Below are positions 1 to 31,094 of a DNA stretch of 31,094 nucleotides, piece after piece. The DNA comes from a virus: positions 1-31,094 of IMG/VR virus record IMGVR_UViG_3300020595_000129. One strand, given 5' to 3'. The notes under the pieces were generated by a model, which made no database searches, was not told where the DNA came from, and saw only the letters and a list, made by a program, of their open reading frames with translations. Position 1 is the first letter of the stretch, and every line of letters starts with the position of its first letter. The translations under genes and the position numbers were made by a program.

Positions 1-11
1 AGGAGAATAAA

Positions 12-317
12 ATGGAAAAAGCTAAGAAGAAAAAGAAAGGATGCGGACGCTGCCCCAACGTACCAGAAGGTCAAGGCTGCGCTCCTGCCTCTGAAAAGGT
101 AGACCATCCCCCTCACTACAATGCTTCAAAGCTTGAAGTGATAGACGCAATTGAAGCGTGGGATCTGAATTTCAATTGTGGGAATGTCATAAAGTATGTC
201 GTCCGCCACAAGCATAAAGGAAGTCCCGTTGAGGATATCGAGAAGGCAGTTTGGTATCTTAGTCGATACCTGGTGCAACTAAAGGAGGAAGCACGCCATG
301 CAAGTACAAAGCCCTAA
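12..317 (+). CDS. DUF3310 family phage protein
   Basis: A 101-residue protein with a Lys/Cys-rich N-terminus and a DUF3310-like core. The core has VDHPPHYN near residues 30-37, then LEVIDAIEAW, GNVIKYVVRH and a C-terminal helix with EDIEKAVWYLSRYL. This short domain is frequent in phages and has no established biochemical role. The start is supported by AGGAGA about 6 nt upstream, at the very edge of the window. The end overlaps the next gene by 20 nt, so the two are probably translated together. Family call is from motif memory; function unknown. Confidence 0.75.
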   Translation: MEKAKKKKKGCGRCPNVPEGQGCAPASEKVDHPPHYNASKLEVIDAIEAWDLNFNCGNVIKYVVRHKHKGSPVEDIEKAVWYLSRYLVQLKEEARHASTKP

Positions 318-1365
318 AGATTGGTCTTATGATGAGAAGCTAAAAGAAACACTATCATATGATGATGTGTTACTACTACCACAATACAGCGAAGTAATGA
401 GCCGCAAGCATATTGACTTGACATCAGAGCTAGACGATGTACTAAAGTTAGCACTGCCTGTCATCTCCAGCCCTATGGATACGATTAGTGAATCCGAGAT
501 GGCTTTGGCAATGGACAAAGCTGGTGGACTTTCTGTATTACATCGCTATAATACAATTGATGAACAGTTGAGAATGGTGCGAAAAGTATTCAAAGCAAAT
601 CCCGATGCCAAACTCGCTGCTGCTATTGGAGTCACTGGTGATTACTATGAAAGGGCGATGGCTATGTGTGAAGCAGGAGTACAAGTTTTATGCTTGGACG
701 TTGCCCACGGACATCATGCCTTGGTTAAGAAATCCTTGACAGAATTAAAGAATACTTTTGCTAGCTCTGTCCATATTATGGCTGGTAACGTGGCGACACT
801 TGAAGCCTTCGATGCCCTATCTGAATGGGGAGCCGACAGCATCCGAGTTGGAATTGGCGGAGGTTCAATCTGTAGCACGAGACTAGTTACTGGTCACGGG
901 GTGCCTACTTTACAGAGCGTCCTCGATTGTGCAAGAACAAAATATGATACAAAAATTATTGCTGATGGCGGTATTAAGACAACAGGTGATATGGTAAAAG
1001 CGTTCGCAGCCGGTGCTGACTTTGTAATGGCAGGCTCTCTTTTAGCAGGCACTAGGGAAACACCAGGAGATGTCCTTAAAACAAACGACGGAATTAAATA
1101 CAAAGTCTACAGAGGCATGGCTTCGCGAAACGCGCAAAAAGATTATCGTGGAAGATCCTCAACTCCAGAAGGAATTTCTACTACAGTCCCTTACAAGGGC
1201 GGTGTCGAGCAAATCCTTCAAGATTTTCACGGTGGGATTGCTAGTGGGCTATCTTATACAGGCGTTACTACCTTAAAAGAGTTCCAACAAAAGAGTAAAT
1301 TTATTAAGCAAAGTACTGCTGGACGTACAGAAAGCAGCACTCACATTCTAGGAAGGAACAAGTGA
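298..1365 (+). CDS. guaB: IMP dehydrogenase/GMP reductase family enzyme without CBS domains
   Basis: A 355-residue TIM-barrel enzyme of the IMPDH/GMPR superfamily. The N-terminus ([36 protein letters not shown]) looks more like IMPDH. The catalytic loop is GSICSTR with Cys192, followed by IADGGIK and [14 protein letters not shown]. The usual IMPDH of about 490 residues carries two CBS domains after the first barrel strands; here they are absent. The flap between YRGMAS and PEGIS is short, with Glu291 kept but no clear Arg-Tyr pair as in E. coli IMPDH. IMPDH makes XMP from IMP; GMPR makes IMP from GMP, and the direction cannot be settled here. AAAGGAGG precedes the ATG. A later gene (11075) also works on IMP. 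Family call is strong, exact reaction open. Confidence 0.85.
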
Positions 1366-1667
1366 GGCTACTACCTATAACATCCTTGGCTCTGCTTCTG
1401 ACTTGCACAGAGCCTATCATATACGAATGTGACGGCTGGGAAAAACGCGAGTGCCTGTGCCCTAGTGGAGAAAGGGGCATTCAAAGATGCTCCCGTGGAC
1501 AACCCTTTGGCGATCCAGTCAAAGCACGCACTTGGCAGTTTTGCAGTTGCTGCTTCGACACCAAAGAAGATCAGCATGGCATCTACCGCTATAGCGTTGA
1601 TCCCGAATCTGGATGCTGGGAGACTGATTACGATCCTGCTGAAGCAGATACAAAAGGAGAAGAATGA
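1362..1667 (+). CDS. small Cys-rich protein, possible lipoprotein
   Basis: A 101-residue protein starting at a GTG that overlaps the previous stop (GTGA), with AGGAAGG upstream. The N-terminus is a short hydrophobic stretch (about residues 3-14, SLALLLTC) ending in Cys15. This resembles a lipoprotein signal, although Thr at -1 is not typical of a lipobox. The rest holds about eight more Cys residues, including the pair CSCC, which would suit disulfides outside the cytoplasm. It ends by overlapping the next gene at ATGA. No family recognised; export is inferred only from the N-terminus. Confidence 0.65.
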   Translation: MRLLPITSLALLLTCTEPIIYECDGWEKRECLCPSGERGIQRCSRGQPFGDPVKARTWQFCSCCFDTKEDQHGIYRYSVDPESGCWETDYDPAEADTKGEE

Positions 1668-2005
1668 AAGACCCAACAATCCCAAGCCCAGCCGACCGTA
1701 AGAAGTTTATGTTCTACGATACGGGCAAGCGACAAACCGACTTGAAAGTTCGCTTAAGGACTGATAATTTAAACCAATCAATGTTCTTTCGGATGATGAT
1801 GTCGGGCTACCTTGAAAGAGATGAGAACTTGATTATGTTTATAGAGAAATTTAAACGAGATAATCAATTAGAAGGTAGGTCACATTCAAAGAAGATACTT
1901 AAGGGAGTCGAAAAGGCTCAAGAGACAAAGAACAAGTTCGGATTAGACGATACTGATATTGAGAATTTTTTTGACATAATGGAAGAGGAGCATCCAAATT
2001 TATGA
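1664..2005 (+). CDS. conserved phage protein, unknown function
   Basis: A 113-residue charged protein. Its central block (residues about 13-50: KKFMFYDTGKRQTDLKVRL, then LNQSMFFRMMMSGYLERD) looks like the helix-rich, DNA-binding-sized proteins seen in marine T4-like phages. I remember similar sequences but no function. Overlaps of 4 nt on both sides (ATGA) place it in one translational unit with its neighbours. The C-terminal 20 residues are acidic. No catalytic motif is visible. Confidence 0.7.
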   Translation: MKDPTIPSPADRKKFMFYDTGKRQTDLKVRLRTDNLNQSMFFRMMMSGYLERDENLIMFIEKFKRDNQLEGRSHSKKILKGVEKAQETKNKFGLDDTDIENFFDIMEEEHPNL

Positions 2006-2277
2006 AATGTATTAAAGAGTGTAGGCAGAAGTGTAAAGCCTGCAAGGTTCAAGAATGTAGAATGTGGATAGATTATCCAGCAGATTTAAATTGTACCTAT
2101 GAGACAATCAATAAGAATAACAACCTTTCACTGCGCGAAGTAGCCAAACGTCTGGACATTAGTTTCGTCCGCGTAAAGCAATTAGAGGACAAAGCGCTTG
2201 GCAAATTAATGAAAGCACTCAAAAAGGAAACCTCTTTGAATGAAGAGTATCTGCGAGAGCTTCTTATTTGTGAATAA
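2002..2277 (+). CDS. small sigma region 4-like HTH protein with Cys-rich N-terminus
   Basis: A 91-residue protein in two parts. Residues 1-35 carry seven Cys (C3, C7, C11, C14, C19 and others up to the DLNC motif), suggesting a metal site. Residues about 40-72 read LSLREVAKRLDISFVRVKQLEDKALGKL, a clear match to the helix-turn-helix of sigma-70 region 4, where the second helix normally contacts the -35 box. It lacks regions 2 and 3, so it cannot be a whole sigma factor. It could be a small transcription regulator or an anti-sigma/appropriation factor. It starts within the ATGA overlap with the previous gene. Confidence 0.75.
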   Translation: MKCIKECRQKCKACKVQECRMWIDYPADLNCTYETINKNNNLSLREVAKRLDISFVRVKQLEDKALGKLMKALKKETSLNEEYLRELLICE

Positions 2278-2285
2278 AAAACAGC

Positions 2286-2313
2286 TTGTTAACGAATTAG
2301 TGAACTATATATT
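2286..2313 (+). promoter_or_regulatory. probable sigma-70-type promoter
   Basis: TTGTTA (2286-2291), 16 bp, TATATT (2308-2313). It is weaker than the other promoters of the window but lies in the only gap before the acidic protein gene at 2373, in the correct direction. Confidence 0.45.
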
Positions 2314-2372
2314 GTGAAAGATAAAAAATCTTTTACTACTACTTTTAACAAATATCGCAAGGAGATTACCCA

Positions 2373-2996
2373 ATGAAAAAGCAAATGCTTAATGAAGGCG
2401 AAATTCGCAAGATGATGAAATTTGCAAACATCAAGAACCTTACTGAAAACTTTTTAGAGACAAAGCTCGAAGAAGAGGAAGCAACAGACGAAGACACTCT
2501 CGAAGAGGGAGAAGACGAAGAAGAAACCTTGGAAGAGGAAGCTGCAACTGAAGAAGAGACTCTTGAAGAAGAGGCTCATGAAGAAGAGTTAGAGTTGGAC
2601 GCCGACCCTATGGGTGAAGAGCCTCCAATGGATGACGAGCTTCCAATGGGTGATGAGCCCGCTGCTGCTGCCCCTGCTGGAAACGAAGAGATTGCCAAGC
2701 AACTCGCAGCCGGTGTCGCTGCCCTTCTTAGTCAAGTTCTTGATGTTGACGTCGAGTCTACTGACGATGGTATGGCTGATGAGCCTGCTCTCGAAGAACC
2801 CGAACTCCCCGAACCCGCTCTTGAGGCTCCTCCTGAAGAAGAGCCCGTAATGGAAATGGGTCACGAGAAAGACGAATTGTCAGAAATGGGCGATCATGAG
2901 GACGACACCAATGAAGGTGATATGTACCAAGAAGATCTCGTTAATGAGATTACTCGCCGCGTAGCCAAGCGTCTTCTTGACATTAATAAGAAGTAG
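2373..2996 (+). CDS. highly acidic phage protein, possible head core/scaffold-like
   Basis: A 207-residue protein. The N-terminus MKKQMLNEGEIRKMMKFAN is amphipathic. Residues about 30-75 are almost all Glu/Asp with repeated EEETLEEEA units. A short Ala-rich helix follows (about 105-120), then another acidic stretch and a basic C-terminal helix (VNEITRRVAKRLLDINKK). Such acidic, low-complexity proteins with a helical C-terminus occur as scaffold or core proteins of phage heads; that role is inference. AAGGAGA precedes the ATG. The gene stands alone between a promoter and a strong terminator. Confidence 0.75.
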   Translation: MKKQMLNEGEIRKMMKFANIKNLTENFLETKLEEEEATDEDTLEEGEDEEETLEEEAATEEETLEEEAHEEELELDADPMGEEPPMDDELPMGDEPAAAAPAGNEEIAKQLAAGVAALLSQVLDVDVESTDDGMADEPALEEPELPEPALEAPPEEEPVMEMGHEKDELSEMGDHEDDTNEGDMYQEDLVNEITRRVAKRLLDINKK

Positions 2997-3011
2997 AGTA
3001 AGAGAAGAGTT

Positions 3012-3047
3012 AAAAAAAGCCCGTTACTTCTTGTAACGGGCTTTTTT
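3012..3047 (+). terminator. strong intrinsic terminator
   Basis: Perfect 9-bp stem GCCCGTTAC (3019-3027) and GTAACGGGC (3033-3041), loop TTCTT, followed by six T. A run of A upstream gives the mirror-image A tract, so it might also act on the other strand. It ends the acidic protein gene. Its right arm contains the -35 box of the next promoter. Confidence 0.93.
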
Positions 3048-3058
3048 ATTGCTATAAT
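3031..3058 (+). promoter_or_regulatory. sigma-70-type promoter overlapping the terminator
   Basis: TTGTAA (3031-3036), 16 bp, TATAAT (3053-3058). The -35 box lies in the loop and right arm of the terminator stem. It would drive the membrane protein/clpP-like/amidase group. Confidence 0.6.
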
Positions 3059-3083
3059 ATAGTTACTAATACAAGGAGATACC

Positions 3084-3464
3084 GTGGATACTGAACTTAT
3101 TATGGCTGCACTCTGGTTTATTCTAGGTGCTATGTCTTACAAGCTAGTTGCATACCTTATGAATTATGGTCGGGCTGCTCTAATGATACAGCATACTGTT
3201 TTTGGTTTGCTGCTAATGCTTAAATATTACGATAAAGTGTTCCAAGCTGAAAAAGATAAGATAGTCCAGAAAGTAAAAGAGGACGCCCCAGAAGCCACGG
3301 CGACTCACAAATTACTAGATTTAACACTAGAAGCATGGAGATTTCAAAGCATTCGGTCAATTAAAAACTATTTACCAAAGAAGCTTCAACCTCTTGTCGG
3401 CTTTAAGAGTTGGGACGAGGCAATGAGGTATCTAAACAAAACCGAAAAAGGATTAAAAAAATGA
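3084..3464 (+). CDS. small membrane protein of unknown function
   Basis: A 126-residue protein starting at GTG, 6 nt after AAGGAGAT. Two hydrophobic segments (about residues 5-25 and 31-48) suggest two N-terminal membrane helices. A charged cytoplasmic part with KDKIVQKVKED and a C-terminal FKSWDEAMRYLNK follow. It overlaps the ClpP-like gene by 4 nt (ATGA). The amidase two genes on makes a lysis role conceivable, but it has no holin family features that I recognise. Confidence 0.7.
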   Translation: MDTELIMAALWFILGAMSYKLVAYLMNYGRAALMIQHTVFGLLLMLKYYDKVFQAEKDKIVQKVKEDAPEATATHKLLDLTLEAWRFQSIRSIKNYLPKKLQPLVGFKSWDEAMRYLNKTEKGLKK

Positions 3465-4177
3465 ACCATCTCGCACTCGGACCCAAAAAGAAGAGAAAGT
3501 TAAAAGAGGAAGATCCCAAGGATCAGGAATCGCCACCTGAAGAAAAGCAAGAGAGCCTTCTCGATCCACTAAAGTTGCTACCAGCTTTATTTGGCGGCGA
3601 GCCCACGAAGAAGGAAGAGCTAAGGCTTACAGGTATCTACGGAACTATTAATGAAGAAAGATGTTTGGAAGCGATTTACTCACTCCACATTCTTTTTCTC
3701 TCTGGCAAACACCTCATCAGTACAGATCCAAAAGATCCAGATTCTCCAATGATTGACGCCTATGATCCTATCGACTTCATGGTTTCTTCTTATGGCGGCT
3801 CCGCAGCAGAAATGTTCGGGGTTTATGATACTATACGGGAAATGAAAAAGAAGTGCGAAATTAGAACGATTGGACTCGGCAAGGTTATGTCTGCTGGTGT
3901 CTTACTTCTGGCTTGTGGAACAAAGGGAACACGCAAAATTGGCGCTAACTGTCGAGTGATGATCCACGGTGTTATCTCCGGGCAGCACGGAAACCTACAC
4001 GATGTAGAGAACGAGTTCGAAGAAGCTAAACAAACGCAAGCTGCTTACATAAAGGCGCTAGCTGAAAACTCTAATATGAAGCCATCTTACATAAAGAAGC
4101 TAATTCAGCGTAAAACTAACGTTTACTTAAATGCTCAAGAAGCAGTTGAGTTAGGGATTGCAGATATCATTATCTAA
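3461..4177 (+). CDS. ClpP-like serine protease
   Basis: A 238-residue protein with a charged N-terminal extension of about 60 residues and a ClpP (S14) fold. Visible motifs are the substrate-binding strand VSSYGGSAAEM, the nucleophile Ser144 in GKVMSAGVLLLACGT, and His169 in RVMIHG. The third position, Asp in canonical ClpP (ERDRFLSAPEA), aligns with Asn220 in KTNVYLNAQEA. Chosen start is the ATG inside the ATGA overlap with the upstream gene; a longer reading frame exists but overlaps that gene deeply. Phage ClpP-like proteins can serve as head maturation proteases, as with lambda C (related S49 family), or degrade host proteins. No Clp ATPase is nearby. Fold confident, role open. Confidence 0.88.
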   Translation: MNHLALGPKKKRKLKEEDPKDQESPPEEKQESLLDPLKLLPALFGGEPTKKEELRLTGIYGTINEERCLEAIYSLHILFLSGKHLISTDPKDPDSPMIDAYDPIDFMVSSYGGSAAEMFGVYDTIREMKKKCEIRTIGLGKVMSAGVLLLACGTKGTRKIGANCRVMIHGVISGQHGNLHDVENEFEEAKQTQAAYIKALAENSNMKPSYIKKLIQRKTNVYLNAQEAVELGIADIII

Positions 4178-4182
4178 AAACT

Positions 4183-5088
4183 ATGTGTATGAATTGGTTA
4201 AAAATAAAATACAGCAAGAAAATAAGGTACAATAAAAGATCAGCCAAGAAGCTGGGCTGGGCACCGTTTTGGTTTCGATCCCACGATTTTGATGGCTTTT
4301 TGATTGAAAACATAGAGGCTTTCCAGAGAGATCATGGTCTCGTATCCGATGGTCTTTGTGGACCAGCGACATACCGGCTAGCTTATACCGAACTGGAGTC
4401 TCGGGTTGGTAACCCCCCATTAGATGAAGAGCCTTCTAACTTCATCCTATGCGATTCCCGCAAGGTAAGCATTGATTGGGATAAAGTGAGGATTGATCCT
4501 ATCAAGGATGGTTGTTATAAGAGTATAACTTCTACTAGGAAGCCAACGATGGTAGTCACCCATTGGGATGCCACCCTGTCAGCAAATTCTTGTAAGAATG
4601 TATTAGAGAAAAAAGGCATCTCGACCCATTTTGTGATCGACAACGACGGTACGATTGTACAGCTTCTTGACACTAACCATATTGGTTGGCATGCAGGCAT
4701 CCGCGCTGTCAACAACGCATCGATTGGAATTGACTTTAGCAACGCTGTTTACGAAAAGTATAATAAGACATACGAGAAGAGAGGCTTCGGACTACGACCT
4801 GTGGTAAGCGGCTGGAGAGTCCACGGCAGAAAGATTAAGCCGTTCCTTGGGAGCTATCCAGTTCAACTAGAAGCCTATAAGGCACTGCTTAAAGCTCTGT
4901 GCTCCCATCACAATATTGAGCTAGAGTGCCCTTTGAATGAAGATGGTTCCTTGAACACAAGCGTGGATAAGGACGCATCCAAAGGAAAATTCAAGGGAGT
5001 CGTCAACCACTACAATCTTACCAAGAAGAAGTGGGACACCCTCGGATTAGAACTTGACAAGATAATGAAGGAATTAAAAAATGCTTAG
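4183..5088 (+). CDS. N-acetylmuramoyl-L-alanine amidase with peptidoglycan-binding domain (endolysin)
   Basis: A 301-residue modular cell-wall hydrolase. Residues about 30-68 form a PG_binding_1-like domain (IEAFQRDHGLVSDGLCGPATYR). Residues about 115-290 form an Amidase_2 (T7 lysozyme/PGRP-like) domain with zinc ligands His127 (VVTHWD), His170 (GWHAG) and His276 (NHYNLTKKKWD), plus the STHFVIDNDGTIVQLLD strand. It would cleave the amide bond between MurNAc and L-Ala. No signal peptide is seen, so release would need a holin; or it may be virion-associated. The ATG lacks a clear Shine-Dalgarno; a second ATG 6 nt on is also possible. It overlaps the next gene by 8 nt. Confidence 0.9.
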   Translation: MCMNWLKIKYSKKIRYNKRSAKKLGWAPFWFRSHDFDGFLIENIEAFQRDHGLVSDGLCGPATYRLAYTELESRVGNPPLDEEPSNFILCDSRKVSIDWDKVRIDPIKDGCYKSITSTRKPTMVVTHWDATLSANSCKNVLEKKGISTHFVIDNDGTIVQLLDTNHIGWHAGIRAVNNASIGIDFSNAVYEKYNKTYEKRGFGLRPVVSGWRVHGRKIKPFLGSYPVQLEAYKALLKALCSHHNIELECPLNEDGSLNTSVDKDASKGKFKGVVNHYNLTKKKWDTLGLELDKIMKELKNA

Positions 5089-6043
5089 TTACGAATCGCT
5101 ACTAAAAGAAATCAAGCAGATGATGGGAGAAAAGAACCTGATCAGTATCGCAGAACAAGAGGTTGACACAGAAGAGCAAACAAAAACCATCTCACTACCT
5201 AAATTTAAAATATCAGAAAAATGGGGAGTTCCCGGCTCCGAAGATCGAAAAACAATTTCCTTGTTTTTGAAAAAAATAAAAGGCAACACTATTCAGGAGA
5301 AGATTAATTCTCTTGAAACCTTTGTTAAAGGCTGCGACGAAGCGTGCGTATCGTCCAAAGACGTGCCAGAAATCTTAGGCAATTTGGTATTTTTAGAATC
5401 TTTGTCTTCGATCGTTTATGATTTCAATGCAAAAACATCCGGCTTCTTATGGGAATCTTTATTAGCTGCCTTAATTGGTGGAGATGCCAAGCAGGTTGCA
5501 GCGATGGGTGGAAGAAACACCCCCCTTGAAGATCTGACGACCGACGACGGCAACAACGCATTAAGCTTGAAGCTAGTGAAAAAAGATACACAATACATCG
5601 GCGGAAGTATAGCCGGTTTGCGCCGAGCCTTCGAAAAATTTGGACAAGTGACTTACATTATTGTGACTAAAGAAGGCGACCCAGAAATGAAAATGAATTT
5701 CTACGAACTGGTCTTGACACCTGAGAATTATGACACATACACACGCAGCATAAAAGACCTTAAAGAAGCCAGTGGCAGCACCACCTGGAAGATTCATCAA
5801 AGAATGTACGAGGAAAACAAGATTGCCACCCTATCTTTGGGCTCTCCCGAGAGCTTAAAAACTATTGCAATAAAATATACGGAAAGGCTTGGTGAAGGAG
5901 TAACGAGCATCTTTAATTCTTTAGACAGTCTGACCACTAATATTAATCAATACTTTGTCGCCTCGCCTGACTCTAAGGGGGCTGGAAATGCCGCTCAGAC
6001 CGAAGCTCGCATCCTCAAGCAGAAAGTTGATCAAGAATTTTAA
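5081..6043 (+). CDS. phage protein of unknown function, possible nuclease-like core
   Basis: A 320-residue soluble protein. Residues about 120-175 hold GFLWESLLAALIGGDAKQV, then EDLTTDDG, ALSLKLVKK and YIGGSIAGLRRAF. The order Glu, Asp and then SLK on predicted strands is reminiscent of PD-(D/E)XK nuclease-like folds, but the middle acidic residue of the D/E-X-K motif is Ser, so activity is uncertain. The rest is helical and charged. The N-terminus MLSYESLLKEIKQMMGE is an amphipathic helix. It overlaps the amidase by 8 nt. No confident family; the nuclease idea is speculation. Confidence 0.65.
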   Translation: MLSYESLLKEIKQMMGEKNLISIAEQEVDTEEQTKTISLPKFKISEKWGVPGSEDRKTISLFLKKIKGNTIQEKINSLETFVKGCDEACVSSKDVPEILGNLVFLESLSSIVYDFNAKTSGFLWESLLAALIGGDAKQVAAMGGRNTPLEDLTTDDGNNALSLKLVKKDTQYIGGSIAGLRRAFEKFGQVTYIIVTKEGDPEMKMNFYELVLTPENYDTYTRSIKDLKEASGSTTWKIHQRMYEENKIATLSLGSPESLKTIAIKYTERLGEGVTSIFNSLDSLTTNINQYFVASPDSKGAGNAAQTEARILKQKVDQEF

Positions 6044-6050
6044 ATAACCC

Positions 6051-6078
6051 TTTACAAATTTGATTTTGTGACTATAAT
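6051..6078 (+). promoter_or_regulatory. sigma-70-type promoter of groEL
   Basis: TTTACA (6051-6056), 16 bp, TATAAT (6073-6078), just after the previous stop and 26 nt before the GTG of groEL. Confidence 0.75.
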
Positions 6079-6104
6079 AATAGCTGAATACAATGGAGGT
6101 ATCC

Positions 6105-7676
6105 GTGACTAAACAGTTTCAACATGGCAATCAATTACACGAAAAGATCTTGAACGGAGTTAACAAGCTCGCTGATAATGTAGCGAGCACGCTAGGTCCC
6201 AAGGGAAGGAACGTCATTCTTCACAAGAAAGGTGGCAACCCTGTAGTCACAAAAGATGGTGTCACTGTTGCGAAATTTGTAGAGTTTGAAGACCCGTTTG
6301 AAAACGTGGGCGCTCAAATCATCAAGCAGGCAGCGGATCAGACAAACACTAACGCAGGAGATGGAACCACCACCTCCACGGTTTTGGCTAGAGACATCCT
6401 AAACAAAGCACAAAAGTATCTTGCCGCCGGGACATCCCCCGTAGAACTCAAAAGAGGGATGGACAAAGCAGTCAAACAGATTGTAGAGAACTTAGGTGAG
6501 CTATCAACCCCAGTACGAAGCAGAGAAGATATCGAGCACATCGCCACCATCTCTGCCAATGGTGATAAGACTATTGGTAAGTTAATTGGCATGGCTGTAG
6601 ATAGTGCTGGCAGCGATGGGTCTGTCACTGTAGAGGAAGGCAAGTCAGTAGACACAACCCTTGACGTCGTAGAAGGTTTCAGGTTTGATTCTGGTTATTT
6701 TGCCAATGCTTTTGTTAACAATGAAAAGAGACAATGTATCTCATATGAAGACGCTATCGTTCTTGTCACTGACCACAAGCTAGACAATGTTCAGTTACTG
6801 TTACCCCTTCTAGAACAGGCTGCAAAATACGCACGCCCTCTGGTTATCGTGGCAGAGCAAGTAGAAGGACAAGCACTCGCCGCCCTCATTATGAACACGG
6901 TTAGAGGAACGATGAAGGTAGCAGCGGTGAAGGCACCTCGCTACGGTCATGAACGCCGGAACATTATGAAAGACTTATGCACCGCTGTAGGTGCCACCTT
7001 CGTGAGCCGGGAATCTGGAATTAGAATGGAAGATGTTAAGCTAGAGCATCTTGGTAAGTGTAAGAAGATTGAAGTCTTAAAGCATTTCACTACAATCATT
7101 GACGGACAAGGGGACTACACCGAAGTTGAGAAGAAAATCGACCAACTTAAGGAAGAGCTAAAGCAAACAGATTCAGAATCAGAATGTATCTCTATCCAAG
7201 AAAGAATAACCAGATTAGCAAGCGGCGTGGCTATTATCAAAGTTGGAGGAGCTACCGAAATCGAAATGGTTGAGAAAAGGCATCGCATCGAAGACGCCTT
7301 GGAAGCCGTGAGATCAGCCCAGGTAGAAGGTATCGTCCCTGGTGGCGGCACAGCACTGCTTAAAGCATCAAGAAATCTTAAAGTAACGACTGATAATGAG
7401 GAGCAACAGCTAGGAGTCCAATTGATTAAGCAATCATTGAGCGCTCCAATAAGGCAGATGGCTCTAAACGCAGGCGATTCCCCAGATTTGATCGTGGATA
7501 CCATACTAAAAAGTAAAAAGAAAAACCAAGGTTGGGATTTCTCAACCGGAAAACTGGTAGACGTTTACAAGGCTGGGATTTTAGATCCTGCAAAAGTAAC
7601 ACGTAATGCAATTGAGAATGCTACCTCTGTAGCTTCAACCCTTATTACAACAAACTATGCAATTATTGAGGATTAA
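6105..7676 (+). CDS. groL: chaperonin GroEL (Hsp60)
   Basis: A full-length 523-residue phage chaperonin subunit. Equatorial domain motifs are LADNVASTLGPKGRNV and the ATP loop NAGDGTTTSTVLARDI (GDGTTT at 85-90). The apical and intermediate parts contain VVEGFRFDSGYFANAFV and KVGGATEIEMVEKRHRIEDALEAVRSA, with the Asp equivalent to E. coli D398, and then VPGGGTALL. It lacks the C-terminal GGM tail. I chose the GTG at 6105 because GGAGGT lies 4 nt before it and the product then aligns with GroEL starts; the ATG at 6093 has no ribosome binding site and its own codons form that signal. No groES is visible. Chaperonins of Pseudomonas phages EL and OBP work without a co-chaperonin, which may apply here. 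Confidence 0.97.
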   Translation: MTKQFQHGNQLHEKILNGVNKLADNVASTLGPKGRNVILHKKGGNPVVTKDGVTVAKFVEFEDPFENVGAQIIKQAADQTNTNAGDGTTTSTVLARDILNKAQKYLAAGTSPVELKRGMDKAVKQIVENLGELSTPVRSREDIEHIATISANGDKTIGKLIGMAVDSAGSDGSVTVEEGKSVDTTLDVVEGFRFDSGYFANAFVNNEKRQCISYEDAIVLVTDHKLDNVQLLLPLLEQAAKYARPLVIVAEQVEGQALAALIMNTVRGTMKVAAVKAPRYGHERRNIMKDLCTAVGATFVSRESGIRMEDVKLEHLGKCKKIEVLKHFTTIIDGQGDYTEVEKKIDQLKEELKQTDSESECISIQERITRLASGVAIIKVGGATEIEMVEKRHRIEDALEAVRSAQVEGIVPGGGTALLKASRNLKVTTDNEEQQLGVQLIKQSLSAPIRQMALNAGDSPDLIVDTILKSKKKNQGWDFSTGKLVDVYKAGILDPAKVTRNAIENATSVASTLITTNYAIIED

Positions 7677-7678
7677 TT

Positions 7679-7987
7679 ATGAAAGTAAAAATAAGTTATA
7701 ATATCGACCTAGACGACATTCCAGACCACATTAGTGATTTGATGAATAATATATCAGAGAAGCTAACTGCCTTATCAAACGATGCAGAGAGCACCGCAAT
7801 GAAAATAAAAACTAAAAGCTTTCCAGCTTCTACTCTTCTGAATACGTTCGGATTGCTTCGCGGTCAGTTAGAAAAAATTGACACACTTCTTACGGATTTT
7901 GGCTCGATTTTGGCAGGCTATGAGAAGGCGAAGCTGTCACCTGACTCGCTTTCTCATGATCCTGCGGACGTGGCACGTGCGCAATAG
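7679..7987 (+). CDS. small helical protein downstream of groEL
   Basis: A 102-residue protein starting 2 nt after the groEL stop. The N-terminus MKVKISYNIDLDDIPDHI is a short strand; the rest is helical with heptad-like spacing (ISEKLTALSNDAESTAMKI, LLRGQLEKIDTLL). It does not have the GroES mobile loop or the GroES fold signature, so it is not an obvious co-chaperonin. It overlaps the next gene by 11 nt. Unknown function. Confidence 0.7.
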   Translation: MKVKISYNIDLDDIPDHISDLMNNISEKLTALSNDAESTAMKIKTKSFPASTLLNTFGLLRGQLEKIDTLLTDFGSILAGYEKAKLSPDSLSHDPADVARAQ

Positions 7988-8213
7988 ATTCGTCAAAGGT
8001 GACTTGGTATACATACCCCAAGCCGTCCACCTGTTTACGCACAGGGCAAACGCAAGGTACTTTTCAATGAATATGCGCCTGAAGGTTCCAAGGAATTGTC
8101 TGGTCCTCGATGTTGATGAAGAGAACGATTACGTTACGGTCCTATACGACGGAGAGCAGTGGCTTGTAAAAGAAAAAGATGTATATCCAGCCTCCAACGA
8201 AGCAAGAGAATAG
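7977..8213 (+). CDS. small SH3-like barrel protein
   Basis: A 78-residue protein read from the GTG at 7977 (MRNRFVKGDLVYIP). The pattern KGDLVYIP, then a loop, VLDVDEENDYVTVLYDGEQWLV and KEKDVYP resembles small SH3/KOW-like barrels that recur across this window (22771, 29586, 30368, 30564, 30955). A longer upstream frame exists but would overlap the previous gene by more than 100 nt. The start has only a weak GCGGACG before it. Function unknown; such barrels often bind nucleic acid or protein. Confidence 0.65.
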   Translation: MRNRFVKGDLVYIPQAVHLFTHRANARYFSMNMRLKVPRNCLVLDVDEENDYVTVLYDGEQWLVKEKDVYPASNEARE

Positions 8214-8228
8214 AAAAGGAATTAAAGA

Positions 8229-8480
8229 ATGTTTGATAGTTATCTTCTGTACATTAAGAACTCATGCCCTTTCTGCGTTAGGGCTACCCAGGAATTAAAT
8301 AATCGAGGGCTGGAGTACAGGCTCATTGAAGTAGACGATTGTCCTGAAGAATTCATTGCCCAATTGAAAGATGGGTATGATCATGAAAGCTTCCCGATGA
8401 TTATGGGATACGATGAAACCTATGAATCCTATAATTGGATCGGTGGTTATGAAGATCTAGTTGAGGACTTTGATGAGTAA
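8229..8480 (+). CDS. glutaredoxin
   Basis: An 83-residue thioredoxin-fold protein. It has the dithiol active site CPFC (Cys13, Cys16), the cis-Pro loop HESFPMIMG and a terminal Gly pair (WIGGYEDL). Phage glutaredoxins supply electrons to ribonucleotide reductase; no reductase gene lies in this window. AAAGGA precedes the ATG by 9 nt. The 3' end overlaps the next gene by 8 nt. Confidence 0.92.
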   Translation: MFDSYLLYIKNSCPFCVRATQELNNRGLEYRLIEVDDCPEEFIAQLKDGYDHESFPMIMGYDETYESYNWIGGYEDLVEDFDE

Positions 8481-8844
8481 GGGCGAACCCAAGAAAGAAA
8501 AGACAATATCAATAGATTTAATAGCGCTAATGGAGCTAGAGCAAGAGGCCACATCTGAGCGGATTTTGTTTATCGACTTGCTAAAAGAAAATCTTGAGGA
8601 AGAAAACCCAGATTATAGACTTCTTGAGATGTTGTGCGACGGACTATCCATATCGAATAAGTTTTTGAGAGAGATCAACACCATCGTTAATAATAATCCT
8701 ATAGTGATCCCTGATGAGACGAAAGTAGAACAAGTCATACTGTTCCCAGAAGATAGAAGCATACTAGAGATGATTGTTACATCTCGTGCTTACCTTAAAG
8801 ACGACATTAGTAGGATTAAGAATGTTTCAAGCTATTTCCATTAA
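8473..8844 (+). CDS. acidic helical protein, unknown function
   Basis: A 123-residue protein starting at the ATG within the glutaredoxin stop region. It is mostly acidic helices (LIALMELEQEATSERILFIDLLKENLEEE) with a short strand near residues 85-95 (VEQVILFPEDRSI). No family recognised. It is the last gene before a terminator, so it probably ends the groEL-glutaredoxin unit. Confidence 0.7.
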   Translation: MSKGEPKKEKTISIDLIALMELEQEATSERILFIDLLKENLEEENPDYRLLEMLCDGLSISNKFLREINTIVNNNPIVIPDETKVEQVILFPEDRSILEMIVTSRAYLKDDISRIKNVSSYFH

Positions 8845-8848
8845 GCAG

Positions 8849-8876
8849 TTGACTTGTTTAAAAAGGTGAATACTAT
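8849..8876 (+). promoter_or_regulatory. candidate promoter immediately before a terminator
   Basis: TTGACT (8849-8854), 16 bp, TACTAT (8871-8876). The -35 matches the main class in this window; the -10 is weaker, with TATATA also available. A terminator starts only about 20 nt downstream. Confidence 0.5.
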
Positions 8877-8897
8877 ATAAATGAGCAGACAATTTTT

Positions 8898-8926
8898 AGG
8901 GCGTCCGAAAGGGCGCTCTTTTTTTT
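8898..8926 (+). terminator. intrinsic terminator with GAAA tetraloop
   Basis: Stem GGGCGTCC (8899-8906) with GGGCGCTC (8911-8918), two G-U pairs, closed by a GAAA tetraloop and followed by eight T. It ends the groEL-glutaredoxin unit. Confidence 0.88.
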
Positions 8927-8937
8927 ATAATAAAAAT

Positions 8938-8965
8938 TTGATTTTATCCAAAGATATGGTATACT
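8938..8965 (+). promoter_or_regulatory. sigma-70-type promoter of the PAP2 gene
   Basis: TTGATT (8938-8943), 16 bp, TATACT (8960-8965), directly after the terminator and upstream of the phosphatase-deformylase group. Confidence 0.7.
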
Positions 8966-8977
8966 TATAGTGGAAGG

Positions 8978-8995
8978 TGCGAAAGGTGTTTCGCA
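8978..8995 (+). promoter_or_regulatory. 5' leader hairpin
   Basis: Perfect 7-bp inverted repeat TGCGAAA / TTTCGCA with loop GGTG, a few bases after the predicted transcription start. No T run follows, so it is not a terminator. It may protect the 5' end or be an RNA control element. Confidence 0.45.
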
Positions 8996-9034
8996 TTTGC
9001 CTTATTGCTCCAGCAAAGCAAAAGGATTCAAGTA

Positions 9035-9664
9035 ATGTCTACTGCTATTAAAACTAAATATATGGTTTTATTCGGGTTTTGTTCTCTGGCGGTGTACTTT
9101 ATCGTCCAGCAGTTCGTCACACATCAATACGATTTTCTGACCTCTTTTGATGAAGCGATCCCTTTCATACCCTGGACAGTCTGGATCTATCACACAATAG
9201 TTCCAGTTATTGTGGCAACCATGTTTCTTCTGGTGCAATCAAGAAGGCTATTCTTCACCACCTTTTGGTCTTGTGTCGCCTCAATGTTCATAATACATAT
9301 TTTCTATATATTCTTCCCATCTTTTTACCCCAGACCAGACTTTGCTGGCTCTGGCTTAACTGACTATTTGGTTGAACTGTCTTACACAATAGATAACTCC
9401 TCCAATACTTTCCCCTCGGGTCACGTCGCATTCGCTTGGCTTATGTTCTGGGGAGCTTACTTCTCGCAGAAAGCAAAAGAACTGCCACCTTTGAAAAGAA
9501 CATATCTTTTGTGGGCGATTGGGCTCTCTTTATCCACGCTAACTTTAAAAATGCATTATATCATTGACGTCATCGGCGGATTCGCTATTGGCACATTTAG
9601 CTTTTTCTTAATAAAATCATATATAAAATCCCGTTCTTTGTATCCAGACAAAACAACAACCTAG
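9035..9664 (+). CDS. PAP2 superfamily membrane phosphatase (PAP2_3/AUR1-like)
   Basis: A 209-residue membrane protein with about five to six hydrophobic helices. The catalytic region is NTFPSGHVAFAW with His130, and a second motif STLTLKMHYIIDVIGG with His174 and Asp178. The first classic PAP2 motif (KxxxxxxRP) and the Arg of the third are missing, which fits the PAP2_3/inositol phosphorylceramide synthase-like branch. It would dephosphorylate a lipid or transfer a phospho-head group at the membrane. I chose the ATG at 9035 with AAAAGGA upstream; a TTG 30 nt earlier is less likely. The deformylase gene follows after 7 nt. Confidence 0.88.
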   Translation: MSTAIKTKYMVLFGFCSLAVYFIVQQFVTHQYDFLTSFDEAIPFIPWTVWIYHTIVPVIVATMFLLVQSRRLFFTTFWSCVASMFIIHIFYIFFPSFYPRPDFAGSGLTDYLVELSYTIDNSSNTFPSGHVAFAWLMFWGAYFSQKAKELPPLKRTYLLWAIGLSLSTLTLKMHYIIDVIGGFAIGTFSFFLIKSYIKSRSLYPDKTTT

Positions 9665-9671
9665 TTATTAT

Positions 9672-10106
9672 ATGAGCGAAATAAAAATTGTAACAGACAG
9701 AGAGTCTTTATCAAACCAGTGCGAAAAAGCGACCCTCGAAGAGGGCGCGGCGATTGCCTCTCGACTCATTAAGGTTCTGATTGAAAGATCGGATGGAATT
9801 GGGTTGGCTGCGAACCAGATTGGGATTCAAAAACAAGTGTGTGTAGTCAACGTAGTTAACCCTGTAATACTTGTTAACCCTGTAGTTATCAAAGCCCAAG
9901 GGACAGTTGATTTTCTGGAAGGCTGCTTATCCTTCCCAGGCGAGGGAGTCATCACAGAGAGATATGATTCGATCGATGTTATGGCGGATAATCACAAAGA
10001 TGTTTTGCACTTCAGCAAAGATAAAAATCTACTAGAGTGTGTTTGTATACAGCATGAGATAGATCATTTAAACGGCATAACAATGCACGATAGAAGGAAA
10101 CAATAA
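9672..10106 (+). CDS. def: peptide deformylase
   Basis: A 144-residue metalloenzyme removing the formyl group from nascent proteins. All three motifs are present: GIGLAANQIG (42-51), EGCLS with metal ligand Cys85, and QHEIDH with ligands His128 and His132 and catalytic Glu129. It is shorter than bacterial Def (about 168 residues) and lacks the C-terminal helix, as known for phage deformylases. It may favour formyl-Met removal on phage proteins during rapid synthesis. The start has no strong Shine-Dalgarno. Confidence 0.95.
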   Translation: MSEIKIVTDRESLSNQCEKATLEEGAAIASRLIKVLIERSDGIGLAANQIGIQKQVCVVNVVNPVILVNPVVIKAQGTVDFLEGCLSFPGEGVITERYDSIDVMADNHKDVLHFSKDKNLLECVCIQHEIDHLNGITMHDRRKQ

Positions 10107-10107
10107 A

Positions 10108-10284
10108 GTGGCAAGAGTCATAAAGAACCAGAACAGGAACAAGGCGGTATCAAAGAAGAAGACGTCAATCGGATGCGGTAAGTTTACCAAGTCACACAAC
10201 AAAGGCGGTGGAGCAAGCGGGTCCACAACCAGCAAAAACTATAAAAAGAAACAAAGAGGACAAGGCGCTAGGAGGCGACGATGA
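10108..10284 (+). CDS. tiny highly basic protein
   Basis: A 58-residue frame read from GTG at 10108 with AGAAGGAA upstream, one base after the deformylase stop. About 18 Lys/Arg residues, a Gly/Ser-rich middle (GGGASGST) and a terminal RRRR. It ends by overlapping the next start at ATGA. Such proteins usually bind nucleic acid. No family recognised; the tight spacing on both sides supports it as a gene. Confidence 0.6.
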   Translation: MARVIKNQNRNKAVSKKKTSIGCGKFTKSHNKGGGASGSTTSKNYKKKQRGQGARRRR

Positions 10285-10376
10285 ACGACTGGGAAATAAT
10301 ATTTGTATTTTTTGGAGCACTTACCTTTATAATCGCAACCACTGCATTTCTTGCAGATTTACACGAGAAAGCATGA
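10281..10376 (+). CDS. single-pass membrane mini-protein
   Basis: A 31-residue peptide (MNDWEIIFVFFGALTFIIAT, then TAFLADLHEKA): one hydrophobic helix from about residue 5 to 25 with a charged tail. It overlaps both neighbours by 4 nt (ATGA), which supports translation. GGAGG lies 8 nt upstream inside the previous gene. Confidence 0.6.
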   Translation: MNDWEIIFVFFGALTFIIATTAFLADLHEKA

Positions 10377-10684
10377 GCGAAATAGGAATAGGTTTCGGAG
10401 CCATCCTGGACGACAATGTTGATGAGACTTGGATCCCAACAACAGAAACGGTCATAGAATGCACCGAGTGTGAGGATAAACTCTATTATAAAGACTTCGG
10501 ACCAGCCAACAGCGCCTTCGCTTGTGAGTGTCGCAACGTTCGCATAGGCTCTTACCCTGCAACACTAGCTCCTTATCCAAACTTTATGACAATTACTTAC
10601 AGGATAGAGCCTAAAATGTATGAAATTCCTTATGAAGAATATTGCAAAATTAAAGGAATAGAATGCAAGAAGAAAGAGGGATAA
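10373..10684 (+). CDS. small protein with Cys pairs
   Basis: A 103-residue protein starting in the ATGA overlap. Residues about 29-53 hold CTECEDKLYY and ACECRNV, four Cys in two CxxC/CxC pairs like a zinc ribbon. The C-terminal part reads MYEIPYEEYCKIKG. A longer in-frame start upstream would swallow two mini-genes and is rejected. Unknown function. Confidence 0.65.
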   Translation: MSEIGIGFGAILDDNVDETWIPTTETVIECTECEDKLYYKDFGPANSAFACECRNVRIGSYPATLAPYPNFMTITYRIEPKMYEIPYEEYCKIKGIECKKKEG

Positions 10685-10699
10685 CTAGTTACCAATGCT

Positions 10700-11008
10700 A
10701 TGGCAGATAACGACTTCAAAGACGCAGCAAAAAAATCTACCCTATCTTTACAGATAGAAGTTGTGGAGTTAGAAAACAAATTAGATCGTGTTGCTGACGG
10801 GATTGAACACCTCAAAGAGAGGCAAGAAGAGATGATGGCTCACATCTCAAAAATCAAAGAGGCTGTATACAATCCAGAACAAGGAATATACGCAAGAATA
10901 AAAGAGCTAGAAAACTGGAAGACAACTCATTCAAAGCTGATGTGGATGCTCGTATCAAGCCTCGTCGGATTAGTCACCGCAGCCGTTTTTACCAATGTAA
11001 TCGGCTAG
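10700..11008 (+). CDS. coiled-coil protein with C-terminal membrane anchor
   Basis: A 102-residue protein. Residues 15-72 form a coiled coil (LSLQIEVVELENKLDRVADG, HLKERQEEMMAHISKI). Then YARIKELENWKTTHSKL leads into a membrane helix (about 80-100, MWMLVSSLVGLVTAAVF). The layout resembles XhlA/phage-holin-associated proteins, which sit in the inner membrane and help lysis; the amidase gene lies 5.6 kb upstream. Role is inference. Confidence 0.7.
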   Translation: MADNDFKDAAKKSTLSLQIEVVELENKLDRVADGIEHLKERQEEMMAHISKIKEAVYNPEQGIYARIKELENWKTTHSKLMWMLVSSLVGLVTAAVFTNVIG

Positions 11009-11018
11009 GAAAAACGCC

Positions 11019-11046
11019 TTGACATACACCTCTGATTTAGTATAAT
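11019..11046 (+). promoter_or_regulatory. full-consensus sigma-70 promoter of purA
   Basis: TTGACA (11019-11024), 16 bp, TATAAT (11041-11046). Both boxes are perfect consensus, the strongest promoter in the window. Confidence 0.88.
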
Positions 11047-11074
11047 GATAACACTACAACTTATGGAGGTTTGA

Positions 11075-12073
11075 ATGAGCTTTGCAGATATTACGATTGG
11101 GCTTCAAAATGGTGATGAAGCCAAAGGTAAGGTCACTCATCACTTATGTAAGAACGGAGATTATACGCATGTTTTACGATACAATGGCTCTTGTAACAGC
11201 GGGCACACGATTTATCACGAGGGAAGAAAATTTGTTACCCATCACATTCCTGCTGGTGTATTTTATGGCATCAAGTCTATAATCGGTTCAGGCTGTGTGC
11301 TAAACAAAGCGCAGTTCTTTAAAGAGATTGACGAGCTTGAAGAGGGCGGAATCAACACGAAAGGTCTTATCTTTATCGCAGAGAATACGCACATCATCAC
11401 TGATATTCACCGCCAAGAAGACAGCAAGGACACAAAACTTGGCACAACCAAGCAAGGAAACGGTCCTGCTTACCGAGACAAGTACGATCGTAAAGGCGTC
11501 CGCGCCATGGATGACCCCGACTTAAAAGAATATACAATCAACTTATACGAAGAGTTCCATGAGAATGAAGAAGTTAAAATATTATGTGAAGGAGCCCAAG
11601 GGGTTGAGTTGGATATTGATTGGGGAGATTATCCTTTTGTCACTTCTAGTCATTGCACAACGGCTGGTGCTCTCTTAAATGCAATCCCTCCAAGCTGGGT
11701 CCGAGATGTGTGGGGAGTCGGCAAAGTTTACGAAACCTACTCTGGCTTTAAAGACTTCGAGCCACCACACCCTCACTTCCCCAAACTAAGGAAGTTAGGA
11801 GATGAGTACGGTGCCACAACTGGTCGTCCACGCCAGTGCAATTGGCTTAATATAACCAGGCTTAAAAGGGCTATTAAGATAAATGGTGTCAATCAAGTTG
11901 TGCTAAACAAGGTTGACGTTATAAGAAGTTTGGGTGTTTACAGACTAATTAGTGATGGAAGTCATATTGGATTTCACACATTCCAAGAGATGCACGATTA
12001 TATCGACAAAGAGCTAAAGTCTATAGATAAAAACATAAAGTTACATTTCTCTGGCAGGAAAGACGCGATCTGA
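11075..12073 (+). CDS. purA: short adenylosuccinate synthetase (PurA/PurZ0-like)
   Basis: A 332-residue enzyme of the adenylosuccinate synthetase family, about 100 residues shorter than bacterial PurA and similar in size to archaeal PurA and phage PurZ. Motifs: GLQNGDEAKGKV with the catalytic base Asp14 kept, NSGHT with His44, GTTKQGNGPAYRDK, EGAQGVELDIDWGDYPFVTSS, EYGATTGRPR, and NKVD (278-281) for guanine recognition. PurA makes adenylosuccinate from IMP, Asp and GTP; phage PurZ acts on dGMP to make the 2-aminoadenine precursor and has lost the Asp and GTP site. The retained Asp and NKVD favour PurA or the GTP-using PurZ0 intermediate. TGGAGGT precedes the ATG, behind a full-consensus promoter. 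No other aminoadenine-pathway gene is seen here. Confidence 0.93.
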   Translation: MSFADITIGLQNGDEAKGKVTHHLCKNGDYTHVLRYNGSCNSGHTIYHEGRKFVTHHIPAGVFYGIKSIIGSGCVLNKAQFFKEIDELEEGGINTKGLIFIAENTHIITDIHRQEDSKDTKLGTTKQGNGPAYRDKYDRKGVRAMDDPDLKEYTINLYEEFHENEEVKILCEGAQGVELDIDWGDYPFVTSSHCTTAGALLNAIPPSWVRDVWGVGKVYETYSGFKDFEPPHPHFPKLRKLGDEYGATTGRPRQCNWLNITRLKRAIKINGVNQVVLNKVDVIRSLGVYRLISDGSHIGFHTFQEMHDYIDKELKSIDKNIKLHFSGRKDAI

Positions 12074-12099
12074 TATCTTAATTTTGAGGGCATAATCAA

Positions 12100-12279
12100 A
12101 TGACAGAAGAACTGAAAGGAAGAAGATTCCCTCTTGATAGGAAAGATATAAAGATCAAAAAGCTTGAGAAGAAGCTTGCTTTCTACAAGATTTATGCTAC
12201 AAAGCTAGAAGCTAGGCTCAAAAGATGTGAGGAAAAGGTAAAGGAGACCCAACCCAATGAGGGTGGTAATACCGAATAA
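12100..12279 (+). CDS. small basic coiled-coil protein
   Basis: A 59-residue frame beginning at ATG 12100 with GAGGG 11 nt upstream. Residues 15-50 are a Lys-rich heptad helix (IKIKKLEKKLAFYKIYATKL). It overlaps the next frame by 23 nt. No family recognised. Confidence 0.55.
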   Translation: MTEELKGRRFPLDRKDIKIKKLEKKLAFYKIYATKLEARLKRCEEKVKETQPNEGGNTE

Positions 12280-12415
12280 GTTAAAAGAAAAGATTTCAGA
12301 GGCCCTGACTGAATTATATTTGTTCCGCCAAGCAGTTGAATCTGGACTTGTAAAAGACAGTAAAAAAATAATCAAGAGAATCGAAAAGATAAAGAAAATC
12401 CTTAAGGATACATGA
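12257..12415 (+). CDS. small basic helical protein
   Basis: A 52-residue frame from ATG 12257 (AAGGAGA upstream inside the previous gene). It is helical and basic, ending in KKIIKRIEKIKKILKDT. It ends in an ATGA overlap with the next gene, which supports it. Unknown. Confidence 0.55.
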   Translation: MRVVIPNKLKEKISEALTELYLFRQAVESGLVKDSKKIIKRIEKIKKILKDT

Positions 12416-12657
12416 TAGAATTTTATTTAAAGCCTGGAGATCTAATCATTACTGATAGAACTTATGGTATTTTAATTAGCAATTCATCTGGCACCTGGGT
12501 TTATATGTCACGCGGGCACTCTCATCCAACCCCCGAATGGTATCGCAACACTATTCGTTCAAGGGATTTGTATTATCACCTAGATAATAAAACTCTTTGG
12601 GCAAACGTAGTGTACGCACCTGGTAAAAGAAGAAAGAGAAAAAAGAGAAGTACTTGA
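12412..12657 (+). CDS. small SH3-like 'PGDL' protein
   Basis: An 81-residue protein with the opening LKPGDLIITDRTYGILI, a YMSRGH strand and a basic tail (KRRKRKKRS). It belongs to the small barrel group repeated in the window, though more diverged. The start lies in an ATGA overlap. Its stop TGA (12655-12657) is part of the -35 box of the methyltransferase promoter. Confidence 0.6.
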   Translation: MIEFYLKPGDLIITDRTYGILISNSSGTWVYMSRGHSHPTPEWYRNTIRSRDLYYHLDNKTLWANVVYAPGKRRKRKKRST

Positions 12658-12681
12658 CTTTAATAACTTGCGAGCTATAAT
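12654..12681 (+). promoter_or_regulatory. promoter of the methyltransferase gene
   Basis: TTGACT (12654-12659), 16 bp, TATAAT (12676-12681). The -35 box contains the stop codon of the preceding gene. The ATG of the methyltransferase lies 7 nt after the -10 box, so the mRNA would be leaderless or nearly so. Confidence 0.85.
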
Positions 12682-12688
12682 AACTCTT

Positions 12689-13585
12689 ATGAATGATATT
12701 AAACTTGAACATCTTGAAGGTCTTGAATTCCTGTCAAAGATTCCAGACAACTCCGTAGATCTAATATTGACTGATCCTCCATACGTGATCTCCAAAGACA
12801 CAGGGATGGACAAGTTCGCAAAGAAAGTAGAGCAATTCAAGAAGCAAGGCGTAGCCGCAAAAACTGATCAAGAGTTCGAAGAGTATAGGGATAATACTGA
12901 CTGGCACCAATTCTTTAGGAAAAAGAAGATCCCAATCAGTGACTGGTGTCCAAAGCTCGTTGAATATAGGGCTGGCTACCTGGAGTATGGTAGCATCTAT
13001 GGCAAGAAGTATGCCGTAAAGACCCAGTTCGGTGACTGGGATATTAATTTTACCATGGAGCAACTTGAGAGCTTTATCGGTGAGTTCTACCGAGTTCTTA
13101 AAGACGGCGGCACTTGTATTGTCTTCTTCGATGTGTGGAAGATCACCCCTCTCAAGGTGATGATGGAGTCATCAAAGTTTAAAGGCATCCGTCTCGTAGA
13201 ATGGCTTAAGACTAATCCCTTGCCAATCAACCAGAGTGTTAATTACCTTTCAAACTGCCGCGAAGTAGCCCTTTTGGGAGTGAAGAAGGGCAAGCCTACA
13301 TTCAACAGCAAGTATGATAATGGTGTTTATGAACTTCCCCTTGCATCGAGCAAAGATAAGATACACTCTACGCAAAAAAGTGTGCGTCTTTTCGACAATC
13401 TCATCGAGAAGCACTCGAATGAAGGAGATGTGGTTCTAGATTCCTTCGCAGGTTCCGCAACAACGGCAATTTCTTGTATTAATACTAATAGAAAGTTCAT
13501 TGGATGCGAGGTAGACGAGGACTATTATAACAAAGCCACTGAACGTATTAAAAACGTTACTAATAATAAAAAAATAGGAGTTTAA
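12689..13585 (+). CDS. beta-class DNA methyltransferase (N6-adenine or N4-cytosine)
   Basis: A 298-residue SAM-dependent methyltransferase. The catalytic motif DPPY (Asp29-Tyr32) precedes the SAM motif DSFAGSATT (about 251-259), the order of the beta class (HinfI/CcrM-like). The N-terminal NSVDLILTDPPY and the C-terminal IGCEVDEDYYNKATERI are typical. About 60 residues after DPPY (KFAKKVEQFKKQG onward) form an insert. It probably protects phage DNA from host restriction or marks it; no partner nuclease is adjacent. The start at 12689 lies 7 nt after the -10 box and has no Shine-Dalgarno; a TTG upstream lies within the promoter and is rejected. Confidence 0.92.
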   Translation: MNDIKLEHLEGLEFLSKIPDNSVDLILTDPPYVISKDTGMDKFAKKVEQFKKQGVAAKTDQEFEEYRDNTDWHQFFRKKKIPISDWCPKLVEYRAGYLEYGSIYGKKYAVKTQFGDWDINFTMEQLESFIGEFYRVLKDGGTCIVFFDVWKITPLKVMMESSKFKGIRLVEWLKTNPLPINQSVNYLSNCREVALLGVKKGKPTFNSKYDNGVYELPLASSKDKIHSTQKSVRLFDNLIEKHSNEGDVVLDSFAGSATTAISCINTNRKFIGCEVDEDYYNKATERIKNVTNNKKIGV

Positions 13586-13589
13586 TGCT

Positions 13590-13907
13590 ATGAAAGTTTT
13601 TACTGTGAATAAGATTGAGTTTTATCCTGACTACAAACGCCCAGATGTTTCTGGAGAAGTTGCAGGAGTGTTTAAAGAACAAGGAGCCGCTCACAAAAAG
13701 GCTTCGGAAATCTTGATCGAGAGCTTAACCGAACGCGCCGAGTGGGATGAAGAGTTGGAAGAGCCTATGTCGTCGCTTGACAAAAGCGGTGATCCTGAAA
13801 AGCTATACAAAGAGCTTATCGAACTGAATGATTCACACGGCGGCGATGAGGAAAGCGGCTGGTGCCCCTATGTCCAAGTCTTCGTGGATGAGAGCGCTCT
13901 TTCTTAG
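13590..13907 (+). CDS. small acidic protein, unknown
   Basis: A 105-residue acidic protein. Residues 1-40 (MKVFTVNKIEFYPDY, EVAGVFKEQGAAHKKA) look like a strand-helix unit; the end reads SGWCPYVQVFVDESAL. AGGAG lies 12 nt before the ATG. It sits 4 nt after the methyltransferase and is likely co-transcribed. No family recognised. Confidence 0.65.
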   Translation: MKVFTVNKIEFYPDYKRPDVSGEVAGVFKEQGAAHKKASEILIESLTERAEWDEELEEPMSSLDKSGDPEKLYKELIELNDSHGGDEESGWCPYVQVFVDESALS

Positions 13908-13933
13908 AGCATTAAGCCAAAAAGAGGAATGAA

Positions 13934-14140
13934 ATGAGATTCGCTAAGAAGATGGTTGTTCACATAACCAAGTTTGAAATGAAGGAAGCCTTGATGGATT
14001 ATTTCAATAAAACAGGACATGAACATCTGGCTGATCACATGGATACCAACTCGTGGCAGCTTGATTATCTTGCCCGACAAAAATATTGGGTTTTGAATTT
14101 AGACGGTGAAGTCGAGGTAGAAGATGCCATCGACACCTAG
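13934..14140 (+). CDS. small protein, unknown
   Basis: A 68-residue protein with GAGGAATG before the ATG. It contains FEMKEALMDYFNKTGHEHLADHM and ends acidic (VEVEDAIDT). It overlaps the next frame by 17 nt. No motif of known function. Confidence 0.6.
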   Translation: MRFAKKMVVHITKFEMKEALMDYFNKTGHEHLADHMDTNSWQLDYLARQKYWVLNLDGEVEVEDAIDT

Positions 14141-14333
14141 TCAAAACTGCTTTTCAAAATTGCACAGAGTTGTCAGAGAGTTTGGAATGGTAAAGGTATT
14201 GGAGGTGCTTCCCACTTTCTTCACTGCTAAAGAGCCATCGAAGGACTACAAAGACATGCGTAAGAAACTTGAGGAAGCTAGCGAGCTTTATAAAAAGGAG
14301 CGTACTATTTATATAGATGAAAGTATTACTTGA
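14124..14333 (+). CDS. small helical protein, unknown
   Basis: A 69-residue protein (LHRVVREFGMVKVLEVLPTF, then charged helices). It overlaps the kinase-like gene by 17 nt, suggesting translational coupling. The block VREFG..KVLEVL recalls small phage proteins, but I cannot name the family. Confidence 0.55.
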   Translation: MPSTPSQNCFSKLHRVVREFGMVKVLEVLPTFFTAKEPSKDYKDMRKKLEEASELYKKERTIYIDESIT

Positions 14334-15222
14334 AAACTGGCGTGAATATGCTTACAAGAAACCACTGCGCCGTGTAAAATCTAACATTCTTGAAGAGGTA
14401 ACAGAAGAAGAGATAAGAGAGTTCCCTCTTTCTGATGAAGAACTCGATAAGATTAAAAGGTGGGCTGGGCTATCAGGCGACCCGCTCTTCCTTGGTTCAG
14501 GGACGATGGGTAGCGCCTATCAATTCGGTGATGAAGTTCTAAAAATCACGAAAGATTATGCCGAAGCCTCTGCTGCACAGTCTATTGCTGGGCAATCTCA
14601 CCCCAATGTATACAAGATTAAGGCAGTCGCACGAAGGTTTGGACAGGGAGAAGCCCCACCGGCAGAGCTTTCTGACTATCCCTTCTTGATTGTCTATGAT
14701 CTAGTGGGCGAAGAGGTCGGAGGATCTGACATACCAAACAAAAACCAGCAAGATGTCATTAAAACAATGCATGGCAAGCCCGAGACAATTTATTATAATT
14801 GGACAGAAAATCTCGACCAGATAAAAGCAAAGTTTTTAAACTGGGTCAAGTCCAATCCCAAAGCTGTGGAGGAAGGACCTGTCTCCCGCTTTCAAAATCA
14901 TGGTCCAAAGCTGGAAGCTCTCTTATCCTCGGCTGGGTTGGATGCACGAGATGCTTCTCTACTTAAAGCAGCCTGGTCTATTTCAGTTGGATTATACTCT
15001 GCTCAAAATATTAACTCTGCGGAAGGTATCGCCAACGCACTGGCTTCACCGATGATGAACTACGTTGATGACATCGCTAGAGGCTTAACATTCCTTAAAC
15101 AAAATGGTATACACTTTAGAGACCTAAAAACAACAAACGTTATGAATGATCGAGGTCGATTAATTATCATCGATATCGGCAAGTCCGATGTTAAGCAGAG
15201 AGAACCAATTGAAAAAATATAG
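14317..15222 (+). CDS. protein kinase-like protein with N-terminal ENWR tag
   Basis: A 301-residue protein with a protein kinase fold signature. It has a Gly-rich loop LGSGTMGSAY (59-68), VLKIT with Lys76, a catalytic loop HFRDLKTTNVM (Asp269, Asn274; FRD instead of HRD) and IIDIGKS with Asp286 (DIG instead of DFG). The region between is longer and less conserved than in eukaryotic-type kinases. All phosphotransfer residues needed are present. The N-terminus MKVLLENWREY is nearly the same as in the gene at 19061. It may be a virion-packaged kinase that modifies host proteins after injection (inference). The end overlaps the next small gene. Confidence 0.8.
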   Translation: MKVLLENWREYAYKKPLRRVKSNILEEVTEEEIREFPLSDEELDKIKRWAGLSGDPLFLGSGTMGSAYQFGDEVLKITKDYAEASAAQSIAGQSHPNVYKIKAVARRFGQGEAPPAELSDYPFLIVYDLVGEEVGGSDIPNKNQQDVIKTMHGKPETIYYNWTENLDQIKAKFLNWVKSNPKAVEEGPVSRFQNHGPKLEALLSSAGLDARDASLLKAAWSISVGLYSAQNINSAEGIANALASPMMNYVDDIARGLTFLKQNGIHFRDLKTTNVMNDRGRLIIIDIGKSDVKQREPIEKI

Positions 15223-15433
15223 TCTTAAGACAACCTACCGATATGCAACGCACCATCTTGATGAACAAAAAGAATCTTATTTCGTTCACATGTGGAATGC
15301 CTGGAAGCTCACATCAACCCTCTTGCTTGTAACTTCAAAATGTTTTGTCCACTCTTTTCTTCCCTTCCTATTTACTAAGGCGGTTTCGAGTAAGATTCAA
15401 TACTTAGATAAGCTGGCGAGGAGAATAAAGTGA
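15209..15433 (+). CDS. DUF6356-like small membrane protein
   Basis: A 74-residue protein read from a TTG at 15209 inside the end of the kinase-like gene, with AGAGAG upstream. It has ATHHLDEQKESYFVHMWNAW, then a hydrophobic helix with FVHSFLPFLF and a basic end. The pattern E.Y..HM..A......H...PFLF matches DUF6356, found in proteobacteria. Function unknown. It overlaps the next GTG by 4 nt. The start codon is the weakest point. Confidence 0.6.
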   Translation: MKKYSLKTTYRYATHHLDEQKESYFVHMWNAWKLTSTLLLVTSKCFVHSFLPFLFTKAVSSKIQYLDKLARRIK

Positions 15434-17175
15434 CCAAGTTTCAGGACAAATGGCGCACGTTTTTGAGCGAAGAGCAGATCGAGGAAAAGACTCGCGCTGA
15501 AAAAGAGGGAGTTAAACTGCCCTCCACCGCTGAACAACTTGAAAAATACGTGGCCAAAGACTTTAAGAGTCCTGAATACTATATGCAGTTCAGCGATGTT
15601 AACAAGCTGGGCATCAATCCAAAGTCTGGCTACAGTACGCCCCTCGGTATCTATTCTTATCCAATAACCAAGCAGCTTTATCGCCTGTTCATTGCCGGCA
15701 AACTTCCGTTCGCCCAAGGTAGAAAGTACATTATTGTATTCAAGCCAAACGAGGATAAGAACATCGTTCTTTCTCTGGGAAAGAGGAACGACGGCGGCAT
15801 TGATAGCAAGACTTTCGAAGAGATGCTTGAAAAACTCCTCAGTAAAGAAGTGTCCGATGGTAAGGTTAACCGTGGTGTATACCATGCTTATCGCAGGCAC
15901 ACGCAAGGGCAGGGCTTCAAAGCTGATGAAATACTCAAATTAACAAATGGGTTTATTAGGAAAGACAACTTTATAAATAAGGTTTACCGCAACAAAGCTG
16001 TTTCGTTTTTTGCTCGCCTTGCAGCAGATGAGTTCTTGAACGAGAAGCCTTACGGGAAAGCCCTCTCGTATGACAAGATGCTTGACAAGTTTATGAAAAA
16101 CAACAGCTACGCCATGAAGGATGGCTACTTTAAAACAGGCGCACAGAACTTAGAAAAAGAGGACTTTACAGAAGAAGACTATAACAATTTCATCTACTAT
16201 CTAGACGCTCAGGACTTGAGCCCTAAAGAGTCCGCTGAACTCCGACTCAAGGAGCTTGTTGCCGACAAAGGATACAACCCTAATAGTCCCCTCGAAGCCC
16301 TCGAAGCCACAGAATATTGGCAGGAATTAAAAAAAGATGCTCGCAGCAAAACCAACCTCGGCTTACTCTGGTATCTTAGCTTTAAACTCCAAGACGGCAA
16401 CCCTCGCGTTTGGAGAACTCTTTTTCAAAATGTGTTGGGCATTGACGGAGTTGTCGATGTTGCAGGCGAAGGGCTCATTCACCCATCGGAAAAGATCCAA
16501 GCTGTGTTCTTTTCCAAAGACGTGGTTGAGCAGGTTGCAACCATTAGAAACACCGAAACACCAGAAGCAATCAGCCGTCGCCAAGAGTATCGAACAAAAG
16601 AATCAATTCAACGCCGTGCTACCGAGTTCTATGTTGACGCCCTTGGGATAAAACCGAGTAGCAAGATGCTAGAATCTGCACTCACAGCCCTAAAGAAAGC
16701 TCAGGAAACCAACGCCTGGAAAATAGATGGAGCAAATAATTTTGATGCTTTTGTTAGCTGGCTTTTTGGAAAGGATCTATTCCCACCTTCTTCGATTCCA
16801 GGCGAGTTTGATAACGCATCCAAACTTACAAAAACGGTTTATGAAAATACAAAGAAAGAAAGCCTTGATCAATTCCACAGGATTTTAACAGAGAAATGGA
16901 TAGATGATTACTTCACCGGCACCATCGGTGAAAAGCACACCGACGCAAGAAGTGCGGCTTATGAAACTACGGAACCATTACAGACCCAGTTGATTATGGA
17001 GGCACAAGCTCTTCGCCGCGAAGCGGCTGATTTTAGCAATCAAGTAGAAGATAGCTTGAAAGAAGGCGAGATCTCCCCGAAAGAAGTAAGAGAAAGAATA
17101 GTCAAAGGACTAAAAGAATACGCTGAAGCGTTTGACGTTATTGTCAAAACAGCCCAAAGGGCAGAAAAAGCTTGA
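15430..17175 (+). CDS. large phage protein, possible internal virion protein
   Basis: A 581-residue soluble protein from GTG 15430 with GAGGAG upstream. The N-terminus MTKFQDKWRTFLSEE resembles the tags at 14317 and 19061. Early motif: INPKSGYSTPLGIYSYPI (about 57-74), remembered from other marine phage proteins. Centre: WRTLFQNVLGIDGVVDVAGEGLIHPSEKIQAVFFS. The C-terminus is a long charged helix. No catalytic family is certain; ADP-ribosyltransferase-like activity is conceivable but unproven. Its stop TGA lies in the -35 box of the next promoter. Confidence 0.75.
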   Translation: MTKFQDKWRTFLSEEQIEEKTRAEKEGVKLPSTAEQLEKYVAKDFKSPEYYMQFSDVNKLGINPKSGYSTPLGIYSYPITKQLYRLFIAGKLPFAQGRKYIIVFKPNEDKNIVLSLGKRNDGGIDSKTFEEMLEKLLSKEVSDGKVNRGVYHAYRRHTQGQGFKADEILKLTNGFIRKDNFINKVYRNKAVSFFARLAADEFLNEKPYGKALSYDKMLDKFMKNNSYAMKDGYFKTGAQNLEKEDFTEEDYNNFIYYLDAQDLSPKESAELRLKELVADKGYNPNSPLEALEATEYWQELKKDARSKTNLGLLWYLSFKLQDGNPRVWRTLFQNVLGIDGVVDVAGEGLIHPSEKIQAVFFSKDVVEQVATIRNTETPEAISRRQEYRTKESIQRRATEFYVDALGIKPSSKMLESALTALKKAQETNAWKIDGANNFDAFVSWLFGKDLFPPSSIPGEFDNASKLTKTVYENTKKESLDQFHRILTEKWIDDYFTGTIGEKHTDARSAAYETTEPLQTQLIMEAQALRREAADFSNQVEDSLKEGEISPKEVRERIVKGLKEYAEAFDVIVKTAQRAEKA

Positions 17176-17199
17176 TTTCTTGTGCTCGTTTAGTATAAT
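17172..17199 (+). promoter_or_regulatory. promoter of the truncated uvdE copy
   Basis: TTGATT (17172-17177), 16 bp, TATAAT (17194-17199). It contains the stop of the upstream gene and lies 6 nt before an ATG, the same layout as the uvdE promoter at 17857. Confidence 0.78.
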
Positions 17200-17205
17200 A
17201 GGCTT

Positions 17206-17232
17206 ATGAACAATCTAGGTTATGCTTGTTGA
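17206..17232 (+). pseudogene. truncated copy of the uvdE start (MNNLGYAC-stop)
   Basis: Eight codons and a TGA. The peptide matches the first eight residues of UvdE at 17892 except Pro to Ala. The first 14 nt are identical (ATGAACAATCTAGG), then third-position changes appear. The stop lies within the left arm of the HNH leader hairpin. It may be a remnant from cassette insertion or a functional leader peptide. Confidence 0.75.
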
Positions 17233-17273
17233 AAAACTCCTGTAAAGACTATTTATAGTAGGAGGTTTTTCAA
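17229..17273 (+). promoter_or_regulatory. hairpin sequestering the HNH ribosome binding site
   Basis: The left arm 17229-17241 pairs with 17260-17273 as 13 bp with a single bulged G; the loop is 18 nt. The right arm contains the AGGAGG (17260-17265) and the A of the HNH start codon. Similar masking is known for T4 homing endonuclease mRNAs such as I-TevI. Confidence 0.75.
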
Positions 17274-17860
17274 TGAAAGCTAAACTATGCTCACACTGCA
17301 AAGAAGAAAAAACGATAGATAACTTCTACAAGAAAAGCGGTAGAGAAAATCAATGGCAGTCTTACTGCAAGTCTTGTCATCTAAAGCGCTGCAATGAGGC
17401 ACGAAACAAAAATCCAAATGCGAAAAGACGCGGGAAGAAAAATTGGAAAGAATGGTCCTCAAAAGAAGAGAATAAAATAAAAAGAAAAGATTACCAAAAG
17501 AGATATTACGCTAAAAGAAGCAAGCAAGACCCATTTTATAAACTTAAACTAAGGATGGGTAGTTGGGTATTGCACTCAATAAAAAGTAACAATGGAATTA
17601 AAGAGGGCAGTGTTTGGAAGTATTTACCATATACATCAGCACAATTAAAAGAACATCTAGAAAGTCAGTTTGAAGATTGGATGACATGGGAAAACCACGG
17701 AAACGGCAAAGGTTGTTGGAATGTAGATCATATTTATCCTCAATCTCTTTTACCTTACGATAGTTTAGAGCATCCAAACTTTCAAAAATGCTGGGCTTTA
17801 GATAACCTACAGCCTCTATGCGCTATTGAAAATTTAAGAAAATCTAATAAAATAACTTGA
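17273..17860 (+). CDS. HNH homing-type endonuclease
   Basis: A 195-residue nuclease. The N-terminus has a zinc-ribbon-like set (C6, C9, C32, C35; CSHCKEEK ... YCKSC). The middle is very basic. The C-terminus holds the HNH motif CWNVDHIYPQS (His153), then HPNFQKCWALDNLQPLC and ENLRKSNK. AGGAGG is 7 nt before the ATG but paired in a hairpin. The codons are AT-rich compared with neighbours (many aaa/aat). It sits between two copies of the uvdE start, as expected for a mobile free-standing endonuclease gene. It would nick or cut DNA at an allele lacking the cassette. Its stop lies within the next -35 box. Confidence 0.93.
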   Translation: MKAKLCSHCKEEKTIDNFYKKSGRENQWQSYCKSCHLKRCNEARNKNPNAKRRGKKNWKEWSSKEENKIKRKDYQKRYYAKRSKQDPFYKLKLRMGSWVLHSIKSNNGIKEGSVWKYLPYTSAQLKEHLESQFEDWMTWENHGNGKGCWNVDHIYPQSLLPYDSLEHPNFQKCWALDNLQPLCAIENLRKSNKIT

Positions 17861-17885
17861 ATTCCATCAATAAGGTTGCTATAAT
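17857..17885 (+). promoter_or_regulatory. promoter of uvdE
   Basis: TTGAAT (17857-17862), 17 bp, TATAAT (17880-17885). It overlaps the HNH stop codon. The uvdE ATG is 6 nt after the -10 box, so its A would be the +1 base of a leaderless mRNA. Confidence 0.8.
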
Positions 17886-17891
17886 AAGACT

Positions 17892-18833
17892 ATGAACAAT
17901 CTAGGCTATCCATGCATCAATATGCAGTTGTCTTACCCAACTCAATGGGGTGACCAACCGCGAGGGACCGAGCGCATTACTACTAATCGCTCTATGATTA
18001 AACGGACCTATCAAGCTAAGGGTGTTAAGTATGCTTCAGAGTTAAGCCTGCTTAATGTTCAGGACTTGGAGCGCATCATCGATTGGAATGAAGCCAATGA
18101 CATAAAGTTCTATCGCATGTCCTCTGACGTATTCCCCTGGGCTTCTGAGCACGGCATCGAAAGTCTTCCAGACTATGATCAGATATGTAAGATCCTTAAA
18201 CGCTGCGGCGACAAAGCCACAAAGTACGGGCAACGCATTACAACGCACCCTGGTCCTTTCAACAAACTAACCTCCCCCAGGGAGCAGGTTGTTCTCAATA
18301 CTATCAAGGACCTTGAGATACACGGTCAAGTCTTTGATCTTATGGGATTACCCCGCACGCCTTATGCCAAAATCAATATCCACGTAGGAGCACACTACAA
18401 TGATAAATCGCTTGCTCTTGGAAACTTCTGTCGTAACTTTGATCGTCTTAGCCCTTCTGTACAGCATAGGCTCACAGTTGAGAACGATGACAAAGCGTCT
18501 CTTTACTCTACTAAAGAGTTGTGTGAGGAAGTTTATTCGCGTATTGGTATTCCCGTTGTCCACGACTTTCACCACCATACGTTTTGTACTGGCGAAGTTG
18601 ATCAAGAAGAGGCGCTAACAATGGCGGCTATGACTTGGGGCGATGTAACTCCTGTGACACACTATTCACAGTCAAGGTCAGTAGAGCACAATGACCCCAA
18701 GATCAAACCACAGGCACACTCGGACTCTTACTGGGAGCCTGTCAATACCTATGGCTTACCAGTTGATGTTATGTTAGAGTGCAAGCACAAAGAGATTGGT
18801 CTGTACAAGATGCAAAAGCTATTGAAGGAGTAG
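17892..18833 (+). CDS. uvdE: UV damage endonuclease UvdE
   Basis: A 313-residue TIM-barrel nuclease that nicks DNA 5' to UV photoproducts and other lesions. Family motifs: N-terminal LGYPCINMQL, FYRMSSDVFPWASE, ITTHPGPFN, INIHVGAHYNDK, LTVENDDK (metal-binding Glu), PVVHDFHHHTF, and VTHYSQSRS. These supply the His/Glu/Asp cluster for two or three metal ions. Length equals typical bacterial UvdE. It gives the phage a light-independent repair route. No Shine-Dalgarno; the start is leaderless by promoter position. Confidence 0.93.
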   Translation: MNNLGYPCINMQLSYPTQWGDQPRGTERITTNRSMIKRTYQAKGVKYASELSLLNVQDLERIIDWNEANDIKFYRMSSDVFPWASEHGIESLPDYDQICKILKRCGDKATKYGQRITTHPGPFNKLTSPREQVVLNTIKDLEIHGQVFDLMGLPRTPYAKINIHVGAHYNDKSLALGNFCRNFDRLSPSVQHRLTVENDDKASLYSTKELCEEVYSRIGIPVVHDFHHHTFCTGEVDQEEALTMAAMTWGDVTPVTHYSQSRSVEHNDPKIKPQAHSDSYWEPVNTYGLPVDVMLECKHKEIGLYKMQKLLKE

Positions 18834-18842
18834 GACTAAACT

Positions 18843-19052
18843 ATGTATAAGTTGCACAACGGGTGCTACATCAGACCCGAAGAGATTACTGCTTTGTGGT
18901 CGGAGAGTTACAGCGACCCCAAGCTGGATAGCGCTTGTTATCTCGTTAGGGCATTTCTCAAAAACAACTCGACAATCTTAACTCTTGGTAGGTTTGATGA
19001 AAAGTATGAGGCAGATCAAGTAATTAAGGAAATTAACGAAGAAACAAACTAA
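18843..19052 (+). CDS. small protein, unknown
   Basis: A 69-residue protein (MYKLHNGCYIRPEEITALWS, then strand-helix units ending VIKEINEETN). AAGGAGTAGG precedes the ATG by about 8 nt. It lies 9 nt after uvdE, so is probably in the same transcript. The strand pattern recalls small phage 'host-like' regulators, but no family is named. Confidence 0.6.
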   Translation: MYKLHNGCYIRPEEITALWSESYSDPKLDSACYLVRAFLKNNSTILTLGRFDEKYEADQVIKEINEETN

Positions 19053-19060
19053 TTATAGTT

Positions 19061-19786
19061 ATGAAAATTATACTTGAAAATTGGAGAAAATACCTCGGTG
19101 AATCAAAGGCGAAGGTCAGCGACGCAATGTCCGAGGTTGCCTTCAATACAATGTCTGCCGAGTCTGTTTTTGACGGAGCAGTCACCGAAGCAGAAGGTCA
19201 GTTTGTTTATCAAGTAAGCCTAGCTAAAGAGCCCAGCAAGGAAGTGATTACAAGGTTCAACGAATCTTTGTATGGAGGTAAGAGAGCAGGATTTATGAGC
19301 GCTTACTCGATAGAGGAACTCTCTCGTATGGACTTGTACCTATTGGATGGACACAACGCAGGCTTCGCCATTAAAGATGGCGATGATATTGTGAGTGTGC
19401 ATAATAATTCTGATTTACGTGGACTAGGAAGCGAGTTCATGAGAAAGGCTAAAGAAGTCGGAGGCAAAAGGCTAGACCACTTCGATGGCTTTTTAAGCGG
19501 ACTATACAGAAAATATGGCTTCACTGATGTATATGAGATTTACCAGTGGGACGAGCAATATAAACCTGAAAAGTGGACGTACACTCCAGTGGACGCTTTA
19601 AATCCAAAAACGAGCGTATATGCTGACAGCTTGAAGGATATGATCTACGACAACCCAGGCACCCTGCCGAATGAAGCTGTAGAAGCAGAAGCAGAGGATT
19701 CTTTTGCTGTCACAATCAATCCTAAATTGAAGTTCAACAGCTATAAGTACGGTCGCCCAGATGTCATAATGAGAAAATTAGGTTAG
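19061..19786 (+). CDS. GNAT-like fold protein with N-terminal ENWR tag
   Basis: A 241-residue protein. The first residues MKIILENWRKYLGES match the kinase-like protein's start. The centre (about 90-155) has DLYLLDGHNAGFAIKDGDDIVSV, then a Gly-rich turn LRGLGSEFMRKAKEVG and LDHFDGFLSGLYRKYGFTDV, the shape of a GNAT acetyltransferase acetyl-CoA site (R/Q-x-x-G-x-G/A replaced by LRGLGSEF) and its final strand. A virion-packaged acetyltransferase is possible. The last 60 residues are acidic and unfamiliar. The start follows AATTATAGTT, a poor ribosome site. Confidence 0.7.
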   Translation: MKIILENWRKYLGESKAKVSDAMSEVAFNTMSAESVFDGAVTEAEGQFVYQVSLAKEPSKEVITRFNESLYGGKRAGFMSAYSIEELSRMDLYLLDGHNAGFAIKDGDDIVSVHNNSDLRGLGSEFMRKAKEVGGKRLDHFDGFLSGLYRKYGFTDVYEIYQWDEQYKPEKWTYTPVDALNPKTSVYADSLKDMIYDNPGTLPNEAVEAEAEDSFAVTINPKLKFNSYKYGRPDVIMRKLG

Positions 19787-19793
19787 GAAAAGC

Positions 19794-19822
19794 TTGACTT
19801 CAAGTTCAATCGCCGCTATAAT
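19794..19822 (+). promoter_or_regulatory. promoter of the tRNA/FtsZ-like unit
   Basis: TTGACT (19794-19799), 17 bp, TATAAT (19817-19822), 28 nt before the tRNA-like sequence. Together with the tRNA region it fills the 284-nt gap between protein genes. Confidence 0.85.
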
Positions 19823-19837
19823 ATGCGAGAACTGCTA

Positions 19838-19851
19838 GCTTAAATTTAAGC
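19838..19851 (+). repeat. perfect 14-bp palindrome at the tRNA 5' end
   Basis: GCTTAAATTTAAGC. Its last two bases are the first two of the tRNA acceptor strand. It may be a processing hairpin or alternative pairing partner. Confidence 0.6.
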
Positions 19852-19926
19852 GGGCGTATCCCCTCTGCCTTCTAAGCAGGAGAAAGGGTAATTGGACACA
19901 TGTAGGTTCGAATCCTACCGCCCGTG
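19850..19926 (+). tRNA. tRNA-Arg(UCU)-like RNA with rewired D/anticodon order
   Basis: A seven-bp acceptor stem pairs 19850-19856 with 19919-19925 (one G-U). The T-arm is standard: GTAGG, TTCGAAT, CCTAC (19902-19918). The anticodon arm TCTGC, loop CTTCTAA, GCAGG (19864-19880) gives anticodon UCU. The D-arm is not in its normal place: CCC (19861-19863) lies before the anticodon arm and GGG (19886-19888) after it, followed by a D-loop-like TAATTGGACACAT. Total length (76 plus discriminator G) is normal. CCA is not encoded. It would read AGA codons if functional. Confidence 0.6.
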
Positions 19927-19975
19927 CTTTATATCAACAAATAGTACCCGAATATACGAAAGGACTTTTGTTTCT

Positions 19976-20011
19976 GCTCACGGGTTCGAATCCATAGGCA
20001 CTGCCTTAGCC
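19976..20011 (+). other. degenerate tRNA 3' end-like sequence
   Basis: A T-loop-like GGTTCGAATCC (19983-19993) is flanked by sequence that does not close a five-bp T stem, and no matching seven-bp acceptor strand is found upstream. It looks like the decayed end of a second tRNA. Nothing else is recognisable up to the gene at 20071. Confidence 0.35.
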
Positions 20012-20070
20012 ATACACCGCGTTTTCCTCCTTCTCGAACTAGTTATGGTCAGGAATTGGAGGGACATTAA

Positions 20071-21153
20071 ATGATTCCAGAAAACGAAATACAAAATGAA
20101 GATCATCAAGACGATGATTACGGTGACGAGTTTGATTTCGTCGAGGCGTATGATGAGACGCCTGTAAACGATGACTTATTATTACCGGAGAATACTGCTG
20201 TAAGTGCTATCAACTGTGCTTTCATTGGAGTAGGCGGCGGAGGTGGAAAGCTAGCCAAGGCATTCTTGGACATAGGCTTCAACAAAACGATGCTACTCAA
20301 TACAACTGTGAAAGATCAGCCAAATGACGTTCCAGCGGAACACTTCTTGCTATTACCAGGCGCAGATGGCGTCGGCAAAGACATTGCTCTTGGCAAGAAG
20401 GTCCTCATCGATAACGGCGCAAGGGTTGAAGATGCCTGCCGCCAAGAGATCGGCAACGTCGATTGGATATTTGTTTTAGCCGGTGGAGGTGGAGGAACAG
20501 GCAGTGCTTGCGCAGCCCTTCATAAGCCGATAACGCGCTACCTTGATTCGATTGAAGCTACTGGTCGAGTTGTTTATGTAGTTACAAAGCCAACTGGGCA
20601 AGAGCTATTGAATCCAACGATTGCCACCAACTACAAATCTCTTTTAAAGGATGTAACGAAATATCCTCATATTGTCATTGACAATGAAAAACAGCTACAC
20701 TTACTCCGTGGCAAGATTGGTATGTTAAACATGTACCCATCGGCTAACAAGAACTTTGCTAAACTATTTTCACAAGTTTTGAAGCTCGCCGCAGAAAAGT
20801 CCCCAATCCAGACTTTTGATTCAAAAGATTTGGAGAGGTGCTTAAAGACACCAGGACGTATTATCATTGGAAGTACAGTTATCAAGGACCCGTACAAGCA
20901 AGACCTTGGCGCAGCAATCTATTCAGGTTGCCTCAAGTCTTCTCCTTGTCCTGCACCCAATAACAATTCAAAGACTGGAGTTCTGCTTCTTCTTTTAACC
21001 GAAGAGATTGCAAACAACCCTGACATCAGCAAGCGCCTCGAATCAGGCTTCTCTTATGTCGGAGGACGCGCAGAGACTTTATTCTCAGGTGTTTATGTGA
21101 AAAATAAACTTCCTGGTCTTGTCGCAATCGCCCTTTTTGGTGGAAACAAATAA
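20071..21153 (+). CDS. FtsZ/tubulin-like GTPase
   Basis: A 360-residue protein of the FtsZ/tubulin superfamily. An acidic tail of about 45 residues precedes the GTPase. Loop T1 is IGVGGGGGKLA (from Gly53). The tubulin signature is AGGGGGTGSACA (from 137). The T7 synergy loop TFDSKDLERC keeps both acidic residues (Asp250, Asp253) that activate GTP hydrolysis in the neighbouring subunit, while the usual Asn is Thr. It should polymerise. Jumbo-phage PhuZ proteins are tubulin-like and position phage DNA; this protein looks closer to FtsZ. It might instead disturb host division. TTGGAGGG precedes the ATG by 7 nt. Confidence 0.9.
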   Translation: MIPENEIQNEDHQDDDYGDEFDFVEAYDETPVNDDLLLPENTAVSAINCAFIGVGGGGGKLAKAFLDIGFNKTMLLNTTVKDQPNDVPAEHFLLLPGADGVGKDIALGKKVLIDNGARVEDACRQEIGNVDWIFVLAGGGGGTGSACAALHKPITRYLDSIEATGRVVYVVTKPTGQELLNPTIATNYKSLLKDVTKYPHIVIDNEKQLHLLRGKIGMLNMYPSANKNFAKLFSQVLKLAAEKSPIQTFDSKDLERCLKTPGRIIIGSTVIKDPYKQDLGAAIYSGCLKSSPCPAPNNNSKTGVLLLLLTEEIANNPDISKRLESGFSYVGGRAETLFSGVYVKNKLPGLVAIALFGGNK

Positions 21154-21165
21154 GACTAATTCATG

Positions 21166-21197
21166 GGATACCCTCTAATTATTTTAGAGGGTTATCC
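21166..21197 (+). promoter_or_regulatory. hairpin over the kamA-like ribosome binding site
   Basis: CCCTCTAA (21171-21178) pairs with TTAGAGGG (21184-21191), extended by GGATA/TATCC pairs with one bulged T, 13 bp in all. The GAGGG of the ATG at 21199 lies in the right arm. No T run follows, so it is not a standard terminator. Confidence 0.65.
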
Positions 21198-21198
21198 T

Positions 21199-22509
21199 AT
21201 GGAATTTAGTTGGCGAAAGTTTAATGACAGTGATTTTTGGCAAGCCATCCCAGAATGGAAAGAGGTCGATAGAGAGACTTTTTCTAATCATAAGTGGCAA
21301 GACAAGAACTCTATCACAAGTTTTAAAAAGTTTATCAAGATAGCTTCGGACATTGCTGATCCTTCTTTTATAGAAGACGCCCAAAAGGGATTTGAATTAG
21401 CTCCAATGGCTGTCCGAGTATCTCCTTACTTGTTTTCTTTAATTGATTGGAATAACCCTGTAGAGGATCCCATCCGAAGACAATTTCTTCCGTTGGCTTC
21501 CCAACTCCAACCGGATCATCCTATGCTTACCTTTGATTCACTTCATGAGCAGGAAGATTCGCCAGTAAAAGGATTGACCCACCGTTATGAAGATAAAGTT
21601 TTATTCCTTGCTCTTGATACTTGTCCAGTTTATTGCCGTTTTTGTACTAGAAGTTACGCAGTGGGAGCCGCAACATCCCAAACTGAAAAGGTTTCCATTA
21701 AAGCATCAAAAGACAGATGGCAGCATGTGTTCAATTATCTGCGGGAAAGTCCACAAGTCGAAGATGTCGTAATCTCTGGCGGCGATGCTTTCCGACTAAA
21801 AGCTTCTCAAATATTAGAGATAGGTGAAGAGCTTTTAAAGATTGATCACATTCGCCGCTTCCGTTTTGCCACAAAAGGGTTGGCAATTATGCCAATGAAA
21901 ATCACTTCAGACCTTGACTGGACAAATAATTTGGCTATAATAACAGAGAAAGCAAGAAAGCAAAGAAAAGAGGTTTGTATTCACACTCACTTTAATCACC
22001 CAAAAGAAATCACCAGCTTTTCAGAGGAAGCAATGGGCGTCCTATTCGAAAGAGGGATTAAGATTAGAAACCAAAGTGTGTTTCAGCGAGGCGTCAACGA
22101 CGATGCAGAGACCATGATTGAGCTTACAAAGAAGATGAGCTACATCAATGTCCAACCTTACTATGCTTATATTCACGATCTTGTAAAAGGAACAGAGGAT
22201 CTAAGAACCACAGTTCAAAAAGGAATTGAAGTGGAGAAAGCGGTCAGAGGTGTCACCGCCGGGTTTAATACTGCGACCTTTGTCGTCGATGCCCCTGAAG
22301 GCGGAGGTAAGAGAGACATCCACAGCTTTGAACACTACGACAAAGAGACGGGTATCAGTATTTATACTGCACCTTCCGTCAAGCCGGGACGCCGCTTTCT
22401 TTATTATGATCCAATCCATTCTTTGAACCCAAGCATCCAACGCCTTTGGAGAAATCCAAGAGCAGCTAACCAAATGATTAAAGATGCATTACATTCAGTA
22501 AGGAAGTAG
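21199..22509 (+). CDS. kamA: lysine 2,3-aminomutase family radical SAM enzyme
   Basis: A 436-residue enzyme. It has the radical SAM cluster CPVYCRFCTR (Cys142, 146, 149, the CX3CX2C spacing of KamA), VVISGGDAFRL, HTHFNHPKEI, and the PLP lysine Lys371 in APEGGGKRDI. KamA moves the alpha-amino group of lysine to the beta position; EpmB uses the same chemistry for EF-P modification, and other substrates are possible. The ATG at 21199 follows GAGGG by 7 nt; an in-frame ATG at 21163 would add 12 residues but has no ribosome site. It may modify an amino acid used by the phage or host. Confidence 0.92.
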   Translation: MEFSWRKFNDSDFWQAIPEWKEVDRETFSNHKWQDKNSITSFKKFIKIASDIADPSFIEDAQKGFELAPMAVRVSPYLFSLIDWNNPVEDPIRRQFLPLASQLQPDHPMLTFDSLHEQEDSPVKGLTHRYEDKVLFLALDTCPVYCRFCTRSYAVGAATSQTEKVSIKASKDRWQHVFNYLRESPQVEDVVISGGDAFRLKASQILEIGEELLKIDHIRRFRFATKGLAIMPMKITSDLDWTNNLAIITEKARKQRKEVCIHTHFNHPKEITSFSEEAMGVLFERGIKIRNQSVFQRGVNDDAETMIELTKKMSYINVQPYYAYIHDLVKGTEDLRTTVQKGIEVEKAVRGVTAGFNTATFVVDAPEGGGKRDIHSFEHYDKETGISIYTAPSVKPGRRFLYYDPIHSLNPSIQRLWRNPRAANQMIKDALHSVRK

Positions 22510-22512
22510 CAA

Positions 22513-22767
22513 GTGAAACTTTATTTATTAGAGCAAGAAGAGAATCAAAGAGAAGGCTCCATTGTATCCTGTGTAGTCGTTGCCAACTCTAAACAGGAAG
22601 CTCAAGAGGTCCACCCGTTTTCGGATTGGGACCGCGTAGAGGTTTGGACATACGACCCGTGCGATGTTAAGGTTACGTATCTTGGCAACGCACGCAAGGA
22701 CATCGAGAAGGCTGGGTTCTCTGATAGCGTTAACAACGTGGTCTGCCTCCACCGATGCTATAGCTAG
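22513..22767 (+). CDS. small conserved phage protein
   Basis: An 84-residue protein from GTG 22513 with AAGGAAG upstream. The pattern VSCVVVANSKQEAQEVHPFSD, then W..DPCDVKVTYLGNA, matches a small phage/bacterial family with A.SE.EA..IHP and V..LG.A blocks. No known function. It is 3 nt from the kamA-like stop. Confidence 0.7.
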   Translation: MKLYLLEQEENQREGSIVSCVVVANSKQEAQEVHPFSDWDRVEVWTYDPCDVKVTYLGNARKDIEKAGFSDSVNNVVCLHRCYS

Positions 22768-22770
22768 ACG

Positions 22771-22995
22771 ATGAAGCCCGGTGACCTTGTGAAATACAGA
22801 AAGCGCTTTAGCTGGACAGGTGTGGACAGGGGCGCTCTGATAGGAGTCGTCTTAGACAAGGTAAGGGATAACTATGTGACTAACACTGTCCGCAATGAAC
22901 AGATGCTCGTCCAGTGGAATCACACCCTTGGGACCTGGAACAACCTCCAATGGTATGTATATACTGAAGATTTACGTGTAGTATCAGAGAGCTAG
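22771..22995 (+). CDS. small SH3-like 'PGDLV' protein
   Basis: A 74-residue protein: MKPGDLVKYRKRF, GVVLDKVRDN, MLVQWNH, VYTEDLRVVSES. This order (GDLV, G.V, V.W, ..EDL..V) is the signature of the recurrent small barrel family of this window. It ends in SES, like the ESR ends of the array at 30368-30968. Function unknown. Confidence 0.7.
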   Translation: MKPGDLVKYRKRFSWTGVDRGALIGVVLDKVRDNYVTNTVRNEQMLVQWNHTLGTWNNLQWYVYTEDLRVVSES

Positions 22996-23018
22996 TGTGT
23001 AGGGGTGAAGATTAATAC

Positions 23019-23046
23019 TTGACTTTAAATTTTATATAGCTATAAT
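23019..23046 (+). promoter_or_regulatory. sigma-70-type promoter
   Basis: TTGACT (23019-23024), 16 bp, TATAAT (23041-23046), followed by TTGGAGGAC and the GTG at 23076. Confidence 0.85.
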
Positions 23047-23075
23047 AGGTTTATAATTAATTTTGGAGGACTATT

Positions 23076-23681
23076 GTGTCACTCGATGTTAAAGAAAGAA
23101 TCCTCGCTCTGTCGAAAAACCAATATTTGACTGACTGGGAGGTAGGTTTCTGCGAATCCATCCAAATGTCTATAGAGAAGTGGGGGAACCTAACGCCCAA
23201 GCAGCACAATCTACTCCAGAAGGTCGAAGGCAAGTACACCGAGGAGAAAATGCAAGAGATTGTAAACTGGAAAGACAACTTTACTCCTGAACTACGCCAT
23301 CGAGTGAAGATAGCTGCTAACTATTATGCAAACTATGCGGGATATTACATCCCTCTTGCACGTAAGGTAATGTATGAGGAGTCCTATATTCCCACAAGAG
23401 AGGAGTATATCAAGTTGTGTGAGAATGATTACGCCAAGGGTGTCATCGAAAACGCGCTTTCTGATCCTAAATACCCTGTTGGAACCTTCGTAACAGTACG
23501 CTCCAGCCACCCAGATCGATATAAATTTAAGGACAAGCTGCTGTTAATAATTGAACACAGCGCCGATGTAAAGTCACACGCCAAAGGGGCAAAGCCTGTA
23601 TTGGTTCTTCCTGTTGGCGAAGCCCAAACGATGTGGACCGAAGAACGATACCTAAAGCAGCCAAAGAAAAAAAAGAGTTGA
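23076..23681 (+). CDS. phage protein with C-terminal SH3-like domain
   Basis: A 201-residue protein from GTG 23076 with TTGGAGG upstream. Residues 1-125 are helical and hold LTPKQHNLLQKVEGKY, a motif also seen in small phage proteins. Residues about 132-195 form a barrel-like part: YPVGTFVTVRSSHPD, KLLLIIEHSADV, PVLVLPVGE, TEERYL. The tail is KKKK. Its stop lies in the next -35 box. Unknown role; the barrel may bind nucleic acid. Confidence 0.7.
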   Translation: MSLDVKERILALSKNQYLTDWEVGFCESIQMSIEKWGNLTPKQHNLLQKVEGKYTEEKMQEIVNWKDNFTPELRHRVKIAANYYANYAGYYIPLARKVMYEESYIPTREEYIKLCENDYAKGVIENALSDPKYPVGTFVTVRSSHPDRYKFKDKLLLIIEHSADVKSHAKGAKPVLVLPVGEAQTMWTEERYLKQPKKKKS

Positions 23682-23704
23682 TTTTTTAAAAGATAGCCTA
23701 TAAT
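23678..23704 (+). promoter_or_regulatory. sigma-70-type promoter
   Basis: TTGATT (23678-23683), 15 bp, TATAAT (23699-23704). The -35 box includes the stop codon of the preceding gene. Confidence 0.65.
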
Positions 23705-23734
23705 ACTAAAGAGCGACTATTCTGGAGAACGAAA

Positions 23735-24427
23735 GTGACTACTTGCCGCTGGTGCCGCAACAGAGGACATAATATTAGAAGCTGCAAAGAGCGTAAGGAG
23801 TGGTGCGTCGCGAATAAAGATAGCCCTGACCTTATGGATCGCTCCAATGCTCGCCATTACATAGAAGTATATGATATGAAAAAATCCAATGTCCGACGCT
23901 GCAAGTTCTGCAAGGCAGAGGGTCATGATTTAAGGACGTGCTCCGACTTCTCTGAGATTGTTGACAACAAGGTTGATACCCTGTGGGAAGCCAGAAAGGA
24001 AATTATGAACCGCTTCGACGATTTTAGTTTTGGCATTGGATCTCTCGTGGCTTGCGAGGTAAACAGTCACCGCGACGGCTACCTGAGCAAAAAATATGAT
24101 GTCGTTGGCGTCGTTACAGACATCCGTTGGTCAAACATAACAGATATGGATATGTCCGATGCGATTAACTGGCAGCATCAACGACCGCTCGCCATTCAGC
24201 CAATGGACGAGTCCAGGTCCTATTACGTGCGACTCCCAAGAGAAATCATAGAGGTGCCCTACGAGGACTGCGAAGGACGCTGGAGACAAAAAAGTGACTA
24301 CTACGCTGTTTTAGACAAAGTTAAGATTGTCTCTCCCTCCAAAAGCCCAATTATACCAGCACCTTTCACTCACCCAAAAGAGTTAGAAAAGATCTCTCGA
24401 AATTGGGCAAAAAGCTATTATTTTTAA
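23735..24427 (+). CDS. protein with two CCHC zinc knuckles and SH3-like domain
   Basis: A 230-residue protein from GTG 23735 (CTGGAG upstream). It has two retroviral-type zinc knuckles CX2CX4HX4C: C4-C7-H12-C17 and C56-C59-H64-C69, each with RGH/EGH and RSC/RTC. Such knuckles bind single-stranded RNA or DNA. A middle region (about 98-165) has FGIGSLVACEVNSH and VVGVVTDIRWS, like the small barrels nearby. It may be an RNA-binding regulator. No enzyme motif is seen. Confidence 0.82.
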   Translation: MTTCRWCRNRGHNIRSCKERKEWCVANKDSPDLMDRSNARHYIEVYDMKKSNVRRCKFCKAEGHDLRTCSDFSEIVDNKVDTLWEARKEIMNRFDDFSFGIGSLVACEVNSHRDGYLSKKYDVVGVVTDIRWSNITDMDMSDAINWQHQRPLAIQPMDESRSYYVRLPREIIEVPYEDCEGRWRQKSDYYAVLDKVKIVSPSKSPIIPAPFTHPKELEKISRNWAKSYYF

Positions 24428-24436
24428 TTTTTTCGC

Positions 24437-24464
24437 TTGACTTCGATAAAAAATACGGTATAAT
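24437..24464 (+). promoter_or_regulatory. promoter of the moxR gene
   Basis: TTGACT (24437-24442), 16 bp, TATAAT (24459-24464). Several ATGs lie within 15 nt of the -10 box. Confidence 0.85.
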
Positions 24465-24511
24465 GTTTATGAATGATGTCCGTGACCTATTTACTAAAGG
24501 GGAACACTAAC

Positions 24512-25600
24512 ATGGCAATCGATTTTAAGACATTTTCTAGCGTCGTACCGCACGTAATCGCGGTAAAGAAACCTGTTTTGCTCCGAGGTCGCCACGGCAT
24601 CGGCAAATCTGAGATGGTCTATGACATTGCAGACGAGCTTGGCTTGCCAGTGATTGAACGTCGAGCATCGCAGATGACAGAGGGGGACCTTGTTGGTCTC
24701 CCGGTGACTGACAACGGGGTGACGAGCTTCTGCCCACCGGACTGGTTTGCTGAAGCATGCGAAGTCCCGAGTGTCTTGTTCTTTGACGAAGTAGACCGAG
24801 CAGTAACTGAAGTTCGTCAAGGGCTCTTTGAGCTTACCGACTCGCGAAAGCTATTTGGACACCACCTGCACCCAAGAACTGTTATCATCGCCGCCGTCAA
24901 TGGCGGCGAACATGGTTCACAATACCAAGTTGGTGAAATGGATCCGGCAGAGCTTGACCGTTGGACTGTATTCGACGTTGAGCCTACCGTTGAGGACTGG
25001 CTGACGTGGGCTAAAGATGAAGTATCTCCTTTGATCTGGGACTTCATCAACCAGAATCGCTCTCACCTGGAGCACTGTGACGATTATGAGCCCAACAAGG
25101 TGTACCCTTCTCGTCGTTCTTGGAAGCGATTGAGCGATTGCCTTGTTCAGGCGGCTTTCTTAAGCACTCCTGAAGATAACACAAAGCAAATTTATCATCT
25201 ATCGACCGCTTTTGTAGGGTTCGAAGCCGGAATCGCTCTTAACGATTTCATCGAGAACTATGAGAAGCAAGTGACCGTCGAAGATATCATCAGCACAGGC
25301 AAGACTGAACTAACTGAAGAATTTGGTATCAACGAACACTGTGCTCTGATTGAAAAAATGGAATCCGAAGACATCTTTAAGAATAGACTCCCTGACGACG
25401 AGTTAGCCAACCTTGCTGACTACTTTGTCACTCTACCATCAGAGGCAGCAATGAAGCTGTGGACCATCATTGGTAAGGAAGATCAGGGTTCCCTCGACGG
25501 AAACATTGTGGGATTACACAAGTCTATCGCCAAAGACGGTACGAAAGTAGCCGAGTACATCACCAGGATTCTGACTGGTAATGACGATAAAGACAAATAA
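24512..25600 (+). CDS. MoxR-type AAA+ ATPase
   Basis: A 362-residue AAA+ ATPase. Walker A is GRHGIGKS (26-33), Walker B VLFFDE (88-93), a sensor-like VIIAAVN, and the arginine-bearing AELDRW. The part after about 210 is helical and acidic. MoxR ATPases work with VWA-domain partners as chaperones or metal-insertion machines, and such a partner lies 200 nt downstream. I chose ATG 24512 with AAAGGGGAA upstream; an in-frame ATG at 24473 near the transcription start would add 13 residues. Confidence 0.9.
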   Translation: MAIDFKTFSSVVPHVIAVKKPVLLRGRHGIGKSEMVYDIADELGLPVIERRASQMTEGDLVGLPVTDNGVTSFCPPDWFAEACEVPSVLFFDEVDRAVTEVRQGLFELTDSRKLFGHHLHPRTVIIAAVNGGEHGSQYQVGEMDPAELDRWTVFDVEPTVEDWLTWAKDEVSPLIWDFINQNRSHLEHCDDYEPNKVYPSRRSWKRLSDCLVQAAFLSTPEDNTKQIYHLSTAFVGFEAGIALNDFIENYEKQVTVEDIISTGKTELTEEFGINEHCALIEKMESEDIFKNRLPDDELANLADYFVTLPSEAAMKLWTIIGKEDQGSLDGNIVGLHKSIAKDGTKVAEYITRILTGNDDKDK

Positions 25601-25611
25601 CGATTGAGCTA

Positions 25612-25749
25612 GGGGAGAGAGAAAGGTTTCTACTAGGGTGATGTTCATTGTCTATAACGAACACCGGCATAGATGCAAAAATGGTTGAAGGTAGACGAAG
25701 GGAGGCTAACCCCTTGAGGAGAAAGTTAGCCCTCTCTCCCACTTTTTTC
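25612..25749 (+). ncRNA. structured RNA between moxR and the VWA gene, ending in a terminator
   Basis: Four helices can be drawn. P1: GGGAGAGAG (25613-25621) with CTCTCTCCC (25732-25740). P2: TCTAC (25629-25633) with GTAGA (25691-25695). P3: TGTTC (25642-25646) with GAACA (25659-25663), inside P2. P4: GGCTAAC (25704-25710) with GTTAGCC (25725-25731), stacked directly on P1. A run of six T follows (25743-25748). It may be a riboregulator, small RNA or elaborate terminator. No known class recognised. Confidence 0.55.
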
Positions 25750-25778
25750 TTGACTTCGGTCCTCATAGTCGCTATAAT
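25750..25778 (+). promoter_or_regulatory. promoter of the VWA/metallopeptidase gene
   Basis: TTGACT (25750-25755), 17 bp, TATAAT (25773-25778), immediately after the structured RNA. Confidence 0.85.
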
Positions 25779-25804
25779 AGTTTTGAATCAATCAGGAGAT
25801 TCAA

Positions 25805-27013
25805 ATGTCAGAATTCAATTTGAATGACCACATCTTCCGCCTCTTGCAACGCGAGCCTTTCTTCGCTGCTTTATCCAGGCGCATCGATAAGAAAGAGGAC
25901 TTGTCTATTAAGACAGCAGGCGTCAGGATAAACCCTGATACTTCCTCTTTCGAACTCCGATACAATCCTGATTTTATGAACAGTTTGGATGATAACCAAA
26001 AGACTGGTGTCCTCATACATGAGTTCTATCATCTTGTATTCGAGCACGTCTTGGGACGATTGCCTGATGAGCTTGAAGGTGCGATGACAAAGCCAACAAA
26101 GGAGCAGCGCTCCCTCTTTAAGTTATGGAACGTCGCCGCCGACTTATCAATAAACCAGCTAATCCAGCGCAGTATGCTACCAGAGAAGTGCTGCGTCCCC
26201 GGTGAGAAACCCTTCGAGGATATGCCGTTTAGCAAGACGGCTGAGTGGTACTACGAAGCCTTGAAGAAAAAGAGAGAGGAGCAAGGTGAAGAAGGCGAAG
26301 GCGAAGGTGAGTACGGCGAAGGACAGTTCGACGACCATGGAGGTTGGGGAGAGTCTGAAATCGATGCAGCCACCAAAGACATCGCCAAGGAAAGGCTCAA
26401 GGAGGCTATGAAAAAGTCTATGAGCGAAGCCAACGACGCAAATAACTGGGGATCTGTCTCTGCTTCTGTCAGGAAGGACATAGCGAAGAGACTATCAGCG
26501 CAGATAGACTGGCGAAAGGTACTCCGCTTCTTTGTGCAAACGTCTCAAAGGTCCACAAAGAAGTCCACACCAAAGCGCTTAAACCGTCGTTACCCTCGCG
26601 TCCATCCTGGTCGAAGAGTGACCAGGTTGGCACACATAGCGATTAGCATCGACCAATCTGGCTCTGTTTCTGACACCATGCTGACCCTATTCTATGCAGA
26701 ACTCAACAAGCTGTCAGATATTGCCACCTTCACCGTAGTTCCATTCGACACGCAGGTCGCCACCGATAAGGTATTTGTGTGGAAGAAGGGAGAGAAGCGA
26801 AAGCATGAGCGTGTCCTATCTGGCGGCACCGACTTCAACGCACCGACAGAGTATGTCAATAAAGGAAACTTCCAAGGGCACATCGTCCTCACGGATATGA
26901 TGGCACCGAAGCCAAAGCCATCCAAGTGCCCACGTATGTGGATGACGGACAAGTCCAACGCATCCCGCCCTTACTTTAAAACAACGGAGCGCGTTGTCAT
27001 AATTGACAAATAA
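25805..27013 (+). CDS. VWA-like protein with metallopeptidase domain (DUF2201)
   Basis: A 402-residue protein with a DUF2201-type layout. N-terminal part: predicted zinc peptidase with HEFYH (72-76) and a WNVAADLSINQ helix that may give further ligands. Centre: low-complexity EGEGEGEYGEG linker (about 160-175) and a basic stretch. C-terminal part: VWA-like domain with ISIDQSGSVSD (MIDAS-type DxSxS from Asp283) and IVLTDMM. Proteins of this kind pair with MoxR ATPases, as here. The system's target is unknown. AGGAG precedes the ATG. Confidence 0.88.
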   Translation: MSEFNLNDHIFRLLQREPFFAALSRRIDKKEDLSIKTAGVRINPDTSSFELRYNPDFMNSLDDNQKTGVLIHEFYHLVFEHVLGRLPDELEGAMTKPTKEQRSLFKLWNVAADLSINQLIQRSMLPEKCCVPGEKPFEDMPFSKTAEWYYEALKKKREEQGEEGEGEGEYGEGQFDDHGGWGESEIDAATKDIAKERLKEAMKKSMSEANDANNWGSVSASVRKDIAKRLSAQIDWRKVLRFFVQTSQRSTKKSTPKRLNRRYPRVHPGRRVTRLAHIAISIDQSGSVSDTMLTLFYAELNKLSDIATFTVVPFDTQVATDKVFVWKKGEKRKHERVLSGGTDFNAPTEYVNKGNFQGHIVLTDMMAPKPKPSKCPRMWMTDKSNASRPYFKTTERVVIIDK

Positions 27014-27015
27014 CC

Positions 27016-27044
27016 TTGACTTACGCAAAACAATTCAGTATTAT
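27016..27044 (+). promoter_or_regulatory. sigma-70-type promoter
   Basis: TTGACT (27016-27021), 17 bp, TATTAT (27039-27044), before a 48-residue acidic frame. Confidence 0.65.
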
Positions 27045-27074
27045 AAGAGTAACCCCAACAAAGCGAGAAACAAA

Positions 27075-27221
27075 ATGGATGAAAAAGAAGAACATACAGA
27101 AGATAACGTCACATTCGACTTTCAAGACTTCTCAATCGGTGACCTAGATGGTCCGAGTGCTTGGAGTTCAGGTTCCTATGATGAAGGGAACATCAATATT
27201 GACCCGACGTGGTTTGATTAA
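27075..27221 (+). CDS. small acidic protein
   Basis: A 48-residue frame from ATG 27075 (MDEKEEHTEDNVTFDFQDFS). It is acidic and low in hydrophobic residues, ending NIDPTWFD. A longer frame begins inside the promoter and is not chosen. Only a weak GCGAG precedes the start. It lies alone between a promoter and a long hairpin. Confidence 0.5.
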   Translation: MDEKEEHTEDNVTFDFQDFSIGDLDGPSAWSSGSYDEGNINIDPTWFD

Positions 27222-27231
27222 GCGATCCCCT

Positions 27232-27295
27232 GGCTCTTGGCAGACTGGACATAAACAGATTGATTCCCCCTCTCTACTCCAGTCCGCCAAGAGCC
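27232..27295 (+). terminator. long hairpin, probable transcription end
   Basis: GGCTCTTGGC (27232-27241) pairs with GCCAAGAGCC (27286-27295), continued by GACTGGA (27243-27249) with TCCAGTC (27278-27284): 17 bp with one mismatch and a 28-nt loop. Only CTTTA follows, a weak T run, so it may instead be a stable RNA element. Confidence 0.6.
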
Positions 27296-27329
27296 CTTTA
27301 GTATATAGTAATCTTAATAGGAGAAGCAG

Positions 27330-27680
27330 ATGAAAATGACACAAGAAGAAGTAAAAAAGAAGCTGGAAAGAATCGGTCGCAGCCATAAGGGACTCGGCGG
27401 CGGACCTGATAGCGAATCCTATTTGCATGATGCAAAGGTTGACAAAGAAGAAGGCTTTGTTTGGATCTCAACAGACAACAACCTTGCAGCTAAAATCATT
27501 AAACGATGTAGCAAAGATATCGTTGAGGTCTTAGAGCGCGGCGAGGGTTTTGTTGAGTTCAAGATTCGTCGCTCTTCCTTCCGAGGTATCGAGTACGCTT
27601 TCAAGACCTCCAACAATGAAAAGAAGAAGAAAGTAAATCCAACTTGGCTGTGGGAAAAGAAAAAGCAAAAAAGCTCTTGA
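27330..27680 (+). CDS. small basic protein, unknown
   Basis: A 116-residue protein with TAGGAGA before the ATG. It has basic N- and C-terminal stretches around a core with GFVWISTDNNLAAKIIKRCSK and GFVEFKIRRSSFRGIEYAF, strand-rich. It ends KKKKVNPTWLW plus Lys. Its stop lies in the next -35 box. No family recognised. Confidence 0.65.
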   Translation: MKMTQEEVKKKLERIGRSHKGLGGGPDSESYLHDAKVDKEEGFVWISTDNNLAAKIIKRCSKDIVEVLERGEGFVEFKIRRSSFRGIEYAFKTSNNEKKKKVNPTWLWEKKKQKSS

Positions 27681-27704
27681 CTTCAGATTCTACATTGCTA
27701 TAAT
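27677..27704 (+). promoter_or_regulatory. sigma-70-type promoter
   Basis: TTGACT (27677-27682), 16 bp, TATAAT (27699-27704). The -35 box contains the stop of the preceding gene. Confidence 0.85.
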
Positions 27705-27733
27705 AAATTCATAAGACAACACAGGGGAACCAA

Positions 27734-27964
27734 ATGAATACTCAAGACTTAATAATCTCTTTAAACTATTATGTGATGAACGCAAAGAAGGCTGCAAGCT
27801 ACTTGAGCACACAGTCTGATGCGGATTTCGTAACCATCAAGCGCGTTGAGTCTCTGTTGAAGACGGTGCAGGGCATCCTCGATACCCCTGAAAGTCTTTC
27901 ATCCCCTGCGTTGTCTTCCACCCTTGACTTCTCCGAGGCTAAAGAAAGGTCCGTCGCCCCATAA
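27734..27964 (+). CDS. small helical protein
   Basis: A 76-residue protein with AGGGG before the ATG. It is helical (LIISLNYYVMNAKKAASYL, VESLLKTVQGILD) with a Ser/Pro-rich end. It overlaps the next start by one base (TAATG). First gene of a run of five very short genes. Confidence 0.6.
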   Translation: MNTQDLIISLNYYVMNAKKAASYLSTQSDADFVTIKRVESLLKTVQGILDTPESLSSPALSSTLDFSEAKERSVAP

Positions 27965-28095
27965 TGCTGGACTTCTTAGCTACTTTTCTTGACCTTGCTG
28001 GCGGTTCTGTTATCGTAATAGTGATGACCACCGCCGTGGCGTTGTGCGTCGAGAGATTAGTTCTGCACTATAGAAGAAGGAATAAAGATGATTGA
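27964..28095 (+). CDS. single-pass membrane mini-protein
   Basis: A 43-residue frame from the TAATG overlap. One hydrophobic helix (about residues 12-30, GGSVIVIVMTTAVALCV) is followed by a basic end (HYRRRNK). It overlaps the next gene by 8 nt. Function unknown. Confidence 0.6.
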   Translation: MLDFLATFLDLAGGSVIVIVMTTAVALCVERLVLHYRRRNKDD

Positions 28096-28186
28096 TGTAA
28101 CCGTTCTTGTTTGGCTAGCTTTGACCTTTGGAATCTCTGCTCTTTTTCGTGGAAAGAAGAAGGGCAATTACTATCTCAACCAATAA
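28088..28186 (+). CDS. single-pass membrane mini-protein
   Basis: A 32-residue frame (MIDVTVLVWLALTFGISALF then RGKKKGNYY): a membrane helix followed by a positive tail. AGAAGGAA lies 9 nt upstream within the previous gene. Confidence 0.55.
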   Translation: MIDVTVLVWLALTFGISALFRGKKKGNYYLNQ

Positions 28187-28204
28187 CCCTTAAAGGATAA
28201 GACG

Positions 28205-28348
28205 ATGGAAGCTGTAATTAATTTTTTAGTCGTATGGGGAGCCACTGCTGCCCCTCTACTGATCGGCGGGTTCTACCTTAATCGACAGTTGAATGAACTT
28301 TCCAGCAAGCTGGACAATATGGCAAGCCCTAAAAAGAAGAGCAAGTAA
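28205..28348 (+). CDS. single-pass membrane mini-protein with basic tail
   Basis: A 47-residue frame with AAAGGATAAG before the ATG. A hydrophobic helix (about 4-24) is followed by LNRQLNELSSKLDNM, a short amphipathic helix, and KKKSK. It ends with a one-base TAATG overlap. Confidence 0.6.
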   Translation: MEAVINFLVVWGATAAPLLIGGFYLNRQLNELSSKLDNMASPKKKSK

Positions 28349-28524
28349 TGACGGACGCTGAGTTAGTACAAGAAGTAATGCATACCCTTGAACAAGCATC
28401 TTATCTAGCCGAAAAGGTTGTCAACGACGAAGCACGCGCTTATATCGAGAGTGTTCTTCATGATGCTTACACAACCCTTCAAATGCAAATCGTGTCAAAG
28501 ATGGATAGTTTGCCTTATGTCTAA
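28348..28524 (+). CDS. small acidic helical protein
   Basis: A 58-residue frame from the TAATG overlap (MTDAELVQEVMHTLEQASYL). It is helical and acidic. It overlaps the nucleotidyltransferase start by 8 nt. Confidence 0.55.
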   Translation: MTDAELVQEVMHTLEQASYLAEKVVNDEARAYIESVLHDAYTTLQMQIVSKMDSLPYV

Positions 28525-29083
28525 ACATGTTATTTTAATACCGGGTGGATTCAAGCCGCCAACAGTTGCCCACTATGAGATGGTCCGAAAATACTCGGAA
28601 CACCCATCAGTGATTAAAGTGGTAGTAGTTCAGACCTCTCATATAAGAGAGGGCTTTGGACCGGAATCAACTAAGAAAGTTTTTGATTGGTACGGAGGGT
28701 TCAATGATAAAGTTAAGTACGTTATGGACAAAGAAAGCAAAAGGGGTGCAATCGAAAAGGTTCACCGACTCGTCAACGATTCGAGTTTTACGTCCAAGTA
28801 TCCGTCAGATACGATTTATGCAATGGGCTCTGGCAACAAGGACAAAGACGCAAAGCGTATCGAAGACTTCTTAACATACTATGAAAAACGACCCGAAGCT
28901 CTTCAAGAGGGAGTAAGGATAGGTCCGCCCCCTTTCGTATATGAAGTTTGCACAAAGAATGGCGAGAATGTGAGTTCTTCAGCCCTCCGAGAGGCATTGC
29001 GCAAGGGGGATGATAATAAGATCAGTACGTGTATTCCGCGTTTTCGCTCGCCGCGAAATTTTCCCCGAAATTTTTCCACTTAG
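28517..29083 (+). CDS. nucleotidyltransferase-like protein (NMNAT/cytidylyltransferase superfamily)
   Basis: A 188-residue protein of the HxGH nucleotidyltransferase superfamily. N-terminal motif: HVILIPGGFKPPTVAHYEMV, with the TxxH variant of HxGH. The substrate half has VVVVQTSHIREG, and the second motif VSSSALREALRKGD replaces ISSTxxR. It would transfer an adenylyl or cytidylyl group; NMN adenylyltransferase activity is one option. The last 20 residues (IPRFRSPRNFPRNFS) are basic and repetitive, unlike the family. The start is the ATG within the previous gene's end; a longer frame is rejected. Confidence 0.8.
   Translation: MSKHVILIPGGFKPPTVAHYEMVRKYSEHPSVIKVVVVQTSHIREGFGPESTKKVFDWYGGFNDKVKYVMDKESKRGAIEKVHRLVNDSSFTSKYPSDTIYAMGSGNKDKDAKRIEDFLTYYEKRPEALQEGVRIGPPPFVYEVCTKNGENVSSSALREALRKGDDNKISTCIPRFRSPRNFPRNFST
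29042..29062 (+). terminator. weak terminator-like hairpin in the 3' coding end
   Basis: TTTCGC (29042-29047), loop TCGCC, GCGAAA (29053-29058), followed by four T. It overlaps the last codons of the nucleotidyltransferase gene. Short, so uncertain. Confidence 0.35.
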
Positions 29084-29092
29084 GAGCTTAAG

Positions 29093-29299
29093 ATGGTAGA
29101 GAAAGCAGACATCGTAGCAATCGATAACGACGAAGACAACCTGGCGATTGTATGGAAGCTAATCCCAGATACAGACCTCGTTATCATTCAAAAATTCAAC
29201 ACAAGCGAATTAAATAGGAGTTTCCTATCCTCTAATCGCCTCACTGTCATCCAATCAGCCGCTGACGCTCGCAAGCGCGGACGTAACAAGATTAACTAG
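29093..29299 (+). CDS. small protein, unknown
   Basis: A 68-residue protein with TAGGAG about 9 nt before the ATG. Strand-rich start (ADIVAIDNDEDNLAIVWKLI, DLVIIQKF) and basic end (DARKRGRNKIN). It resembles a small receiver-like half, but too short to call. Confidence 0.55.
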   Translation: MVEKADIVAIDNDEDNLAIVWKLIPDTDLVIIQKFNTSELNRSFLSSNRLTVIQSAADARKRGRNKIN

Positions 29300-29307
29300 G
29301 AATCGCC

Positions 29308-29514
29308 ATGAACCTTATCACCCTCGACACTCAAACGCTTGAAGACCTGCTTGAATTCGCCCGCTACGGTCTTGAAAAAAGAGAAACCGAGCTTGCAGGC
29401 AGAGCCAAGGTAGAAGACGTAAACGAACGAAACCATCGGGTTTACCTTCAGTCTCAAATTAACCGAGGAACGCGAGCGCTTAACAAAGCAGAGAAAAAGG
29501 TTATTTTCTCTTGA
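29308..29514 (+). CDS. small helical protein ending in a duplicated segment
   Basis: A 68-residue helical protein (LEDLLEFARYGLEKRETELAG, then YLQSQINRGTRALNKAEKK). TAGGAA lies 9 nt upstream. The codons for its last 23 residues and the stop lie in a 75-bp perfect tandem repeat. Confidence 0.6.
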   Translation: MNLITLDTQTLEDLLEFARYGLEKRETELAGRAKVEDVNERNHRVYLQSQINRGTRALNKAEKKVIFS

Positions 29515-29595
29515 GTGAGTCTTCAGTCTCAAATTAACCGAGGAACGCGAGCGCTTAACAAAGCAGAGAAAAAGGTTATTTTCTCTTGAGTGAGT
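29446..29595 (+). repeat. perfect 75-bp tandem duplication
   Basis: 29446-29520 is repeated exactly at 29521-29595. The unit holds the 3' end of the gene at 29308 and the TTG start region of the next gene. The length is 25 codons. No difference is seen, so it is recent or an assembly artefact. Confidence 0.95.
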
Positions 29596-29849
29596 CCCCC
29601 AAAGACAAGCCTGAATTCCGTGTCGGTGCCCTGGTAAAGCTCAAAGACCATGCCGTTAACAGCGTAGCTTACGGGGAAAAGCTGAGAGATAAGGTGGGAA
29701 TTATAACCGAATGGTCCTCCGCTTCCGAGAATACGCCCTTTGGCAACGATATATATCCCCTTGGCTGGGGTGACGGATGGGTTCAATGGGCAGGAAGACC
29801 TGACCAAGACATTGTGTACGAAGAAGATTTAATCCTTTTAAATGAATAA
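29586..29849 (+). CDS. small SH3-like protein
   Basis: An 87-residue protein from TTG 29586 in the second repeat unit (AAGG about 10 nt upstream). Core: FRVGALVKLKDHAVNSV, VGIITEW, GWVQWAG, VYEEDLILL. It belongs to the recurrent 'VGxLV' barrel family. In the first repeat unit the same TTG reads into a stop after a few codons, so only the second unit starts this gene. Confidence 0.7.
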   Translation: MSESPKDKPEFRVGALVKLKDHAVNSVAYGEKLRDKVGIITEWSSASENTPFGNDIYPLGWGDGWVQWAGRPDQDIVYEEDLILLNE

Positions 29850-29854
29850 AACCC

Positions 29855-29883
29855 TTGACTTCAACCCCAAATGCTACTATACT
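29855..29883 (+). promoter_or_regulatory. sigma-70-type promoter
   Basis: TTGACT (29855-29860), 17 bp, TATACT (29878-29883), before the fusion gene at 29914 and the small barrel array. Confidence 0.75.
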
Positions 29884-29913
29884 TCCTGTATAACTAATTG
29901 AGAGGTAAATCTT

Positions 29914-30366
29914 ATGCTTCACGAGAAAGCTGTAAAAAAAGTCGAGAAGGCACTTGGTATCAAGGTTGAAAACTGGGGCACTCGCTGGGGTTGCAACTAT
30001 AACGGGCAAGTTATCTCTTGGATTGCCTCCCCTAACTGGCAAGACCCCGATAAGCTCGAAGCCCACAACTGGCACGTTCGACGTGAGAACGATCACTCGG
30101 ATTCAATGGTTGATTACTTTGCTGGCTATCACGTGGATAATGTGACTCAGCTTATCCGCGCTGTTAAGACACCCGAACCCAAGTTCCCTGTTGGAGCCCT
30201 TGTTCGTGGCAAGGACAATAAACGTGCCAACCGCCATGGTTATGCTAACCGGACAGCCATTGTCCTTGAGGGTGGCAACTACATGAAGCTCTCCTTTACA
30301 GATGGGCACACTGGTGGTAACTCTTCCTGGGTTACATACCCTGAACGCGACTTCCTGGGGGTTTAA
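29914..30366 (+). CDS. two-domain protein with C-terminal SH3-like barrel
   Basis: A 150-residue protein. Residues 1-85: helical start, then GCNYNGQVISWIASPNW, NWHVRREND, MVDYFAGYHVDNVTQLIRAV. Residues about 90-150 are a barrel of the local family: FPVGALVRGKDNKRANRHGY, AIVLEGGN, YMKLSFTDG, YPERDFLGV. GAGAGGT precedes the ATG. It suggests the small barrel is a module added to other domains. Confidence 0.7.
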   Translation: MLHEKAVKKVEKALGIKVENWGTRWGCNYNGQVISWIASPNWQDPDKLEAHNWHVRRENDHSDSMVDYFAGYHVDNVTQLIRAVKTPEPKFPVGALVRGKDNKRANRHGYANRTAIVLEGGNYMKLSFTDGHTGGNSSWVTYPERDFLGV

Positions 30367-30367
30367 A

Positions 30368-30577
30368 ATGAATGTCGGTGATTTGGTGAAAATCAGGACG
30401 TGGGGCAATCAAGACTGCCCAGGTGGTTCTGTTGGTGTTGTTACCAGTGCAGGACCGCACCCGCGCTTGCCCAAGTTTGGTCACGAAGACGAGACTTGGT
30501 GCATGGTGGAATGCACACACGGTAAATCCATCTACATTGACCACTATTGCTTGGAGGTGCTCAGTGAAAGTCGGTGA
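30368..30577 (+). CDS. small SH3-like 'VGDLV' protein, array member 1
   Basis: A 69-residue protein: MNVGDLVKIRTWG, SVGVVTSAGPH, CMVECTHGKSIYIDHYCLEVLSESR. It starts right after the previous stop (GGGGGTTTAAA upstream). Its last codons (GAA AGT CGG TGA) overlap the next gene's start by 14 nt. Confidence 0.72.
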   Translation: MNVGDLVKIRTWGNQDCPGGSVGVVTSAGPHPRLPKFGHEDETWCMVECTHGKSIYIDHYCLEVLSESR

Positions 30578-30734
30578 CTTGATATATCACAAGTGGGGTA
30601 AGAATACCGGTATTGTGGTCGGGCGTCCAGATCCAGCAAGACAGCCACCGCCGAATAACTGGTATGTAATGTTCGGCTCTAAAATAGTGATGGTTCACGA
30701 GATAAGCTGTGAGGTTTTGAATGAAAGTCGGTGA
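30564..30734 (+). CDS. small SH3-like 'VGDLI' protein, array member 2
   Basis: A 56-residue protein from GTG 30564, with GGAGGT 10 nt upstream: MKVGDLIYHKWGK, GIVVGRP, WYVMFGSKIVMVHEISCEVLNESR. The start and end share the same dual-coding junction sequence as its neighbours. Confidence 0.7.
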   Translation: MKVGDLIYHKWGKNTGIVVGRPDPARQPPPNNWYVMFGSKIVMVHEISCEVLNESR

Positions 30735-30744
30735 ATGTAAATGA
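30721..30744 (+). pseudogene. aborted start of a 'MKVG' array gene
   Basis: ATG AAA GTC GGT GAA TGT AAA TGA: the usual array start MKVGD changed to MKVGECK and stop. It overlaps the end of member 2 and the start of the next gene. Confidence 0.55.
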
Positions 30745-30968
30745 TTAAGCGACAAACAGAATATATTGAGGATGCAAAAGGGGTTATATATCTTCCTCGC
30801 CCGTCGAATTGGCTTTCTGGTTGGCTCAGGTCGCGCTGGTTTAAGCACCATACACAAGCTAACAGCGTTATTGCGTCTCCTGACACTTGGATGACCTTGC
30901 AACGCCTTTACATAATACGAACGCTCACAGAGTACGAAAACGGAGATGTTACAAATGAAAGTCGGTGA
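30741..30968 (+). CDS. small protein inserted in the SH3-like array
   Basis: A 75-residue protein (MIKRQTEYIEDAKGVIYLPR, NWLSGWLRSRWFKHH, MTLQRLYIIRTLTEY). It does not look like the barrel family, yet it ends in NESR through the same junction. It may have been shuffled in by recombination at that sequence. Confidence 0.6.
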   Translation: MIKRQTEYIEDAKGVIYLPRPSNWLSGWLRSRWFKHHTQANSVIASPDTWMTLQRLYIIRTLTEYENGDVTNESR

Positions 30969-31094
30969 CTTGATACAGCTTCAGGAAGGCACACGCAACC
31001 ATTGGGGATTGCCTACGGGCATCGCCCTTCTGGCTGAAAAGCTGCCCAGGAACGATGCTATTGAATACGATTGGAAGGTCTACGTTGATGGTCA
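30955..31094 (+). CDS. small SH3-like 'VGDLI' protein, array member 3 (partial)
   Basis: It starts MKVGDLIQLQEGTRNHWG and continues to the window edge after 46 codons, with TGIALLAEKLP and WKVYVDG strands. Truncated by the window, not broken. The start overlaps the previous gene by 14 nt in the shared junction. Confidence 0.68.
   Translation, partial: MKVGDLIQLQEGTRNHWGLPTGIALLAEKLPRNDAIEYDWKVYVDG

Follow-up and report, generated by a model that had tools for sequence, protein, structure and literature searches.

The window, the whole 31,094-nt stretch of viral DNA analysed here (IMG/VR record IMGVR_UViG_3300020595_000129), belongs to a marine-type phage and carries an HNH gene that has a uvdE remnant on one side and, on the other, a complete uvdE served by a separate promoter (Table 1). 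The −35 box of that promoter overlaps the HNH stop codon, and the intact uvdE is 86–89% identical to those of HNH-less relatives. The HNH gene is a separate open reading frame with its own start and stop, lies outside any intron or intein, and is accompanied by no intron family in an Rfam scan. The residues of its DH...N...N motif (DH/N/N/K) are invariant; the protein had no Pfam match above the cut-off, neither sequence nor fold comparison gave a significant match in the PDB, and its structure model was weak (pTM 0.46; best PDB match Hpy99I, E 2.2). The gene is a candidate free-standing homing endonuclease.

Table 1 Features of the uvdE–HNH locus in window coordinates
Feature	Position	Strand	Basis
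Sigma-70-like promoter TTGATT-16-TATAAT of displaced uvdE 5' end	17172..17199	+	Unlike uvdE promoters of close relatives
Stranded uvdE 5' end, MNNLGYAC then stop TGA	17206..17232	+	24-nt match to start of intact uvdE at 17892
Predicted RNA hairpin burying HNH Shine-Dalgarno and start codon	17226–17276	+	Folding
Left junction of inserted cassette, directly 3' of the Cys codon in Gly-Tyr-Ala-Cys	17229..17230	+	Same codon position across four lineages
Late-type promoter motif ACTATTTAT inside hairpin loop	17248..17256	+	Strand bias, position 5' of structural genes
Shine-Dalgarno AGGAGG of HNH gene	17260..17265	+	
HNH / endonuclease VII-like homing-type endonuclease, 195 aa, N-terminal Cys4 motif	17273..17860	+	PHROG endonuclease VII, E 1.7e-15
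Promoter TTGAAT-17-TATAAT of intact uvdE	17857..17885	+	Matches uvdE promoters of HNH-less L001, L003, L004
Intact uvdE (UV damage endonuclease), MNNLGYPCINMQ..., 313 aa	17892..18833	+	Pfam UvdE, 7.9e-54

The initial annotation had described an eight-codon leader peptide starting 6 nt past a TATAAT box, and both elements are present where it placed them (TATAAT at 17194–17199). It overlooked two features, namely that the eight codons repeat those that open the intact uvdE and that a late-type motif lies in the loop of the hairpin that follows. A degenerate uvdE-start pattern has exactly two matches in the window (17206 and 17892), with 0.05 expected by chance; by sequence, what had been taken for a leader is the beginning of a uvdE allele that was displaced and left stranded. 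The 6-nt spacing between −10 box and ATG is a frequent layout of uvdE promoters in this phage group. It occurs in L001, L003, L004, L013, L015, L017 and L022 as well as at the intact gene of the window (17880–17892), and predicts that early uvdE mRNA would be leaderless.

Probable insertion of the endonuclease gene into uvdE

All loci compared here are metagenomic contigs, among which L081–083 are near-identical; the HNH relatives were recovered from viral contigs. The left junction GGN-TAY-GCN-TGY, encoding Gly-Tyr-Ala-Cys, is common to the window, L081–083, L084/L251 and L070/L237, the last being a fourth lineage whose L070 was found by a uvdE scan. Remnants of the same kind are present in L081, L084 and L070, and in L081–083 and L084 the HNH gene is flanked by a uvdE remnant ending at Gly-Tyr-Ala-Cys and by a complete uvdE. 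The HNH-less L001, L003 and L004 have an uninterrupted uvdE reading MKNLGYAC-INMQLSYP, so that a single site is empty in these three loci and L240 and occupied in the window, L081, L084 and L070. By this comparison, the HNH gene entered uvdE at codon 8/9 (Gly-Tyr-Ala-Cys | Ile-Asn), an event that stranded the original promoter and eight codons upstream; downstream lie a second promoter and a complete uvdE, through which the repair function is presumably retained. We regard this insertion history as very probable.

Identity values and allele structure were assessed at the occupied loci. The HNH gene of the window is 72% identical to that of L081–083, while the adjacent uvdE is 57% identical to that of L081; the corresponding values are 63% and 54% for L070, and 66% for both genes in L084, where HNH is without excess conservation. 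In L251, which covers the L084 locus at greater length, identity of the upstream fragment is 90% to HNH-less L039/L036 and 83% to L240, and the downstream uvdE is 94% identical to that of HNH-less L240 in DNA and 99% in protein. The two 5' ends match different relatives, and L251 therefore joins two alleles. The window itself has a downstream promoter and gene that match L001–L004 and an upstream promoter that does not. We infer that this mosaic pattern would follow if a recipient allele had been broken at codon 8/9 and then mended with a donor copy bearing HNH and uvdE.

The remnant peptides (MNNLGYAC, MKNYGYACLKHFF, MIMPINYGYACIKC and MTNYRLGYAC) comprise 8, 13, 14 and 10 codons, with stops at codons 9, 14, 15 and 11 that differ in every relative. 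The resident motif of the HNH-bearing uvdE genes is GYPC in the window and L070 and GYACIC in L081 and L084, with deviants in 2 of 71 endonuclease-less genes (Fisher 1.5e-4, covering the window, L081 and L084, with endonuclease-less counts tallied by hand and loci that are interdependent); L070 was possibly recruited to this comparison through its GYPC pattern. A link between the altered GYAC-IN motif and immunity of HNH-bearing uvdE is only suggestive, and immunity by this route was rejected as a candidate explanation after targeted scans recovered the same variants in HNH-less uvdE genes.

Endonuclease genes also lie elsewhere around uvdE. In L085 the insertion coincides with the start codon of uvdE and part of the promoter is duplicated (34/36 identical), and in L086 and L088 the HNH gene is directly 3' of uvdE. 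A short open reading frame of about 50 codons precedes the HNH gene in these loci (L085:1382–1530, L086:2853–3001, L088:2853–2995) and looks like a small ribbon-helix-helix-like DNA-binding protein. A different endonuclease with a Cys4 motif and a GIY-YIG domain is situated directly 3' of uvdE at L042:2808–3365 and in L040, L043 and L078; uvdE therefore attracts several endonuclease families. In L070 (1296–2245), the 3' end of the upstream gene has received a GIY-YIG endonuclease gene (1436–2197), 3' of which lies a displaced copy of the upstream gene's final codons (GGPITENEASFKWHKKNKDA-stop), and this 3'-end duplication adjoins the 5'-end duplication of uvdE.

A predicted hairpin over the HNH start

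Positions 17229–17241 are predicted to pair with 17260–17273, which include AGGAGG and the A of the start codon, leaving a single bulged G at 17264, and the hairpin is located as the initial annotation had proposed. The fold of 17226–17280 has a minimum free energy of −15.8 kcal/mol (z −3.8), equalled by none of 200 dinucleotide shuffles. Raw stability of this order is commonplace in the window, being reached by 228 of 6208 plus-strand 55-nt segments (~3.7%); the local fold at the HNH start codon is the strongest among the 43 gene starts (−16.0), and burial of its Shine-Dalgarno ranks 6th of 43.

Folding also predicts hairpins that mask the Shine-Dalgarno or start codon in L081 (z −4.8) and L070 (z −2.8), with different arm sequences, and no stable hairpin at the L084 leader (z +0.2) despite its HNH insertion. 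Comparison of the leader among related phages, suggested in the initial annotation as a check, thus recovered the hairpin in two lineages and not in the third, with neither leader length nor stop position kept. RNAalifold found no consensus structure for three leaders aligned with MAFFT, as that alignment is sequence-based and the arms are unlike in sequence. By prediction, the HNH ribosome-binding site is masked in transcripts from the upstream promoter, following the scheme of I-TevI, SegB and Aeh1 mobE.

A late-type motif within the hairpin loop

The motif ACTATTTAT forms the invariant core of the aligned leaders of the window, L081 and L070, whereas the hairpin arms differ; in L084 it is shifted to ACTATTTAC. 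Across four large relatives, the pattern ACTAWTTATW occurred 12, 8, 12 and 14 times in forward orientation (46 in all) and 1, 0, 0 and 2 times in reverse (3), compared with 8 forward and 8 reverse matches for a reversed control pattern. It was located 5' of structural-type genes, including one for tail sheath (L142, by PHROG match), and an ATG followed exactly 4 nt past the motif in 8 of 40 fetched cases, as against 1.8% of random positions. Within the window, ACTATTTAT at 14304 precedes a gene at 14317 and ACTAATTAT at 19048 precedes a gene at 19061. From this distribution, we infer that ACTAWTTATW/ACTATTTAT is a late promoter element of the phage group. The T4 late box TATAAATA was not found on the coding strand here and occurs only on the opposite strand.

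At 14304 and 19048 of the window and in L116–L155, ACTATTTAT or ACTAATTAT is often exactly 4 nt 5' of an ATG, suggesting that late mRNAs may be leaderless. Several of the genes 3' of these motifs start with M-K-x-L-L-E-N-W.

Control of the endonuclease gene

Transcripts from the upstream uvdE promoter would include the left arm and are predicted to fold the HNH ribosome site away, while the late-type promoter in the loop would yield an mRNA that lacks the left arm and leaves the site free. The endonuclease would then be made mainly late, as are T4 I-TevI, SegB and Aeh1 mobE, an expectation that draws on the motif and on precedent. Modelled Shine-Dalgarno accessibility rose from early to late transcript in the window (0.21 to 0.69), L081 (0.02 to 0.81) and L070 (0.32 to 0.88), where the late transcript was assumed to start 5 nt past the motif with T4-like spacing. 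Against a switch of this kind, L084 carries the insertion yet has no stable hairpin and a shifted motif; moreover, if the remnant is well translated, its ribosomes would unfold the hairpin in early transcripts and undercut repression there. We favour the late-promoter scheme because ACTATTTAT is invariant in the loop, strand-biased and found before structural genes, and consider the switch itself somewhat probable. Taken as a whole, insertion, masking hairpin and late promoter together are the explanation that we judge best, with confidence modestly above even.

The initial annotation had instead proposed a lock opened by its own leader peptide. The lock is supported, as a predicted hairpin that recurs in two further lineages, but the key is not, the leader being a displaced uvdE 5' end. 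Under that proposal, ribosomes initiating on the stranded uvdE start would cover the left arm when they reach the stop, and HNH translation would be coupled to the remnant. The remnant does retain a promoter and start codon, and its stop is situated beyond the left arm in L081, and within that arm or immediately 5' of it in the window and L070. Placing a ribosome at the stop lifts predicted Shine-Dalgarno accessibility from 0.21 to 0.51 in the window, from 0.02 to 0.85 in L081 and from 0.32 to 0.76 in L070, and release by the leader is therefore physically possible. We nevertheless consider it unlikely, given that leader length and stop vary among relatives, that neither a shared stall sequence nor a stop position conserved relative to the hairpin, as in attenuation-type leaders, was found across the four leaders, and that L084 has a remnant with no hairpin to open. 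Insertion history alone accounts for the remnant, for which a function is needless, and the late-type motif in the loop already offers a simpler opener with precedent. It is also rather improbable that the stranded start has been co-opted, such that remnant translation opens the hairpin and gives an early burst of endonuclease besides the late one.

Alternatively, the hairpin could act mainly as an intrinsic terminator of low strength, or as an insulator, and restrict transcription from the uvdE promoter into HNH, comparable to the terminator inside T4 mobE, where termination is about 30% (PMC2988022). Its right arm ends in GTTTTTC in the window, and similar T runs are present in L081 and L070, but a terminator scan of the window did not report this hairpin, the T run is short and lies within the stem, and the overlap of stem and start codon better suits masking of the ribosome-binding site; we consider this role quite improbable. 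A low probability likewise attaches to the hairpin being a chance by-product of an AT-rich junction with no regulatory role. The frequency of comparably stable 55-nt segments (about 3.7%) and the absence of a hairpin in L084 are consistent with chance, which is harder to reconcile with a local fold stronger than at any other of the 43 gene starts, its z score of −3.8 and counterparts built from other arms in L081 and L070. It is extremely improbable that the insert is spliced out as an intron or skipped by translational bypass to join MNNLGYAC to INMQ: the remnant does end precisely where the intact gene continues with Ile-Asn, but the downstream uvdE is self-sufficient, with a promoter, a start and the full eight codons, the L251 5' ends come from different alleles, and the complete second 5' end together with the Rfam scan speaks against an intron, IStron or bypass.

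Comparison with known systems

The favoured reading is of a late-expressed endonuclease whose gene entered uvdE and has its start masked by a hairpin, and its ingredients are already known: free-standing phage endonucleases, hairpins that mask ribosome-binding sites and enclose a late promoter, and, in fungal mitochondria, gene ends duplicated next to mobile endonuclease ORFs. Relative to the literature searched, what is new is their combination in a phage, the duplication of a promoter and 5' end, and a late motif other than that of T4; nothing on uvsE with homing endonucleases was found in that literature. Uninterrupted, occupied and mosaic alleles form a natural series in which an endonuclease would break a gene at a conserved codon and the phage would keep a working copy, here thanks to a new promoter and 5' end, whether brought along or gained. 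The series indicates GYAC|IN of uvdE as a candidate cut site. The locus also suggests that masking of an endonuclease ribosome-binding site, with a late promoter in the hairpin, extends to phages beyond the T4/Aeh1 group, where another late motif is used.

Among free-standing phage endonucleases, F-CphI has psbA as its target. F-CphI of cyanophage S-PM2 is a homing endonuclease related to endonuclease VII (PMC6083498), and the HNH gene described here resembles it as a free-standing, endonuclease VII-related phage enzyme, a likeness of class. In I-TevI, segB and Aeh1 mobE, a hairpin masks the ribosome-binding site in upstream transcripts and a late promoter yields unmasked mRNA (PMC2988022). 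The window is similar in its predicted masking of the endonuclease ribosome-binding site and in a late-type motif placed such that the transcript would lack the left arm, and it shares with mobE, also an HNH gene, the insertion in a host gene. It differs from the T4 and Aeh1 systems in its motif (ACTATTTAT here, TATAAATA there), in its host gene, uvdE, and in the absence of an intron; unlike nrdA, which is split in Aeh1, uvdE remains entire owing to an additional promoter and 5' end. Mobile endonuclease ORFs inserted in the fungal mitochondrial genes atp6, atp9, cox2 and nad3 (Allomyces, Glomus) come with a second copy of a gene end, derived from another allele, by which the gene stays functional (PMC3630166), and the mosaic 5' ends of L251 and the window likewise show a duplicated host-gene end of foreign allelic origin. 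Whereas the fungal elements encode LAGLIDADG or GIY-YIG proteins and duplicate the C-terminal end, the phage element encodes an HNH/EndoVII-type protein and duplicates the promoter and N-terminal end instead of the C-terminal one, in mirror image.
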